Origin: Maribacter thermophilus
Lineage (GTDB): Bacteria; Bacteroidota; Bacteroidia; Flavobacteriales; Flavobacteriaceae
Reading direction: 5' to 3'
Assembly: GCF_001020565.1 (NCBI RefSeq)
Contig: NZ_LDAS01000001.1
Location: forward strand, 2,194,520 to 2,258,519
DNA: 64,000 nt
Part shown: positions 1 to 64,000 of the stretch, one piece after another
Numbering within the stretch: position 1 is the stretch's first letter
How the letters are laid out: each line of letters opens with the position of its first letter
Program-made: the position numbers and the translations under genes
Notes under the pieces: model-generated
Databases searched by the model: none
The model's input: the letters and a program-made list of their open reading frames with translations, nothing else
What the model was told of the DNA's origin: nothing

Positions 1-1
1 A

Positions 2-1990
2 GCTGAGTTAAGTAATAAGTTCACCGTAAACGGAACCATGAACTTTACGAAAAGTGATGTTAAATCACCTCCTATCGCTGCCAGTACAGGTAACGGTGCA
101 TTTGGTGACGGTGCTTCGGTATTCGGCCATTTGTTCTTTACGCCAAGAAGTGTTGACCTAATGGGACTTCCTTATCAAAATCCTATTGACGGAAGCAGTG
201 TTTACTACAGAGGTGGTAACGATATTCAAAACCCACGATGGACCGCAGAGAATGCCTTTGCCAATCAAAACACCAACAGGGTATTTGGTAGCACCCAGTT
301 CAGCTACAAGATAAACGACAATATCAATGTTTTCTGGAGAACAGGTTTAGATTTCTACACTGAACGTAACGAGATCGGTCAAAACAAAGGTGGTGCCGAA
401 GGATATGTGCAAGGTAGGTATCAAACCTATGACAACAAAAATACCATTTGGGATCATACCGCACAGTTAAACGGTATGTGGCAATTAACGGACAAATTAG
501 ACATGAATGTTAACTTAGGTGCAACTTCTAGAAGAACAGAATTTTCTAGACAAGGTGTTACCAGTGACCAACAATCTATTTTCAATGTCTTTAAGCATTA
601 CAACTTTGCAACATCTGCGCCAGTTCAGTATGACGAGATCCAGAACATTATGGGTGTTTACGCACAAACAGAATTTGGTTACGACAACTTTGCATATTTA
701 ACCTTGGCGGCAAGAAATGATTGGGTTTCCAATTTTATAGAAAACTCTATCTTTTATCCTTCTGCCAGTTTATCAATATTGCCTACGGCACTTATAGATG
801 GGTTGCAGTCTCAAAACGGTCTTAACTTCTTAAAATTAAGAGCTGGTTACGGTACCTCTGCAGGTTTCTTTGGCGGGTATCCTGTAGCCAACACGGCAAC
901 TTTGGACACTAGAGAATTCCTTAAAGATGGTACTTTGGTCTCTTCTATTACAGTAGATGACGAATTGGCAAATCCAGCTCTAAGTCCAGAATTATTACAA
1001 GAGCTTGAATTTGGTCTTGAATCAAGATTCATCCAAAACAGGGTATCCTTGGACGTATCCATTTACAAGAAAACCACTACAGATCTAATTTCAGAGCAAC
1101 CATTGGATCCTTCATCCGGTTACACTTCAACTGTAACAAATATTGGTGAGGTTCAGGTAAAGGGTATAGAAGCTGATTTAGGTGTTTCTCTATTTAGAAG
1201 TGAAAACGAAGGTGGTTTTAACTGGGATGTAAACGCCAACTTTACGGCTGATGAATCTACAGTAATCGACTTAGGACAGGATACGGACAACATTAACATT
1301 GGAGGTCTGTTCTCTGACCTTTCCAACTTTGCCGTAGCAGGAAGGCCATTCGGTATTATCATGGGCTCTAGAGTCTTAAGAGATGATGCAGGCAACAAAG
1401 TAGTTACCAGTACAGGTAGTTATGCCGAGGAAAATGGATTGTTTGAAATAGGTGATCCTAATGCCGATTGGAGATTGAACGTAAGTAATGGATTCAGGTT
1501 CAAGAACTTTAGTTTTAACTTCGATATATCTTACAGGCATGGTGGTGATGTTTACGCAAATACCATCTCTGCTTTGGTAGGTCGTGGTTTAACTACCGAT
1601 ACTCAAGACCGTGTATCCACATTCATTTTACCAGGTGTTAAAGCTGATGGTTCGGTAAATGACATTCAAATCAACAACTCTGACTACTACTTCAGCAACG
1701 TGGCTTTTGGCCCAAGCGAATTACAGGTTTACGATGGTAGTACCATTCGTCTAAGAGAAGTTAGGTTAGGATATTCAGTACCTAGCAAGGCATTGGAAAG
1801 AACTCCATTTGGATCTTTAAGTTTTACCTTAACTGGTCAAAACCTATGGTTTAAAGGTATAAACATACCTGAGGGCACTAATTTTGACCCAGAAAACTTA
1901 GGGGTCGGTGTAGGTAATGCACTAGGATTTGACTTTATCAATAGCCCAGGTTCAAGAAGATATGGTATGTCTATAAAAGCAACATTTTAA
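2..1990 (+). CDS. SusC/RagA-family TonB-dependent outer-membrane receptor, C-terminal part (5' end outside window)
   Basis: The reading frame is open from the first bases of the window, so the true start lies upstream and only about 660 C-terminal residues are visible. The first Met in frame, at 38, is internal. The protein shows the alternating aromatic and polar beta-strands of a 22-strand barrel, SusC-type segments such as SPELLQELEFGLE and VTNIGEVQVKGIEA, and a C-terminal strand ending in Phe (SIKATF), as expected for insertion by BamA. The plug domain and any TonB box are outside the window. The next gene encodes a SusD-like lipoprotein 12 bases downstream, the usual SusCD arrangement in which SusC is the TonB-driven channel and SusD the lid. 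The substrate (glycan, peptide or other) cannot be read from what is here, because no glycoside hydrolase or sulfatase gene accompanies it. Confidence 0.95.
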   Translation, partial: AELSNKFTVNGTMNFTKSDVKSPPIAASTGNGAFGDGASVFGHLFFTPRSVDLMGLPYQNPIDGSSVYYRGGNDIQNPRWTAENAFANQNTNRVFGSTQFSYKINDNINVFWRTGLDFYTERNEIGQNKGGAEGYVQGRYQTYDNKNTIWDHTAQLNGMWQLTDKLDMNVNLGATSRRTEFSRQGVTSDQQSIFNVFKHYNFATSAPVQYDEIQNIMGVYAQTEFGYDNFAYLTLAARNDWVSNFIENSIFYPSASLSILPTALIDGLQSQNGLNFLKLRAGYGTSAGFFGGYPVANTATLDTREFLKDGTLVSSITVDDELANPALSPELLQELEFGLESRFIQNRVSLDVSIYKKTTTDLISEQPLDPSSGYTSTVTNIGEVQVKGIEADLGVSLFRSENEGGFNWDVNANFTADESTVIDLGQDTDNINIGGLFSDLSNFAVAGRPFGIIMGSRVLRDDAGNKVVTSTGSYAEENGLFEIGDPNADWRLNVSNGFRFKNFSFNFDISYRHGGDVYANTISALVGRGLTTDTQDRVSTFILPGVKADGSVNDIQINNSDYYFSNVAFGPSELQVYDGSTIRLREVRLGYSVPSKALERTPFGSLSFTLTGQNLWFKGINIPEGTNFDPENLGVGVGNALGFDFINSPGSRRYGMSIKATF

Positions 1991-2002
1991 AAAAAAAAGA
2001 AA

Positions 2003-3694
2003 ATGAAAATATTTATTAAAAACTTAGTTCTAACAGTTTTCTCCGCGGGGCTTATTCTTTCGTGTGAGAGTACGGAACTTGATTTAATTACCGACCCAAA
2101 TGCGGTGAGTCCTGATCAAGCTACTCCAGATTTTTATCTGAATCGTGTACAAGAAGAATTTGCAAGATTCAACGAAGACATGGGATCCAATGGTGCCGAG
2201 GTAACAAGATTGGAAAACATGGGCACACGTTTGTACCAACAAGCTTACTCTCCAGCATCTCAAGACGGAGAATGGAGATATGCCTATTCCTCTATGTTAA
2301 CAGATATTAGCGCCATGAATATTTTGGCTACCGAAGCTAACTTTAAGCGTCATATAGGTATGGGGCAAGTAATGCAAGCCTTTACAATAGTCACCTTGGT
2401 AGATTTTTATGGAGATGTTCCATACACCGAAGCCATTTCAGGTATAGATAACTTAAACCCAACAGCCGATAGCGGAGCATCTATTTACGCTGCCGCAATG
2501 GATTTGTTGGACGATGCAATCGCTAACTTTACAACTGACGATAATGCCGCTGATCCTGAGAATGATTATTACTATGGTGGAGATTGGGATACTTGGGTGA
2601 AATTGGCCAACTCTATAAAATTGAAAATTTATGCACAGACAAGATTGGTAGATGCCAGTGCAGCTGCCTCTTTTGAGACAATTATTACCGGTGGTAACTA
2701 TATCACTTCTGTAGATGAAGATTTTCAATTTTCTTGGGGAACCAACGTGGTCAACCCTGATGCTAGACATCCTGATTATGCCGATAACTACACCACAACT
2801 GGTGCTGGAGACTATATGTCCAATTGGTTGATGAATTATATGGACAATTCCAAAAAAGATAATGCCATAACCATCTACAATGACAGCGACCCAAGAATTC
2901 GTTACTACTTTTATAGACAAAACCCAACCACACCAGGTGCAGTTGATTCCGATGGCCCTAACCAACAGACTCTTTCTTGTAGTGTAGAGCCTATCCCTGA
3001 TCATTATGCTGATGGAAACTTCACTTTCTGCTACCTACCTAATGGTTATTGGGGTAGAGACCATGGTGATGACGATGGTACACCTCCAGATGGGGAATTG
3101 AAAACCACGTATGGTGTTTATCCAGCTGGTGGTGAGTTCGATGACAGTACTTTTGCTGGGGTTGATTTAGGCTCTGGTGCTGCTGGTGCCGGTATAACCC
3201 CCATTTTCTTGGCACAGACAATAGATTTCCTTAAAGCAGAAATGGCTTATTTTGACAACGAGCTTGAAGATGCAAAAACATATATGCTAGACGGAATAGA
3301 AAAATCGATTGAAAAAACAATGGCTTTTGGTGTCTTGGATGGTGGTGCAGATTTATCACTTGAACCTACCGCCACCGACGTTACCGATTACCTTGCAGAG
3401 GTCGAAGCAGAATATGATGCCGCTGCTGGTGATGAAAAGTTAAATCTATTGGCAAAAGAATTCTTTGTATCATTATTTGGTAACGGAATAGATGCATATA
3501 ACTTTTATAGAAGAACAGGATATCCAAATGACCTTCAACCAAACCTGGAACCAGATCCTGGTGCCTTCATCAGATCGTTCCTTTACCCTGCGGTCTATGC
3601 CAACAATAACAGTAATGTAACGCAAAAGACGTCAGTAACAGAAAAAGTTTTTTGGGACAACAACCCTGATAGCGGTTTTCCTTTATCAAATTAA
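2003..3694 (+). CDS. SusD/RagB-family nutrient-binding outer-membrane lipoprotein (SusD-like type 2)
   Basis: 563 residues with a lipoprotein signal at the N-terminus; the lipobox LILSC places the acylated Cys near residue 20. The body is helix-rich, with TPR-like segments (for example YAYSSMLTDISAMNILA and the VTLVDFYGDVPYTEA block) typical of the SusD-like_2 branch, which NCBI names SusD/RagB family nutrient-binding outer membrane lipoprotein. The C-terminal FYRRTGYPNDLQPN segment is also typical of the family. It should sit on the cell surface as the lid of the upstream SusC channel and bind the imported ligand. It follows the SusC gene by 12 bases and precedes a third lipoprotein gene by 12 bases, so the three are very probably one operon. 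Confidence 0.93.
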   Translation: MKIFIKNLVLTVFSAGLILSCESTELDLITDPNAVSPDQATPDFYLNRVQEEFARFNEDMGSNGAEVTRLENMGTRLYQQAYSPASQDGEWRYAYSSMLTDISAMNILATEANFKRHIGMGQVMQAFTIVTLVDFYGDVPYTEAISGIDNLNPTADSGASIYAAAMDLLDDAIANFTTDDNAADPENDYYYGGDWDTWVKLANSIKLKIYAQTRLVDASAAASFETIITGGNYITSVDEDFQFSWGTNVVNPDARHPDYADNYTTTGAGDYMSNWLMNYMDNSKKDNAITIYNDSDPRIRYYFYRQNPTTPGAVDSDGPNQQTLSCSVEPIPDHYADGNFTFCYLPNGYWGRDHGDDDGTPPDGELKTTYGVYPAGGEFDDSTFAGVDLGSGAAGAGITPIFLAQTIDFLKAEMAYFDNELEDAKTYMLDGIEKSIEKTMAFGVLDGGADLSLEPTATDVTDYLAEVEAEYDAAAGDEKLNLLAKEFFVSLFGNGIDAYNFYRRTGYPNDLQPNLEPDPGAFIRSFLYPAVYANNNSNVTQKTSVTEKVFWDNNPDSGFPLSN

Positions 3695-3706
3695 AAAAAT
3701 AGAATT

Positions 3707-4591
3707 ATGAAAAGATATATTAAAAACATATTAATGTTATCGTTGGTTTCCGCTGGCTTTTTGGCCTGCGAATCCAGCAATAAGACTATAGACGATGTCT
3801 TCGAAGAAGTGACCAGGGGGGCTGTCTTTAGATCAACGACCTCGGCTTCAGAAGTAGCCGCACAGGAATTTAGTTATGAAGATCCCAATGCCCAATATTC
3901 TGTCACCTTTGAGGTCGAAGATAATGCTCAAGGCGAGTTATTGGACAATGTTGAAATCTATACTTCTTTCACCAGTATAGCAGATGACGCTTTATCAACT
4001 ACATCAACGTTGCTTAAAACGATTTCTGCTTCCGAGTTCACCCCTAATGAAGATGGACTTCCATCTATAACCGTTGTTTTAACCCTAGGAGAACTTGTTG
4101 CTGCCAATGGTTTATCTGATGGAGATTATTTTGGTGGAGACAGTTTTACGATCAAATACGTTCTTAATCTTACAGATGGAAGATCTTTTACCAATACCAA
4201 CTTGAACAGTACGGTATCGGGTGGATCTTACTTTAGGTCTCCTTTTATCTACACCATTCCATTGGTTTGCCCTCCAATAGCTCCAACTCCAGGAACATGG
4301 ACAATGGTATTGAACGATTCTTATGGTGACTCATGGAATGGCGCTTCTTTGGACGTGAACATTGATGGCACTATCACAAATTATACTCATGATGGAGGTG
4401 ATAGCACAACTATTACATTTGATGTTCCTACAGGAGCAGAATTAATTCAAATTGTTTATAACAGTGGCTCTTATGACGAAGAAAATACTTTTCAAGTAAC
4501 TTCTGCAAATGGAGAGACCGTTTTGGACTTAGGCCCAGAACCAAAAGCTGGAGCAAGTCTTTTTGATTTCTGTCTACCTTTGAATTTATAA
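3707..4591 (+). CDS. Surface lipoprotein of the SusCD operon, function unknown
   Basis: 294 residues. The signal peptide ends in the lipobox GFLAC, giving an acylated Cys near residue 20. Residues from about 30 to 180 look like a beta-rich domain. The last 105 or so residues form a separate module that starts at LVCPP, contains NDSYGDSWNGASL, and ends with FDFCLPLNL. The two Cys that flank this module could form a disulfide. The module resembles small beta-sandwich repeats found in other flavobacterial surface proteins, but I cannot name a defined family. It is the last gene of the SusC-SusD unit, so it is probably an accessory surface ligand-binding lipoprotein. Function is inferred only from position. 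Confidence 0.85.
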   Translation: MKRYIKNILMLSLVSAGFLACESSNKTIDDVFEEVTRGAVFRSTTSASEVAAQEFSYEDPNAQYSVTFEVEDNAQGELLDNVEIYTSFTSIADDALSTTSTLLKTISASEFTPNEDGLPSITVVLTLGELVAANGLSDGDYFGGDSFTIKYVLNLTDGRSFTNTNLNSTVSGGSYFRSPFIYTIPLVCPPIAPTPGTWTMVLNDSYGDSWNGASLDVNIDGTITNYTHDGGDSTTITFDVPTGAELIQIVYNSGSYDEENTFQVTSANGETVLDLGPEPKAGASLFDFCLPLNL

Positions 4592-4610
4592 TATAATTTA
4601 TAGAATATGT

Positions 4611-4644
4611 AAAAAGGTGCAAACATATGTTTGCACCTTTTTTT
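4611..4644 (+). terminator. Rho-independent terminator after the SusCD operon
   Basis: A 32-base perfect palindrome with core GGTGCAAACATATGTTTGCACC flanked by A5 and T5, running into further T residues. It begins 19 bases after the stop of the third lipoprotein gene. As DNA it has no spacer at the dyad; the RNA would form a GC-capped stem followed by a U-tract. Because it is symmetric it could also work on the opposite strand. Confidence 0.85.
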
Positions 4645-4686
4645 GTTTACTCATGTAGCAATAAAAATTCGGTATTCTCAATTCCC

Positions 4687-4715
4687 TTGCCTTTTTCACA
4701 TATTTCTTACCTTTA
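4687..4715 (+). promoter_or_regulatory. Putative promoter for the sorbosone dehydrogenase-like gene
   Basis: TTG at 4687-4689 and TACCTTTA at 4708-4715 are 18 bases apart. This fits the Bacteroidota primary-sigma pattern TTG-N17-23-TAnnTTTG with one mismatch in the -7 box. The predicted transcript would begin about 20 bases before the ATG at 4743. It lies just after the SusCD terminator, so it would make the next unit independent. Confidence 0.45.
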
Positions 4716-4742
4716 AAATATAACCCAGTCCATACAACCAAT

Positions 4743-6146
4743 ATGAAAAAATTAAAATTAGTTTTATTATTTATCGTGCTAATTAACTCTTGCAAAGAGA
4801 ACCCGATAAAAGAAACTAAAAAAGTTGCCTCACCTACCAATTCTGAAAATCGGGCAAAGGAAGAAAAAGAGCAGACAAACGGGGGGTTATTCTTACCGGA
4901 TGGTTTTTCTGCGTTAGTAGTTGTAGACAGTATAGGCCCTTCTCGCCATATAGCGGTCAACGACAACGGTGATATCTATGTTAAATTGAGGGAACCTAAG
5001 AGAATTAACGGCAATATGGCCCTAAGGGATACCGACGGCGACGGAAAAGCCGATATTATAAAACGTTTTGGCGATTACCCCAACGACGGCACCTTTGCTA
5101 CAGAAATGCGTATTCACAACGGTTATCTCTACTTTAGCTCAGAACAAGTAATCTATAGACAAAAGCTATCCGATTCCGAATTAATTCCGGAAGGAAAACC
5201 AGAGGTTGTTCTTACAGATCACTTTCCTAAAAGATGGCACAATGCCAAATCTTTGGCTTTTGACGAAGAAGGAAATATGTATGTTACTTTTAGTGCCCCT
5301 ACCAATGCCTGCGAGGATGCCAACTCTAAAGGGCAAATAAAAGGTATGTACCCCTGTCCTGGCCTAGATGTATTGGGCAGCATATGGAAATTTGATGAAA
5401 ACAAATTGGGACAATCGCAACAAGATGGTCAACTGTATGCAACCGGCATCAGGAGCATGGTGGCCATTTCATGGAACCATGAGGACAACACCTTGTACGG
5501 TGTACAACATGGCCGAGATTACCTACACAACCATGCACCACAATATTATAGTAAATGGGACCAAGCCGTATTACCTGCCGAAGAATTTATGAAAATAGAG
5601 GAAGGTGATAACTTCGGATGGCCTTATAGCTACTACGACCATTTTAAAAACAAAAAAATGGTAGCCCCCGAATATGGAGGGGATGGCCAAAAAGAAGCTG
5701 TGGGCTTTAAAGATCCTATTATAGGCCTACCGGCACACTGGGCACCTAATGATCTATTATTCTACACCGGAAACCAATTCCCCCCTAGATATAAAGAAGG
5801 AGCATTTATTGCCTTTCATGGATCAATGAATAGAGGTCCTTACCCCCAAGGAGGTTATATTGTGGCCTTTGTTCCCTTCAAAAAAGGAAAGCCAACCGGC
5901 AAATGGGAAGTTTTCGCCGATGGTTTTATTGGGGTAGATTCCGCCCAAACCACCGACGACGCAAAATACCGCCCTATGGGACTATCTCAAGGTAAAGATG
6001 GATCGCTTTATATCTCAGAATCAAAACAGGGAAAAATATGGCGAATTAACTTTAATGGAGACCGTGAAATCTTTGGCGACAAAGAACTAGAAAAAATGGA
6101 AAAACGAAAATCCCGACCCCATTTAAAAACTCCTGAAAAACCTTAG
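4743..6146 (+). CDS. Glucose/sorbosone dehydrogenase-like beta-propeller lipoprotein
   Basis: 467 residues. The N-terminus has a short signal peptide with the lipobox LINSC, followed by a charged Lys/Glu linker to about residue 45. The rest is a six-bladed propeller of the PQQ-dependent glucose/L-sorbosone dehydrogenase superfamily: LPDGFSALVVVD start, DTDGDGKAD loop, WHNAKSLAFDEEGNMYVTF, GIRSMVAISWN, EGDNFGWPY and the terminal DGSLYISESKQGKIWRI blade. Such proteins oxidise sugars or aldoses with PQQ in the periplasm or on the outer membrane. I did not verify every PQQ ligand, so the oxidase activity is inferred. It is separated from the SusCD operon by a terminator and lies 73 bases before another propeller lipoprotein. 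Confidence 0.85.
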   Translation: MKKLKLVLLFIVLINSCKENPIKETKKVASPTNSENRAKEEKEQTNGGLFLPDGFSALVVVDSIGPSRHIAVNDNGDIYVKLREPKRINGNMALRDTDGDGKADIIKRFGDYPNDGTFATEMRIHNGYLYFSSEQVIYRQKLSDSELIPEGKPEVVLTDHFPKRWHNAKSLAFDEEGNMYVTFSAPTNACEDANSKGQIKGMYPCPGLDVLGSIWKFDENKLGQSQQDGQLYATGIRSMVAISWNHEDNTLYGVQHGRDYLHNHAPQYYSKWDQAVLPAEEFMKIEEGDNFGWPYSYYDHFKNKKMVAPEYGGDGQKEAVGFKDPIIGLPAHWAPNDLLFYTGNQFPPRYKEGAFIAFHGSMNRGPYPQGGYIVAFVPFKKGKPTGKWEVFADGFIGVDSAQTTDDAKYRPMGLSQGKDGSLYISESKQGKIWRINFNGDREIFGDKELEKMEKRKSRPHLKTPEKP

Positions 6147-6219
6147 TGTTTATTATCAATAAAAAAAGTAATTTATTCCAATCAAAAAAACGACCGATCA
6201 TCATCCAATAACCCATATC

Positions 6220-7584
6220 ATGAGCAAATCTTCTTCTCTCCTAAAAATGAACCTGGCATACATGCTCTTAGCATGCTGCCTATTTTCATGTTCCGATGAC
6301 GATTTTACACCACCTCATTCTGAAGAGGAAGAAATCTTATTGGACGAGAATCAGGAAGGTAACGAAGAAGAAGAAGAAGAAGAAGAAACATCCGAAAATA
6401 CCGGGGAGACTATAGAAGGTGAAATGGGTACCGTCACTTTTTACAATAAAAACCTGACTGAGGACCATTACATTCTTGTAAACGACGCCATGAGCAATAG
6501 GGTTTATTTAATGGACAAGAATGCGGACATGGTCTACGAATGGCCCTTAGGAGGTCAAAAAATCGGGAATGATGCCGTAATACTTCAAGACGGCACCTTA
6601 TTAGCCTCATTACAAGACGATAATCCAGAGATTTTATTCGGAGGCTTTGGCGGTAAAATTCAGATTATAGCAAAAGATGGCGAGATTTTATGGGATTATA
6701 GTTATTCTAATAGCGAGCACCGATCTCATCATGATGTGGAGTTACTTCCAAATGGTAATATTTTAGCAATTGCTTGGGAAAAAATGTCAGAAGCCGAAGC
6801 TTTGGAAAACGGCTCTAAATATGGAACAGACCTATACCCTGAATCTATTATAGAAATAAACCCAGACACCAACAGCATTACATGGGAATGGCATGCCAAA
6901 GACCACCTCGTGCAAGACTACGATAGCTCTAAGCTAAATTATGGAGTAGTAGAAAACAATCCTCAATTAATAAATCTTAATTACTACGAGGCCACCGACG
7001 GAAATATAATGCATGCAAATGGTATTGGTTATGACGGACTAAACGACCTTATTTATCTAAGTGTCAATTATTATAGTGAAGTCTGGGTCATAGACCATTC
7101 TACCAGTACAGAAGAAGCGGCCGGCCATACCAGTGGAAATTTTGAAAGAGGCGGCGACCTACTATACAGGTTCGGTAACCCAAGCACCCAAAATAAAGGA
7201 GAAACAAATCGGCTTTTCCACAACAATCATTTCCCAAACTTATATGAGGACGGGAAAATGTTGATTTTTTCAAATGGAGGAGACTTGGAACAATCTACCG
7301 TTTATGAATTTGATTTGCCAAATGAACTCTCCCTTAAAACCGTTCCAGAAACTACAAACCCCGAAATTACATGGAGTTACTCTAACCCGGAAATTTATTC
7401 CCCAAAAGTATCGGGAGCTGTACGTTTACCCAATGGAAACACCTTAATTACCGAAGGTGACTACGGCATATGGGAAGTTACCACCGAAGGTGAAATCGTA
7501 TGGAAATTTTCGGCTGTAGGTTTTTTCTGGAGGGCATACCATTATGCCAAGGATGATCCGGCAATATTGGCCTTAGATCTTTAA
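6220..7584 (+). CDS. Aryl-sulfate sulfotransferase-family (ASST-like) lipoprotein
   Basis: 454 residues. The signal peptide carries the lipobox CLFSC and is followed by an unusually acidic linker (residues about 30-65) that includes eight consecutive Glu. The body has the repeated blades of the arylsulfotransferase propeller: LVNDAMSNRVYLMDK, HHDVELLPNGNILAIAWE, DIMHANG-type segment NIMHANGIGYDGLND, LFHNNHFPNL, and VRLPNGNTLITEGDYGIWEV. Conserved His residues in HHDVE, MHANG and NNHFP are candidates for the sulfo-transfer centre. ASST enzymes move sulfate between phenols by a PAPS-independent mechanism; the flavobacterial members are named by homology and rarely tested. An alternative start exists at 6247, but the first ATG gives a normal signal peptide. 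Confidence 0.8.
   Translation: MSKSSSLLKMNLAYMLLACCLFSCSDDDFTPPHSEEEEILLDENQEGNEEEEEEEETSENTGETIEGEMGTVTFYNKNLTEDHYILVNDAMSNRVYLMDKNADMVYEWPLGGQKIGNDAVILQDGTLLASLQDDNPEILFGGFGGKIQIIAKDGEILWDYSYSNSEHRSHHDVELLPNGNILAIAWEKMSEAEALENGSKYGTDLYPESIIEINPDTNSITWEWHAKDHLVQDYDSSKLNYGVVENNPQLINLNYYEATDGNIMHANGIGYDGLNDLIYLSVNYYSEVWVIDHSTSTEEAAGHTSGNFERGGDLLYRFGNPSTQNKGETNRLFHNNHFPNLYEDGKMLIFSNGGDLEQSTVYEFDLPNELSLKTVPETTNPEITWSYSNPEIYSPKVSGAVRLPNGNTLITEGDYGIWEVTTEGEIVWKFSAVGFFWRAYHYAKDDPAILALDL
6364..6387 (+). repeat. (GAA)8 trinucleotide repeat in the ASST-like gene
   Basis: Eight perfect GAA units code for eight Glu in the linker behind the lipidated Cys. Changes in copy number would stay in frame and only alter linker length. 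Confidence 0.9.
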
Positions 7585-7660
7585 AAAATGTCGCTTGTTT
7601 TTATGTATGCCGAGTTGAAAAAAATTCACACCTGATGCTCAAATTAAGTATCTTCGCCCC

Positions 7661-8395
7661 ATGAATGATCAAATATATGGCATAAGGGCCATTTTAGAAG
7701 CTATCGATTCCGAACAGCCAATCAATAAAATCTTTCTTCAGAGAGGGCTTAGTGGCGAACTTTTCAAAGAACTGGAGTCTGCCATAAGGAAAAACGATCT
7801 TATTTGCTCATATGTACCTGTTGAAAAACTCAACAGGCTAACCAAAAACAACCATCAGGGAGCCGTGGCGAGTATATCTCCCATTAAATTTCATACCCTT
7901 GAAACATTGGTAGAAACAGTATCGAACAAAGAGAGCAATGCCCTATTTCTCCTTTTAGATCAACTTTCGGATGTTCGTAACTTTGGGGCCATCATCAGAA
8001 CAGCGGAATGTACCGGTGTAGATGGCATTATAATTCAGAAAAAGGGTGCCGCCCCAGTAACCGCAGACACGATTAAAACCTCGGCAGGTGCTGCTTTTAA
8101 AGTTCCTATTGCAAAAGTAGACCATATAAAGGACGCTATTTATTATTTACAAGCCTCTGGTATTAAGGTGGTATCGGCGACCGAGAAAACAACGGATTCC
8201 ATATATGATGTTTCATTCACCCAACCCATTGCTATCGTAATGGGGGCCGAAGACCAAGGTATTTCCCCCTCTATTTTAAAAGCTTCGGACTACAAGGCCA
8301 AATTACCCTTGTTAGGAGAAATTGAATCATTGAACGTTTCCGTCGCTTGTGCCGTATTTTTATACGAAGCGGTCAGGCAACGTCTACAAGGCTAA
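7661..8395 (+). CDS. rlmB: 23S rRNA (guanosine-2'-O-)-methyltransferase RlmB
   Basis: 244 residues, the normal size for RlmB. An N-terminal substrate-binding domain (IYGIRAILEAI, NHQGAVASI) is followed by the SpoU/TrmH knotted methyltransferase domain. All three SPOUT motifs are visible: NFGAIIRTAECTGVDGII with the catalytic Arg, IVMGAEDQGIS, and LPLLGEIESLNVSVACAVFLYE. The enzyme methylates the 2'-O of G2251 (E. coli numbering) of 23S rRNA. TATCTTCG (7649-7656), close to the Bacteroidota -7 consensus, sits only 4 bases before the ATG, so transcription may start near the start codon. The gene converges on the rhomboid gene and overlaps it by 4 bases. Confidence 0.93.
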   Translation: MNDQIYGIRAILEAIDSEQPINKIFLQRGLSGELFKELESAIRKNDLICSYVPVEKLNRLTKNNHQGAVASISPIKFHTLETLVETVSNKESNALFLLLDQLSDVRNFGAIIRTAECTGVDGIIIQKKGAAPVTADTIKTSAGAAFKVPIAKVDHIKDAIYYLQASGIKVVSATEKTTDSIYDVSFTQPIAIVMGAEDQGISPSILKASDYKAKLPLLGEIESLNVSVACAVFLYEAVRQRLQG

Positions 8396-9138
8396 TTCTC
8401 CGTAGGTCTTTCACCATCATTACTTTCCTTGTAATGATATTTATAATTTATCGATTCTTGAGATTCCTCCTCTGGTATCGACTCAATAAAGTTACCTTCT
8501 GCATCAAAATGCCTTAAAAAAGGGTCTTCCTCTTCGTTATAACCTTCTTTTTCCCATTCAAACTTTTTGGGCAACGGCACTCGCACCTTGAATATCAGTG
8601 CAAAGAACAGCCCTGTTATAAAACCACCCAAATGACCTTCCCATGAAATACCTTCTTTAACCGGAAATATATACCACAGAAGACTCCCATATATAAACAC
8701 TACCACCAAAGAAAGGGCCACCAACCGATAATGCTTTGTAAAAATACCTTTGAAGAAAACGAAACTTGCCAACACATAAATAAGCCCACTGGCACCAATA
8801 TGGTATGACGGCCTTCCGATCAACCAAGTGATCGCTCCCGATAACAACACCCCGCCTACCAATACTTTAAAAGCTACTTTATCATAAAAATAAAATAGGG
8901 CCGAAAGCAAAACCGCAAGCGGAATGGTATTGTTCCACAGATGCTCTAGAGAACCATGGATAAAAGGACTAAAGACAATCCCTTTTAACCCCGTGACCGT
9001 TCTTGGATAAATACCGTAGTCGTTAAAGTTTGTTCCCATCAACAACTCTACCCAATAAACCGTCCATATGGTCAGAACGGCTACCAAAGGAACAAAAATC
9101 ACCTTGTTCGAAAACTTAAAATGTTGATTCTCTAACAT
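8392..9138 (-). CDS. Rhomboid-family intramembrane serine protease
   Basis: 248 residues with about six membrane helices. The catalytic pair is visible: Ser117 in HIGASGLIY and His169 in WEGHLGGF. The HxxxN motif of the family appears as HLWNN at about residues 66-70. The cytoplasmic C-terminal tail from about residue 190 is acidic (KEGYNEEEDPFLRHFDAEGNF). Rhomboids cut membrane proteins inside or near their transmembrane segments; the substrate here is unknown. It is transcribed away from rarA and converges on rlmB with a 4-base overlap of the two 3' ends. Confidence 0.9.
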   Translation of the reverse strand: MLENQHFKFSNKVIFVPLVAVLTIWTVYWVELLMGTNFNDYGIYPRTVTGLKGIVFSPFIHGSLEHLWNNTIPLAVLLSALFYFYDKVAFKVLVGGVLLSGAITWLIGRPSYHIGASGLIYVLASFVFFKGIFTKHYRLVALSLVVVFIYGSLLWYIFPVKEGISWEGHLGGFITGLFFALIFKVRVPLPKKFEWEKEGYNEEEDPFLRHFDAEGNFIESIPEEESQESINYKYHYKESNDGERPTEN

Positions 9139-9274
9139 TTTACACTTAGTATCAATTAATTGGCCAAAATAAAAAATCGGTTAAAATGTCATTTACCAAA
9201 AATAAGTCTAAATTTTTATCCAATATTGTCTATCCGTCAAATGCGTTTAGTAAACTTTATTCTATTTTTATACC

Positions 9275-10552
9275 ATGAATCAGCCATTAGCAGAGCGGGT
9301 ACGTCCAAAAAATTTAGAGGAATACATAAGCCAAAACCATTTGGTAGGAGAAAATGGTTCTTTGACCCATCAGATAAAAAAGGGCATCATCCCTTCTTTA
9401 ATACTATGGGGCCCTCCAGGAACGGGAAAAACCACGTTGGCCAATATTATTGCCGAAGAAAGCAAAAGACCTTTCTATGTTTTAAGTGCGATCAACAGTG
9501 GCGTAAAAGACATTAGGGAAGTTATAGACAAGGCCAAACAAGCAGGGGGGCTTTTTACGACCAAAAACCCCATTCTTTTTATAGATGAGATACATAGGTT
9601 TAGTAAATCGCAACAAGATTCGCTCTTGGCAGCCGTAGAAAAAGGTTGGGTAACACTTATAGGTGCCACTACCGAAAACCCAAGTTTTGAAGTAATTCCT
9701 GCCCTTTTATCAAGATGTCAGGTCTACGTTCTCAACGCTTTTGACAAGGAAGATTTAGAACAACTTTTAAAACGTGCCATTAAGAAAGACGATGTTCTAA
9801 AATCAAAAAAGATCGAGCTAAAGGAAACGGAAGCTTTATTGAGACTATCTGGCGGCGATGGTAGAAAACTATTGAACATTTTTGAACTGGTCGTTAATTC
9901 CGAACCTAATGACGAGATAACCATAACAGACGATTTGGTACTGTCAAAGGCCCAAAAGAACACTGTTCTATATGACAAAACAGGAGAACAGCATTATGAC
10001 ATCATTTCAGCTTTTATAAAATCGATCCGGGGCAGCGATCCCAACGGGGCCGTTTATTGGTTGGCAAGAATGATCGAGGGAGGCGAAGACGTAAAGTTCA
10101 TTGCCAGAAGAATGCTTATTTCCGCTTCTGAGGATATAGGATTGGCCAACCCCACCGCATTGGTCATTGCCAATACCACCTTTCAGGCGGTAACCACCAT
10201 CGGTTACCCGGAGGCTCGTATTATTTTGAGCCAATGTGCCATTTATTTGGCCACCTCGGCAAAAAGTAACGCCAGTTATATGGCCATAGGAAAAGCACAA
10301 CAGACCGTTAAACAGACAGGAAACCTATCTGTTCCTCTTCATTTAAGAAATGCCCCAACAAAACTTATGAAGGATCTTGGCTATGGTACAGACTATAAAT
10401 ATGCCCATGACTACCAGAACAACTTTGTGAACGAAGAGTTTTTACCGGATGAACTTACGGGTACCTCGTTTTACCAACCCGGTAATAACCAGCGAGAAAA
10501 TGCGCTCAGCGATTTTTTAAAAAAAAGATGGAAAGACAAATATGACTTCTAA
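9275..10552 (+). CDS. rarA: Replication-associated recombination protein A (RarA/MgsA), AAA+ ATPase
   Basis: 425 residues. It opens with PLAERVRPKNLEEYISQNHLVG, shared with clamp loaders, then Walker A GPPGTGKTTL, Walker B ILFIDEIHRF, sensor 1 GATTENPSFE and arginine finger LLSRCQVY. The C-terminal MgsA tetramerisation region contains DPNGAVYWLARMIEGGEDVKFIARR and LRNAPTKLMKDLGYG. RarA acts at stalled replication forks and is linked to SSB and recombination. ATG at 9275 starts directly at the conserved N-terminus. The gene overlaps the convergent gene at 10549 by 4 bases. Confidence 0.95.
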   Translation: MNQPLAERVRPKNLEEYISQNHLVGENGSLTHQIKKGIIPSLILWGPPGTGKTTLANIIAEESKRPFYVLSAINSGVKDIREVIDKAKQAGGLFTTKNPILFIDEIHRFSKSQQDSLLAAVEKGWVTLIGATTENPSFEVIPALLSRCQVYVLNAFDKEDLEQLLKRAIKKDDVLKSKKIELKETEALLRLSGGDGRKLLNIFELVVNSEPNDEITITDDLVLSKAQKNTVLYDKTGEQHYDIISAFIKSIRGSDPNGAVYWLARMIEGGEDVKFIARRMLISASEDIGLANPTALVIANTTFQAVTTIGYPEARIILSQCAIYLATSAKSNASYMAIGKAQQTVKQTGNLSVPLHLRNAPTKLMKDLGYGTDYKYAHDYQNNFVNEEFLPDELTGTSFYQPGNNQRENALSDFLKKRWKDKYDF

Positions 10553-11400
10553 AACTTAATGTTCAGTTCTTTTTGTACCAGCTTATCCCCTTCATAATAT
10601 TCAAAGACCCATTTTCCATCCTTTTCGTAGACCATGCCACTTTTACCATCACCTTGTGCCATGTATACATTGTCGGTAGAACTTTTCATCAACTTCATTC
10701 TGATCTTGGGGGTGCTATCTACAAGTTGATACCCGTTGGCTAGTTTTTGGGCGTATAATACCTCTATCGATTTATCTATCTTATCCGATTTTATATCAGA
10801 AGAAACGGGTTCCCTATTTTTATACAACTGATCTTCGGTGGTAGCCTGCTGTACCACCATAGGATTCGCATTCTTTGGTTGTCTTTCGGCAACCTCGGCC
10901 TCAACATTTTTCTCTTCCAGTTTTTTTACGTCATTTTTAAAATTGAGCGTTACCGTCTCTTTCTCCCCTCCTTTATTGTTGTACACATAATTTACTCCGT
11001 TAAAGCTTTTCATTGCCATTCTAATGGCTTCGGAATATGCTCCCTTGAACTCTTTGACCTTACTTTTTCCCTCTTGGGTCTTGAACACTTCATCCCCATT
11101 ACAATTGATCAGCGAAATCGAGGTCTTTGTCGTAAACATCGTGGAATCATCGATCAAAGAAGCCACAAGCCCCAAACATCTATTAAACTTCAAGTCATCG
11201 GGCAACGCGTCGTCATACACCACATTAAATCCTTTTTCAGCAAAAAGAAACTTCACCAAAGTGCTTGTTTGATGTTCATTTTCCTTTTTAAAAGCTTCAA
11301 AATGTTTTGGCACGATAACGTACTTATAATCGTTTAGGTTTGTTTGACCAAACATCATGAAATTCAACATCACAAAAAATGACAATACTAGGGTTCTCAA
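10549..11400 (-). CDS. Exported protein of unknown function
   Basis: 283 residues. A hydrophobic signal peptide (TLVLSFFVMLNFMMFGQ) points to export, with cleavage before TNLNDY. I recognise no named domain. The N-terminal part (DYKYVIVPKHFEAFK, STLVKFLFAEKGFNVVY, ISLINCNGDEVFKTQEG) has a mixed alpha/beta pattern like other small flavobacterial periplasmic proteins. A charged linker follows near residue 160, and the C-terminal 70 residues look like beta-strands (KIRMKLMKSSTDNVYMAQ, DGKWVFEYYEGDKLVQKEL). It precedes no clear operon partner; the DUF5723 gene lies upstream on the same strand with a 64-base gap. Function unknown. Confidence 0.8.
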   Translation of the reverse strand: MRTLVLSFFVMLNFMMFGQTNLNDYKYVIVPKHFEAFKKENEHQTSTLVKFLFAEKGFNVVYDDALPDDLKFNRCLGLVASLIDDSTMFTTKTSISLINCNGDEVFKTQEGKSKVKEFKGAYSEAIRMAMKSFNGVNYVYNNKGGEKETVTLNFKNDVKKLEEKNVEAEVAERQPKNANPMVVQQATTEDQLYKNREPVSSDIKSDKIDKSIEVLYAQKLANGYQLVDSTPKIRMKLMKSSTDNVYMAQGDGKSGMVYEKDGKWVFEYYEGDKLVQKELNIKF

Positions 11401-11464
11401 AATATTCTATGTTTAATTATTACCGATGGATATGAAAAAAGCATGCCAGAATGGTATACAGGAA

Positions 11465-12901
11465 TTACTTTCGGCCCCAAGATATAATATTTAATCCTAA
11501 TTGAAAAGAAGCATAATGGCTTGCGGCGATATTGCTATAAGAAAACAAATTATCGGCCATGGCATAAATATTTACGGGTCCGGCTTGCACATTAAGTCCT
11601 AGACCCACATTGGTATAGGTAAATTTATCTGCGGTATAGGTTCCTCTCAAGGCCAATACATTTCCGATTCTACGGGTATAAAAGCCTGTCAAGGCCATCT
11701 GCGGTCCCCGAGGCCTATTGATCATATATAAATGTGCCCCCACAGAATTTCTATAACGCGTTCTTAGACCGACACTTGTACCTTTTAAGGGATCACAGTC
11801 ACAACCATTTGACGCCCCACCCATTGCTTCACCAAAATCTTTACGTAAAGAAACATTCAGCTTCGTTGGTCTAAAGGTAACATACCCCTTACTATATTTT
11901 TTAAACGGCACCAGGTCTTCTACCTCATCTACCAAATCTTGCCAATAATCCCTATTAAGATTGGTAAAATCCTCCAAAACATCTATTTCTATTCCTTCTG
12001 TGCTGGCGGCACCCTTTAGACTGTAACTTACTACATCTCCACTGTGATATACAAAACCTACATCCAACAGGCTACCAGTGACGATGGTTGTTTCGTTTAG
12101 GTTATACGAAAATCCCACATCCAGCCCCAAGCCCAAATCACCTCCAAAGAAAGCGCGTTTCATTATTGCATTCGTAAGCTCGTCGTTTTCTTGTGCCTCA
12201 TCCAACTCCCTTAAGCCCGAGGTTTTTAGTTTCATATCGGAGACCAAGGTCGTAGTATAGGTATTGTTACTACCTGGGGTATTCACCAAGTACCCCTTGT
12301 TGTGTGTAGATGTATAGTCTAAAATTCCCGAATATAATTTACCCCTTGCCCCAATACTTAAACTATGGCTTACTTTTTTGTTGACCCCAAAATGAAACAC
12401 ATTCACCATAGAGCCCCTTGCCTTTAAATCGCTAAGGTCGAACCTTCTGTTTAACTGATCCGCATTGCCCTCAAAAACCAAAACGGCATAGTCTTGCGGC
12501 CAATATGAAATATTGTCCATTTCTATATAGGCCCCCAAAGAGTAAAATATATCAGGATCTACGCCTCTATAGCCCACATTAAAAAGTTCTATTTGTAGAT
12601 TACCGCTTAACTCGTCCCTTGTTGATAGACCACCAACCAAACGATCGCGGACCTTATCATTAATATCAAGGCCATCATCTGCAAAGATATCGTTGACGGA
12701 TACTCCATTACTTCCTGCATAACCGGATACACCTGACAACAGGGGAACGCCTACATACCATTTAAAACTGGTTTCCATTCCCGGATTTACCATCAACGAT
12801 TGTGGTATTTCGGTAAAGTCATAAAGCAACTGTTTGTTCTGAGAGGCCAATAGATTACAGACAAGCAAAAGAAACACGGTAAGATTTCTAGAGAATATCA
12901 T
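11465..12901 (-). CDS. DUF5723 family outer-membrane protein
   Basis: 478 residues with a signal peptide (TVFLLLVCNLLASQ). The sequence matches the DUF5723 pattern of Bacteroidota: it begins with MVNPGMETSFKWYVGVPLLSG, is rich in Gly and aromatic beta-strands, and ends with NIISWGRK after a FQLG strand. It is probably an outer-membrane beta-barrel. The family is often discussed near type IX secretion or gliding proteins, but its function is unproven. An internal Cys cluster, SNGCDCDPLKG, lies near residue 360. Its start codon overlaps the stop of the upstream lipoprotein gene (ATGA), so the two are translationally coupled. Confidence 0.85.
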   Translation of the reverse strand: MIFSRNLTVFLLLVCNLLASQNKQLLYDFTEIPQSLMVNPGMETSFKWYVGVPLLSGVSGYAGSNGVSVNDIFADDGLDINDKVRDRLVGGLSTRDELSGNLQIELFNVGYRGVDPDIFYSLGAYIEMDNISYWPQDYAVLVFEGNADQLNRRFDLSDLKARGSMVNVFHFGVNKKVSHSLSIGARGKLYSGILDYTSTHNKGYLVNTPGSNNTYTTTLVSDMKLKTSGLRELDEAQENDELTNAIMKRAFFGGDLGLGLDVGFSYNLNETTIVTGSLLDVGFVYHSGDVVSYSLKGAASTEGIEIDVLEDFTNLNRDYWQDLVDEVEDLVPFKKYSKGYVTFRPTKLNVSLRKDFGEAMGGASNGCDCDPLKGTSVGLRTRYRNSVGAHLYMINRPRGPQMALTGFYTRRIGNVLALRGTYTADKFTYTNVGLGLNVQAGPVNIYAMADNLFSYSNIAASHYASFQLGLNIISWGRK

Positions 12902-13443
12902 TTTACCCGTACCGTGAATTTAGCACTGGACCTTAAAATTATTGCCGGATCTGGCAGATCTGAGGTGCTGCTATTGTCCCCTAGGTTTCTTACCGATAAC
13001 CTGATTTCAGAGGTATTTCTGATAATATCCAAATTCTTTCCTGTATTACCGTACGACACCTCTCTAATTAGTTGGGCCGTGGGAGCTTCACTCATTAGAA
13101 AAAACTCACTGTCCAGTACCGTATCATTATCGTCCAAGAACTCTATTAAAACTTCGACCTCTTTACTGGTCGTATTTTCAAGCTCGTAGGCAATAACCCC
13201 TTCTAGCACCCTTTCAGAAAAAAAATCTTCCTCGAAAGCATCGAAATTAAAGTCTTGTGTAAAAAAGTTCGGTCCTGTTACCCCGTTAATGACAGACTCT
13301 TGGGTCTTTATATAAAAAATACTAGTTTCAAAAGTCGGGGTTACGGACAACTCGTCATATTGTCCAAAATCTTGCTCTTCTGAACATGACCAAAGTAAAA
13401 AGACACTTAAAATAACCAGTCCAAAATATCTTAAAGCTTTCAT
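12898..13443 (-). CDS. Small lipoprotein coupled to the DUF5723 gene
   Basis: 181 residues, with a signal peptide and lipobox LLWSC (acylated Cys at about residue 20). The mature part is acidic and beta-rich (VEVLIEFLDDNDTVLDSEFF, LIREVSYGNTGKNLDII, SAKFTVRVK), consistent with a small Ig-like domain. I do not recognise a named family. It overlaps the DUF5723 gene by four bases in an ATGA arrangement, which suggests the two are made in fixed ratio and may form a complex at the outer membrane. This partnership is inferred from position only. Confidence 0.82.
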   Translation of the reverse strand: MKALRYFGLVILSVFLLWSCSEEQDFGQYDELSVTPTFETSIFYIKTQESVINGVTGPNFFTQDFNFDAFEEDFFSERVLEGVIAYELENTTSKEVEVLIEFLDDNDTVLDSEFFLMSEAPTAQLIREVSYGNTGKNLDIIRNTSEIRLSVRNLGDNSSTSDLPDPAIILRSSAKFTVRVK

Positions 13444-13500
13444 ATAGAGTAAATTTTACCCGCAAATCCTATCACAGGATACCACCTACAAATAACAACT

Positions 13501-14190
13501 CTATAAATAACTTTTTATTTCCTGCAATTCTGTAATTATCGGACTATAATCATGTACAGGTTCTTCGTGCGGATTAAAATGTATGGTATGGAACCCTACG
13601 GATTTGGCACCCAATATATCGGCTTCCAAACTGTCACCGATCATAATGGATTTATCAGGATCTGTACTTGCCTTTTGTAGAGCTAGTTCAAAAATAACCG
13701 GATTGGGCTTTTTAACACCCGCCATTTCCGAATCTATTATTTGCTTAAAATAATGATGGATACCGGAGTTTTTCAATTTTCTCTCTTGAATCTCTTGAAA
13801 GCCATTGGTGATAATGTGCAAATTATATTTGGGACGTAGGTAATCTAAAACAGATATGGTGTTCGGAAAAAGATGATTGTAAGATGACAAATGGTTAATG
13901 TATTCATCAGATAGGCTGTGAATGATGTCGTCGGTAACACAATAGCCTATTTGATCAAAAACGGTCTTTAGTCGTTGATATCTTAATTCTGCCTTTGTAA
14001 TTTTTTCTTCACGGTACAATTTCCAAAAAGACAAATTGGCCGGGACATATACTTCTAAAAAACTTTCAAGGGCGATATCAATTTTATGTTCGGCCAATAT
14101 TTTCTCAAAAGTCAATGAAGAATTCTTTTCAAAATCCCAAAGGGTATGGTCCAGATCAAAAAAGACATCGGTAACTAAGTCTTTAAACAT
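13501..14190 (-). CDS. yjjG: YjjG-family HAD noncanonical pyrimidine nucleotidase
   Basis: 229 residues, normal for YjjG. HAD motif I is DLDHT with the nucleophile Asp12 and acid Asp14; motif II is HIITNGFQE; motif III Lys lies in GVKKPNPVIF; motif IV is MIGDSLEADILGAKS. The alpha-helical cap between motifs I and II fits the subfamily. YjjG removes phosphate from noncanonical pyrimidine nucleotides and helps clean the nucleotide pool. It overlaps the upstream deacetylase-like gene by 8 bases and forms the end of a radC-led unit. Confidence 0.88.
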   Translation of the reverse strand: MFKDLVTDVFFDLDHTLWDFEKNSSLTFEKILAEHKIDIALESFLEVYVPANLSFWKLYREEKITKAELRYQRLKTVFDQIGYCVTDDIIHSLSDEYINHLSSYNHLFPNTISVLDYLRPKYNLHIITNGFQEIQERKLKNSGIHHYFKQIIDSEMAGVKKPNPVIFELALQKASTDPDKSIMIGDSLEADILGAKSVGFHTIHFNPHEEPVHDYSPIITELQEIKSYL

Positions 14191-15478
14191 TATATTTTGC
14201 GATTATATATTTATAGATTTCCTTCCAGTTATATTTATCATTGCTACCAAGCAGTTCATTGGAGAATACCGATATGAACATACCTTTTACCAATTTTATT
14301 TCTTGATAGACCACATCCATTCTTTTTTCTATTTCGGCTTTCTTTTTTAGGTCCAACAAGGCATAATCGTGCAATACAAAAGGGTACACCTTAATAGGTT
14401 GCTTTACCTCTAAGGGGATATCATAAAATTGAAACGGGGTACACGTACCTGCCCTAAAACCTATCTTATGACTATAGCCCATGGTATAATCATCTGTAAA
14501 TTCGGCAGCGATCAAGTTTCTATATGTATCCGGTATATCTACACGGTTATAACGCATTCTTGAGTAATTGACAGGTCTGTTTACAACATGTTCCAAATTA
14601 TTTTTCTCATTTCTCAAAAGATCTAAATCGTTAAAAGAGCTATACGAGGCCGCTAGGGCCACTTTAGAGTAATCGCCTACGTGTTTGATCAATGCCCTAA
14701 ACTTATTGCTATTAGTAGATACATTTTTATCGTACTTTGAATAATTGGCAAATTGAAAAAAGAAGATACTTTTCACCTTTAATTCTCTATGCCACTCGAT
14801 CAGTGTCTCAAAATTATCGTAGGGATCCTTTTTGATATTTAAACTTACGGCTACCCTTTCTACCAGTCTTTTAAACTTAAAGGTTCCCAAATCCAATAAA
14901 AAGCCCGCCAACCCACGAATAACACCTCGGTTTGCGTAACAATGTGAAGTAGTTACATCTATGAGGGATAGGTATTCGTATTTTCGTGGCCCCTGTTTTA
15001 AGCTAGGAAAACGCTGTTTAAGAATCAGAAACAATTTCATGGCCCAAATATCCACTACGGGCCTTTCCAAGAATTTATGTTTGTATGCCAGACTGTCCCT
15101 ATACGAAAAACGCCCGTGGGCATCTTTCACATGTGGCAAATATTCTTCATACCTGCTTATTAGATAAAAAGTAGCGGCAAAAACATCAAAGGGCAAATTG
15201 CTCCTTTCTCCCGTAGAAAAAAAACAAGGAACATTGTCCCAACTCTTTACCTGTATTTCTACGTCGTGGATCCCCTGTTCGAACAGAAGCCCATGACTTC
15301 TAATAAAGAATTCGTTTTGCAAAGGCTGTTTGGTATAAGTAATCTTTTCATCGCCATGCTTTATAAAATCCTCTACTTTGGTTGTAAAACCAATTTCTAT
15401 ACCCAACATTGTAGTGAAGATCTGCTTCATTGTGTAGGTTACGCGTGGCGTAATCTTATGTGTATAAATCAACAGCAT
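14183..15478 (-). CDS. Polysaccharide deacetylase-family protein (divergent)
   Basis: 431 residues. The start MLLIYTHKITPRVTYT matches the usual opening of this flavobacterial family, so I keep the first ATG, which directly follows the radC stop (TAAATG). N-terminal residues to about 130 carry SRYEEYLPHVKDAHGRFSY, and the rest has a NodB-like pattern: LSLIDVTTSHCY, ETLIEWHRELKVKSIFFFQ, IGFRAGTCTPFQFYD and KVYPFVLHDYAL. The classical NodB metal ligands (two Asp and HxxxH) are not clearly complete, so activity on an acetylated sugar is uncertain. It sits between radC and yjjG. Confidence 0.78.
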   Translation of the reverse strand: MLLIYTHKITPRVTYTMKQIFTTMLGIEIGFTTKVEDFIKHGDEKITYTKQPLQNEFFIRSHGLLFEQGIHDVEIQVKSWDNVPCFFSTGERSNLPFDVFAATFYLISRYEEYLPHVKDAHGRFSYRDSLAYKHKFLERPVVDIWAMKLFLILKQRFPSLKQGPRKYEYLSLIDVTTSHCYANRGVIRGLAGFLLDLGTFKFKRLVERVAVSLNIKKDPYDNFETLIEWHRELKVKSIFFFQFANYSKYDKNVSTNSNKFRALIKHVGDYSKVALAASYSSFNDLDLLRNEKNNLEHVVNRPVNYSRMRYNRVDIPDTYRNLIAAEFTDDYTMGYSHKIGFRAGTCTPFQFYDIPLEVKQPIKVYPFVLHDYALLDLKKKAEIEKRMDVVYQEIKLVKGMFISVFSNELLGSNDKYNWKEIYKYIIAKYNV

Positions 15479-16177
15479 TTACAATACCTGTTTATCTGCA
15501 AAACTAAAATAATCCTTTTGCGTAATTATAAGATGGTCCAAAACCTTTATATCCAATGACTCGGAGGCCTGAACTATTTTTTTTGTTATCTGCTCGTCGG
15601 CCATACTGGGCCTTAATGTACCCGAAGGATGGTTATGCGCCAGAATTAATGCTACCGCACCTATCTCCAACGCCTGTTTCATTATTAAACGCACATCTAC
15701 CAATGTTCCCGTAATACCACCTTTGCTCAGTTGAGCCTTATGCAACACCCTGTTGGAATTGTTTAGGTACAAGATCCAAAATTCTTCATGTTCCAACTCT
15801 CCCATAATAGGCTGTAAAATTTCAAAGGCATCCTTACTACTTCCTATTTTATTGATCTGGGCGCCCTCTTCCCCTCTTCTTCTTCTTCCCATTTCCAATG
15901 CGGCCGCAATGGTAACAGCCTTGGCCTCCCCTATTCCCTTAAACTGCATTAGTTGTTGAACGGATAGCTTTCCCAACTCGTTTAAATTGTGGTTTACCGA
16001 TGCCAAAATTCTTTTGGAAAGCTCTACGGCGCTTTCAGACCTGCTACCCGACCCTATAAGTATCGCTATTAATTCGGCATCAGAAAGAACAGAACGCCCC
16101 TTATGTACCAATTTCTCCCTTGGTTTGTCATCGTCGGACCAATGCTTTATAGAAAACGAGGTTTGTTTTTCTTGCAT
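15479..16177 (-). CDS. radC: RadC-family (JAB/MPN) protein
   Basis: 232 residues, normal length. N-terminal helix-hairpin-helix region (LVHKGRSVLSDAELIAILIGSGS, LMQFKGIGEAKAVTIAAALEMGRR) is followed by the JAMM domain with EHEEFWILYLNN and the metal motif HNHPSGTLRPSMAD. The family was named after a supposed repair gene, but that link was later withdrawn; RadC proteins occur widely and their role is unsettled. It is the first gene of a three-gene leftward unit (radC, deacetylase-like, yjjG). TATCTTTA, a Bacteroidota -7-like box, lies just upstream. Confidence 0.92.
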   Translation of the reverse strand: MQEKQTSFSIKHWSDDDKPREKLVHKGRSVLSDAELIAILIGSGSRSESAVELSKRILASVNHNLNELGKLSVQQLMQFKGIGEAKAVTIAAALEMGRRRRGEEGAQINKIGSSKDAFEILQPIMGELEHEEFWILYLNNSNRVLHKAQLSKGGITGTLVDVRLIMKQALEIGAVALILAHNHPSGTLRPSMADEQITKKIVQASESLDIKVLDHLIITQKDYFSFADKQVL

Positions 16178-16252
16178 TTGTTAAAGATACTGAACTAATT
16201 ATTCTAATGCAGATCTAAAACGATTATCAAAACAAACGCACGAACATGGCTA

Positions 16253-17617
16253 TTAACACTCTATGATCGCCTTAACCTCATTTAGATCCAAACTGCCATA
16301 ATTACCAGAACTCATAAGCAATAAAGTTGTATTGGTATAATCATGAGTCTTTATAAAGTCATGAAACGAAGAAGCCTCGGTAAAAACATTCAAGTCCTTT
16401 CTTTCAAAAGCTTCGGAAATTTGACCAGGTGTCACTTCTTTTAATTTCTTAATGGCCACAGATTCTGGCAAATAGAATATTACCGCCTCATCTGCCGCAT
16501 CCAGGGCTCCTTTATATTCTTTAAGAAACTCTGGATTAAAACTACTATAGGTATGCAGCTCAAGGCAGGCAATAAGTTTTCTGTCGGGGTATTGTTCTTT
16601 TACCGCTTTCGTAGTTGCAGCCACCTTGCTTGGTGAATGGGCAAAATCTTTAAATGCCACACTGTGAGGTGTCTCAGCAATTTTCTCCAGTCTTTTTGAA
16701 GCTCCCTTAAAAGTGGCAATGGCCTCGTAAAAATCTTCCTCGTCCACTCCCATATTTTGACAGATCCATTTTGCCCCTGCCAAATTGCTAAGATTATGCT
16801 TACCGAAAATCTCTATTGGCATTGGTCCGTCGCTCGTCTGCAATAAGGTTTGACCGTTCTCTACAGCATACTCGGGGGTAGTATAAGGTAATTTTCTTAT
16901 AGGGTTTTCAGAAGCCTCCACTACATTTTTTACCTCGGCATCTTCTTCGTTATAGGTAATACTTCCGCCCTTTACGATACTATCGACAAATATTTTAAAC
17001 TGTTCTACATAGTTCTCATAAGTAGGAAATACATTGATGTGGTCCCAAGCTATACCGCTCAACAAAGCAATATTGGGCCTGTACAAATGAAACTTTGGCC
17101 TACGATCTATAGGCGACGACAAATATTCATCACCCTCTAGAACAATGAAATCGTTTTCTTCGGTCAAATGCACCATTCTATCAAAACCGTCCAGTTGGGC
17201 CCCTACCATATAATCTACTGGAATATCATGATAATTAAGCACGTGTAGAATCATAGAGGTAATAGTGGTTTTACCATGACTACCACCTATCACTACTCTT
17301 GTCTTGTTCTTAGATTGTTCATACAAGAACTCGGGATACGAATATATTTTTAAACCCAATTCTTGCGCCCGTAACAATTCTGGGTTATCCTCTTTAGCAT
17401 GCATTCCCAATACCACGGCATCCAAATCTTTATGTACTTTCTCCGGAAACCATCCAAATTGCTTGGGCAACAGTCCCTTTGATTCCAACCTAGACTTAGA
17501 AGGTTCAAATATAACATCATCACTGCCGGTCACTATGTATCCCTTATGCTGTAAGGCTAGGGCCAAATTATGCATTGCACTACCCCCAATCGCTATAAAA
17601 TGTATCTTCATCATCAT
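16253..17617 (-). CDS. mpl: Mur ligase-family UDP-N-acetylmuramate:tripeptide ligase (Mpl)
   Basis: 454 residues. It begins with the Rossmann fold IAIGGSAMHNLALALQHKGY, then the ATP motif GGSHGKTTITSM of Mur ligases, central domain signature LEGDEYLSSPIDRRPKF, and the C-terminal substrate domain (FAHSPSKVAATTKAVKEQ, LELHTYSSFN). This is the Mpl pattern, which joins recycled L-Ala-D-Glu-mDAP to UDP-MurNAc in peptidoglycan recycling, and not MurC, which has a longer central domain. An alternative start two codons on gives MKIHFIAIGG. The gene is divergent from the cupin gene. Confidence 0.9.
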   Translation of the reverse strand: MMMKIHFIAIGGSAMHNLALALQHKGYIVTGSDDVIFEPSKSRLESKGLLPKQFGWFPEKVHKDLDAVVLGMHAKEDNPELLRAQELGLKIYSYPEFLYEQSKNKTRVVIGGSHGKTTITSMILHVLNYHDIPVDYMVGAQLDGFDRMVHLTEENDFIVLEGDEYLSSPIDRRPKFHLYRPNIALLSGIAWDHINVFPTYENYVEQFKIFVDSIVKGGSITYNEEDAEVKNVVEASENPIRKLPYTTPEYAVENGQTLLQTSDGPMPIEIFGKHNLSNLAGAKWICQNMGVDEEDFYEAIATFKGASKRLEKIAETPHSVAFKDFAHSPSKVAATTKAVKEQYPDRKLIACLELHTYSSFNPEFLKEYKGALDAADEAVIFYLPESVAIKKLKEVTPGQISEAFERKDLNVFTEASSFHDFIKTHDYTNTTLLLMSSGNYGSLDLNEVKAIIEC

Positions 17618-17628
17618 TAATTATGGGG

Positions 17629-17659
17629 TAAAGATACATATTGACATAGTTAGCGCAAA
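17629..17659 (-). promoter_or_regulatory. Putative promoter of mpl
   Basis: On the minus strand TTTG is followed after 19 bases by TATCTTTA (plus-strand complement at 17629-17636). This matches the Bacteroidota TTG-N17-23-TAnnTTTG pattern with one mismatch and lies directly before the mpl start. Confidence 0.5.
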
Positions 17660-17710
17660 TGATTTTAAGAACAGTAATATTCTTTTTAACTTAGAACCAG
17701 ATCTACAGAC

Positions 17711-18028
17711 ATGAACTTAAACACCAACAATATTCCTACAAAGGAAATAATGCCGGGCTACCATGGTAAACTGGTACATGGCGACACTATAAGCCTTGTA
17801 TTTTGGGAGGTCGAAAAAGGGGCCGAAGTACCCGAACACGCACACATGCACGAACAGATCATGCATGTTATGGAAGGAGATTTCGAGTTTACCTTAGATG
17901 GCCATACCAAGGTATATACCAAAGGTGATATTGTAGTAATAGGTTCTCACAAAAAACATAGCGGAAAAGCATTGACCCCATGTAAATTAATGGATGTTTT
18001 TAGCCCCGTAAGGGAAGAATACAAATAG
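17711..18028 (+). CDS. Small cupin-domain protein
   Basis: 105 residues, a single cupin. Motif 1 contains the metal ligands of EHAHMHEQIMHVMEGDFEF (His, His, Glu, His pattern), and motif 2 is KGDIVVIGSHKKHSGKAL with the last His. Such small cupins bind a metal and may act as isomerases, dioxygenases or sensors; the substrate here cannot be read. The SDR gene starts 8 bases downstream, so the two are probably co-transcribed and may act on the same metabolite. Confidence 0.88.
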   Translation: MNLNTNNIPTKEIMPGYHGKLVHGDTISLVFWEVEKGAEVPEHAHMHEQIMHVMEGDFEFTLDGHTKVYTKGDIVVIGSHKKHSGKALTPCKLMDVFSPVREEYK

Positions 18029-18036
18029 GTTTAGAC

Positions 18037-18822
18037 ATGAATATATCCTTAAAAGGAAGAACCGCCCTAGTGGGCGGAAGTAGTGGAGGAATAGGAAAAG
18101 CAATAGCCCAACAATTGGCGGAAAGCGGTGCCAGTGTCACTTTAATGAGCCGTAGCGCCGATAAACTAAAGAACATAATTGCCGGTCTACCCACGCACCA
18201 AGGTCAAAAACACCGCTTTTTAGTCGTCGATTTTACCAACTTTAAAAACTATAAAGAGATTATAGAAAACTTCTTCGAAGTAAATAGCGTAGATATATTG
18301 GTGAACAACACACAGGGGCCCAGTGCCGGAAGCGCCTTGGAGAAAACCACGGCAGACTACCAAGAAGCCTTTGACCTTCTTTTTAAAACAGTAGTACTGA
18401 CAACCGAACTAGCGTTAAAAAACATGATGAAAAACAAATGGGGACGCATTATAAACGTAGCCTCTGTTTCGGTAAAAGAACCCTTGTCGTATTTGGCATT
18501 ATCCAACTCTATTAGGGCAGCGGTGGTTACATGGGCAAAATCTCTTTCCAACGATGTAGGCCCATACCATATTACCGTAAACAATATTTTAACAGGTTAT
18601 TTTGATACCGACCGAATTGCACAACTGAACGCAAAAAAGGCTGAACAAATGGGTGTTCCACAAAGTGAAGTACGAAAGGAAATGGAGTTCAAGGTTCCAT
18701 TAAAGCGTATTGGAGACCCCAAGGAATATGGTTATTTGGCTACATTTTTGGCTTCTGAAAACGCAGCTTTCATTACTGGCACCAATATACCTATAGATGG
18801 CGGACTTTTAAAATCGCTGTAA
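18037..18822 (+). CDS. Divergent short-chain dehydrogenase/reductase (SDR)
   Basis: 261 residues. The N-terminal Rossmann motif GGSSGGIGKAIA (residues 13-24) and NNTQGP near residue 90 (the NNAG position) are present. The catalytic triad is not: Ser143 is kept, but the position 13 residues on, normally Tyr, is Ser156, and the normal Lys is Arg160 (segment ALSNSIRAAV). C-terminal FITGTNIPIDGGL is typical. A broad SDR subgroup shares the LALSN-x-x-R form, so this is probably a real functional lineage with a different chemistry, and not a decayed gene. It follows the cupin gene by 8 bases. Confidence 0.85.
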   Translation: MNISLKGRTALVGGSSGGIGKAIAQQLAESGASVTLMSRSADKLKNIIAGLPTHQGQKHRFLVVDFTNFKNYKEIIENFFEVNSVDILVNNTQGPSAGSALEKTTADYQEAFDLLFKTVVLTTELALKNMMKNKWGRIINVASVSVKEPLSYLALSNSIRAAVVTWAKSLSNDVGPYHITVNNILTGYFDTDRIAQLNAKKAEQMGVPQSEVRKEMEFKVPLKRIGDPKEYGYLATFLASENAAFITGTNIPIDGGLLKSL

Positions 18823-18956
18823 CAAAAAAAGTTGAATACATCCTATTCTTGTATGCCTCCCCAAAAAAGTAGTGTTCACTAACCAAGATGTGCCACACAC
18901 TCAATATTCATTGTTTGCAGGCTATTTTTGGCACACTTTTGTATTATATCTTTAAC

Positions 18957-21900
18957 ATGATGAAAAATATATCTATAATATTATCCATAGTTTTCTTCTC
19001 TCAAATGACCTATACACAAGAAACACCAGAATCGTACAATGAGTTATGGTCAAAGGTCTTGAAGTTGGAGAAAGACAATTACACCAAATCAGCTTTAAAA
19101 GTAGTGGAGACCATTTATTCCAAAGCGAAAAAGGAACAGCATAACGGTCAGCTTATAAAATCGCTATTATTTTCTTCAAAATACGCCCTAATATTAGAAG
19201 AAGACGCCGAGTTATCGATTATAAACAATTTCAATGAAGAAATATCGAAAGCCAAATTTCCTGTCAAAAATATACTGGAAAGTTATTTGGCCGATATGTA
19301 TTGGCAGTATTTTCAACAGAACAGATATAAGTTTTACAATAGAACGGCCACCGATACCAAAGTGGACAGTACCGATTTTAGGACATGGGACCTAACCACT
19401 CTTTTCAAGGAAATAGACACACATTTTAAAAATGCCCTGGACAATCCAGAAGCACTTCAAAAAGAAGGTTTAACCAATTTTAAGGAGATTATAGACCAAG
19501 AAGAGGGTTCTGAGACCTATCGTTCCACACTTTATGACCTATTGGCGCATAATGCCCTTAATTTCTACAAAACAGATGAAAATAGCATTACAAGGCCGGC
19601 AGACAAATTTGAAATAAATTCTCGTGATATTCTTTGTGATGCATATTCGTTTACCCAATTGGATATACGAACCAACGACGAAACATCGCTACAGGCCAAA
19701 GCACTAAAAATATATCAACAGCTGATTGCTTTCCATTTTTCGGACGTGCAATTGGATGCCCTTGTGAATGTAGACATAGAACGATTAAACTACATCTACT
19801 CAAAAGCGGTTTTCGAGGATAAGGACACACAGTTTTTAGAAACCCTAAAACAATCTGCCGATAACCTAAAACATCATGAAATTTCGGGGCTTTATAATTT
19901 TCAGATAGCACAGATTCTAAAAACCCAAGGAGATAGCTATACTGCAGAAAACACACACAATCAGTGGAAATTAAAAGAAGCCGTTACACTATGCGACCAA
20001 GTTATTTCCAACTACCCGAACAGTAGAGGTGCTAAAAAATGCGAGGTATTAAAATCTCACATACTAGCACCATCCCTTCACATTATTGGCGAAAAATACG
20101 TACCGAACAATAGTACTTCTCGATTATTGGTAAATTATAAGAATAGAGAAAGACTTGATCTTAAGGTATATTATATTTCGCAAAAACAACTTCAGGAATT
20201 AGAAGGTATTTACCAACCCGAAAAAGAACTTTCGTACATCAAAAAACTGAAATTGAACACCTCCTGGTCGGTATCATTAAAAAATGAAGGCGATCATCAA
20301 CAACATAGCATAGAGATTCCGGTTCCTAAGCTTCCCAATGGTCAATATGTAATTATTGCCACCCCTCAAAAAGAGGCTACGGAAGATGCGGACAATAGTT
20401 TTTCCTTTAGTCCTATCCAAGTAACCAATTTGGCACTTGTAGAGACAAGCACACCGGCAGAGCATATCTTTCAGGTTATTGATAGGGAAAATGGTGAAGA
20501 AATCAAAAATGCCCAAATAACTGTTACATATAGACACAATTATGGAGATAAGATCCGCTCAAAAACGCTAACGACCGACAAAAACGGCTTTGCCCTTTTA
20601 GAACGAGAAAAGAATACCATAGTCATAGAACATTCAAAAATAACCTACAAGGAAGAAACCGCTTTTTTTAAAGGCACCAATATCTACCGGAAACAAGAAA
20701 GCAAAACGGAGCCAAGTGTAACTTACAAATGCTTCTTGTTCAAGGACAGAAGCATCTATCGCCCAGGGCAACCCCTATACTTTAAAGGTGTGCTCATCGA
20801 AAATTATAAAGGCAATTCAAAAGTTGCTGTGGAAGAATTGCTTACTGTGGAATTACATGATGCTAACGGACAAAAAATAAGTGAACTGGATACCAAAACC
20901 AATGATTTTGGCTCATTTTCGGGCGAATTTATAATCCCCAACAATGGATTAACAGGGGGGCATTATATAGAGGTAACAGGGCTTTCTGGCCTTATTAACG
21001 AATCTTACTTTTTTAGGGTAGAAGAATACAAACGTCCAAAATTTGAAACCTCTTTTGAACCTGTAACGGAAACTTATAAAGTAAACGACAGTATTACTGT
21101 ATATGGAAAAGCCATGGCCTTTGCCGGAAGCAATATTACCAATGCCAAGGTGAACTACCGTGTTCAACGCACCATAAATTACCCATACTGGTACTATTGG
21201 AGAAAGCCCTATTTTTATGGAGAGGACCAAGAAATAACCCACGGTGAGACCTCGACCGACGAACATGGTAATTTTCAGATAACCTTCAAGGCAATTCCCG
21301 ACTTAAAATCGGATAAAGACGCTCTTCCTATATTTTCGTACCATGTAACTGCCGATGTAACCGATATTAATGGAGAAACACGCAGCACCCAAACCCAAGT
21401 ACAAGTGGGATACCATGCTTTGAACGCAACTATATCCGTAAACGATCCCTTGCTCAAGGAAAACGAAGAGAATATCTTTCAGGTTTTCACCCAAAACCTG
21501 AACGGACAGGCTGTACCCGCCCAGGGGAACATCAAAATATATAAACTAAAGGCTCCAAACCAGGTAATTAGGCCTAGACCATGGCAAGCACCTGATTACC
21601 AATATTGGAGCAAAGAAGATTTTAAGGCACTATACCCCCACGATGCCTATGCCAATGAACATGACCCCAATACCTGGGAAAAAGGAAAGCTTGTATATAA
21701 GACCAGTTTTAATACCGAGGACAGTAATGACATCAATTTAAAAAGTATTAAAAAATGGTCATCTGGCCGCTATCTAATTACATTGGAGACCACAGATATC
21801 TTTGGACAAAAGGTTACCGCCAAAGCCCAAACCATGATTATGGGTACCAAAGAAAAATCATTGCCCGACAATCAACTTTTTCAAGTAAAAACGGATAAGA

Positions 21901-24900
21901 ATACCTACCGACCCGGTGATAATGCAGAAATTACTTTCTATAGCAACTCAAAAGATATACATATTACCACTTGGATAGAAAAGAACGGAAAACGGACCAA
22001 CACCAAAATATTGCATATTAACGAAGGGTGTGAATCCATACACGTTCCTGTTACCAAAGAAGACGAAGGAGGCTTTCTTGTTGGATATAGTTTTTCTATT
22101 TACAACTCTTTTCAATCTAGCAACGTTCGCATTGCAGTGCCGTACCCAAAAAGTGACCTTGAAATAGAAACCGTCACTTTTAGAGACAAAATGCAGCCTG
22201 GAGCAGATGAAAGTTGGAGTTTTAAAATAAAAGGGGAAAAAGGAGAAAAAGTAACCGCAGAACTATTGGCAAGTATGTACGATGCCTCTTTGGATCAATT
22301 TGCTTTTCACAGTTGGAATTTTGCCCCGCTGTCTAGGCCGCATTACTACTCTAGTTTCCACACACATGCCAATAACAGTTTTGCCACCTCCCGTTTTAGC
22401 GACCATCAAGATATTACCTATAGGTCCCCAAGTATCCCCACAATAAATTATGATCGTTTGGCATGGTTCGGGTTCTATTTCGGGCAACGTACGAATACCC
22501 TTTTTGGAATCAATAGAACAACACGTAAAATGGCACAAAACGATATCGCCATGAACGCTCCCAAAATGGACATAATAGAAACAGAAGATGCAGCATTGGA
22601 AGAGGTCGTAATCACCGGATCCAGTGTTCCACAGCCAGAAGAAGCAACAACGGAAAGTTCTAAAAATACAGATTTCAATGATGTTCAAATCCGTGAAAAT
22701 TTACAGGAAACAGCCTTTTTCTTCCCCCATTTAACAACGGACGAACAAGGGAATGTATCGTTCAACTTTACCACCCCAGAAGCACTTACCCGTTGGAACC
22801 TTCAATTATTGGCATATACCAAAGACCTTAAATCGGCTATAAAAACTCTTTCTACGGTCACCCAAAAAGAGTTAATGGTGCTACCCAACCCCCCAAGATT
22901 TTTAAGGGAAGGAGACACTATATCCATAAGCAGCAAAATATCAAATTTAACAGATAAGACTTTGGAAGGTGTTGGACAATTGGAACTGACCGATGTGGTA
23001 ACCGGAAAAACCATTGACCATTTATTTCTGAATACCGATAAAAAGCAATCTTTTAAAGTAGATGCAAAAGGCAACACACAATTATCGTGGAGCATAAGCA
23101 TACCCAAAGCGCTACAGGGGGTAGAATATAAAATCGTGGCCAAGGCAGGGAATTTTAGCGACGGGGAGAAAAATGTACTTCCGGTATTGACCAACCGTAT
23201 GCTGGTAACCGAAACCTTGCCCATGTGGGCAAGAAAAGACCAAAGTAAAACCTTTGTGCTAGACAAGCTAAAAAACAACACGTCGAGTACCCTTAGCAAC
23301 CATAAACTTAGTTTGGAAATAACCTCTAACCCCGCTTGGTACGCGGTACAGGCACTACCCTATTTAATGGAGTACCCATATGAATGCAATGAACAAACGT
23401 TCTCTAAATATTATGCGAACACCTTGGCAAGCCACATAGCCAATACGAGCCCAAAAATAAAAGCCGTATTTGACCAATGGGCAAATGCAGACGCCTTGGT
23501 AAGCAACTTGGAAAAGAACCTAGAACTTAAATCGCTTTTGATACAAGAAACCCCATGGTTACGGGACGCCCAATCTGAAAGCGAACAAAAAAAACGGATC
23601 GCCTTACTTTTCAATTTGAACAAGATGAGGAACGAGCAAGCAATGGCCTTACAGAAACTACAAGAGAACCAAATGTTATCGGGAGCTTGGCCATGGTTTA
23701 AAGGTGGTCGGGAAAACAGGTACATAACCCAATATATCGTAACGGGTTTTGGACACTTGGACAAACTGACCAAACTACCCGAAAACATCAAAAATTCCAT
23801 CATAAAAAGTGCCATCAAATATTTGGACAATGAGTTTTTAAAGGAGTACGAGCATATGAAAAAATACTCCAAAGACCTATCCAAAGATCATTTGAGCCAT
23901 ACACAAACTCATTATCTGTACATGAGAAGTTTCTACAAGGACATTAAAACTTCAAAAAAAGTAGCCGAGGTAATGGAATATTACAAAGAGCAGGCTCGCA
24001 AGTATTGGCCCAACCGAAATTTATACTCCAAAGGTATGTTGGCTTTGGCCTTACATAGAATGGGCGATTCTGGTACACCTGAAAAAATACTTAGATCTTT
24101 AAGAGAAAATAGTATTGTATCCGACGAACTGGGAATGTATTGGAAAGAAAACACGAACTCATGGTTTTGGTACCAAGCACCCATAGAAACACAATCTTTA
24201 CTAATAGAGGCCTTTTCAGAAATAGAAAACGATATTACAACAATCGACAACCTTAAAATATGGTTGTTAAAAAACAAACAGACCAATCAATGGAAAACAA
24301 CCAAAGCTACCGCCGAAGCTGTCTACGCGCTGTTGTTACAAGGCAGTGATTGGCTTTCTGTAACCGATGCCGTTGAAGTACAAATAGGCGAAAAACATAT
24401 AGATCCGGCCGACATTGAAAATATTAAAACAGAGGCGGGTACGGGGTACTACAAAACCTCTTGGGAGACCAATGAAATATCTCCAAAAATGGCCACAGTA
24501 AAAATCAGGAAAAAGGGAAAGGGGATTGCTTGGGGAGCCCTATACTGGCAGTATTTTGAGGATTTGGACAAAATAACCACTGCTGAAACCCCACTACAAT
24601 TGGACAAAAAGCTTTTCTTGAAAAAGAACACCGACATCGGGGAAAAAATAACGGAAATAAATACCAACACCCATTTAGAGGTGGGAGACCTCATCCGTGT
24701 CAGAATTGAACTAAGATCAGATAGGGACATGGAGTTTGTTCATATGAAAGACATGCGCGCCGCTGGTTTTGAACCAGTAAATGTAATCTCTCAATATAAA
24801 TGGCAAGATGGATTAGGATATTATGAAAGTACAAAGGACGCCAGCACCAATTTCTTTTTTGATTACCTGCCAAAAGGAATCTATGTATTCGAATATGACC

Positions 24901-25013
24901 TAAGGGTAAACAATGCCGGAAATTTTAGTAATGGTATTACGACCGTACAGAGCATGTATGCCCCAGAATTTAGCAGTCATAGTGAAGGGGTCAGGGTTTC
25001 CGTATCAGAATAG
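18957..25013 (+). CDS. Alpha-2-macroglobulin-family protein with thioester motif
   Basis: 2018 residues from the ATG at 18957, chosen because it gives a normal signal peptide (MMKNISIILSIVFFSQ); the frame is open to 18888 but that start lacks one. There is no lipobox. Residues about 20-420 form an N-terminal extension, then MG domains with the MG2 signature RSIYRPGQPLYFKG, a bait-like region, the A2M domain start FFFPHLTTDEQGNVSFNFTTPEALTRWN (in two short stretches), and the thioester motif CNEQ at 1477-1480. Bacterial A2Ms trap proteases in the periplasm or on the surface. A TonB-box-like EEVVITG lies at residues 1215-1221. No PBP1C gene is nearby, unlike in many proteobacteria. Confidence 0.9.
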   Translation: MMKNISIILSIVFFSQMTYTQETPESYNELWSKVLKLEKDNYTKSALKVVETIYSKAKKEQHNGQLIKSLLFSSKYALILEEDAELSIINNFNEEISKAKFPVKNILESYLADMYWQYFQQNRYKFYNRTATDTKVDSTDFRTWDLTTLFKEIDTHFKNALDNPEALQKEGLTNFKEIIDQEEGSETYRSTLYDLLAHNALNFYKTDENSITRPADKFEINSRDILCDAYSFTQLDIRTNDETSLQAKALKIYQQLIAFHFSDVQLDALVNVDIERLNYIYSKAVFEDKDTQFLETLKQSADNLKHHEISGLYNFQIAQILKTQGDSYTAENTHNQWKLKEAVTLCDQVISNYPNSRGAKKCEVLKSHILAPSLHIIGEKYVPNNSTSRLLVNYKNRERLDLKVYYISQKQLQELEGIYQPEKELSYIKKLKLNTSWSVSLKNEGDHQQHSIEIPVPKLPNGQYVIIATPQKEATEDADNSFSFSPIQVTNLALVETSTPAEHIFQVIDRENGEEIKNAQITVTYRHNYGDKIRSKTLTTDKNGFALLEREKNTIVIEHSKITYKEETAFFKGTNIYRKQESKTEPSVTYKCFLFKDRSIYRPGQPLYFKGVLIENYKGNSKVAVEELLTVELHDANGQKISELDTKTNDFGSFSGEFIIPNNGLTGGHYIEVTGLSGLINESYFFRVEEYKRPKFETSFEPVTETYKVNDSITVYGKAMAFAGSNITNAKVNYRVQRTINYPYWYYWRKPYFYGEDQEITHGETSTDEHGNFQITFKAIPDLKSDKDALPIFSYHVTADVTDINGETRSTQTQVQVGYHALNATISVNDPLLKENEENIFQVFTQNLNGQAVPAQGNIKIYKLKAPNQVIRPRPWQAPDYQYWSKEDFKALYPHDAYANEHDPNTWEKGKLVYKTSFNTEDSNDINLKSIKKWSSGRYLITLETTDIFGQKVTAKAQTMIMGTKEKSLPDNQLFQVKTDKNTYRPGDNAEITFYSNSKDIHITTWIEKNGKRTNTKILHINEGCESIHVPVTKEDEGGFLVGYSFSIYNSFQSSNVRIAVPYPKSDLEIETVTFRDKMQPGADESWSFKIKGEKGEKVTAELLASMYDASLDQFAFHSWNFAPLSRPHYYSSFHTHANNSFATSRFSDHQDITYRSPSIPTINYDRLAWFGFYFGQRTNTLFGINRTTRKMAQNDIAMNAPKMDIIETEDAALEEVVITGSSVPQPEEATTESSKNTDFNDVQIRENLQETAFFFPHLTTDEQGNVSFNFTTPEALTRWNLQLLAYTKDLKSAIKTLSTVTQKELMVLPNPPRFLREGDTISISSKISNLTDKTLEGVGQLELTDVVTGKTIDHLFLNTDKKQSFKVDAKGNTQLSWSISIPKALQGVEYKIVAKAGNFSDGEKNVLPVLTNRMLVTETLPMWARKDQSKTFVLDKLKNNTSSTLSNHKLSLEITSNPAWYAVQALPYLMEYPYECNEQTFSKYYANTLASHIANTSPKIKAVFDQWANADALVSNLEKNLELKSLLIQETPWLRDAQSESEQKKRIALLFNLNKMRNEQAMALQKLQENQMLSGAWPWFKGGRENRYITQYIVTGFGHLDKLTKLPENIKNSIIKSAIKYLDNEFLKEYEHMKKYSKDLSKDHLSHTQTHYLYMRSFYKDIKTSKKVAEVMEYYKEQARKYWPNRNLYSKGMLALALHRMGDSGTPEKILRSLRENSIVSDELGMYWKENTNSWFWYQAPIETQSLLIEAFSEIENDITTIDNLKIWLLKNKQTNQWKTTKATAEAVYALLLQGSDWLSVTDAVEVQIGEKHIDPADIENIKTEAGTGYYKTSWETNEISPKMATVKIRKKGKGIAWGALYWQYFEDLDKITTAETPLQLDKKLFLKKNTDIGEKITEINTNTHLEVGDLIRVRIELRSDRDMEFVHMKDMRAAGFEPVNVISQYKWQDGLGYYESTKDASTNFFFDYLPKGIYVFEYDLRVNNAGNFSNGITTVQSMYAPEFSSHSEGVRVSVSE

Positions 25014-25035
25014 AAATAAGCTAAAAAGAACATAA

Positions 25036-25767
25036 CTAGAGACTCATCTTATCTTTAAAAAGATACGATTGTCTTCTAGACACCTCTATCTCATCACCAT
25101 TGGCCATCGTCAACTTTAATTTTCCATTAAACCACGGTACTACATCAACAATATAATTGGTATTGATTATTTGTTGTCTATTGGCCCTAAAAAAATACTT
25201 TTGGGGCAATTTCTCCTCTATTTGGTTCAATGATTTATAGAGCATGGGTTTTTCATCCTGAAAAAATACACGGGTATAGTTACCTACAATTTCGAAGTGT
25301 GAAATATCACCGATCTTGATCAACCAACATTTTTCACCGTCTTTGATAAAAATCTGACTGTTTCCCGTTAACCGCCGGTTTTCCAAAACTGGTTCTTCTT
25401 TTTGTGCATTCAATTTTTCCTCTATCTTTTCAATTGCTTGGGCAAACCGTTTTTCGTTGATCGGTTTTAACAAGTAGTCCAACGCGTTGTATTCAAAAGA
25501 TTTTATGGCGTACTCATCAAAGGCCGTCGTGAAAATGGTAATGGGTATATGATCCAACATCTCTAATAGTTCAAATCCATCTTTCTCTGGCATATTAATA
25601 TCCAAAAAAAGCAACTGGGGCCTTGTTTCTTGAATAAGGGTATATGCATCGTCCACATTTTCAGCCTCCCCTATTACCTCTAATTGGGGGTATTTCTTAA
25701 TTAGCTCCCTAAGCTCGTTACGGGCCAAACGGGAATCTTCAACAATCACAGCTTTTATATGGGTCAT
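25036..25767 (-). CDS. LytTR-family response regulator
   Basis: 243 residues. The receiver domain (1-120) has the phospho-acceptor Asp56 in LLFLDINMPEKDG and conserved Lys in YLLKPINEKRF. The C-terminal LytTR DNA-binding domain (from about 135) includes IKIGDISHFEIVGNYTRVFF and FFRANRQQIINTNYI. The start overlaps the stop of the kinase gene by four bases, so both are made together. Such pairs in Bacteroidota control small target sets; the target here is not evident. Confidence 0.93.
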   Translation of the reverse strand: MTHIKAVIVEDSRLARNELRELIKKYPQLEVIGEAENVDDAYTLIQETRPQLLFLDINMPEKDGFELLEMLDHIPITIFTTAFDEYAIKSFEYNALDYLLKPINEKRFAQAIEKIEEKLNAQKEEPVLENRRLTGNSQIFIKDGEKCWLIKIGDISHFEIVGNYTRVFFQDEKPMLYKSLNQIEEKLPQKYFFRANRQQIINTNYIVDVVPWFNGKLKLTMANGDEIEVSRRQSYLFKDKMSL

Positions 25768-26834
25768 GACAAAGGAATTTTTATAGTGGCGACGACCTCT
25801 TCATCTACTTCATTAATGGTAAAAGAAGCGCTGGAACCATACAACAACCGTAATCGTTGTCTTATATTTTTGAGACCTAATTGCGTAGAGTCCTCAGCGA
25901 TTGTAAGTTTACCGGTATTTACTACCTTAATTATCAGATTCTCAGAAGATCTCTCCGTAATCAATTTTATTACTCCCCCAGCTTTTAGATTGGCAATACC
26001 ATGTTTAGCGGCATTTTCTACCAAAAGCTGTATGATCATCGGCGGAATTTTTATGTCCAAAGTATTTTTGTCTATATTCTTAGCAAAATCCAGTCGATCT
26101 TCAAATTGAATTTTAGAAAGGGCGATATAATTATCTACCATATCCAATTCTTCCTCTAAATTAATGGCGTTGACATTGTTCTTGGTCAAAGAATAACGCA
26201 ACATCTCTGACAACTTTGTCAGCATATCTCTAGATTTCTCTACATCTTCGAGCATTAGCCCTCGAATATTATTTAAGCTATTGAACATAAAATGAGGGTT
26301 TATCTGCCCTTTTAAAGTATTCAACTGCGCTTGCCTTAGGGTAGCGTTAAGTTCGGCTCGCTCCACCCTGTTCGCGTTTAATTTTGCCGCAACCTTGACC
26401 GAAAGATAAAAAATGGTCCATCCGAAAATGGTAATGAAAGAATTTACGATCATTAGCCCAATACCGAAATTTTTATACATTTCCGGCACCTTTACATCTT
26501 CTTCAGAATATTTGCCCATACAATATCCAAACCCATAAGAAAGTGCAAAGTATAGCAAAGAAGCACAGGCTACCCCCAAAAGAATTTTTACTATCTGGTT
26601 TTTCTCAAAGGCATCAAAATTTATAATTCCCTTTAAGTATGAACGCAATAAACTTGTTGATACAATACCTATTAAAAAAGTAGAAATTAGACCATAACTA
26701 AATACCTTGCTACTTTTATAGCCATCCATATCCGGTGTAAAGGCATATGCGATAAACACTAGACCTCCCCAAGACATTAGCTGAACGATCCAAAAAGATA
26801 TCGACCATCTGTTTTTTTTAACAAAAGAAGTCAT
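25764..26834 (-). CDS. LytS/YehU-type sensor histidine kinase
   Basis: 356 residues. Four transmembrane segments occupy residues about 12-150 with no large extracellular domain. The His_kinase domain (PF06580 type) follows a short coiled coil and has phospho-acceptor His181 in GQINPHFMFNSLNNIR. The ATP-binding N box is QLLVENAAKHGI and the G box region QLGLKNIRQRL. It is the first gene of the two-gene operon with the LytTR regulator. The signal sensed is unknown; the four-helix membrane part suggests a membrane-soluble or membrane-state signal. Confidence 0.93.
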   Translation of the reverse strand: MTSFVKKNRWSISFWIVQLMSWGGLVFIAYAFTPDMDGYKSSKVFSYGLISTFLIGIVSTSLLRSYLKGIINFDAFEKNQIVKILLGVACASLLYFALSYGFGYCMGKYSEEDVKVPEMYKNFGIGLMIVNSFITIFGWTIFYLSVKVAAKLNANRVERAELNATLRQAQLNTLKGQINPHFMFNSLNNIRGLMLEDVEKSRDMLTKLSEMLRYSLTKNNVNAINLEEELDMVDNYIALSKIQFEDRLDFAKNIDKNTLDIKIPPMIIQLLVENAAKHGIANLKAGGVIKLITERSSENLIIKVVNTGKLTIAEDSTQLGLKNIRQRLRLLYGSSASFTINEVDEEVVATIKIPLS

Positions 26835-27015
26835 GCTTGCCCAATTTTAAAGCCAAATATAGCGGAATATACTGTTCTTTTTAATTTCATGAATGTTGAT
26901 GTAGTCCTAAATAAAAATATAGATAATAAGCACTAATAGTATTTTAACGATTGCTATCATAGTACGTTTTTTTTAAATATTGAGATAAATTTAATGGATG
27001 GGTCGGTCAAATCGG

Positions 27016-27088
27016 ACCATAATATGATAAGCGGCAAAAAGAGTAATCTAAATGGTTTGCACCAAACCCGTTATTATCATTTTATGGT
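27016..27088. other. Nested inverted repeat, possible structured RNA
   Basis: Outer arms 27016-27034 (ACCATAATATGATAAGCGG) and 27068-27088 pair with one mismatch pair and a two-base bulge. An inner stem, GGTTTG at 27054-27059 with CAAACC at 27063-27068, has a three-base loop. It lies 12 bases after the stop of the small membrane protein gene on the minus strand and about 180 bases upstream of the kinase gene start. There is no T-run on either side, so it is not an ordinary terminator. Confidence 0.55.
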
Positions 27089-27100
27089 ACGTTTTAACAA

Positions 27101-27307
27101 TTACTTTTCTATTACCAGATTATCACTCTTAGTGTCGTTTGTTACGTCGTTATGTAAAAGGGATACGCCTACCAAAGTCAACCCGGCATATAAAGGAAAG
27201 AAATAGTTTGTCAAATTTAAATCTATTGCCACTCCGATAAGTGATATCACCGTTGTTAAAGTTCCAATAATTAATACCGTTAATTTTGTTCTGTCTAAAG
27301 TTTTCAT
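27101..27307 (-). CDS. Small two-helix membrane protein, function unknown
   Basis: 68 residues. Two hydrophobic segments are clear: LTVLIIGTLTTVISLIGVAI (about 9-28) and NYFFPLYAGLTLVGVSLL (about 34-51), joined by a short loop with DLNLT. The C-terminal tail NDVTNDTKSDNLVIEK is polar. Both ends and spacing fit a helical hairpin in the inner membrane. It stands alone between the two-component system and the DUF4136 gene. I know of no function; its small size and lone position mean it could also respond to stress like other small envelope proteins, but that is only a guess. Confidence 0.7.
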   Translation of the reverse strand: MKTLDRTKLTVLIIGTLTTVISLIGVAIDLNLTNYFFPLYAGLTLVGVSLLHNDVTNDTKSDNLVIEK

Positions 27308-27476
27308 GATTATAAGTTTTTAATTGTTTCTAATACGATGTAAAACTAAAGAGCAAATAGGGATAAAATGAATGAATTATGATGAACGGTAGAAAGAAAT
27401 GACCGAACGGATATTTTGCCTAACTAAAATGTAATAATCTGATTACAAGTAACTTATAAATTAAAAAATAAAATAA

Positions 27477-27529
27477 AAATAGGCATTTCTTTAGAAAAAA
27501 CGGTGCTTTACACGTTTTTGGGCCTATTT
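27477..27529 (-). terminator. Terminator-like hairpin downstream of the DUF4136 gene
   Basis: Outer arms AAATAGGC (27477-27484) and GCCTATTT (27522-27529) are perfect. Inside, AAAAACGGTG (27496-27505) pairs with CACGTTTTT (27511-27519) with one bulge. On the minus strand the structure is followed by a run rich in T (TTATTTTATTTTTT), as for a rho-independent terminator. It begins about 38 bases after the stop of the DUF4136 gene. Confidence 0.6.
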
Positions 27530-27567
27530 AAAAACAAATGGATTTTCTTTTGAATCAGTGGTGTTTT

Positions 27568-28089
27568 CTATTTTTTGGGAGGATACTTTTCAAATATTTT
27601 GAAAACCAATTCTTGCATTTTTTCTTCTTTGACAACAGGTGGATCTGATTCTTTAAAAGCACTCTCACTTATAGCCTGCCATATCAACTCATTTTTTTTG
27701 GCATCTATAAAATCTATTTGTAGTTCTCTTTTCAGCTTCTGTCCTCCAACGGGAATACCGACAGAGACACCTCCGCCCATACTACGTCCACCCCCTCCGA
27801 TACCCACACCAACGGTATTTTGGGATCCATCTTCATAAACGGTACTTTTAACATCTATTAAAAGGTCTGATTCTTCAGAAAATTTAAGTCCTTTGCTCTG
27901 CAAGGCGATATCCATGGCCCTTAAGAATCTCTTTTCGTCAAGCTCACTTAGTCCTGTTTGCATATCATTGAAATAACCATAGGTACTGTACCCCGAAAAA
28001 TCGGTTTCCTTTTCATAATCGTAATTAACTTTCACCGCACTGCACGAAGTAATTAACAATATGATCAAAATAAGATTAAAGGGTTTCAT
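27568..28089 (-). CDS. DUF4136 family lipoprotein
   Basis: 173 residues from the ATG at 28089 (MKPFNLILIILL); an ATG three codons upstream at 28098 is possible. The lipobox ITSC gives an acylated Cys. The DUF4136 pattern is clear: VNYDYEKETDFSGYSTYGYF near the N-terminus, ALQSKGLKFSEESDLLIDV in the middle, and ELIWQAISESAF followed by KIFEKYPPKK at the end. A Gly-rich loop (VGIGGGGRSMGGG) interrupts the domain. The family is common in Gram-negative envelopes with no proven role. It lies 31 bases behind the potassium channel gene on the same strand. Confidence 0.88.
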   Translation of the reverse strand: MKPFNLILIILLITSCSAVKVNYDYEKETDFSGYSTYGYFNDMQTGLSELDEKRFLRAMDIALQSKGLKFSEESDLLIDVKSTVYEDGSQNTVGVGIGGGGRSMGGGVSVGIPVGGQKLKRELQIDFIDAKKNELIWQAISESAFKESDPPVVKEEKMQELVFKIFEKYPPKK

Positions 28090-28120
28090 TATCAACATTT
28101 TATCCTAAGATAAGAAAAAA

Positions 28121-28831
28121 TCAATCTTCTGCCTTCTTATCCACGCTCTTTGTAAGTGCCGATGAAATTATGCCGGTAGGTATGGCCACTATCCCCAGTC
28201 CGATCATCAAAATAAAAAAAGTGAACACCTTACCTCCAACGGTCACCGGGTATACATCACCATAACCGACCGTGGTCAATGTAATTATAGACCACCAAAG
28301 ACTGTCAAAAACAGAAGCAAAATGTTCTGGCTGGGCCTCATTCTCAAAATAATAGATGCCTACGGCAGAAATATAGATAAGAATAAGAGTAACGATCAAG
28401 AACAGCACAATCTCTTCTTTTGCCGTGGCTATGGCCCTTGTAAAATGATTGATAGCACGATTATACCTCATCAATTTCAACAATCTAAAAAGGCGCAAGA
28501 ACCTTAGTGCCCTTAATGACCTTAAATCTATCCCCAAAGCCAGGTAAAATGGCAATATGGCCAAAAAATCGATGATACCATAAAAGCTGAAAACAAATCT
28601 TAATTTACGATCCGACACATAGATCCGCAAGAGGTATTCAGCCGTAAACACTACCACGCAAAAAACTTCTATAACCCTTAATACACTTCTTGTTGAAGCT
28701 GATAGGTCGGGAACCGTTTCTACAGAAAACGAAACAATGGAAACGAATATTAAAATCTGGATAAAATAGGCAAAGTATCTACTCTTGGGGTTATCGTTTA
28801 ATTCAACAATATTTTTCAAATACCGTCTCAT
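28121..28831 (-). CDS. Voltage-gated-type potassium channel / ion transporter
   Basis: 236 residues with six membrane helices. The fourth segment is Arg-rich (LRSLRALRFLRLFRLLKL), the pattern of a voltage sensor. The pore loop SLWWSIITLTTVGYGDVYP carries the TVGYGD potassium selectivity filter. The inner helix VFTFFILMIGLGIVAIPTGI follows, then a short cytoplasmic tail with no RCK domain. It should conduct potassium across the inner membrane. It is located 12 bases downstream of obgE and may be transcribed with it. Confidence 0.93.
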   Translation of the reverse strand: MRRYLKNIVELNDNPKSRYFAYFIQILIFVSIVSFSVETVPDLSASTRSVLRVIEVFCVVVFTAEYLLRIYVSDRKLRFVFSFYGIIDFLAILPFYLALGIDLRSLRALRFLRLFRLLKLMRYNRAINHFTRAIATAKEEIVLFLIVTLILIYISAVGIYYFENEAQPEHFASVFDSLWWSIITLTTVGYGDVYPVTVGGKVFTFFILMIGLGIVAIPTGIISSALTKSVDKKAED

Positions 28832-28843
28832 TATAAAATACTT

Positions 28844-29845
28844 TTATGCGTTCAACATTTTCCAGAGCCTATCTTTAAGTTCGGTAATTCCGCTCTGGGC
28901 AACAGACGAAATAAACATGTAAGGCACTCCCTTTAACTCAATATCGAGCTCCTTTTTCATTTCATCCATTAATTCCTCATCGAGCATATCGCTTTTAGAA
29001 ATGGCCACCAACCGTTCTTTATCCAATAGTTCCGGATTGTACCTTCGTAGCTCATCCAACAAAATCTCGTATTCTTTACTAATGTCTTTACTATCCGCAG
29101 GAATCAAGAACAGCAAGGTTGCATTACGTTCTATATGTCTTAAGAAATAATGACCTAGCCCCTTGCCTTCTGCGGCACCTTCTATAATACCGGGAATATC
29201 GGCCATTACAAAACTCTTAAAATCACGGTACTCCACAATTCCAAGATTTGGCTTTAGGGTGGTAAACTCATAATCCGCTATTTTGGGCTTGGCAGAGGTA
29301 ATTACCGATAATAAGGTAGATTTTCCGGCATTCGGAAAACCGACCAAACCTACATCTGCCAATATTTTCAATTCCAGTAGAAAATAACCTTCTTTGCCCT
29401 CTACTCCTGGTTGAGCGTACCGGGGCGTCTGATTCGTTGCCGATTTAAAGTGCCAGTTACCACGGCCTCCCATGCCCCCTTCCAAGGCAATTTTCTCTTC
29501 ACCATGTTCGGTTATCTCAAACAATACCTCACCGGTTTCAGGGTTCTTTACCACTGTACCAAGAGGTACATCTAAATACACATCTTGCCCATCGGCTCCC
29601 GTGCTTCTACTTTTACTGCCATGTTCTCCATGACCGGCCTTAAAATGTTTTTTAAACTTAAAATTCACCAAGGTCCATAGGTTTTGGTTACCACGAATTA
29701 TAACATGGCCCCCACGTCCACCGTCACCACCATCGGGTCCACCTTTGGTAATATACTTTTCTCGGTGTAGATGCACAGATCCCTTGCCTCCATTTCCAGA
29801 AGCCAAAAACACTTTTACATAGTCTACAAAATTACCTTCGGTCAT
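28844..29845 (-). CDS. obgE: GTPase ObgE/CgtA
   Basis: 333 residues. The Obg fold (1-158) has the Gly-rich strands [28 protein letters not shown] and EGGMGGRGN. The GTPase domain follows with P-loop [12 protein letters not shown], switch region [10 protein letters not shown]3 [17 protein letters not shown] and G4-like SKSD. The long C-terminal OCT domain is absent, as in other Bacteroidota. Obg acts in late 50S ribosome assembly and the stringent response. The gene lies between the channel gene and the 45-residue membrane peptide on the same strand. Confidence 0.96.
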
Positions 29846-29948
29846 TTTCCCAATTATTTATTAGCCCACAAAAGTACACAATATAGCCATGGGCAATTTA
29901 AAAACGATGTAACTTATACCCTTTACGATAAACCCTATATATCTTGGT

Positions 29949-30086
29949 CTACGTTAAGGGGTCATTAAAATAATACAAGTAGACCAGGTATGCAATGGCG
30001 ATTATAACCACTACCAGTACAGAAGAACACCCTGTTATAAAACATCCTTTTAATGCATCTTTGGGTCTTATTACTTCTTCTGCCAT
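29949..30086 (-). CDS. 45-residue single-span membrane peptide between obgE and hpt-adk
   Basis: The ATG at 30086 opens a frame of 45 codons ending in TAG at 29949-29951. The N-terminus is charged (MAEEVIRPKDALKG), a hydrophobic helix follows (SSVLVVVIIAIAYLVYLYYF, about 21-40), and the tail is NDPLT. Two Cys lie at 15 and 20. It has the same strand as its neighbours and fills the otherwise empty 324-base gap between them. A proper membrane-protein composition and its place in a conserved gene order make it likely to be real, but I have no homology evidence. Confidence 0.6.
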   Translation of the reverse strand: MAEEVIRPKDALKGCFITGCSSVLVVVIIAIAYLVYLYYFNDPLT

Positions 30087-30169
30087 ACCATAAATTAAAA
30101 AAAGCGTTCTGTCTTCAACAGAATTCTGCCATGCAGATTTCTTTGGCCCAGAAACCCGGCCCCCTAAAA

Positions 30170-31282
30170 CTAATTAGAAAGAGACTCTATTACTTTGGTC
30201 AACCGTTGGGTAATTTCCTCGATAGAGCCTATACCGTTAACACTATGAAACTTGTTTTGTTCTTCATAGTATTCTTTTAAGGGAGCCGTTTTTAGATTAT
30301 ACTCTTCAAAACGGTTTTTGATTTTTTCCACATCTTGGTCGTCAGACCTTCCGCTCACCTTACCTCTTTCCAATAAACGTTCTATCAACACATCATTATT
30401 GGCCTCTAAAGCAATAGTGGCATCAACTTTCATGTCCTTTGACTCCAAAAAGTTATCCAAGGCCTCCGCTTGGGCCGCTGTTCTGGGGAAACCATCAAAA
30501 ATAAAGCCATCTGCATCAGGATTTTTGCAGACTTCATCTTCCAACATTTTAATGGTGACCTCGTCGGGCACCAAATCGCCTTTATCTATATATGACTTGG
30601 CCAAGGTACCAAGTTCGGTTCCGTTCTTAATATTATATCTAAACACATCTCCCGTAGAAATATGTTTCAAGTTGTACTTTTCCTTTAAAAATTGGGCTTG
30701 GGTCCCTTTACCTGCTCCCGGTTTCCCAAAGAGTACAAGATTTATCATATGTTTTTGGTTTAATTGGTATACTTCTCTTAAATTTCTACCTAGCTCATTA
30801 TAATCTAGACCGTACCCCACTATAAATTTATCGGGAATATCCAGTCCTACATAATCTATGGCGTATTCTCCATTGTAGACTTCCGATTTGTAAAACAGAC
30901 TAGCTATCCTAAACTCCTTCACTTTTGTATTGCTGAACAAATGAACGAGTTCTTTTAACGTTCGGCCCGTATCTATAATATCTTCCAAGATAATGACACT
31001 ACGGCCTTCTATGTTGTCGGGTACGTCTAAAAGGGTTTCAACAATACCTGTAGATGTGAGTCCGTGATATGAACTTAATTTTACGAATGAAACCTCACAT
31101 GGATGTTGATAGGCCTTTAAAAAATCGGAAACGAACATAAATGCCCCGTTCAACACCCCTACGAAAATAGGGGTCTCGTCTTTATAGTCCACGGCAATAT
31201 CATCGGCCATACGCTGTATGGCTTGCATAATTTCCTCTTCACTCAGAAAAGGTTTAAAGAACTTGTCGTGTAACTGTATCAA
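30170..31282 (-). CDS. hpt-adk: Fused hypoxanthine phosphoribosyltransferase - adenylate kinase
   Basis: 370 residues in one frame. Residues 1-175 are a purine phosphoribosyltransferase: VGVLNGAFMF (PP loop), VKLSSYHGLTSTG, and the PRPP motif IILEDIIDTGRT at 97-108, then YVGLDIPDKFIVGYGLDY. Residues 179-370 are a complete adenylate kinase: P-loop FGKPGAGKGT, STGDVFRYN, DGFPRTAAQA, and LLERGKVSGRSDDQD with a short LID. Met179 at 30746-30748 matches the usual Adk start, so adk could also be made from an internal start. Hpt forms IMP/GMP from salvaged bases; Adk balances AMP, ADP and ATP. The two halves thus link salvage with adenylate balance. Confidence 0.92.
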   Translation of the reverse strand: MIQLHDKFFKPFLSEEEIMQAIQRMADDIAVDYKDETPIFVGVLNGAFMFVSDFLKAYQHPCEVSFVKLSSYHGLTSTGIVETLLDVPDNIEGRSVIILEDIIDTGRTLKELVHLFSNTKVKEFRIASLFYKSEVYNGEYAIDYVGLDIPDKFIVGYGLDYNELGRNLREVYQLNQKHMINLVLFGKPGAGKGTQAQFLKEKYNLKHISTGDVFRYNIKNGTELGTLAKSYIDKGDLVPDEVTIKMLEDEVCKNPDADGFIFDGFPRTAAQAEALDNFLESKDMKVDATIALEANNDVLIERLLERGKVSGRSDDQDVEKIKNRFEEYNLKTAPLKEYYEEQNKFHSVNGIGSIEEITQRLTKVIESLSN

Positions 31283-31368
31283 TTCTAATTAAATTAATAA
31301 GGTTGGCAAATATAGGGTTTTGACCTGTGTTTTTGAAAATTGAGGAATTACATTCTAAGATTTAAGCG

Positions 31369-31376
31369 TATTTTTG
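31369..31376 (+). promoter_or_regulatory. Putative -7 box of purK
   Basis: TATTTTTG matches the TAnnTTTG box exactly and ends 8 bases before the ATG at 31385, implying a leaderless or nearly leaderless mRNA. The closest TTG is 26 bases upstream, longer than normal spacing, so the -33 element is weak or absent. Confidence 0.4.
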
Positions 31377-31384
31377 TATCTCAT

Positions 31385-32539
31385 ATGGATTATTTTTCTT
31401 CAAATTTTAGGCTCGGAATATTAGGGGGAGGCCAATTGGGCAAGATGATGCTCTACGAAACCCGTAAATGGGATATATGGACCAAAGTATTGGATGCATC
31501 GCCCGAAGCGCCATCCAAATTGGCTTGTAACAAATTTGTACAGGGCAATTTATTGGATTATGACACAGTGTATAATTTTGGCAAGGATGTAGACGTACTC
31601 ACCATAGAGATAGAGAACGTAAATCTTGATGCCTTGGAACAGCTGGAAAAAGAAGGAGTAAAGATTTTTCCACAACCAAGGGCCCTTCGCATTATACAGA
31701 ACAAGGCAAAACAAAAACTCTTTTATGTAGACAATGACATACCTACGGCCAAATTTCTACGATTTGCCTACCTGAGCGAAATAGACGATACCATTCACAA
31801 TGGCGGGCTCTCTTTCCCTTTTGTATGGAAAGCGGCACAGTTCGGCTATGACGGACAAGGCGTAAAGGTTATCAGAAAAATAGAAGACTTGGAAGGATTA
31901 CCACCAGGCGAATGTATCGCAGAAAGCATGGTGCCTTTCAAAAACGAGCTTGCCGTTATTGTTGCAAGAAATAATGATGGGGCCATTAAGACCTACCCGG
32001 TAGTGGAGATGGAATTTCACCCAGAAGCCAACCAAGTCGAGTACGTTATCTGCCCAGCACGAATAGATAACAAGGTAGCCCAAAAAGCACGGGAACTAGC
32101 ACTAAAGGTGGCCGAAAAAATTGGACTGACAGGTTTATTGGCCGTGGAGATGTTTCAGACCCAGGAAGATGAAATTCTAGTAAACGAAGTGGCCCCAAGA
32201 CCACATAATAGTGGACATTACAGTATAGAGGCCAGCTACACCAATCAATTTGAGCAACATATCCGCTGTATCCTAAACCTACCTTTAGGCAAAACAGAAA
32301 GTAAGGTTGCCGGTATTATGGTTAACCTCGTTGGCGAAGAAGGCCATGAGGGTGATGTCGTCTATAAAAACATGGACCATATCTTACAAATGAACGGGGT
32401 GACCCCACATATATATGGGAAGAAAAAAACAAGGCCTTTTCGTAAAATGGGCCATGTGACCATTGTTGACAAAGACATTGAACAAGCTAGGGCCATAGCC
32501 CAAAAAGTAAAGGAAACGATTAAAGTAATCAGTAAATAA
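31385..32539 (+). CDS. purK: 5-(carboxyamino)imidazole ribonucleotide synthase PurK
   Basis: 384 residues from the ATG at 31385. The frame extends to 31340, but the residues added there do not look like PurK and the -7 box lies between the two starts. N-terminal LGILGGGQLGKMML, ATP-grasp signature PFVWKAAQFGYDGQGVKVI, KNELAVIVARN, and VNEVAPRPHNSGHYSIEA are all present. PurK makes N5-CAIR from AIR, bicarbonate and ATP in de novo purine synthesis. purE follows three bases downstream, so the two catalyse consecutive steps from one operon. Confidence 0.96.
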   Translation: MDYFSSNFRLGILGGGQLGKMMLYETRKWDIWTKVLDASPEAPSKLACNKFVQGNLLDYDTVYNFGKDVDVLTIEIENVNLDALEQLEKEGVKIFPQPRALRIIQNKAKQKLFYVDNDIPTAKFLRFAYLSEIDDTIHNGGLSFPFVWKAAQFGYDGQGVKVIRKIEDLEGLPPGECIAESMVPFKNELAVIVARNNDGAIKTYPVVEMEFHPEANQVEYVICPARIDNKVAQKARELALKVAEKIGLTGLLAVEMFQTQEDEILVNEVAPRPHNSGHYSIEASYTNQFEQHIRCILNLPLGKTESKVAGIMVNLVGEEGHEGDVVYKNMDHILQMNGVTPHIYGKKKTRPFRKMGHVTIVDKDIEQARAIAQKVKETIKVISK

Positions 32540-32542
32540 ATT

Positions 32543-33034
32543 ATGAGCAAAGTAGCCGTAGTAATGGGAAGCACTAGCGATTTACCTGTTATGCAGGACG
32601 CTATTGACATCTTAAAAGGTTTTGATATTGAAGTAGATGTCGATATTGTTTCCGCCCACAGAACGCCCGAAAAACTTTTTGAATTCAGCAAAAACGCACA
32701 CATCAACGGTTATGCGGTAATAATTGCCGGTGCGGGTGGAGCCGCACATCTACCCGGTATGGTTGCATCTATGTCTCCCCTACCCGTAATCGGTGTACCT
32801 GTAAAAAGCAGTAACTCCATAGATGGCTGGGATTCTGTTTTATCCATATTACAAATGCCAGGGGGTGTTCCCGTAGCTACCGTAGCTTTGAACGGAGCAA
32901 AGAATGCCGGTATCTTGGCGGCCCAAATAATTGGCAGTTCGGACAAATGTATCTTGGACAAAATTATTTTTTACAAAGAAGGCCTAAAACAAAAGGTCAT
33001 AGAAGGCGCAAAACAAGTTAAGGACAAAAAATAG
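32543..33034 (+). CDS. purE: N5-carboxyaminoimidazole ribonucleotide mutase PurE
   Basis: 163 residues, normal for class I PurE. The N-terminal VVMGSTSDLPVM and SAHRTPEKL motifs bind the ribonucleotide phosphate. Conserved AGAGGAAHLPGMVAS and VPVKSSNSIDGWDSVLSI follow. The enzyme moves the carboxylate of N5-CAIR to carbon 4, giving CAIR, the product that continues in the purine pathway. The start lies 3 bases after the purK stop. Confidence 0.97.
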   Translation: MSKVAVVMGSTSDLPVMQDAIDILKGFDIEVDVDIVSAHRTPEKLFEFSKNAHINGYAVIIAGAGGAAHLPGMVASMSPLPVIGVPVKSSNSIDGWDSVLSILQMPGGVPVATVALNGAKNAGILAAQIIGSSDKCILDKIIFYKEGLKQKVIEGAKQVKDKK

Positions 33035-33101
33035 TACGTTCACTTAAAACTAAGGTGAAAACAACTTTTTCACCACACTTCTACAAAAATTTATAAAATT
33101 C

Positions 33102-35123
33102 ATGACGAATCCGTTATTACAGAAATTCGATACCGCACCCTTTTCCAAAATTAAAAACGAACATTTTAAACCTGCCTTTTTACAGGCAATGGAAGATGCG
33201 CGTGCAGAAATAAATGCTATCACAGAGAATACAGAAGCTCCTACTTTTGAAAACACTATTGAAGCCCTAGAGTTCTCGGGGCAACAGCTAGATAGGATAT
33301 CCAGTATTTTCTTTAACCTCAACTCTGCCGAAACCAACGAAGAAATTCAAAAAATAGCCCAAGAAGTATCTCCGCTTCTATCAGAATTTAGTAATGATAT
33401 TACGTTGAACGAAAAATTGTTCAAAAGAATAAAAACCGTTTACGAACAAATAGATGGCCTAGACCTAAACGTTGAACAAAAGACACTGTTAGAAAAAAAA
33501 TACAAAAGCTTTAGCAGAAACGGTGCCAACCTGAGCGAAGACAAAAAGAAACGACTTAGGGAGATAGACGCACAACTTTCTAAGCTGTCTTTAAAATTCG
33601 GTGAAAACGTATTGGCGGAGACCAACAAATACGAGATGCACTTAACGGATGAATCTGACTTGGAAGGTCTGCCCGAGGGTGCCAAAGAAGCGGCGGCACA
33701 ACTAGCATTATCAAAAGGAAAAGAGAGTGGTTGGTTAATAACCCTAGACTACCCAAGTTATATTCCGTTCATGAAATATGCCAAGAAACGGTCTTTAAGA
33801 AAGGAACTTGCCATCGCCTTTGGTAGCAAAGCCTTTCATGGCGACGAGCTGGACAACCAAGCCAACGTGCTACAAATAGCAAAACTACGTTTTGAGAGAG
33901 CCCAATTGTTAGGATACAAAACACACGCCCATTTTGTTTTGGAAGAGCGCATGGCCGAAACCCCCGAAAAAGTACATTCCTTTTTAAACGAACTCTTGGA
34001 AAAAGCCAAACCGGCTGCCGAAAGGGAATTTAAACAGTTACAGGATTTTGCCAAAGAATTGGACGGTATCGATTCTCTTGAAAAATGGGACGGCAGCTAT
34101 TATTCAGAAAAACTGAAACAAAAACTTTATAGCCTGGACGATGAGCAGCTGAAACCCTATTTTAAATTAGAGAACGTTATCAACGGTGTCTTTGAGGTAG
34201 CCGAAAAACTCTACGACATACAATTCGAAGAGGTTTTCGACATAGACAAATACCATGAAGATGTAAAAACGTACAGGGTATATGACAAAGACAAAAATTT
34301 TATTTCCATATTTTATGCAGACTTTCATCCACGACCAGGAAAACGTGGTGGAGCCTGGATGACCTCGTATAAATCGCAATGGAAAAAAAATGGAGAAAAT
34401 ATACGCCCACATATTTCCAATGTGTGCAACTTTACCCCTTCTACAAAAAGCAAACCTTCGCTATTGACCTTTAACGAGGTAACCACCTTGTTTCATGAAT
34501 TTGGTCATGGTCTTCATGGTATGTTGGCCAATACGACTTACCCAAGCTTATCGGGTACATCTGTTTATTGGGATTTTGTAGAACTTCCCAGTCAAGTAAT
34601 GGAAAACTGGTGTTACGAAAAAGAGGCCTTGGAACTTTTTGCCACACACTACGAAACAGGTGAAGTGATTCCGATGGACCTGATTACAAAAATTAAGGAT
34701 ACGGCCACTTTTCAAGAAGGCATGCAAACCCTAAGGCAACTTAGCTTTGGTTTATTGGATATGTCTTGGCATAGCGTAGACCCCACAGACATAAACAATG
34801 TAAAAGAACAAGAAACAGAAGCCTTTAAAAACACACAGCTGTACCCAGATACACCGGAGACCTGTATGAGCACCTCTTTCTCACACATTTTTCAAGGTGG
34901 TTATTCCTCTGGTTATTATAGCTACAAGTGGGCCGAAGTATTAGATGCGGATGCTTTTGCCTATTTTAAGGAGAAAGGCATTTTCAACAAAGAAGTCGCC
35001 AGCAAATTTAAAGAGCACGTACTTTCTAAAGGAGGTACAGAAAACCCTATGGAACTATACAAAAGATTCAGGGGCGCAGAACCAAAAGTAGAAGCATTGT
35101 TAGAACGGGCAGGGTTACTGTAG
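33102..35123 (+). CDS. M3-family zinc metallopeptidase (oligopeptidase A / Dcp type)
   Basis: 673 residues, the usual size. The zinc motif HEFGH is at 465-469 (segment LFHEFGHGLHGML); the third ligand Glu lies in the downstream region DFVELPSQVMENW. Other family marks are PRPGKRGGAW, and FSHIFQGGYSSGYYSYKWAEVLDADAF in the C-terminal half, in which the substrate-binding Tyr and Gly are found. It has no signal peptide, so it is probably cytoplasmic and cuts short peptides. It follows purE by 67 bases but shares no obvious function with it. Confidence 0.94.
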   Translation: MTNPLLQKFDTAPFSKIKNEHFKPAFLQAMEDARAEINAITENTEAPTFENTIEALEFSGQQLDRISSIFFNLNSAETNEEIQKIAQEVSPLLSEFSNDITLNEKLFKRIKTVYEQIDGLDLNVEQKTLLEKKYKSFSRNGANLSEDKKKRLREIDAQLSKLSLKFGENVLAETNKYEMHLTDESDLEGLPEGAKEAAAQLALSKGKESGWLITLDYPSYIPFMKYAKKRSLRKELAIAFGSKAFHGDELDNQANVLQIAKLRFERAQLLGYKTHAHFVLEERMAETPEKVHSFLNELLEKAKPAAEREFKQLQDFAKELDGIDSLEKWDGSYYSEKLKQKLYSLDDEQLKPYFKLENVINGVFEVAEKLYDIQFEEVFDIDKYHEDVKTYRVYDKDKNFISIFYADFHPRPGKRGGAWMTSYKSQWKKNGENIRPHISNVCNFTPSTKSKPSLLTFNEVTTLFHEFGHGLHGMLANTTYPSLSGTSVYWDFVELPSQVMENWCYEKEALELFATHYETGEVIPMDLITKIKDTATFQEGMQTLRQLSFGLLDMSWHSVDPTDINNVKEQETEAFKNTQLYPDTPETCMSTSFSHIFQGGYSSGYYSYKWAEVLDADAFAYFKEKGIFNKEVASKFKEHVLSKGGTENPMELYKRFRGAEPKVEALLERAGLL

Positions 35124-35459
35124 TAACCACTGCTTCGTTTTTTGTCGGCATTAAAGAAAACGGAAAGAGAAACCCCTTAAAATTCAAATTCTGAAAGAAT
35201 TTGATAATCATTACGACTAGTTGGCATACCAACACAACAAATTAATATGAAAAAATAGGCGAAGAAAATTTTGGGTATACCCTAGCTGGTCATACTAAAG
35301 ATAAATGTCATAAATTTAAATTTAGAATCACAACCCAATAAAAATTAAAGAGTTACATCTCACTCTTCACAACAAAATTTTTGAAGCAGCACAGCTATGA
35401 ATCGTAAAAATTAAACATATAAAATAAAATACCTTTACTTTTGACAGCAATTAAAACAA
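35124..35459 (+). other. 336-base gene-free region before the ECF sigma gene
   Basis: No convincing frame is present. Visible elements are a hairpin CAAATTCT-GAA-AGAATTTG (35185-35203), a second small hairpin GTTGG-CATA-CCAAC (35220-35233), and near the end TACTTTTG (35436-35443), an exact TAnnTTTG -7 box for the sigma gene. AT content is high. The first hairpin may act as the 3' end of the peptidase transcript, though it lacks a T-run. Confidence 0.55.
35436..35443 (+). promoter_or_regulatory. Putative -7 box of the ECF sigma gene
   Basis: TACTTTTG fits TAnnTTTG exactly, 16 bases before the ATG at 35460, so the leader would be only about 10 bases. No clear TTG lies at the usual spacing upstream. 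Confidence 0.4.
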
Positions 35460-36014
35460 ATGGCACCACATCGACTTCAACCAGATAATTGGGTAGACAA
35501 TTACGCGGATTACCTATACAACTACGCTGTTGGTAGGGTGAGCAATAGTGAAGTTGCCAAAGATTTAGTATCCGAAACGTTCTTGTCAGCTCTTAAATCC
35601 GCAAAAAATTTTAAAGGAGACGCGGCCGAAAGAACATGGTTAATCGCCATACTTAAACGAAAAGTAATAGACTATTACAGAAAAATAAACTCCAACAAAG
35701 GTAAAGCGGAAGTTAGAATAAGCTATGCTTCGGGCACCGATACCGATGGCGATTGGCTAGAAGAGCAAGTGGCCGACCCTTTTAGTAATTTTGAGAACAG
35801 TGCTATAGAAAACGAAGAACTTGGCCTGGCCATACAAAAATGTATCTCAAAATTACCCAAAAAACAAGCCTTGGTATTTAATATGAAAACGATTCAAGGC
35901 ATTAGTACCGATGATATTTGTAATGAACTGGAAATAAATCCGTCAAACTTGTGGGTGATGATCCATCGTGCCAGAACATCTTTAATGGATTGTTTAAACG
36001 AAAATTGGTTTTAA
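35460..36014 (+). CDS. ECF-type sigma-70 factor
   Basis: 184 residues. Region 2 (about 10-75) contains NWVDNYADYLYNYAVGRV and the core-binding segment VSETFLSALKSAKNFKG; RTWLIAILKRKVIDYYRK is typical. Region 4 (about 120-180) has AIQKCISKLPKKQALVF and the helix-turn-helix GISTDDICNELEINPSNLWVMIHRARTSLMDCL in overlapping pieces. It directs RNA polymerase to a small regulon. The next gene, two bases downstream, is a small zinc-finger protein that looks like its anti-sigma partner, so the pair is probably one regulatory unit. Confidence 0.94.
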   Translation: MAPHRLQPDNWVDNYADYLYNYAVGRVSNSEVAKDLVSETFLSALKSAKNFKGDAAERTWLIAILKRKVIDYYRKINSNKGKAEVRISYASGTDTDGDWLEEQVADPFSNFENSAIENEELGLAIQKCISKLPKKQALVFNMKTIQGISTDDICNELEINPSNLWVMIHRARTSLMDCLNENWF

Positions 36015-36016
36015 CT

Positions 36017-36286
36017 ATGATTTCTTGCGACAAAGCGGCCACTATCTGTAATAAAATTCAATATAAGGAAGCATCCTTATCAGAGAAATTGAAGCTCAGA
36101 TTGCATTTATTGGTTTGTAAAACATGTAAGACGTTTTCAAAAAAAAATACGGAATTGTCCAAATTATGCGAAAAAGCGAATCTGCACAGTCTTACCGAGC
36201 AAGAGAAAACCGCCATTAAAAAGCAGCTTAAAGACAACCCTAAACAACCAAATCCAACAGACATAACCCACCCCACCACAGAATAG
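36017..36286 (+). CDS. Small zinc-finger protein, putative anti-sigma factor
   Basis: 89 residues from the ATG at 36017, two bases after the sigma stop. It carries the HxxxCxxC motif of the zinc anti-sigma (ZAS) fold (HLLVCKTC, about residues 30-37) with Cys4 upstream (MISCDKA). The amphipathic helix LSEKLKLRLHLLVC precedes the motif, and a helix follows with KLCEKANLHSLTEQEKTAI. No transmembrane segment is present, so it would be a soluble anti-sigma. In other flavobacteria similar proteins are often mislabelled as glycine dehydrogenase because gcvP is nearby. Its last 47 bases overlap the convergent gene at 36240. Confidence 0.78.
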   Translation: MISCDKAATICNKIQYKEASLSEKLKLRLHLLVCKTCKTFSKKNTELSKLCEKANLHSLTEQEKTAIKKQLKDNPKQPNPTDITHPTTE

Positions 36287-37064
36287 GAATACCCTCTACC
36301 CAAAAAGAAGCAAAATACTTTGATTGATGTCTTTTGGTAACATACATTAAAGCTCCCAAGCCAAGAAACAAAACTCCCTTCATACATATTTCGCCTGTAG
36401 AAACGGTGTCTTTCAACATGGTTGCAAAGAAAAAGACAATTACCATAAAGGCCCCGATTACCTTAGTATTGGCCACACCAAAACGTTGTGGCAATGTTTT
36501 CAAAGCAGGATCATCAAATTTTAAGTCCCTTATCTCAAAAGGAACAAGTAATATTAGCACGAACAAAAAACGCTGAAAAGTTTCTACCCAAACATCCCAT
36601 GTAATGGTGTAGTTAATGTTTACAAAAGGAAGAACAACCGTTGTACCCGCCCATACTAGAGCCACAATAAAAATCTTTAGCCCACCCAAATTCCTCAAAT
36701 TCTTTGCTCGCGGCAATACGGGCACTGCGTAGAGTCCTGTTAAAAATAGCAACAACAAGATACCTGTCCACACATATGTACTTAAGAAATATCCATGGTA
36801 CAACCCCAGTACAATGGCTATATAACTTACAATCTGTATGTTTTTTTGATAAGGTGTAGCAACTATAATATACTTCTTTGCCTCCACCCCATACTTTATA
36901 AAATTATAACATGCTATGGTTCCAAAAAATATGAACCAAGCAAGATGTTCATCTCCATGAATGTCGAATGTTAAAATAGTAACCTGCGTTAGGGCCAACA
37001 CCCCAAAAGCAACATGTATACTGGCATTGACATAAAATTCTAAAAAACGTTGCCAAAACTTCAT
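36240..37064 (-). CDS. UbiA-like multi-pass membrane protein
   Basis: 274 residues with about eight hydrophobic helices. The segment FEIRDLKFDDPALKTLPQRFG resembles the second Asp-rich motif of UbiA prenyltransferases, and YNFIKYG near residue 53 occupies the position of the first motif but lacks its Asp residues (NDxxD). It may therefore be a divergent relative with a different role, not a proven prenyltransferase. It converges on the anti-sigma gene with a 47-base overlap of coding sequence. It precedes gcvP on the opposite strand, with 127 bases between their starts. Confidence 0.75.
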   Translation of the reverse strand: MKFWQRFLEFYVNASIHVAFGVLALTQVTILTFDIHGDEHLAWFIFFGTIACYNFIKYGVEAKKYIIVATPYQKNIQIVSYIAIVLGLYHGYFLSTYVWTGILLLLFLTGLYAVPVLPRAKNLRNLGGLKIFIVALVWAGTTVVLPFVNINYTITWDVWVETFQRFLFVLILLVPFEIRDLKFDDPALKTLPQRFGVANTKVIGAFMVIVFFFATMLKDTVSTGEICMKGVLFLGLGALMYVTKRHQSKYFASFWVEGIPILWWGGLCLLDLVV

Positions 37065-37162
37065 TGTACAAAAATACCCAAACTGTTTATAACCATGGTT
37101 TTTGGTTAAAAACTTTCGCTTTCCTTATAACCATACTTATCATTTTTGCGATAATTAATCGC

Positions 37163-37170
37163 TAATTTTG
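37163..37170 (+). promoter_or_regulatory. Putative -7 box of gcvP
   Basis: TAATTTTG, an exact TAnnTTTG match, ends 21 bases before the ATG at 37192. TTTTTG at 37143-37148 precedes it, with 14 bases between, slightly short for the normal spacing. Confidence 0.45.
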
Positions 37171-37191
37171 CACAATTAATTCGAACAACTT

Positions 37192-40041
37192 ATGAAGACT
37201 GACGTGTTTGCATCCCGACATATTGGAATAAGAGAGGAAAACCTCCAACACATGCTAGAAACTGTATCCGCAGATAGTTTGGAACAGTTGATTTTTGAAA
37301 CAATACCGGATGATATTCGATTAAAAGAGCCCTTAGACCTGGAAGCTCCCATGAGCGAACATAGATTCTTGGCACACCTTGAGGCCCTATCCAAAAAAAA
37401 TAAAATTTTTCGCTCTTATATCGGTCTAGGATACCACGAAAGTCTTACGCCGTCAGCGATCAAAAGAAATATTTTAGAAAACCCGGGATGGTACACGGCC
37501 TATACCCCCTACCAGGCCGAAATAGCGCAAGGCAGGCTAGAAGCCTTGTTAAATTTTCAAACAATGGTATCGGATCTTACCGGAATGGAAATGGCCAATG
37601 CTTCGTTATTGGATGAAAGTACAGCGGCAGCCGAAGCCATGACCATGCTCTTTGACCTTCGCTCAAGAGATCAGAAAAAAAATAACATTGTTAAATTTTT
37701 CGTATCCGAAGAAGTATTGCCCCAAACCATATCGTTACTTAAAACAAGAGCACTACCATTGGGTATTGAGCTTGTTATAGGTAATCACGAGGAGTTCAAA
37801 TTTGGTTCCGATTTTTACGGCGTCTTGTTACAATATCCTGGTAAATATGGCCAAATTTATGATTACTCCTCTTTTGTAGACAAGGCAAAGGAAGCTGACA
37901 TAAAAACCGCCGTTGCTGCAGATATTTTAAGTTTGGTATTATTGACACCACCGGGTGAATTTGGCGTAGATGTGGTCGTAGGAACTACCCAGCGCTTTGG
38001 AATTCCGCTAGGTTACGGAGGGCCACATGCCGCTTTTTTCGCTACCAAAGAAGCATATAAAAGAAACATACCCGGTAGAATTATAGGTATCACCAAAGAC
38101 AAGGACGGCAAACCAGCTTTGCGAATGGCCTTACAAACCCGCGAACAGCACATAAAAAGAGACAAGGCCACCTCCAATATATGCACCGCCCAGGTATTAT
38201 TGGCTGTTATGGCAGGTATGTACGCTGTATACCACGGACCAAAAGGACTCAGATATATTGCCAACAAGGTACACGCAACCACCAAAACTTTGGCCGATTC
38301 TTTAGAAAAACTAGGTTACTATCAACTTAATACTTCTTATTTTGACACCGTGGTAATAAAAGCGGATGCCAATGTAGTTAGGCCAATTGCAGAAAAAGAA
38401 GAGGTCAATTTCTTATATATAGACGCAGAAACCATTTCAATTTCTATAAACGAGGCAACCTCTATAAAAGACCTTAACCAGATCATTTCCATTTTTGCAA
38501 AAGCCAAAGAACAGGAAAGCATACAGGTTGATGGGCTATTGAACGAATCTGCTATTTTAGATCAAGTAAGACGTACATCGCCATTTTTAGAAAATAAAGT
38601 ATTCAACAGTTATCATTCAGAAACAGAACTAATGCGTTACATCAAAAAACTGGAACGTAAAGATTTGTCTCTGAACCATAGCATGATTTCTTTAGGAAGC
38701 TGTACCATGAAATTAAATGCCGCTTCTGAAATGCTGGCATTAAGCAGCGCCAGTTGGGGAAACATACACCCATTTGTACCCGTAGAACAAGCGGAAGGTT
38801 ATCAAATTGTTCTAAAGGAGTTGGCAAAGGACCTATCTATAATCACAGGCTTTTCCGATACATCTTTACAGCCAAATTCTGGTGCTCAAGGTGAATACAC
38901 CGGTCTAATGGTAATTAGGGCATATCACAAATCTAGAGGAGAAGAACATAGAAATATCTGTATCATACCCGCATCTGCACATGGTACCAACCCGGCATCT
39001 GCTGTAATGGCCGGAATGAAAGTTGTAGTCACCAAAACGGATGAAAAAGGAAATATTGATGTTTCTGACCTTGAAGACAAGGTAAGACTGCACGCCGACA
39101 ATCTTGCCGCCTTAATGGTTACATACCCATCAACACATGGTGTTTTTGAATCTTCCATTAAACACATTACAAAATTGATTCATGACCACGGAGGGCAAGT
39201 GTATATGGATGGTGCCAATATGAACGCCCAGGTAGGATTAACCAATCCTGCAACCATCGGCGCAGATGTATGCCACCTAAATTTACACAAGACATTCGCT
39301 ATACCCCATGGTGGTGGCGGACCTGGCGTAGGCCCTATTTGTGTGGCTCCTCAGTTAGCACCGTTCTTACCGGGCAACCCTGTAATTAAAACTGGTGGCG
39401 AAAAAGGCATAACAGCTGTCTCCGCAGCACCTTGGGGAAGCGCCCTTGTATGCTTAATATCTTACGGATATATAAAAATGTTAGGTTTGGAAGGTTTAAC
39501 GCAATCTACCAAAATAGCCATATTGAACGCCAATTATATAAAACATCGTTTAAACGGAAAATTCGATGTTCTCTATAGTGGCGAAAAAGGTAGGGCCGCC
39601 CATGAAATGATTATCGACTGCAGGCCATTTAAACAAAATGGCATTGAAGTTACAGATATAGCAAAACGCTTAATGGATTATGGTTTTCACGCCCCAACGG
39701 TATCTTTTCCAGTAGCAGGAACGTTAATGATAGAACCTACGGAAAGTGAAAGCCTAGAAGAACTGGACCGCTTTTGCGATGCAATGATATCTATAAGAAA
39801 AGAGATTGACCAAGCAGTAGCCGAAGACCCTAACAACGTGCTTAAAAATGCTCCGCATACCATGGATATGGTTACCAACGACACTTGGGAATTTCCGTAC
39901 AGCAGACAGCAGGCCGCTTTTCCTTTACCATACGTTTCAGAAAATAAGTTTTGGCCATCGGTACGTAGGGTGGATGATGCTTATGGAGACCGTAATTTAA
40001 TATGCACCTGTACCCCTATTGAAGCATATGTAGAAGCATAG
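37192..40041 (+). CDS. gcvP: Glycine dehydrogenase (decarboxylating), P-protein
   Basis: 949 residues, the full-length single-chain form. The PLP Lys is Lys700 in NLHKTFAIPHGGGGPG (coded at 39289-39291), followed by the phosphate-binding Gly run. Other family marks are RHIGIREENLQHML at the start, GYGGPHAAFFATKE in the N-terminal half, and SLGSCTMKLNAASEM and NSGAQGEYTGL in the C-terminal half. It decarboxylates glycine and transfers the aminomethyl group to the lipoyl H-protein. The T- and H-protein genes are not in this window. A terminator follows 93 bases after the stop. Confidence 0.97.
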   Translation: MKTDVFASRHIGIREENLQHMLETVSADSLEQLIFETIPDDIRLKEPLDLEAPMSEHRFLAHLEALSKKNKIFRSYIGLGYHESLTPSAIKRNILENPGWYTAYTPYQAEIAQGRLEALLNFQTMVSDLTGMEMANASLLDESTAAAEAMTMLFDLRSRDQKKNNIVKFFVSEEVLPQTISLLKTRALPLGIELVIGNHEEFKFGSDFYGVLLQYPGKYGQIYDYSSFVDKAKEADIKTAVAADILSLVLLTPPGEFGVDVVVGTTQRFGIPLGYGGPHAAFFATKEAYKRNIPGRIIGITKDKDGKPALRMALQTREQHIKRDKATSNICTAQVLLAVMAGMYAVYHGPKGLRYIANKVHATTKTLADSLEKLGYYQLNTSYFDTVVIKADANVVRPIAEKEEVNFLYIDAETISISINEATSIKDLNQIISIFAKAKEQESIQVDGLLNESAILDQVRRTSPFLENKVFNSYHSETELMRYIKKLERKDLSLNHSMISLGSCTMKLNAASEMLALSSASWGNIHPFVPVEQAEGYQIVLKELAKDLSIITGFSDTSLQPNSGAQGEYTGLMVIRAYHKSRGEEHRNICIIPASAHGTNPASAVMAGMKVVVTKTDEKGNIDVSDLEDKVRLHADNLAALMVTYPSTHGVFESSIKHITKLIHDHGGQVYMDGANMNAQVGLTNPATIGADVCHLNLHKTFAIPHGGGGPGVGPICVAPQLAPFLPGNPVIKTGGEKGITAVSAAPWGSALVCLISYGYIKMLGLEGLTQSTKIAILNANYIKHRLNGKFDVLYSGEKGRAAHEMIIDCRPFKQNGIEVTDIAKRLMDYGFHAPTVSFPVAGTLMIEPTESESLEELDRFCDAMISIRKEIDQAVAEDPNNVLKNAPHTMDMVTNDTWEFPYSRQQAAFPLPYVSENKFWPSVRRVDDAYGDRNLICTCTPIEAYVEA

Positions 40042-40134
40042 ACATCACCATAACCATTGTAAACATTGACTTTTGGCCAGATCAGAACCTACAGAGGCTC
40101 ATATAGCCAAAAAACAATGAACTCTGAACATCGT

Positions 40135-40171
40135 AAAACTTGTTATGCATGCATAACAAGTTTTGTTTTTT
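40135..40171 (+). terminator. Palindromic terminator after gcvP
   Basis: The 30-base perfect palindrome at 40135-40164 (arms AAAACTTGTTATGCA and its complement) has no spacer at the dyad and is followed by GTTTTTTATT. It separates gcvP from the KAS III unit that starts at 40208. Confidence 0.8.
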
Positions 40172-40207
40172 ATTATAACTTTTACACTCTAATCATGACA
40201 AAAGCAT

Positions 40208-41263
40208 ATGAGTGTAAGTATTACCGGTACAGGTAGCTATATCCCCACCAACACTATAGAAAATATAGCTTTTATAAACAATACATTTTTAAACAACGAT
40301 GGCAGCAAATTTCCTCAAAGCAATGATGTGATCATTCGCAAGTTTGAGGCTATCACAGGCATTAAGGAAAGAAGATATGTCACCAATGACCTAAACAATT
40401 CTGATATCGCGTTTATAGCTTGCGAAAAAGCCATAAAAGATGCGGGCATAAACAAGGAAGAAATAGACTATATTATTTTTGCACATAACTTTGGCGACGT
40501 CTCCTACGGGCAATCGCAAAGTGATGCCGTACCCAGTTTGGCATCTCGTGTTAAACACAAACTTAAAATCAAAAACCCGAAATGCGTTGCCTATGATATG
40601 CTTTTTGGGTGTCCGGGATGGATAGAAGCCGTAATTCAGGCAAATGCTTTTATAAAAAGTGGTATTGCAAAAAAATGCCTGGTAATCGGAGGGGAAACAT
40701 TATCCAGATTAACAGACCCTTATGACCGTGATTCTATGATTTATGCCGATGGGGCCGGTGCAGTCATTATAGAAAAAACGAATGACGGTAACGGCATTTT
40801 GGCCCATAACAGCGCTTCGTTCACCTACGAAGAAGCCTACTTCCTATTTAACGGAAATAGTTATAATAAATCTGAACAGGACACCAAATACATTAAAATG
40901 TTCGGGCGTAAAATCTATGAGTTCGCCTTAACGAATGTTCCCCAAGCCATGGCAGACTGCCTAAAGCAAAGTGGCGTCGACATTACCGAAGTAAAAAAAA
41001 TACTTATACATCAGGCCAATAAAAAAATGGACGAGGCAATCGTCGAGAGGTTTTATGGACTGTATGAAATGGAAGCTCCAAAGGACATTATGCCCATGAC
41101 AATTGAAAAACTGGGCAATAGCTCCGTGGCTACCATCCCGACCCTATTGGACCGTATTTTAAACGGAAAAATAGAAAATCACCATCTAGACAAGGGCGAT
41201 GTTATTATATTTGCAAGTGTTGGCGCAGGAATGAACGTCAATGCAATCGTTTACAGAATCTAA
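40208..41263 (+). CDS. Beta-ketoacyl-ACP synthase III (FabH)-like protein
   Basis: 351 residues. The catalytic triad is complete: Cys135 in LFGCPGW, His268 in LIHQANK and Asn304 in LGNSSVATIP. The glycine-rich end GAGMNVNAIVYRI is typical. It differs from housekeeping FabH in having a longer N-terminal insert (residues 25-45) and TRP-poor substrate loops, and stands in a cluster with a methyltransferase and a glycosyltransferase, not with fabD, fabG and acpP. The likely reaction is condensation of an acyl-CoA or acyl-ACP starter with malonyl-ACP for a special lipid or polyketide. It starts a three-gene unit with the next two genes. Confidence 0.88.
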   Translation: MSVSITGTGSYIPTNTIENIAFINNTFLNNDGSKFPQSNDVIIRKFEAITGIKERRYVTNDLNNSDIAFIACEKAIKDAGINKEEIDYIIFAHNFGDVSYGQSQSDAVPSLASRVKHKLKIKNPKCVAYDMLFGCPGWIEAVIQANAFIKSGIAKKCLVIGGETLSRLTDPYDRDSMIYADGAGAVIIEKTNDGNGILAHNSASFTYEEAYFLFNGNSYNKSEQDTKYIKMFGRKIYEFALTNVPQAMADCLKQSGVDITEVKKILIHQANKKMDEAIVERFYGLYEMEAPKDIMPMTIEKLGNSSVATIPTLLDRILNGKIENHHLDKGDVIIFASVGAGMNVNAIVYRI

Positions 41264-41264
41264 A

Positions 41265-41795
41265 ATGTACGAAAACAGTTTTCCGAGCAAAAGATTTAAA
41301 CATACCCTCGATTTTTTAAAGAAACACGTTTCGCCCAACGAGCGGATTTTAGACTTAGGAGTAGAAAACCCTCTCTCTAAGATCATGCGGTCTGAAGGCT
41401 ATTCGACAGAAAACACAAAAGGAGAGGATTTGGATAAGGACTTTTCATCGGTTTTAAACTCGGATGCCGACGTCGTTACCGCTTTTGAAATCTTTGAACA
41501 TCTTTTGGCGCCTTTGAACGTACTATCACAGATCAAAGCAAACAAGTTAGTGGCCAGTATTCCCCTTCGATTATGGTTCTCACCGGCATACAGAAGCAAA
41601 ACAGACCCATGGGACCGTCATTACCATGAATTTGAAGATTGGCAGTTTAACTGGCTTCTAGAAAAAGCCGGTTGGGAAATAAAGGAAACTAAAAAATGGA
41701 CCCATCCTGTTAAAAAAATAGGTTTTCGGCCTTTTCTAAGGTTATTTACCCCTAGGTATTATATCGTGTACGCCATCAGAAAAACCGACAATTAA
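41265..41795 (+). CDS. SAM-dependent methyltransferase (class I)
   Basis: 176 residues from ATG 41265, one base after the KAS III stop; an in-frame ATG at 41241 would overlap that gene. Motif I is RILDLGVENPLSK, unusual in having V-E-N where GxG is common. The post-motif region has VVTAFEIFEHLLAPLNVL, typical of methyltransferase type 11/12 folds. WDRHYHEFEDWQFNWLLEKAGWEI follows in pieces. The substrate is unknown. Position between KAS III and glycosyltransferase suggests it methylates a lipid or sugar intermediate. Confidence 0.82.
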   Translation: MYENSFPSKRFKHTLDFLKKHVSPNERILDLGVENPLSKIMRSEGYSTENTKGEDLDKDFSSVLNSDADVVTAFEIFEHLLAPLNVLSQIKANKLVASIPLRLWFSPAYRSKTDPWDRHYHEFEDWQFNWLLEKAGWEIKETKKWTHPVKKIGFRPFLRLFTPRYYIVYAIRKTDN

Positions 41796-41804
41796 AGGTT
41801 TAAA

Positions 41805-42659
41805 ATGGACTACTATGTTATTATTCCGGCACATAACGAGGAGACCTTTATAGGGCTAACCCTCGATAGTATCTTAAAACAAACACTTCGCCCCAAACAA
41901 GTAATCGTTGTCAACGACAATTCTACGGATAATACAGAAAAAATTATTGACGAATTTGCTTCTACCCACCCATTCATTACAAAATTAAACACGGCATCCT
42001 CTACTCTTCATATGCCGGGGAGCAAAGTTATAAACGCCTTTAAAAAGGGATTGGAATTATTGGATGACAACTTCGCATTTATCGTAAAACTGGATGCCGA
42101 TATCATCTTACCTAACAACTATTTTGAAAAAATAGCCCATGTTTTTAAAGGAAGACCACAAATTGGTATTGCCGGTGGGTTTATATATGAGAAAGACAAC
42201 GAGGGTGCCTGGGTACTAAATCATCCTATGAACAAAGACCATATCAGAGGGGCCATTAAGGCATACTCCAAAAATTGTTTTAAAGCCATAGGAGGGCTTA
42301 AAAATGCCATGGGATGGGATACGGTAGACGAGCTTCTGGCACAGCACCATGGATTTGAACTTTACACCGACGATACTTTAAAAGTAAAACATTTAAGACC
42401 TACCGGAAACGCTTACGACCCCAAGGCAAAACTTTTACAGGGAAAAGCCATGTACACCATGCGCTATGGTTTTTGGATAACCTTTATAGCATCTTTGAAG
42501 ATGGCCATCAAAAATAAAAAGCTACAAGCCCTATCCGATAACATGTACGGTTACTTTGAAGCCCAAAAAGAAAAAACCCCTTTTCTAGTTTCCGTCCAAG
42601 AGGGTAAGTTCATAAGAAAGCTTCGTTGGAAGAATATTAAACAAAAAATTATTGCATAA
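41805..42659 (+). CDS. Family 2 glycosyltransferase
   Basis: 284 residues. The GT-A fold is clear: VIIPAHNEETFIGLTLDS, IVVNDNSTDNTEKI, and the metal DxD in VKLDADIILPNNYFEK. The acceptor region includes AMGWDTVDELLAQHHG, with an ED-like motif, and KVKHLRPTGNAYD. It lacks transmembrane helices. It probably transfers a sugar (or a similar nucleotide-linked unit) to the product made by the upstream KAS III gene. It is the last gene of the unit, followed by a strong hairpin. Confidence 0.9.
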   Translation: MDYYVIIPAHNEETFIGLTLDSILKQTLRPKQVIVVNDNSTDNTEKIIDEFASTHPFITKLNTASSTLHMPGSKVINAFKKGLELLDDNFAFIVKLDADIILPNNYFEKIAHVFKGRPQIGIAGGFIYEKDNEGAWVLNHPMNKDHIRGAIKAYSKNCFKAIGGLKNAMGWDTVDELLAQHHGFELYTDDTLKVKHLRPTGNAYDPKAKLLQGKAMYTMRYGFWITFIASLKMAIKNKKLQALSDNMYGYFEAQKEKTPFLVSVQEGKFIRKLRWKNIKQKIIA

Positions 42660-42692
42660 AAAAACCATTCCTTTTTTAGGAATGGTTTTTTA
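42658..42692. terminator. Bidirectional terminator between the glycosyltransferase and skp genes
   Basis: AAAACCATTCCT (42661-42672) and AGGAATGG followed by T6 form a stem with a short T-rich loop. A-run upstream and T-run downstream mean it can serve the glycosyltransferase gene (+) and the first skp gene (-), which converge here. Confidence 0.85.
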
Positions 42693-42717
42693 AATCGTTG
42701 TTTCTTTTATCTATCTC

Positions 42718-43227
42718 TTAGAAACCTAATTCTTTCTTTACGTCCGCTAAAAGGTCTTTTCCTTTTGCTACGATAAGACCACCGCCAGCTTGCGAATCGA
42801 TTACATAATCAAATCCTTGTTCGGCAGCAACCTTTTCTATGGCCGCTTTTGCCTTTTCCGATATCGGAGCGAACAGTTCGGCCTGTTTCTTTTGAAACTC
42901 TTGCTGAGCCGCTTGCTGTGCCTCTCCTATGTTCTTTTCATAACCTTGAAGTTCTGCTGCTCTTTTGTCGTTCTCTTCTTTAGATTTAGAAGCTGCCTCG
43001 TTCTGATACTGTGTAAATTTATTACGCAATTCGGTCATGGAAGCTTGTATATCGGCATTATATGTTTCTTGAAGTTTTTTAAGCTCTGCTTCAGCGGCTT
43101 TCATTTCAGGCATGGCAGATAATAATTGTGTAACATCTATATGAGCTACTTTACTCTGCGCATTAACAAAACTGGTCGCCGCCACGAACAACATTAAGGC
43201 TACCGCAATTTTCTTTACTTGTTTCAT
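42718..43227 (-). CDS. OmpH/Skp-family periplasmic chaperone (first copy)
   Basis: 169 residues. The signal peptide (VALMLFVAATSFVNAQ) is followed by KVAHIDVTQLLSAMPEM, the usual Skp opening, and a long Ala/Glu/Lys-rich coiled coil (residues about 45-120: EMKAAEAELKKLQET, SKSKEENDKRAAELQGYEKN). The C-terminal part AAIEKVAAEQGFDYVID returns to the core. Skp trimers hold unfolded outer-membrane proteins with their coiled-coil arms and deliver them to BamA, whose gene is third upstream. The order bamA, skp, skp is usual in Flavobacteriia. Confidence 0.93.
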   Translation of the reverse strand: MKQVKKIAVALMLFVAATSFVNAQSKVAHIDVTQLLSAMPEMKAAEAELKKLQETYNADIQASMTELRNKFTQYQNEAASKSKEENDKRAAELQGYEKNIGEAQQAAQQEFQKKQAELFAPISEKAKAAIEKVAAEQGFDYVIDSQAGGGLIVAKGKDLLADVKKELGF

Positions 43228-43291
43228 GAGTTAAAATTTAATTCTTATTTAAGTATTAATTAATGGTTATTGATTTTACTGATTATTCTGG

Positions 43292-44155
43292 TTAATTGTT
43301 ATTATCGTTTTCATTATTTCCTTCTCCTTCATTCTCCTGGCTTTCCTCTTCCTCATTATCATCTTTCTTTCTCTCTTCTAATTTCGCTTTGCGTTTTGCC
43401 TCTCTTTCTTCCAATAATTTTTTTCTTCGCTCCTCATAGGCCTTTTTTCTTTCTTCCCTTAACTTAAGCTGCTCTTCTCTCTTTTCACTTGCCGTTTTTT
43501 CCCTGGCTTCCTCCGCTTCTTTTGCCTTATCTATCCTCTCTTGCAAAGCTTCGCTAATTTCCTCTTCGTCCTCAAAATTATCCAATTCACTTTTAGTGTT
43601 ATTTTTTTGTTTTGGCTTGCTTATTTTTCTGGTTCTTGCAATACCTCTCAACACTAAATCACTAATATCGTGCCTTTTTTCGGAATACAACATTACAACA
43701 TCCGCAGATTTATCAAAAATAAAATCATATTTTTTATTTGCACCCAATTTTTGCACTTCGTTGAACACTTGGTCCTGTATTGGCTGTATCAATCTTCTTT
43801 TCTGCAGTACCAAATCTCCTTGTGGCCCAAACCTGTCTTGCTGATACTCTATCATCTCCCGCTCCAAAATTTGGATCTCTTCTTCTCGTTCCTCAATAAG
43901 TTCTGGGGTAAGCAACACTTTTTCCGCCATTAAATCTTTCTTCATTTGCTCGACCACACTTTGCTTCTGCTCTATCTCTATCTTCCATTTTTGTACTTTG
44001 GCCTCTAGTTGCTCACTAGCCTCACGGTACTCTTCAACATTTTGCAGTATATATTCCATATCCACATAACCTATTCGCACACCTCTTTGAGCTGACGCAT
44101 ACACCCCTATAATTACGGTAACAAGAAATATAAGAACTTTTGTTTTTGACTTCAT
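43292..44155 (-). CDS. OmpH/Skp-family chaperone with charged C-terminal tail (second copy)
   Basis: 287 residues. The signal peptide (TVIIGVYASAQ) and RGVRIGYVDMEYILQNVEEY are typical of OmpH. The Skp coiled coil spans about 45-130 (ASEQLEAKVQKWKIEIEQK), then the core returns with VQKLGANKKYDFIFDKSADVV. The extra 110 residues have no counterpart in the first copy: a highly charged, possibly single-helix Arg/Glu/Lys region (REERKKAYEERRKKLLEERE) and an Asn/Glu-rich end (EGEGNNENDNNN). It lies between bamA and the short copy, so it probably serves the same path. Confidence 0.9.
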   Translation of the reverse strand: MKSKTKVLIFLVTVIIGVYASAQRGVRIGYVDMEYILQNVEEYREASEQLEAKVQKWKIEIEQKQSVVEQMKKDLMAEKVLLTPELIEEREEEIQILEREMIEYQQDRFGPQGDLVLQKRRLIQPIQDQVFNEVQKLGANKKYDFIFDKSADVVMLYSEKRHDISDLVLRGIARTRKISKPKQKNNTKSELDNFEDEEEISEALQERIDKAKEAEEAREKTASEKREEQLKLREERKKAYEERRKKLLEEREAKRKAKLEERKKDDNEEEESQENEGEGNNENDNNN

Positions 44156-44259
44156 CTTTGATATCGTTTAATCCAGTAGAAAATATCGTGCCAAAATTAC
44201 TAAAACTTTTAAAATGAACAGATTAGCATATTGACCGATTGCATAATTTTACAATTAAA

Positions 44260-46854
44260 TTAAAACTGCTGACCAATAATGAAGTGTGTTTGCCATCCAC
44301 TGGGTCCTGTAGCACCGGTATTGTCTTCATCGAAGCCATAACCAAAATCAATACCCAGTAAACCAAATGCCGGCATAAAAATCCTAAGCCCCACTCCGGT
44401 CGATCGTTTTAATTGAAACGGATTAAACTCCTGAAAATTGTTGAACGCATTACCACCTTCTAAAAATGCAAGTCCGTAGATAGATGCAGATGGCTTAAGT
44501 GTCAACGGATATCTAAGTTCCATCGAAAACTTATTATAGATCAAACCACCTTCTTGTTGCCCTGTAATAGGATCTAATGGCGTTAGGGCCTGTTCGTCGT
44601 AACCACGTAACTGCACAACATCCCTACCATCTAAAGTAAAGTTTCCTAGACCATCACCACCTACAAAAAATCGCTCAAATGGCACATCTCCAATATCACT
44701 GTTGTAGCTTCCTAAAAATCCGAACTCGGCATTGGTTCTCAACACCAACTTGTCGACCAAGGTAGTATACCAATCTCCTTTGAACTTTATTTTATAATAC
44801 TCTAACAATTTAAACCTTTCTTGATCTATATCTTCCAACTCACTTGATTCGGAAGCAGATAGCCCTTCACTATACTGTTTTTCGGTCAATTCCTCACTTC
44901 TTTCTTTTAAAGAGGCAAAATCCTTATTACTAAAAAGCGAATATGGCGGAGTAAACTTGGCCGTTAATTCAAAAGTAGAACCTGTCATAGGAAATATTCT
45001 ACTTGGCCCTTGAGAACTCCTGGAAATACCTAGTGTATATGCCAATGAATTTGCCTTACCATTACCAAAGTTGAACAGTCCTATGTTATAATTTCTAAAA
45101 TCATACAATTGGTAACCAAGAGAATGGGATATCGTAAAATAATCATCGGGCCATTGCACTCTTTTTGCCAGACCCAAGGTTACACCGGTAATAGAAAATT
45201 GTTGATCTTTATTCACCTGTATGCTACCACTACTACTATATGAGGCGGCAAACTGTTGTGTTCTAGACATGTTTAAACTAAAACGAACAGGCTTTTTGCC
45301 TCCTAACCAAGGTTCAGAAAAGTTTAAGCTATACACCCTAAAGGTACGACTGGCCTGTACCCTAAGGGCAAAAGTCTGTCCATCTCCCATAGGTACCGGC
45401 TTGTAAGCCTCACCATTAAACAAGTTTTGAATAGAGAAGTTACTAAAAGATAGCCCTAGGGTACCAATAAAACCACCGCCACCATAGCCACCTTGTAATT
45501 CTATTTGACTGGACCCAGATTCTACCAAGCTCCAAGCCAAATCTACCGTACCTTCATTAGGATTGGCATTTAAAACATCTGGGGTAATCTGCTCTGCATC
45601 AAAAAAACCGAGTTGCCCTAATTCACGGATACTCCTAATAATATCCGACTTATTATATTTTTGCCCAGGGCGTGTTCGCAATTCCCTGAAAATAACGTGA
45701 TCGTTAGTCTTATCATTACCAGAAACGGTAACGTGATCCAAGAAAGTCTCCTTACCTTCTATAATTCTTATTTCAAAATTTATGGTATCATTTTCTGCAG
45801 ATACCTCTACCGGGTTGATAGTCGAAAACAAATACCCGTTGTTCTGATACAGACTGGTAATATCATTAGGATCTGGTTTGGTGTTATCGGCAATACGCTC
45901 CCTTAAAAGAACCCCGTTATAGGTTTCTCCTTTTTTGATTCCCAAAACCTGGTTTAGTTGACGATCGGTATATACCGTATTACCAACAAAATCTATATCA
46001 CCGAAATAATACTTATTGCCTTCCTCTACCTTTATTTTCAAGTTGATATTATTCTCATCTACTTTTACAACGGTATCAGAGATAATACGGGCGTCCCTAA
46101 ATCCGTTTTCGGCATATTTATCTATTAGAGAGCCTAAATCCTCTTCGTAATCATCCTTGATAAACTTGGATTTTTTCCAGAAACGACCAAATCTTTTCTT
46201 TTTAGTATTCTTAAGTGCCTTTCTAAGTTTTTTGTTCGACATCTGCTCATTGCCCTCGAACACTATATCTTTAATCTTTACCTTATCTCCTTTATTAATG
46301 TTCACAACCATACTTCTTGCATTGGTAGCAGAAGTATCCACCGCTGTGGTTATGCTTACCTTTGTGTTAAGGTACCCTTGTTTTTTGTATTTGTTGACAA
46401 GATAATTTTTGGTATTTGAGATAAGACTCTCTGTAATCTTTTTCCCTTTTTTCAGATCGGTATCGTCTATCAGCTCCTCAACCTTTCTTTCTTTTACCCC
46501 ATAAAAAGTAACGTTCGTCAACGTAGGACGCTCCACAATATTAAGCTCTAGAAAAACCTTGTCCCCCTCTATATTGGTAATATAAAAATCTATAGCGCTA
46601 AAGAGCTCTAGCCCCCATAATTTATTGATTACTTCACTGATTTTTTCTCCGGGCAAGGTAATTGGTTGCCCGACCCTTAAGCCCGTATAGGTTTTAACGG
46701 TTTGCTCGTTATAACTTTCCAGACCTACTACTTCAAGCCCCCCCAAGATGTATTTTTTTCCGTTTTCATAGGACATGTCCTGGGAAAAAACATTGGTTGC
46801 AATAAAAATTAATAGGATTGTAAATAATGGGTTCAAGGACATGAACTTGGTCAT
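44260..46854 (-). CDS. bamA: Outer-membrane assembly factor BamA
   Basis: 864 residues from ATG 46854, four bases after the uppS stop; the frame extends to 46887 but that would overlap uppS. The signal peptide is PLFTILLIFIATNVFSQ. Five POTRA domains fill about residues 25-420 (motifs such as GLRVGQPITLPGEKISE, NVTFYGVKERKVEELI, LRTRPGQKYNKSDIIRSIRELGQLGFFD). The 16-strand barrel follows, with the L6 motif as LRGYDEQAL and C-terminal FIIGQQF ending in Phe. BamA folds beta-barrels into the outer membrane. Its gene is just downstream of uppS and upstream of two skp-like genes. Confidence 0.95.
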   Translation of the reverse strand: MTKFMSLNPLFTILLIFIATNVFSQDMSYENGKKYILGGLEVVGLESYNEQTVKTYTGLRVGQPITLPGEKISEVINKLWGLELFSAIDFYITNIEGDKVFLELNIVERPTLTNVTFYGVKERKVEELIDDTDLKKGKKITESLISNTKNYLVNKYKKQGYLNTKVSITTAVDTSATNARSMVVNINKGDKVKIKDIVFEGNEQMSNKKLRKALKNTKKKRFGRFWKKSKFIKDDYEEDLGSLIDKYAENGFRDARIISDTVVKVDENNINLKIKVEEGNKYYFGDIDFVGNTVYTDRQLNQVLGIKKGETYNGVLLRERIADNTKPDPNDITSLYQNNGYLFSTINPVEVSAENDTINFEIRIIEGKETFLDHVTVSGNDKTNDHVIFRELRTRPGQKYNKSDIIRSIRELGQLGFFDAEQITPDVLNANPNEGTVDLAWSLVESGSSQIELQGGYGGGGFIGTLGLSFSNFSIQNLFNGEAYKPVPMGDGQTFALRVQASRTFRVYSLNFSEPWLGGKKPVRFSLNMSRTQQFAASYSSSGSIQVNKDQQFSITGVTLGLAKRVQWPDDYFTISHSLGYQLYDFRNYNIGLFNFGNGKANSLAYTLGISRSSQGPSRIFPMTGSTFELTAKFTPPYSLFSNKDFASLKERSEELTEKQYSEGLSASESSELEDIDQERFKLLEYYKIKFKGDWYTTLVDKLVLRTNAEFGFLGSYNSDIGDVPFERFFVGGDGLGNFTLDGRDVVQLRGYDEQALTPLDPITGQQEGGLIYNKFSMELRYPLTLKPSASIYGLAFLEGGNAFNNFQEFNPFQLKRSTGVGLRIFMPAFGLLGIDFGYGFDEDNTGATGPSGWQTHFIIGQQF

Positions 46855-46858
46855 ATCT

Positions 46859-47599
46859 TTAAGTGAGTTGTTCGCTAGTTTTTCCAAATCTTCGTTCTCT
46901 GTTCTGGTAATTTTTTATGGCCTCTACCAAATGATGCTCATTAAAATCGGGCCAAAATACATCAATAAAATATAATTCGGCATATGCTATCTGCCATAAT
47001 AAAAAATTGCTTATCCGATGCTCTCCGCTAGTACGTACAAGCAAGTCCACGTCTGGCAAATTTTGCGTGTAAAGATGGTTATTAATAATGGTTTCGTCAA
47101 TATTTTCAGGCGAAATTATATTATTTTTAACTTTGATAGCTATGGACTTAACTGCAGATTGTAGCTCTTCCCTAGCACCATAACTCAAGGCCAAAGTGAG
47201 GGTCATTCCTGTATTTTTCCCAGTTTTCCTCATCACCTCTTCCAATTCTTTTTGAGCCTTATCGGGCAATGCAGAAATATTACCGATGGTATTTAACCTT
47301 ATATTATTCTTATTAAAGGTCTTAAGCTCTTTTCTAAGGGAAGAAACCAACAAACGCATAAGGGTCTCCACTTCGTATTTTGGCCGGTTCCAATTTTCGG
47401 TAGAAAATGTATATAAAGTAAGGTACTCTATTCCTATTTTAACACAGTTCTCTACGGTAGACCTAACTGTTTTTACCCCATTTTCATGACCAAACACACG
47501 CATCTTCCCTCGTTGCTTCGCCCATCTTCCATTACCATCCATAATGATGGCCATGTGCTTTGGCAAGTTAATTGGCTCAATATCCTCTATTTTATTCAT
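46859..47599 (-). CDS. uppS: Isoprenyl transferase (undecaprenyl diphosphate synthase)
   Basis: 246 residues from ATG 47599, chosen because the longer frame to 47629 would overlap the upstream gene. The catalytic motif is MAIIMDGNGRWAKQRG with the essential Asp. Later marks are LTLYTFSTENWNRPKYEV, LTLALSYGAREELQ and LLVRTSGEHRISNFLLWQIAYAELYF. It builds the C55 lipid carrier for peptidoglycan and O-antigen. It lies between the DUF6089 gene and bamA on the same strand with very short gaps. Confidence 0.97.
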   Translation of the reverse strand: MNKIEDIEPINLPKHMAIIMDGNGRWAKQRGKMRVFGHENGVKTVRSTVENCVKIGIEYLTLYTFSTENWNRPKYEVETLMRLLVSSLRKELKTFNKNNIRLNTIGNISALPDKAQKELEEVMRKTGKNTGMTLTLALSYGAREELQSAVKSIAIKVKNNIISPENIDETIINNHLYTQNLPDVDLLVRTSGEHRISNFLLWQIAYAELYFIDVFWPDFNEHHLVEAIKNYQNRERRFGKTSEQLT

Positions 47600-47607
47600 T
47601 GATGTTT

Positions 47608-48294
47608 TTATTCGAAGCAATCGGAACATGGTTTTCTACCAAAGGTGTATGTCAATGTCACCCCAGAAAAAACGTACCAATCGTCACTAAAAATATTTCC
47701 AAAACTGAATTCTTCAAAATTGGAACCTACGGGATTACTGGCATCCAAGTTATCTGTAAAAGTATACCTTGCCCCTATTTCTGCCCCAAAAATAAGAAAC
47801 TGATTGATACGATACTTAAAACCTGCCGTCATTGGCACGGCAAAAGAACCGTCTCTTTGCCCTGTCTCTTGTAAAACACCTCCGTTAAAATATTCGAAAT
47901 CATACCTAAAATAAGTAACTCCGGTATAAAGATATGGGGTAAAGGCGGGCCCCAACTTATGCAAATTATATTCTACAAAATTAAACTCTAGACCCGCCGA
48001 GACTTCAAAAATGGAATTGTCCACCACGTAGCCCCTTTGTTGTCTCGAGGCCATATTCGACTTATTGTCATCGGCAGTAAACTTGCCGTACATGATACTA
48101 CCTCGCCAAGCGTATCTTTTACTCTTGTTCCATTTAAAAATACCACCAAAGGCAACATCGGAAGGCAAAATATAATTTGTCCTGCCCACATCACTGATAG
48201 TATTGGCCCCTCCGGCAAAAACACCTACCTCATAGGTTTGTGCATTTGCCCCAAAAAAAACGGACAAAAGAGCAAAAAAAACAAGTTTACGCAT
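47608..48294 (-). CDS. DUF6089 family outer-membrane protein
   Basis: 228 residues from ATG 48294. The signal peptide (KLVFFALLSVFFGANAQ) sits there; the frame continues upstream without one. The mature protein is a small beta-barrel: VGVFAGGANTISDVG, FGGIFKWNKSKRYAWRGSIM, GLEFNFVEYNLHKLG, GVTYFRYDF and FSGVTLTYTFGRKPCSDCFE. This is the DUF6089 pattern of Bacteroidota. Its function is unknown, but it is nearly always in this cluster with uppS and bamA. A short C-terminal CSDC motif is present. Confidence 0.87.
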   Translation of the reverse strand: MRKLVFFALLSVFFGANAQTYEVGVFAGGANTISDVGRTNYILPSDVAFGGIFKWNKSKRYAWRGSIMYGKFTADDNKSNMASRQQRGYVVDNSIFEVSAGLEFNFVEYNLHKLGPAFTPYLYTGVTYFRYDFEYFNGGVLQETGQRDGSFAVPMTAGFKYRINQFLIFGAEIGARYTFTDNLDASNPVGSNFEEFSFGNIFSDDWYVFSGVTLTYTFGRKPCSDCFE

Positions 48295-48403
48295 ATCTCT
48301 AAAGGTTTGTAATCCGATATGGCCACATATTTCAGCGCCACACAATAATTGAGTTCTCACAAGATAAACAGCTTTTGAAGGCATTTATTGTTTCAACAAA
48401 AGT

Positions 48404-49285
48404 TCAATTTCTTTTGTCCTCGCCCCACAATAATTTGTTTCTAAGTGTTTTTAAGAAACTTTCAGAGGTATATTCTATCATCTTTACGGTAAAGGGAGCC
48501 TTGGTAATAGTAATTTCCTGACCATTCTCTAAAGATGCAATTCTAGAATCCAATGACACCAAATGGTTTTCTTCCCTGCCCGAAACCCGTAACCTTATTT
48601 TGGTATCGTCGGAAATAACCAAGGGCCTCGCATTTAGGTTGTGGGGCGCAATGGGTGTTAGCACCAAAGATTTGGCAGTTGGCACTATGACCGGACCTCC
48701 ACAACTCAATGAATAGCCCGTAGAACCAGTTGGTGTAGAAATTATAAGGCCATCGGCCCAGTAAGACGTCAGATACTCATCGTTTAAATGGGTTTCAACG
48801 GTAATCATGGACGTGGTATCTTTTCTACTGACGGTAATCTCGTTCAAGGCAAAGTTAAGGTCGCCGAACTCAGTTTCCAGCGCATTGGCATGTATTTGCA
48901 CCAAACTTCTTTCTACAACGGTATAGGCACCGTGCACGAACTCTTGCACCACTTTTCTAACATCCTCTTTTTTAAAGGTCGACAAAAACCCAAGTCTACC
49001 GGTGTTTACCCCTACAATAGGAATACCTAAATCCTTTACAAATGTAGTTGCTCTTAATATGGTACCGTCGCCCCCAAAACTAACAAACATGTCAAAAGAA
49101 CTATCGAGCCCTTCTTTAGTGTTAAAAACAGGAAAAGTTAAAGCGTCCGCACTTTTTTGGTACAATAAGTAAAACTCTTCTTCAATAAAAACCTCGGCCG
49201 ACTCTTTCTTAAGTTCGTCCAAAAGCTCTATCACATACTCTATTGCGTTGTCTTGATACGTTTGACCGTAGATGGCTACCTTCAT
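48404..49285 (-). CDS. nadK: NAD kinase
   Basis: 293 residues from ATG 49285; an ATG three codons upstream overlaps the CBS gene by 8 bases. The GGDGT motif is clear in SFGGDGTILRATTF, and TGSTGYSLSCGGPVI marks the NAD-binding site. It phosphorylates NAD to NADP with ATP or polyphosphate. The gene sits one base after the CBS stop, in an operon with the DUF6089, uppS and bamA genes on the same strand. Confidence 0.95.
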   Translation of the reverse strand: MKVAIYGQTYQDNAIEYVIELLDELKKESAEVFIEEEFYLLYQKSADALTFPVFNTKEGLDSSFDMFVSFGGDGTILRATTFVKDLGIPIVGVNTGRLGFLSTFKKEDVRKVVQEFVHGAYTVVERSLVQIHANALETEFGDLNFALNEITVSRKDTTSMITVETHLNDEYLTSYWADGLIISTPTGSTGYSLSCGGPVIVPTAKSLVLTPIAPHNLNARPLVISDDTKIRLRVSGREENHLVSLDSRIASLENGQEITITKAPFTVKMIEYTSESFLKTLRNKLLWGEDKRN

Positions 49286-49286
49286 A

Positions 49287-49943
49287 TTAGACATTTAGGT
49301 ACTTATCCAAATAGTCCGACCTATTTTTTAGATCTTCCAAAAACTGATCGTCGCTATTTCCAAATATAATATGATAATTATAACGTCTAAAGGTCTGCAC
49401 CACCTTATCAAAATTAACGGTACTGATCTTAATGGTGACCTGCACTACATCATTCTGCATATCGGTTATAAAACCACCTATCAGTTTTGCATTGTTACTT
49501 TCTACTATTTGAGCAATTTCGCTGAACGAATAGTCTTTAATACCGGTAGCGACCACCAAGATATTACCTGGATCCGTAAAAAATGGGGTATCGATAAATA
49601 CGGCCACCACATCTGTAAGATCATAATAGCCCACAACTTCTTCGCCCTCTCCCAGAACCGGCACCAAATTTGCCTCGTTTCTAGCAAACACTTCCAGCAC
49701 ATCTAGCCAATTGGTGTCATTTCTCACAAAGAAAGCCTCAAGATCATATCTGTACTCATCTATTTTGGCCGTCGGTGAAATGACATCGATATCATTCTCG
49801 GAAAAGACCCCCAAAAACCTTCCCTTTTCAATAATAGCAATATGCGAGAAAGTATTTTCCTTGAAAAAGTCGAGCACCTTCTCAAAAGAATCCTGAACAT
49901 CGAAGACAGGTATGTTATGGATAATATGTTTTTGAATATACAT
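49287..49943 (-). CDS. CBS-domain protein
   Basis: 218 residues from ATG 49943 (MYIQKHIIHNIPVFDVQD); the frame extends nine codons upstream but the longer form adds an unlikely stretch. Two CBS motifs can be seen in the first 130 residues (FDVQDSFEKVLDFFKENTFSHIAII and RNDTNWLDVLEVFARNEANLVPVLG, each in pieces). The last 80 residues (GNILVVATGIKDYSFSEIAQIVE, VQVTIKISTVNFDKVVQTF) resemble an ACT-like fold. CBS pairs often bind adenine nucleotides. Its gene opens the nadK-uppS-bamA unit, so an adenylate-sensing role would be plausible. Confidence 0.85.
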   Translation of the reverse strand: MYIQKHIIHNIPVFDVQDSFEKVLDFFKENTFSHIAIIEKGRFLGVFSENDIDVISPTAKIDEYRYDLEAFFVRNDTNWLDVLEVFARNEANLVPVLGEGEEVVGYYDLTDVVAVFIDTPFFTDPGNILVVATGIKDYSFSEIAQIVESNNAKLIGGFITDMQNDVVQVTIKISTVNFDKVVQTFRRYNYHIIFGNSDDQFLEDLKNRSDYLDKYLNV

Positions 49944-50035
49944 AGACGAAATTATAACGCAAAATAACAATTAATAATATCAAAAGGCATGCCTAATTCG
50001 TATTTTTGAAGTCGTTTTAACCCAGAATCGATAAT

Positions 50036-50749
50036 ATGACGAAACTTAGCGTTAATGTAAACAAGATTGCCACCCTAAGAAATGCAAGGGGCGGCAATGT
50101 ACCCGATCTTTTACAAGTAGCAAAGGATATTGAAAGGTTTGGTGGCCAAGGTATCACCGTACACCCAAGACCAGATGAACGCCATATAAGGTACCAAGAC
50201 ACAAAAGACCTCAAGAAAATAGTAACGACAGAATTTAATATCGAAGGAAACCCCAACCCCAAATTCGTTGACTTGGTGTTGAGTGTAAAGCCAGAACAAG
50301 TAACCTTGGTGCCAGATGCCGTTGACGCCATTACATCAAATGCCGGATGGGACACTATTAAACACGCCGATTTTTTAAAGGATGTCATCGCCACATTCAA
50401 AAAAGCGGGTATCAGGACCTCCATTTTCGTAGATCCCAGTACAGATATGGTAGAAGGTGCCAAAGCTACGAATACCGACCGTATAGAATTATATACCGAA
50501 AGCTACGCCAAAGAATATCCCACAAACAAAGAGAAAGCCATAAAACCCTTTATAGAGGCCGCCATAAAAGCCAACGAACTAGGTTTGGGCATTAATGCAG
50601 GGCACGACTTAAGCCTTGACAATGTGGAATATTTTCACAAGAACATACCCGGACTGTTGGAGGTTTCCATCGGACATGCCTTAATATGCGAATCTATTTA
50701 TCTAGGGCTAGAGAATGTAATAAACATGTATTTGAACAAATTAAAATGA
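50036..50749 (+). CDS. pdxJ: Pyridoxine 5'-phosphate synthase
   Basis: 237 residues, normal. Motifs include [35 protein letters not shown], and [16 protein letters not shown] with [19 protein letters not shown]. PdxJ closes the pyridoxine ring from 1-deoxyxylulose 5-phosphate and 3-amino-2-oxopropyl phosphate. Its ATG lies 27 bases after TATTTTTG (50001-50008), an exact TAnnTTTG box. The alpha/beta hydrolase gene overlaps the stop by 4 bases. Confidence 0.97.
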
Positions 50750-51528
50750 ATCGAATTTTATACTCGAATATCATCGGCTCTGGAAAGCCCCTTTGCATAC
50801 TTCATGGTTTTTTAGGAATGTCGGACAACTGGAAAACACTGGGGTCCGCCTATGCGGAAAATGGTTTTGAAGTACATTTAATAGATCAACGCAACCACGG
50901 CAGAAGTTTTCATTCTCCAGATTTTAACTACGATTTTCTTGTTAATGACCTCAACGATTACCTACTTGCCAAGAATATCGAAAGCACCTTTTTAATAGGC
51001 CATTCGATGGGAGGAAAAACAGCCATGCAATTCGCGTGTTCCTATCCCGAAAAAACACAAAAACTAATAGTGGCCGATATTGCCCCTAAATTTTATCCGC
51101 CGCACCACCACGATATCATCAATGCCCTTAACGCCCTTGATTTATCCGAATTAAAATCAAGAAGTAAAGCAGACGAACAACTACAACAATACTTGAGCGA
51201 TTTTGGCGTCCGTCAATTTTTATTAAAAAACCTATATAGGACAGAAGACAAGAAACTAGCTTTCAGGTTTAATTTGGATGTACTCAGCAACAAAATGGAA
51301 GAGGTAGGGGAAAACATCAACAGTACTGACCACTACAACGGCCCTACCCTATTTTTAAAAGGCAGTAAATCAGAATACATTACCGAAGCCGATATACCAG
51401 AAATAAAAAGACATTTTCCCAATGCCAAAATCGAGACTATCGACAATGCCAGTCATTGGCTGCATGCAGAGAACCCGACTCAATTTTTAGAAAAATCACT
51501 GAATTTTTTAAACAACGACCTGCCCTAA
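50746..51528 (+). CDS. Alpha/beta-fold hydrolase (YbfF-like esterase)
   Basis: 260 residues from ATG 50746, which overlaps the pdxJ stop in ATGA form; the frame runs upstream inside pdxJ but that part is not conserved. The oxyanion segment is [10 protein letters not shown], the nucleophile elbow GHSMGGKTA with Ser87, and the final His in [11 protein letters not shown]. This matches YbfF-type esterases. The natural substrate is unknown; coupling to pdxJ is common in flavobacteria. Confidence 0.9.
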
Positions 51529-51600
51529 CACATACCGACTTATTTTTTTATCTTTAATAACAATCAAAATCTATCTATAAAACACCTAAACACACCCAAC

Positions 51601-51945
51601 ATGAAACTTATAATCAGAATACTACTAAGCGCATTGGCCGTTATACTTTTAGCGAACTTTTTACCCCATGTATCTGTTGACTCCTACATGACCGCCATAA
51701 TAGTAGCCATAGTCTTGAGTCTTCTAAACTTCTTGGTAAAACCCATTTTGGTGATACTAACACTTCCGGTCACCATTGTAACCTTTGGGTTGTTTTTGCT
51801 GATTATTAACGCCATACTCATATTATTGGCCGATAATTTAATCGATGGATTTAATGTTGACGGACTTTGGTGGGCCCTTCTTTTTAGCCTTCTATTGTCT
51901 TTTTTACAATCCATTCTGTTTTCTTTACTCAAAGAAGATGAATAA
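51601..51945 (+). CDS. Small four-helix membrane protein of the phage holin (YvlD) family
   Basis: 114 residues. Four hydrophobic helices are visible: IIRILLSALAVILLANFL, YMTAIIVAIVLSLLNFLV, ILVILTLPVTIVTFGLFLLI and LWWALLFSLLLSFLQSILFSL. The motif VKPILVILTLPVTIVTFGLF is typical of the family (PF04020), named phage holin family 4 but found widely in bacteria without phages. Its role is unclear, possibly in envelope stress response. It sits between the hydrolase and tig genes, with a small gap on each side. Confidence 0.9.
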   Translation: MKLIIRILLSALAVILLANFLPHVSVDSYMTAIIVAIVLSLLNFLVKPILVILTLPVTIVTFGLFLLIINAILILLADNLIDGFNVDGLWWALLFSLLLSFLQSILFSLLKEDE

Positions 51946-51983
51946 AAAGCAAGTTATTATTTGAAATTCAAGGCTTTAAAAAC

Positions 51984-52014
51984 TTGGTCAACATTATAAA
52001 ATAGAGTAATTTTG
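51984..52014 (+). promoter_or_regulatory. Promoter of the trigger factor gene
   Basis: TTG at 51984-51986, a 20-base spacer and TAATTTTG at 52007-52014 match the Bacteroidota consensus exactly. The leader before the ATG at 52057 would be about 35 bases. This is the clearest promoter in the window. Confidence 0.65.
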
Positions 52015-52056
52015 CATCCCATTTTTATATAAGTAATTTAAGTAGATACCGAAGGA

Positions 52057-53379
52057 ATGAATATTACAAAAGAGCAAATAGACGATTTAAACGCTGTTGT
52101 TAAAGTTGCTATTACCAAAGAGGACTATCAAGATAAAGTAGACACTATCCTTAAAGATTATAAGAAACAGGCCAATATACCCGGTTTCAGAAAAGGACAA
52201 GTGCCTATGGGTCTTATAAAAAAGCAGTACGGAAAAGCTGTTTTGGTAGACGAGGTAAACAAATTGTTACAGGACAACCTGAACAAGTACCTTACCGAAG
52301 AAAAATTAGATGTACTAGGAAACCCATTACCAAAACAAAGAGACGATTTTGATTGGGACAAAGAAGAACTTGATTTTGAATTTGAGTTGGGCCTAGCTCC
52401 TAATTTTGAGGTATCCCTTAAAACCAAAAAGCCCATTACCCACTACAAGATAGTTGCGGACAAAAAGATGATTACCGAACAAGTAGAGCGTATTCAAAAG
52501 CAATACGGAAAATTGGTAAGCAAGGATGCAATTGGCAAAAAGGACGAAGTTTCGGGTAAGTTCACCAATGAAGAGGAAGGTATAGACAACCAGACCTTGA
52601 TAGAGATGGACGGCCTTAAAAGCAAAAAAGCGATCGACAGCCTTGTAGGTAAAAAAGTAGGCGATGTTGTTACTTTAAAAACCAAAGGCTTGTTCAAAGA
52701 GGAGCACCTATTGTCCAGCGTATTGGGAATAGCCAAGGACAAAGCAGACAGTCTTGATACCGAAGTCACCTTCACCATTACCGAAATCAACGAAAGAGAG
52801 CCCGCCGAACTAAACCAAGAATTGTTCGACAAGCTTTTTGGCAAAGACGTTATTAAATCTGAAAAAGAGCTTAGAGACCGCATTGCCGAAGATTCTGAAA
52901 AACAATTCGAACAACAGGCCGATCAAAAATTGTTGAACGACGTAACGGAGTATTTTATAGAAAATACCAAATTTGACCTTCCAGCAGGATTTTTGACCAA
53001 GTGGATACAGATGACCGGTGAAAAAGAATTAACCGAGGAAGAGGCCAGCGAAGAATACAAGAAGTCTGAAAAGGGCTTGCGCTATCAACTTATAGAGGGC
53101 AAGATTATAAAGGACAACGACCTTCAGGTCCAGTTCGAGGAATTGAAGGAATTTGCTAAAGGATTCATAAAATCGCAGATGGCACAATTTGGCCAAATGG
53201 ACCCAAAAGAAGAAGAATTGGACAACATTGCGGCCCGTGTCTTAGGAAACCAAGACGAGGTTAGACGCCTATCTGAGCAGCTTATGAGCCAAAAACTATT
53301 GAACCTTTACAAAGAAAAGGCCAATCTTAAGACAAAAGAGGTTACTTACGAAAACTTCGTGAAAGAAGTTTACGGATAG
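52057..53379 (+). CDS. tig: Trigger factor
   Basis: 440 residues. The ribosome-binding signature is IPGFRKGQVPMGLIKKQYG in residues about 40-60. The PPIase-like middle domain is present with large inserts (from about 155), and the C-terminal arm region is rich in charged helices (KELRDRIAEDSEKQFEQQ). Trigger factor binds nascent chains at the ribosome exit and assists folding. tig, clpP and clpX in this order form a classical protein-quality-control group. A terminator lies between tig and clpP, so tig has its own end and clpP may be transcribed by read-through or from its own promoter. Confidence 0.95.
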   Translation: MNITKEQIDDLNAVVKVAITKEDYQDKVDTILKDYKKQANIPGFRKGQVPMGLIKKQYGKAVLVDEVNKLLQDNLNKYLTEEKLDVLGNPLPKQRDDFDWDKEELDFEFELGLAPNFEVSLKTKKPITHYKIVADKKMITEQVERIQKQYGKLVSKDAIGKKDEVSGKFTNEEEGIDNQTLIEMDGLKSKKAIDSLVGKKVGDVVTLKTKGLFKEEHLLSSVLGIAKDKADSLDTEVTFTITEINEREPAELNQELFDKLFGKDVIKSEKELRDRIAEDSEKQFEQQADQKLLNDVTEYFIENTKFDLPAGFLTKWIQMTGEKELTEEEASEEYKKSEKGLRYQLIEGKIIKDNDLQVQFEELKEFAKGFIKSQMAQFGQMDPKEEELDNIAARVLGNQDEVRRLSEQLMSQKLLNLYKEKANLKTKEVTYENFVKEVYG

Positions 53380-53408
53380 TATCCAAACAATAATTTAAGT
53401 ATCTTTAC

Positions 53409-53442
53409 GGTGCCGGAAATCTTTTTTTCGGCACCTTTTTTT
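53409..53442 (+). terminator. Terminator after tig
   Basis: Stem GGTGCCG (53409-53415) and CGGCACC (53429-53435) with a 13-base T-rich loop, followed by T7. It is 29 bases after the tig stop and 26 before clpP. Confidence 0.8.
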
Positions 53443-53468
53443 ACTACTTAAAAATCGTTTAGGAATTT

Positions 53469-54149
53469 ATGGATTACGGAAAAGAGTTCAAGAATTACGC
53501 CATAAAGCATCAAGGGATCAACAGCATGTACTATGACAAAATCATGAGTAGCATGTACCCTACAAACATGACACCGAATATAATTGAGGAAAGACAGCTC
53601 AATGCCATTGCCATGGATGTATTTTCTCGTTTGATGATGGATAGGATCATATTTTTAGGCACCGGAATAAATGATCAGGTCGCCAATATTGTTCAGGCTC
53701 AATTATTGTTTTTAGAAAGCGCCGATGCCTCTAAAGACATACAGATATATATTAATTCACCAGGAGGCAGTGTTTATGCCGGTTTAGGCATTTATGACAC
53801 CATGCAGTTCATAAAACCTGATGTAGCCACCATATGCACAGGCATGGCAGCCTCTATGGGAGCAGTACTTCTTTGTGCCGGAGAAAAAGGAAAACGCAGT
53901 GGACTTAGCCATTCTAGGGTAATGATCCACCAACCAATGGGAGGTGCACAAGGACAGGCTAGTGATATTGAGATTACGGCCAGAGAAATTCTAAAACTCA
54001 AGGAAGAACTCTACGAGATCATCTCTAAACACTCGGGACAACCTATAGAAAAAATCCATGAGGACAGTGACCGTGATTTCTGGATGAAGGCCGATGTAGC
54101 CAAAGAATATGGTATGATCGACGAAATTTTGGTTCGAGACAAAGAATAA
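53469..54149 (+). CDS. clpP: ATP-dependent Clp protease proteolytic subunit
   Basis: 226 residues, with about 25 extra N-terminal residues compared with the E. coli mature form. Catalytic Ser129 in [12 protein letters not shown] and His154 in [12 protein letters not shown]; the Asp is in the DRDFWM region. ClpP forms a 14-mer that degrades proteins unfolded by ClpX. clpX follows with 84 bases between. Confidence 0.97.
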
Positions 54150-54209
54150 CTTGTTCCAAAACCTAGAATTTTAGTATTTTTTTGAACCAAAGGCAACATA
54201 ACCACGTTG

Positions 54210-54217
54210 TACTTTTG
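54210..54217 (+). promoter_or_regulatory. Putative -7 box of clpX
   Basis: TACTTTTG matches TAnnTTTG and ends 16 bases before the ATG at 54234. A TTTG is present at 54181-54184, 25 bases upstream, slightly beyond the usual range. It could give clpX its own expression. Confidence 0.4.
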
Positions 54218-54233
54218 GACAGTTTATATAATT

Positions 54234-55469
54234 ATGGCAAAGGAAAATTTAGAATGTTCGTTTTGTGGAAGGAAGAAACCTGAAACAAATTTGTTGATCG
54301 CAGGCTTGGACGCTCACATTTGTGATCGTTGCATAGAGCAGGCGCATGGTATAGTGGCGGAAGAATCAAGGCAAACAAAAACCAACGACCTTTCTTCAGA
54401 ACTGACCCTAAAGAAACCACAAGAGATAAAAGCTTTCTTGGACGGTTTTATTATTGGCCAAGAACGTACAAAAAAAGTAATGTCCGTTGCCGTATACAAC
54501 CACTACAAAAGACTTTTACAGCCTTCTTCCAAAGAAGATGATATTGAAATACAAAAGAGCAATATCATAATGGTGGGCCAAACAGGAACCGGAAAAACCC
54601 TTATGGCCAAGACCATTGCCAAAATGTTGAACGTACCTTTGGCCATAGTGGATGCTACTGTACTTACCGAAGCCGGCTATGTAGGTGAAGACGTAGAAAG
54701 TATCCTTACCAGATTATTACAGGCAGCAGATTACAATCTGGAAAAAGCCGAAAGAGGAATTGTCTTTATCGATGAGATAGATAAAATCGCCAGAAAAAGC
54801 GATAATCCATCCATTACACGTGATGTTTCTGGAGAAGGTGTACAACAGGGCTTGCTTAAATTATTGGAAGGAACCACGGTAAACGTACCACCTAAAGGAG
54901 GAAGAAAACATCCAGACCAAAAATTTATAGAAGTAAACACAGAAAACATTTTGTTCATAGCAGGTGGGGCCTTTGACGGCATCGAAAGAGCCATCACCAA
55001 AAGGCTTAACCTACAGGCCGTAGGTTATAGCGCCTCTAAGGCCGAGGAAAACCTGGACGAAACAAACATCTTGCAATATATTATTCCAAAAGATTTAAAG
55101 GAGTTTGGATTAATACCTGAGATAATCGGAAGATTACCGGTATTGACCCACATGAACCCTTTAGACGAGAAAACATTGCGAGCTATTCTCACAGAGCCTA
55201 AAAATGCTATCATAAAACAATATGAAAAATTGTTTGCAATGGATGATATTACTTTCACCATTACAGACCAGGCTCTTGATTACATAGTTGCCAAAGCCGT
55301 AGAGTACAAGCTTGGAGCAAGGGGACTAAGATCGCTCTGCGAGGCAATCTTCACCGATGCCATGTTTGAAATGCCAAGCACCGAAGAAACTGAATTTAAG
55401 GTAACAAAACCCTACGCCGAACAAAAATTGTCGCACGAAACAGTTAAAAAGTTAAAGGCGGTCTCCTAA
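54234..55469 (+). CDS. clpX: Clp protease ATPase subunit ClpX
   Basis: 411 residues from ATG 54234 ([11 protein letters not shown]); the frame continues to 54207, but the extra residues are not typical. The zinc-binding domain has Cys8, Cys11, Cys30 and Cys33. Walker A is [12 protein letters not shown], Walker [12 protein letters not shown], and the pore and sensor regions are normal ([22 protein letters not shown]). ClpX unfolds tagged proteins and feeds them to ClpP. Confidence 0.97.
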
Positions 55470-55483
55470 TTATTAGTAGATCG

Positions 55484-56053
55484 CTAAACTACCTTTTTTT
55501 CTAGCGGCTGTTGGGGTATGGTTATATTGGTAACCTCTTTTAAAAGACTTAAACACACCTTTTTGATGATTTTTTCATCCTCATAAAGGGTATGTCCAAA
55601 ATTAGGTTGCACCTCCATTTCAATCCCTAAATTGCTTGCCCAAACCTCACTGGGCCTATTACTATCATTACCTCCGTACAACAAACTAAAAGGAACATTC
55701 GGTTTACTGTTGTCCAATCTAATTCTTGTAGCGGATATACAATACAATGATTTAACGGGAAGCCCTTTTTTTGCTGCGTTCCAGACAATGGTACCACCAG
55801 TACTAAAGGCCAAATAATAGCTAGGTGTTTTTTCTTTCTTCAACAGATGGGATACAGCTGTATCAATTCCTCCGTTTAAGAACGCTTCATGCACATTTTT
55901 CTCTGTCTGCACGGCCAAATCCAAATTTGCCAATTGCTGACTATCATAAAAAGTAATATCAAAATATTGCTGTAGATAACCAAGATATGAAGTTATCCAC
56001 AGACCCTTTTTTGCTCCCCACATGTCGGATACTATTACTAATCTTTGTGTCAT
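55484..56053 (-). CDS. Alpha/beta-hydrolase-like protein
   Basis: 189 residues, small for a hydrolase. The elbow is LAFSTGGTIVWN with Ser84. Asp130 in LLYGGNDSNRP and His154 in NFGHTLYEDE are in the right order and spacing for a Ser-Asp-His triad. The N-terminus VIVSDMWGAKKGLW carries an oxyanion-like turn. The lid domain is nearly absent. I recognise no named subfamily. It has no signal peptide. The GH3 gene lies 211 bases upstream on the same strand, so the two might be co-transcribed. Confidence 0.75.
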   Translation of the reverse strand: MTQRLVIVSDMWGAKKGLWITSYLGYLQQYFDITFYDSQQLANLDLAVQTEKNVHEAFLNGGIDTAVSHLLKKEKTPSYYLAFSTGGTIVWNAAKKGLPVKSLYCISATRIRLDNSKPNVPFSLLYGGNDSNRPSEVWASNLGIEMEVQPNFGHTLYEDEKIIKKVCLSLLKEVTNITIPQQPLEKKVV

Positions 56054-56250
56054 AATACTATTTGGTAAATTATTAATTTGGGAACTGCATTACTAAATTG
56101 ATCTATTAACGCCGAAAACGAGAATTTATTTGCTTAGAGGCAACAATTACTCGATGTAACACGGTTTTTCAATTTATAGAGAATAAGGTATATCACAAAA
56201 AACAGATATTGCAAACAGCACATTATCAGCGTATTAAACACATTTACACT

Positions 56251-56274
56251 ATCAGTTTACATCATCAGTTTACA
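56251..56274. repeat. Tandem 13-base repeat at the GH3 stop codon
   Basis: ATCAGTTTACA occurs at 56251-56261 and again at 56264-56274, with a period of 13 bases. The second copy contains the GH3 stop codon; the first is in the 3' flank. It is short and may be chance. Confidence 0.7.
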
Positions 56275-57803
56275 ACAAGGTTGCCTTTCTCTTTATTCAT
56301 AAGGAGTAGTTCTTCTAAATAGTCTCTCCGATTGGAAAGCCTAGGAATTTTATGTTGCCCTCCCAATTTATCATTCACCTTGAGCCAATCATAAAAAAGG
56401 TTCTCACGTGCTATATGCACCTTGGGCATTTTTAACGTAATATTATTGTATCGTTTTGCTTCATAATCAGAGTTCAACGATTTTAAAGCATTGTCTAAAA
56501 ATTCGGTAAAATAATCCAGGTCTTTTGGCGGTTTTCTAAATTCTATGATCCACTCATGCGCTCCTTTTTCACTACCTTCCATGAATATAGGACCCGCGGT
56601 ATAATCCTTAATTTCCGCACCCGTCTTAACACATACGGTCTTTAATGCCTCTTCGGCATTTTCGATAATCAATTCCTCTCCAAAAACATTGATATGGTGC
56701 TTGGTACGCCCGGTAACACGAATACGGTACGGATTCTTTGAAGTAAAACGAACAGTATCACCTATCTTATATCGCCATAAACCGGAATTAGTAGTAATGA
56801 CAATAGCATAGTTTTTTCCAACTTCTACTTCCCAAATAGGTATACATTGCTGATCTTCGCTTCCATAAACATCCATGGGAATAAACTCATAGAATATGCC
56901 ATAATCCAACATCAATAACAAATCATCGGCATTGTTACGGTCCTGTATGGCAAAAAAACCTTCAGAAGCATTATATATCTCGTAATACCTGAACTGTTTT
57001 CTGGGCAATAGTTTCTTATATTGTTCTTTATAAGGACTAAAACTTACGCCCCCATGAAAATAGACCTCCAAGTTTTCCCAAACCTGAAAAAGATGTTCTT
57101 TACCTGTTTCTTGCAGTACATTGTTCAACAAAACCAACATCCAAGAAGGCACCCCTGCCAAACTTGTAACATTCTCTTGCACACTTTCCTCTATAATCGC
57201 CTTTAGTTTTATTTCCCACTCACTCATAAGTGAAACTTTATTACTCGGCGTACTGCTGAATTCTGCCCACAAAGGCATATTATCTATCAATATAGCGGAT
57301 AGATCCCCAAAAAACGACCCATTGTCCTCGTAGAGTTCTTTACTGCCCCCCAACCGTAGACTCTTACCGGTAAAAAGCTGGGAGTTTTCATTATTGTTCA
57401 AATAAAGGCACAGTAAATCTTTTCCCGATTTGTAATGGCAGTCTTCCAAAGCCTCGGAACTTACCGGTATAAACTTGCTCTTTGCATTGGTGGTTCCACT
57501 ACTTTTTGCAAATAGTTTTACCGTAGTAGGCCAAAAAAGATTTTGCTCCCCTTTTCTGGTTCTTTCTATAATAGGCTCCACATCTTCATAACAGACCACG
57601 GGAACACGCTCTTTGAAAGTGCCATATGAATTAATGGATTCAAAATCATATGCACGCCCCACTTCGGTATCTTCCGCAATTTCCAATAATTGTAATAATA
57701 CTTCTTCCTGTACCTCTTCAGGATATTTCAAGAAAAGTTCTATTTGATGATAGCGCTTTTTTAACAACCAGGACGCTATTGAATTGAACAGAGGAATGGA
57801 CAT
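56265..57803 (-). CDS. GH3 family acyl-acid-amido synthetase-like protein
   Basis: 512 residues. The AMP-binding motif is SSGTTNAKSKFIPVS, followed by FHGGVSFSPYKEQY and YEIYNASEGFFAIQD in the middle, and LWRYKIGDTVRF with TGRTKHHINVFGEEL at the hinge to the C-terminal domain. This is the GH3 pattern of the adenylate-forming superfamily. Plant GH3 enzymes join amino acids to auxin or jasmonate; the bacterial members have no settled substrate. GH3 enzymes lack the usual CoA-ligase helper domains. A 13-base tandem repeat touches the stop codon. Confidence 0.92.
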   Translation of the reverse strand: MSIPLFNSIASWLLKKRYHQIELFLKYPEEVQEEVLLQLLEIAEDTEVGRAYDFESINSYGTFKERVPVVCYEDVEPIIERTRKGEQNLFWPTTVKLFAKSSGTTNAKSKFIPVSSEALEDCHYKSGKDLLCLYLNNNENSQLFTGKSLRLGGSKELYEDNGSFFGDLSAILIDNMPLWAEFSSTPSNKVSLMSEWEIKLKAIIEESVQENVTSLAGVPSWMLVLLNNVLQETGKEHLFQVWENLEVYFHGGVSFSPYKEQYKKLLPRKQFRYYEIYNASEGFFAIQDRNNADDLLLMLDYGIFYEFIPMDVYGSEDQQCIPIWEVEVGKNYAIVITTNSGLWRYKIGDTVRFTSKNPYRIRVTGRTKHHINVFGEELIIENAEEALKTVCVKTGAEIKDYTAGPIFMEGSEKGAHEWIIEFRKPPKDLDYFTEFLDNALKSLNSDYEAKRYNNITLKMPKVHIARENLFYDWLKVNDKLGGQHKIPRLSNRRDYLEELLLMNKEKGNLVVN

Positions 57804-57880
57804 TTTTTTGGGTATCTTTACGCCCTAAAAATAGGGTTTATCCCAATCATTTTCAAATTGAAATTTTAATTAGGCCATAT

Positions 57881-58675
57881 ATGCAATACGAAGGAGTCTT
57901 AAGAAAAATGGAGACCGAGCTCGATAGCCCTATTCAGTATTATTTAGTATTCGAATCAGATTTTCTGAACCTCAACCAAGTATTGGGCAAGAAGATGAAG
58001 ATAGATTTCATAAAACACCAATGCCTAAATTGCGGTAATGACCGACCTATTTACCGACAGGGCTTTTGCAAATCGTGTTTTTTCGAGATTCCGTCTGCCG
58101 GTGATTGGATCATGAGACCGGAACTAAGCAAGGCCCATTTGGATATAGAAGACCGCGATTTGGCCTATGAGAAAAAAGTACAATTACAGCCGCACATTGT
58201 CTACCTCGCCAACTCCAGCAACATAAAGGTAGGGGTTACCAGAAAATCACAGGTTCCCACAAGATGGATAGACCAAGGCGCCCATGAAGCCATCGAAATA
58301 GTTGAAGTACCCAACAGATATTTGGCAGGAATTACGGAAGTAGCACTAAAAGACCATCTTTCGGACAAAACTAATTGGCGCAAGATGCTTACGAACAATA
58401 ACGAGGACCAAGATTTGGTTGCATGGCGAAACCAACTAAAACAATACATCCCCGAAGAGGCTCTGCCCTTTTACATTACCGACAACTCAGAGACCAATCT
58501 TGAGTTTCCCGTGTTAAAATACCCCGAAAAAGTAAAAAGCTTAAATTTGGACAAAACCCCAACCTATTCAGGAACATTAATGGGCATTAAAGGCCAATAC
58601 CTCATCTTTGATGATGGCACCGTCTTTAATATTCGGGGAAACGAAGGTTATTACGTGGGTATCTCTATTATTTGA
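57881..58675 (+). CDS. DUF2797 family zinc-binding protein
   Basis: 264 residues. The N-terminal four-Cys cluster is CLNCGNDRP and GFCKSCFFE (about residues 47-70), as expected for DUF2797. It is followed by VYLANSSNIKVGVTRKSQVPTRWIDQGA and a typical C-terminal DDGTVFNIRGNEGYYVGISI. The family has an odd tRNA- or nucleotide-like zinc domain and unknown role. It is divergent from the GH3 gene and its last 8 bases overlap the convergent AsmA-like gene. Confidence 0.92.
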   Translation: MQYEGVLRKMETELDSPIQYYLVFESDFLNLNQVLGKKMKIDFIKHQCLNCGNDRPIYRQGFCKSCFFEIPSAGDWIMRPELSKAHLDIEDRDLAYEKKVQLQPHIVYLANSSNIKVGVTRKSQVPTRWIDQGAHEAIEIVEVPNRYLAGITEVALKDHLSDKTNWRKMLTNNNEDQDLVAWRNQLKQYIPEEALPFYITDNSETNLEFPVLKYPEKVKSLNLDKTPTYSGTLMGIKGQYLIFDDGTVFNIRGNEGYYVGISII

Positions 58676-61418
58676 TGGAGTCTTTTTTTGTTTCTGTTTC
58701 ACTTGTTTTTTTCTTACCGAACAAGCCCCCGAGAATATCTTTGGCAGCCTCTTTGACGGCCTCCTCTTTTTTTGGTGTTGTTGCGGTGGTATCGGCACTT
58801 GATGTAGCCGTATCAGATTTTTTAGTGGCTCCTAAAATATTACCCAACACTTCTTTGGCATCCGTTTTACCATTATTGCCAGAGGTAGAATCCTTTTCGG
58901 TATTATTGGATAAGATACCCCCTATTAAATCTTTGGCCTTATCTTTTCCCGTACTGATAAGTTTTTGCTTCTGTACCTCTATCAATTGATTGGTCAAATT
59001 CTTTACCCCAGAAGTCAAATCTGTGGTCACCTCCGGACTATTATACATTCCTCCAATATTGGCGGTTACTGGAATGGTTAAGCCATCTAAAGAACTATCA
59101 TCTATCTTGGCAATTAAATCAGTTATTTCTTTACCCAAATATTTGGCAGGCACCTCTAAGGTCGCCTTATAATTCATTTTTTGGTCAAAAGTGTGGTTAC
59201 CGTCAACATTAATGGCTATGTCTTTATAATTAATGGTAAACGGCTTCACAGAAACCAATCCGTCCTTAAAAGACAATTTCGTCTTTAGTTCCTTAAGGTT
59301 CAATTGTTCCAAATCAAGAAAATCCAACTTGCTATCCAGAGCTGTTAACATGGGCGCCTTTTCTGCACTTATTTCCCTTGTTAAAATATCAGCAAGTATA
59401 TCACCGCTTAGAGACAAAAGGTCTGGAGAAAAATCATCGGTCAAATTTCCGGAGAGGGAAATATCGGAACTAAAAGTTCCTTTTATAATTTGCGCAACCG
59501 GAGCCAACACCTTAAAAAGCTCCAAAGCCTCAAAAGTCTCGCTGATCTTCAACTGGTCCATTCCCAATTTCATGGCAAACGTAGGGGTATCGGCCTTAGT
59601 GGAAACCTCTCCGCTAAAAGCAACTTGCCCATCGAATAAAGACGAGGTCATATTGCTCAACGTGGCTTTTTCATCTTTGATCTTCAAGTTTCCTTTTACG
59701 TTCTTCAACGTAATATCATCATACAATACCGTATTGGCCGATGCAACAAAGGTGGCATCTAAAAAAGAAGGTATCTTAATTTTTTCTGTTGTTGAGTCCG
59801 AGGAACCGGTTTCCTCCTCACCACTTTCCGCTTGTGGAGCTTCCTCTACCATAAAATCGCTCAAGGCAAAGGTATTGGAGTCTAGATTAAAATTACCCTC
59901 TATATTCTCATCATTGAAAAAATAGCCCAAGAAATTATTAACAACACCCGTCACTTTAAAATCGGTCTTACCGGTAGAACCGTCTAATTCTTTCAAAGTC
60001 ACCGTTTTCGGATTAAAACTGACAGAAGTAGTTTTTAAAACCACAGGATTGGGCATTTCTTCCGATTTATACTCAAAATCGCTCAAGGTCATTTGTCCCT
60101 CGGTCCTGGTATTTTCATACTGCTTTTTTTCCAAGGTTTCCATATCAAAGGCAGTACTAATATCGGCATCTAAAAGTCCTTTTAAACTAAGTCCCTCTGG
60201 CACAGGATATGCCTTTTCTAAATTAGCTAAATTCATCTTGCCATCCATATGGGCATTTACATGTGTATTGCCCATGAGCTGCGTTATTTTTGAGGTAAGG
60301 TTAAACTTGTCTTCATCGATCATAAAAGATGCCTTGTTAATATCCACGTAAGTATCTTCCACGATACCTGAGGTATTATTGATAGCTACATCTATGAAAA
60401 TATTTCTTACCGATTTTGGCAAGTCGGGATACTTAAAAGAAGCATTGTCCGAATTGATCGTAATATTGAATTTAGGAATATGCTCTTCATCCACGACCCC
60501 TTCAAACTTACCTTGCACCTCAAAATTACCGGTGGTAGTAACATTGGCTATATCTTTTGAATATGCCTCTGGAATAACTGCCAAGAAGTTTTTAAAATCG
60601 GACGAAGGTGTTTTAAAACTGATATCTACCTCTTGGTTATCATCGTTCATTTTAATAAAACCATCGAATACCAAAGGAAGTTGATTCAACAGCGCTTCGT
60701 TCTTTAAGAAAGAATACTTGTTCTCTTTTAGATCTATACCTATCAAGGCATCCAATTGTATTTTGTTATTGTTCAAATAATTGGCGCTATCCATTTCAAA
60801 TGACACCAAGGCATCGGTATGCGTATCCAACTCAGAGGTCTCCAACGACAAATCTCCTTTTCCCCGGTGGTTCATATCGGTAATACCCAAATGAATACCT
60901 GTAGATAAATCATCGTAAAATATTTTTGTGTTGGTTATTTCGTACGATTCCATATTAAAAGAAAAACCATCGGTCGAAGAAGACTCCGCATCAGAAGAAG
61001 TTCCAGAACCAGTCTCTTTGGCTATGTCATAATTTGCATTTTCATTCTTATCCACTTTAATCTGAAGCAAAGCATCTCCTATTGCAATATTTTTTATCGA
61101 AATTGGCTCATCACCACTCTTTAACAATTGCATTAGCCCCATGGACAGCGAAACCTCTTTTGCCGCAAACAAAGTATCACCTTCAAAAGGCTGCCTATTG
61201 ACCATACTTACATCTTTTAGACGGACTTCAGCATTTGGAAAACTACGGATCAGACTTAAGCTTGCATCCGAAAAATCGAAGTCGGCGTTCACCGAGTTGT
61301 TTACGTTGGTTTTTAGAATATCACCGATCTTGGCTTCAAGAAAAAAGGGTATGGCCACCAACAGCCCAATTACCAATAAAAACAAGACCCCTACGATCTT
61401 TAAAATCTTCTTTTTCAT
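58668..61418 (-). CDS. AsmA-family protein
   Basis: 916 residues. A single N-terminal membrane anchor (IVGVLFLLVIGLLVAIPFF) is followed by the AsmA start IGDILKTNVNNSV and a long repetitive beta-helix body of the type now known from bridge-like lipid-transfer proteins. The AsmA C-terminal region is LEQLNLKELKTKLSFKDG with VKPFTINYKDIAINVDGNHTF. The last 90 residues are low-complexity Lys/Ser/Thr/Ala and contain a short motif repeated three times (see findings). AsmA-like proteins move phospholipids to the outer membrane in Proteobacteria. The gene overlaps the DUF2797 gene by 8 bases. Confidence 0.88.
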   Translation of the reverse strand: MKKKILKIVGVLFLLVIGLLVAIPFFLEAKIGDILKTNVNNSVNADFDFSDASLSLIRSFPNAEVRLKDVSMVNRQPFEGDTLFAAKEVSLSMGLMQLLKSGDEPISIKNIAIGDALLQIKVDKNENANYDIAKETGSGTSSDAESSSTDGFSFNMESYEITNTKIFYDDLSTGIHLGITDMNHRGKGDLSLETSELDTHTDALVSFEMDSANYLNNNKIQLDALIGIDLKENKYSFLKNEALLNQLPLVFDGFIKMNDDNQEVDISFKTPSSDFKNFLAVIPEAYSKDIANVTTTGNFEVQGKFEGVVDEEHIPKFNITINSDNASFKYPDLPKSVRNIFIDVAINNTSGIVEDTYVDINKASFMIDEDKFNLTSKITQLMGNTHVNAHMDGKMNLANLEKAYPVPEGLSLKGLLDADISTAFDMETLEKKQYENTRTEGQMTLSDFEYKSEEMPNPVVLKTTSVSFNPKTVTLKELDGSTGKTDFKVTGVVNNFLGYFFNDENIEGNFNLDSNTFALSDFMVEEAPQAESGEEETGSSDSTTEKIKIPSFLDATFVASANTVLYDDITLKNVKGNLKIKDEKATLSNMTSSLFDGQVAFSGEVSTKADTPTFAMKLGMDQLKISETFEALELFKVLAPVAQIIKGTFSSDISLSGNLTDDFSPDLLSLSGDILADILTREISAEKAPMLTALDSKLDFLDLEQLNLKELKTKLSFKDGLVSVKPFTINYKDIAINVDGNHTFDQKMNYKATLEVPAKYLGKEITDLIAKIDDSSLDGLTIPVTANIGGMYNSPEVTTDLTSGVKNLTNQLIEVQKQKLISTGKDKAKDLIGGILSNNTEKDSTSGNNGKTDAKEVLGNILGATKKSDTATSSADTTATTPKKEEAVKEAAKDILGGLFGKKKTSETETKKDSIK

Positions 61419-61462
61419 AATTACAATGTGTATGTGATAAAAACAGAAAAATCAGCTTTATA

Positions 61463-62173
61463 TTATGCGTCCAAATCAATTTCTTGATTCACTGATAATT
61501 TAAAGCGTTTTCTTATTATATATACGAAGAAGTATAGAAAAGGGGTGTCTAAAAGTGCTATAATTATCTTAAAAATAAATCCGCTGATCACAAGACCCGT
61601 GAATCTACCCCATGGTATCTCTCCAAAAGAGCACAAAAGAAACACTACCGTAAAGGTATCTATGAGTTGAGAAGAAAACGTAGAAAAGTTATTCCTCAGC
61701 CAAAGATATTTTCCCTTTGTAAGGTTTTTCCAAAAATGATATATCTGTATATCTACGAACTGAGCCAATAAATAGGCCATCATAGAGGCAAAAACCGCTA
61801 TAATGGTATTACCGAACACCGAAGTAAACAAATCATCGTTTACCGGTGACCATGAGGTTGCGGGCACCACATTGCCAGTGTAAACGATGAGCAACGAAAA
61901 GAAGGACGCAAAAATACCCGCTACCACTATCTGGTTCGCCTTTTTCTTACCAAAGATTTCGGATATTAAATCGGTTATCAAAAAAGTTATGGGATAAGGC
62001 AGCACCCCTACGGATATTTCAAACAAAGGAGCTCCAAAAATTGTGACATCACCAAAGGGATTCCAGTAAAAGAATTTTTGAAATATTAAATTGGAAACCA
62101 CTAAAGAGGTTATAAAAAGCGCCCCCAAATACAAATATATTCTACGGGCCAACAATTTATCCTTGTGGAGCAT
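61463..62173 (-). CDS. Queuosine precursor transporter (YhhQ/VUT family)
   Basis: 236 residues with six membrane helices. Family marks are LFITSLVVSNLIFQKFF, VGVLPYPITFLITDLISEIFGKKKANQIV and QLIDTFTVVFLLCSFGEIPW. The family imports the queuosine precursors preQ0/preQ1. The start is one base past the sppA stop, so the two genes are one unit. No other queuosine gene is in the window. Confidence 0.93.
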   Translation of the reverse strand: MLHKDKLLARRIYLYLGALFITSLVVSNLIFQKFFYWNPFGDVTIFGAPLFEISVGVLPYPITFLITDLISEIFGKKKANQIVVAGIFASFFSLLIVYTGNVVPATSWSPVNDDLFTSVFGNTIIAVFASMMAYLLAQFVDIQIYHFWKNLTKGKYLWLRNNFSTFSSQLIDTFTVVFLLCSFGEIPWGRFTGLVISGFIFKIIIALLDTPFLYFFVYIIRKRFKLSVNQEIDLDA

Positions 62174-62174
62174 T

Positions 62175-63935
62175 CTAGTTTATGTTTAAAGTAAAGGGCA
62201 TTCTAGCCTGTACCCCTTTTTGGTTCATGATAGCCTGCACCTCTTTTAGCACGTTATAAGCTTTGTCCCCTATTTCTTCCCTGATAAGGTTGTTTTTTGT
62301 TTTCGCGGTAGCACCCGAAAAATCTTCCATAAACCTCTCAAAGCTAGACTTATACCTTGGAAATTTTTTAATACCATAGGTTTCTGCCCCGGCCATGTTG
62401 GCTGCTTCCGATATGGCATCCTCCAAAGTTCCCAGTTCGTCTACAAGCCCCAAGCGCATAGCATCGGCACCGCTCCAAACCCTTCCTTGTGCCACACTAT
62501 CGGCCTGTGCCATAGAAATATTTCTGCCGGCGGCTACCCTACTTAAAAAAGTATTGTAGGTCACCTCTATACTCTCTTGCACCTGATTTCTAAAGGCATC
62601 GCTCATAGGTTCGAACAATGAATAATCTACAGAGTTCTTATTGGTACCCACCTGCTCTGCGTTGATACCTATATCCGTTGCAAGACCATTAATATTCGGC
62701 ACGGTACCAAACACCCCTATAGATCCTGTAATCGTCGTAGGTTCAGCAAATATTTTATCGGCACCTGCCGCGATATAATATCCACCAGATGCAGCTACAT
62801 CACCCATAGATACCACTACAGGTTTCTTTTCCTTGGCCAGTTCTACTTCTCTCCAAATAATATCGGAAGTAAGCGCACTACCACCCGGCGAATTTACCCT
62901 TAAAACTATGGCTTTTACCTCATCATCTTCTTTTGCCTTTATCAATGCTTCGTTTATTAAACCTTGGCCTATTATGTCCGGACCTCCTTCTCCATACAAA
63001 ATCTCTCCTTGCGCAAATATTACGGCAATTTTATCGCTTCCTGTCTTAAGCTTTTTACTGTTAGAATATTTAGTATAATCCTCTAAAGCAATATAGTTCA
63101 CATCCATATTTTCCCCTGCGGACAATAAGCTAGCAATTCTACCTTCATATTCATCATAAAAAAGAATATTATCTATCAACCCATTTTCTTTTGCATATTT
63201 TGGCAACCTGCCCCCCAAGGTATCGGCGATAACATTCAGGTTTTGCATGGTAATACCTCTATCTTCCGAAATATCGGAAAGCATGGAATTCCACAAAGAC
63301 TGTATCAACTCTTTGATCTGCGTTCTATTTGCATCGCTCATTTGATTTTCCAGATAAGGTTCTACGGCACTTTTATACTTACCATGGCGCACTACCTCCA
63401 TTTTAATACCTGTTTTCTCCTGAAGATCTTTATAATATAAAACTTCCGAAGACAACCCCTTAAAATCCAACACCCCTACGGGATTCATAAAAACCGAATC
63501 GGCCACACTTGACAAATAGTAGTCTTTTTGCGAATAAAAATCACCATAGGCAAATACGAACTTACCTGATGCCTTAAAATCTTTTAAGACCTTTCGTAAA
63601 GTCTGGGTTTGTGACAGACCTGCAAGAATAAAATTATTATTGATGCTTATACCCTTGATACGCTCATCGTTCTTTGCCACTTTTATGGCGTGCAAAATTT
63701 CATCCAATCCTTGAGACTCCTCGAATATTCCAGAAAAGGGGTCCGATTCACCGCTACCGGTATAATCGGAAATAGGACGTTGCAACTGTATCTCCAACAC
63801 TGAATTGTCTTTCACCGCCACAACATCTTCACCACTCCCCAATAGACTCACCAATACCAAAAACATGACAAAGACAATACCAAAAGCAAATAAGCTTCCT
63901 AGTATGGATGCCAAAAAATTTCTCAAAAAGTTCAT
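62175..63935 (-). CDS. sppA: Signal peptide peptidase SppA, 67K type
   Basis: 586 residues with an N-terminal membrane anchor (LASILGSLFAFGIVFVMFLVLVSLL). It is the long tandem form. The catalytic Lys lies in VRHGKYKSAVEPY in the first half and the Ser in VAASGGYYIAAGAD in the second; ITGSIGVFGTVPN follows. SppA digests cleaved signal peptides in the membrane. The gene precedes the queuosine transporter with only one base between. The exact -7 box TATCTTTG (minus strand, plus positions 63960-63967) is upstream. Confidence 0.95.
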   Translation of the reverse strand: MNFLRNFLASILGSLFAFGIVFVMFLVLVSLLGSGEDVVAVKDNSVLEIQLQRPISDYTGSGESDPFSGIFEESQGLDEILHAIKVAKNDERIKGISINNNFILAGLSQTQTLRKVLKDFKASGKFVFAYGDFYSQKDYYLSSVADSVFMNPVGVLDFKGLSSEVLYYKDLQEKTGIKMEVVRHGKYKSAVEPYLENQMSDANRTQIKELIQSLWNSMLSDISEDRGITMQNLNVIADTLGGRLPKYAKENGLIDNILFYDEYEGRIASLLSAGENMDVNYIALEDYTKYSNSKKLKTGSDKIAVIFAQGEILYGEGGPDIIGQGLINEALIKAKEDDEVKAIVLRVNSPGGSALTSDIIWREVELAKEKKPVVVSMGDVAASGGYYIAAGADKIFAEPTTITGSIGVFGTVPNINGLATDIGINAEQVGTNKNSVDYSLFEPMSDAFRNQVQESIEVTYNTFLSRVAAGRNISMAQADSVAQGRVWSGADAMRLGLVDELGTLEDAISEAANMAGAETYGIKKFPRYKSSFERFMEDFSGATAKTKNNLIREEIGDKAYNVLKEVQAIMNQKGVQARMPFTLNIN

Positions 63936-63959
63936 GCAACATCAATTTTTATTAGCCGA

Positions 63960-63967
63960 CAAAGATA
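63960..63967 (-). promoter_or_regulatory. Putative -7 box of sppA
   Basis: On the minus strand TATCTTTG matches the Bacteroidota -7 consensus exactly, about 25 bases before the sppA ATG. No clear TTG is at the usual distance upstream, and the window ends 33 bases beyond it. Confidence 0.45.
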
Positions 63968-64000
63968 ACTAATGTGAAATTGTTTTACTTATTTTGCTAT

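What the first reader, a model, noticed from the sequence alone, without database searches (positions are those of the whole stretch)
40208..42659. Isolated KAS III / methyltransferase / glycosyltransferase unit bounded by two terminators
A KAS III with a full Cys135-His268-Asn304 triad, a small methyltransferase one base downstream, and a GT2 enzyme 9 bases further form a compact unit. A palindromic terminator lies before it and a strong hairpin after it. There are no other fatty-acid genes. This could be a small pathway for a modified or glycosylated lipid or a ketide product. No known product matches it from what I can see.
Basis: partly seen in the sequence, partly recalled or inferred. 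Interest (0 to 1): 0.6.

Follow-up and report, generated by a model that had tools for sequence, protein, structure and literature searches.

The report
Leucine-linked ketoacyl synthase in Flavobacteria
A widespread but uncharacterised fatty-acid-starting enzyme in marine Flavobacteria carries the same short DNA switch as the leucine-making genes, which suggests it starts branched fatty acids, while the two genes beside it look more like separable neighbours than partners.

Summary
The KAS III is not housekeeping FabH: it misses the curated FabH cut-off (197.9 against 292.1 bits), which two other proteins of the genome pass, and it sits in its own clade, found in 92 of 395 Bacteroidota genomes. 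KAS-methyltransferase-GT2 order is conserved in Flavobacteriaceae (62 of 72 loci; tight in 45), but gcvP is also conserved upstream (59 of 66, less tightly: 21 of 66 within 350 bp). Elsewhere KAS usually stands alone and the other two genes sit in other contexts, so a dedicated three-enzyme pathway is weakly supported. New here: a 12-nt element (TTGAACATCGTA) precedes KAS, mostly by 78-96 bp, in 21 of 80 named loci, and the same element precedes leuC in many relatives and the leucine operon of this genome. In nine genomes 14 of 27 matches sit in promoter position, 11 of them before KAS or leuC; the reversed pattern gives 0 of 24. Best reading: a leucine-co-regulated KAS III that primes branched-chain acyl chains. 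Regulator and substrate are untested.

The parts
40124..40135 (+). 12-nt element CTGAACATCGTA, one mismatch from TTGAACATCGTA, 84 bp before the KAS start codon; also found before leuC
40134..40165 (+). palindrome/hairpin whose core TATGCATGCATA is kept in several relatives; T run follows at 40166
40208..41263 (+). KAS III-type beta-ketoacyl synthase, 351 aa, triad C135/H268/N304; own clade, below FabH cut-offs
41265..41795 (+). small class I methyltransferase-fold protein, 176 aa, with LDLGxxNP in place of the glycine-rich motif I
41805..42659 (+). GT2-family glycosyltransferase, 284 aa
42659..42691 (.). bidirectional hairpin between GT2 and the convergent OmpH gene
37192..40041 (+). gcvP (glycine decarboxylase; named from its sequence by recall), conserved upstream neighbour, presumably unrelated
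42718..43227 (-). OmpH/Skp-like gene, convergent neighbour in Maribacter-like loci

Best explanation
The KAS III is a non-housekeeping beta-ketoacyl synthase of Bacteroidota. In many marine Flavobacteriaceae its operon is controlled together with the leucine operon through a 12-nt element upstream of the gene. Most likely it condenses a branched-chain-amino-acid-derived acyl group (isovaleryl, or another leucine- or isoleucine-derived unit) with malonyl-ACP to start branched acyl chains, and is switched with the supply of those amino acids. The methyltransferase and the GT2 are co-transcribed neighbours that act on surface glycans or another target rather than on the KAS product. Shown here: clade, triad, shared element. 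Inferred: operon, regulator, substrate, product.
For: Own clade, 28 rows, support 100/99, apart from the two groups that hold the two FabHs of this genome. FabH model TIGR00747: 197.9 bits (cut-off 292.1) against 388.7 and 363.9 for the two paralogues. Intact triad. 12-nt element: 0-2 mismatches within 250 nt before KAS in 21 of 80 named loci, against 37 of 1600 shuffles; the same element exact before leuC in 6 of 24 leuC genes and as TTGGGYATCGTA in 5 more. In 9 genomes 14 of 27 exact matches to YTGRACATCGTA are intergenic with a start codon within 150 nt: 5 KAS, 6 leuC, 1 leuA, 1 EamA-like transporter, 1 symporter-like gene; the backwards control under the same rule gives 0 of 24. Variant TTGGGYATCGTAW: 4 of 8 hits intergenic, all four before leuC. 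In this genome the operon is leuC-leuD-citramalate-synthase-like-leuB, and of its other three hits one is KAS... one lies about 205 bp before an acyl-CoA ligase-like gene and two lie in reading frames. The 300 nt before the two FabHs hold nothing closer than 4 mismatches.
Against: 59 of 80 named loci, many of them Flavobacterium, lack the element within 250 nt of KAS. Two genomes with the KAS element lack it at leuC (G103, G198), and 13 of 24 leuC genes lack both forms. KAS is kept in 8 of 32 genomes without a leuC match at E <= 1e-60. The genome already has two FabHs that could start branched chains. Substrate class rests on regulation alone; no regulator was identified; total motif counts are not above control (27 against 24; 20 against 19). 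The promoter-position rule was set after seeing the hits. In the tree, solved FabHs of other phyla lie between, so the clade may be a long-branched part of the wider FabH radiation; the tool warned of a long-branch row (L273) next to it. Neighbours of KAS outside the family show no fatty-acid theme.
Confidence: 0.4

Rival explanations
1. KAS III, MT and GT2 form one short pathway that makes a methylated, glycosylated lipid or ketide.
For: Conserved order in 62 of 72 Flavobacteriaceae loci, tight in 45 of 72, KAS-MT gap up to 350 bp in 53 of 62 (closer than gcvP-KAS, 21 of 66), gaps of 1 and 9 bases in the window; of 41 same-family genomes in the draw KAS is found in 41, MT in 37 (one a remnant), GT2 in 36.
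Against: gcvP synteny is also strong (59 of 66); no overlap of KAS and MT genomes outside the family; MT kept without GT2 (G107, G312) and GT2 without MT (G057); inserts of over 1 kb between KAS and MT in 9 of 62, some on the other strand; MT beside YfhO/GT4 elsewhere.
Confidence: 0.15
2. KAS III is a divergent spare FabH that primes ordinary fatty acids from a short acyl-CoA; neighbours and the shared element reflect ancestral synteny and general growth control.
For: FabH fold (best Z 41.6, 306 residues aligned, 1.9 A); FabH models are its best family hits; solved FabHs are its nearest non-Bacteroidota rows in the tree; isolated gene in most non-family loci read.
Against: Long separate branch, misses curated FabH cut-offs, two true FabHs already present; the Trp of the DxWI block replaced and an eight-residue insert ahead of the active-site Cys.
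Confidence: 0.3
3. KAS III makes an acyl substituent for a surface glycan, to which MT and GT2 also contribute.
For: Three same-class loci place KAS directly after a SIS/CBS (KdsD-like, by recall) gene and a mannose-1-phosphate guanylyltransferase gene (L126, L127, L146); a related gene is also a few genes from KAS in 36 of the 79 Flavobacteriaceae loci tabulated (cluster c8); MT and GT2 contexts include glycan loci.
Against: No acyltransferase or ACP seen beside it; the other non-family loci show no glycan theme.
Confidence: 0.1

Closest known systems
FabH (beta-ketoacyl-ACP synthase III, TIGR00747)
   Same: Thiolase fold, Cys-His-Asn triad, up to 34% identity to solved FabHs
   Different: Below the curated cut-off, separate clade, lacks the Trp of the DxWI block, longer N-terminal and pre-Cys loops, stand-alone or beside gcvP
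BioZ (3-oxopimeloyl-ACP synthase)
   Same: Same fold, Z 39.7
   Different: 24-25% identity; biotin context not tested
DarB/StlD ketosynthases of flexirubin and dialkylresorcinol clusters
   Same: KAS III superfamily; the genome has another KAS III-type protein in a separate ketosynthase/ACP cluster (L247; DarB label by recall)
   Different: No match to NF053539 or NF005293 at E <= 0.001
NmbA, N-methyl-bacillithiol synthase (PMC12719100: abstract, section 2.1, first parts of sections 2.3 and 4; PMC6282198: passages)
   Same: SAM-dependent class I methyltransferase reported as common in Flavobacteriaceae
   Different: CtNmbA has 266 residues, a Cap domain and VLDIAxGxG; the window protein has 176 residues and LDLGVENP; sequences not aligned
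FpgA, GT2 of Flavobacterium psychrophilum (PMC4293000: abstract, section on the locus, passages)
   Same: GT2 of a flavobacterium affecting glycosylation and gliding
   Different: 319 aa, paired with FP1637 rather than with MT; sequences not compared

Membership tests
FabH (TIGR00747) | Score above curated cut-off 292.1 bits | tested here: not met
   197.9 bits; five clade relatives 165.9-197.0; paralogues 388.7 and 363.9
FabH (TIGR00747) | Groups with the Bacteroidota housekeeping FabHs in a tree | tested here: not met
   28-row clade 100/99 apart from a 10-row (83/70) and a 9-row (100/100) FabH group; three solved FabHs lie between
FabH (TIGR00747) | Cys-His-Asn triad | tested here: met
   C135, H268, N304
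FabH (TIGR00747) | Condenses acyl-CoA with malonyl-ACP | not testable with these tools
   needs enzyme assay
DarB/StlD | Match to NF053539 or NF005293 | tested here: not met
   absent from the 19 families at E <= 0.001, although the two FabH paralogues hit them below cut-off
BioZ | Use of glutaryl-CoA; biotin context | tested here: inconclusive
   fold match only
NmbA | About 266 aa with Cap domain and GxG motif I | tested here: not met
   176 aa, LDLGVENPLS; NmbA features; no phmmer hit in PDB at E <= 0.1, though it is not known whether 9RI2 is in that copy
Class I SAM methyltransferase | Rossmann-like fold | tested here: met
   AlphaFold mean pLDDT 79.4; Foldseek best 3cc8 E 2.7e-7; Pfam Methyltransf_23 24.2 bits, below its cut-off 27
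Class I SAM methyltransferase | Glycine-rich SAM motif I (GxGxG) | tested here: not met
   LDLGxxN-type block in the aligned relatives; SAM binding is therefore unproven
GT2 glycosyltransferase | PF00535 above cut-off | tested here: met
   76.5 bits, cut-off 23.3

The most novel reading that the evidence does not exclude
Flavobacteriaceae have a small, undescribed regulon, marked by TTG(A/G)(A/G)(C/T)ATCGTA, that couples branched-chain amino acid synthesis (leuC operon, leuA) to a new class of KAS III that sets branched-chain lipid initiation, possibly with an acyl-CoA ligase.
Probability: 0.35. Interest if true: 0.68.

Novelty: new variant of a known kind. Interest (0 to 1): 0.48.

Why it matters
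Flavobacterial membranes are rich in iso-branched fatty acids (recalled), but I found no description of how amino acid supply is tied to branched-chain initiation in this phylum in the library searched (listings). A conserved KAS III, outside FabH and sharing a promoter-proximal element with leuC, makes that link directly testable.

Tried and rejected
NmbA (bacillithiol N-methyltransferase) for MT: wrong length and motif. FpgA for GT2: different size and neighbours. Bacteroidota O-glycosylation loci: nothing matching the unit in the passages read (PMC12871550). Rfam on 39000-43500: seven hits up to E 5, all far below their gathering scores. A leader peptide read from the 12-mer (NIV...MHA-stop in several Maribacter-group leaders): noticed by eye, not seen by eye in leuC leaders, left open. 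sigma-70-type scan: 7 sites against 13.1 in shuffles. Family enrichment around isolated KAS genes: only small local groups in the 25 families shown. Papers on such a KAS III unit or on a flavobacterial leucine motif: none seen in the listings.

Rows dropped or chosen: MT alignment A2 used 28 of the 34 sequences first listed; one had a stop codon and five more were left out. The neighbour set used 123 of 124 proteins; one was left out in typing. In one search, 27 of 28 chosen KAS upstream regions passed the rule and L071 fell out; the 28 were picked mostly because they already showed the element, so the unbiased figure is 21 of 80. The leuC figure is 11 of 24, misses included. The 12 loci were chosen because they carry the element. 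L147 gave no KAS under the gene caller. The KAS tree used 56 rows and left out further KAS-clade hits.

Full report
What is there. The window belongs to a 4.05 Mb genome; among the 80 named loci kept, the closest KAS III is that of Maribacter sp. MMG018 (95% identity). KAS III, MT and GT2 lie at 40208-41263, 41265-41795 and 41805-42659 on the + strand between gcvP and a convergent OmpH gene. The triad C135-H268-N304 aligns with the two FabHs of the same genome and is invariant in an alignment of 27 sequences. Both hairpins fold much better than shuffles.

The KAS III is not housekeeping FabH. Its best curated models are FabH-type, but it misses their cut-offs (TIGR00747 197.9 against 292.1; PRK09352 214 against 249). 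Two other FabH-like proteins of the genome pass both. One of these (L153) lies in a plsX/rpmF/accB/accC-like order, judged from gene sizes and recall only. In a tree of 56 proteins the window protein falls in a 28-row clade (100/99), apart from a 10-row group (83/70) and a 9-row group (100/100) that hold the two FabHs. Three solved FabHs of other phyla lie between, and the tool warned of a long-branch row beside the clade, so it may be a fast-evolving part of the wider FabH radiation. Five other clade members also miss the FabH cut-off (165.9-197.0 bits). The model has the FabH fold (Z 41.6 to 2ebd). Against the two FabHs it lacks the Trp of the DxWI block and has inserts near the N terminus and before the active-site Cys. 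That the FabH Trp stacks on CoA is recalled, not tested.

Distribution. A phylum draw of 395 genomes gives 92 with KAS at E <= 1e-60: 41 same-family, 8 same-order and 43 more distant; no same-family or same-order genome appears among the misses listed (20 of 303 shown, nearest kin first). Outside the family the gene mostly stands alone. Pfam families among 123 of 124 near neighbours show no lipid theme beyond small local groups: three ubiE neighbours, and three loci with nucleotidyltransferase/ManC and SIS/CBS genes.

Is it a unit? In named Flavobacteriaceae loci with at least 4 kb downstream, MT and GT2 both follow KAS in 62 of 72, and with both gaps up to 350 bp in 45 of 72. gcvP precedes KAS in 59 of 66 loci with at least 5 kb upstream, in 21 of 66 within 350 bp, because a small globin-like gene (named by recall) often lies between. 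KAS and MT are over 1 kb apart in 9 of 62, some with an opposite-strand gene between. MT occurs in 54 of 390 genomes: 37 same-family (one a remnant) and 17 others, none of which has KAS at the threshold; with 51 and 17 genomes an overlap of zero has a chance of about 0.065, so it shows no positive link rather than exclusion. In four distant genomes and one same-family genome MT directly follows a YfhO-type gene; in a second same-family genome it is one gene away. In six genomes of one other family it follows menB-menA (YfhO, menB and menA tested on one or two members, the rest by clustering). The two same-family YfhO-linked MTs branch just outside the KAS-linked ones, in a clade of 20 with 99/96. 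This genome has a YfhO-GT4-flippase cluster without MT in it. GT2 is found in 46 of 390 genomes: 36 same-family, 6 of 8 same-order (not beside KAS in the loci read) and 4 distant; in several loci it lies near a flippase-like gene (weak Pfam match, below cut-off) and a FkbM methyltransferase gene. I conclude that MT and GT2 are more likely glycan-related neighbours than partners of KAS. The menaquinone context of MT remains unexplained.

The regulatory clue. Upstream of KAS a 12-mer TTGAACATCGTA is conserved (window 40124-40135, one mismatch). Of 80 named loci 10, 6 and 5 have 0, 1 and 2 mismatches within 250 nt, against 0, 3 and 34 of 1600 shuffles. In twelve loci chosen because they carry it, the motif columns average 97% majority base and the flanks 48% (printed before the script failed). 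Searched exactly as YTGRACATCGTA in nine same-family genomes it has 27 matches; 14 are intergenic with a start codon of an ORF of at least 100 aa within 150 nt, namely KAS 5, leuC 6, leuA 1, an EamA-like transporter 1 (below its curated cut-off) and a symporter-like gene 1 (by recall). The reversed pattern has 24 matches, none in such a position. The rule was written after the first look at the hits, but was applied alike to both. A further EamA site in G226 overlaps the end of the upstream gene and was not counted. Of the four genomes without an exact KAS site, two have TTGGGC(A/G)TCGTA. Flavobacterium leuC genes carry TTGGGYATCGTAT; in eight genomes the four intergenic matches of that variant are all before leuC and the other four lie in reading frames. 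Over 24 leuC genes, 11 have one form or the other and 13 have neither. In this genome the element precedes leuC-leuD-citramalate-synthase-like-leuB; another hit lies about 205 bp before an acyl-CoA ligase-like gene, two lie in reading frames, and the 300 nt before the FabHs lack it. Whole-genome counts are not above control (20 against 19 at one mismatch), so the evidence is position and recurrence, not number. Two genomes have it at KAS but not at leuC, most named loci lack it at KAS, and KAS persists in 8 of 32 genomes without a leuC match.

Interpretation. A KAS III outside FabH, sharing a promoter-proximal element with leucine biosynthesis, most likely initiates acyl chains from a branched-chain amino acid product. 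This is an inference from co-regulation; substrate, regulator and product were not tested. The literature library yielded no description of this KAS III or of the element (search listings only).

Noticed in passing
L220 9224-12161, L221, L245 6082-11539: A YfhO-type membrane protein and GT4 glycosyltransferases form a cluster in three same-family genomes (with a flippase-like gene in the own genome); two of them carry the MT there instead of beside KAS.
   Followed up: partly
L207, L212-L215, L219: In one distant family the MT relative directly follows menB-menA (tested on L207), with a menC-like gene (by recall) on the other strand; role unknown.
   Followed up: partly
L086 8494-8871 and similar Flavobacterium loci: A small globin-like gene (named by recall, not searched) sits between gcvP and KAS in many Flavobacterium.
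   Followed up: no
L078 and L084: The gcvP reading frame appears in pieces in two Flavobacterium records (F. covae, F. davisii); in L084 it also runs off the locus edge.
   Followed up: no
L382 3578-5203: An acyl-CoA ligase-like gene of the own genome has a TTGGACATCGTA match about 205 bp upstream; conservation in relatives not tested.
   Followed up: partly
L381 4418-5929: The leu operon of this genome holds a citramalate-synthase-like gene (670 bits, cut-off 950) between leuD and leuB.
   Followed up: partly
L247: A ketosynthase/ACP/dehydratase-like cluster with a DarB-like protein, possibly for an aryl polyene or flexirubin-type pigment (labels by recall).
   Followed up: no
window 40124-40155 and relatives: The 12-mer and following palindrome can be read as a short reading frame NIVxxxMHA-stop in several Maribacter-group genomes; not seen by eye in leuC leaders.
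   Followed up: partly
G095: A same-order genome shows no close match to the L153-type FabH (best 38% identity) but carries two copies of the KAS clade.
   Followed up: no
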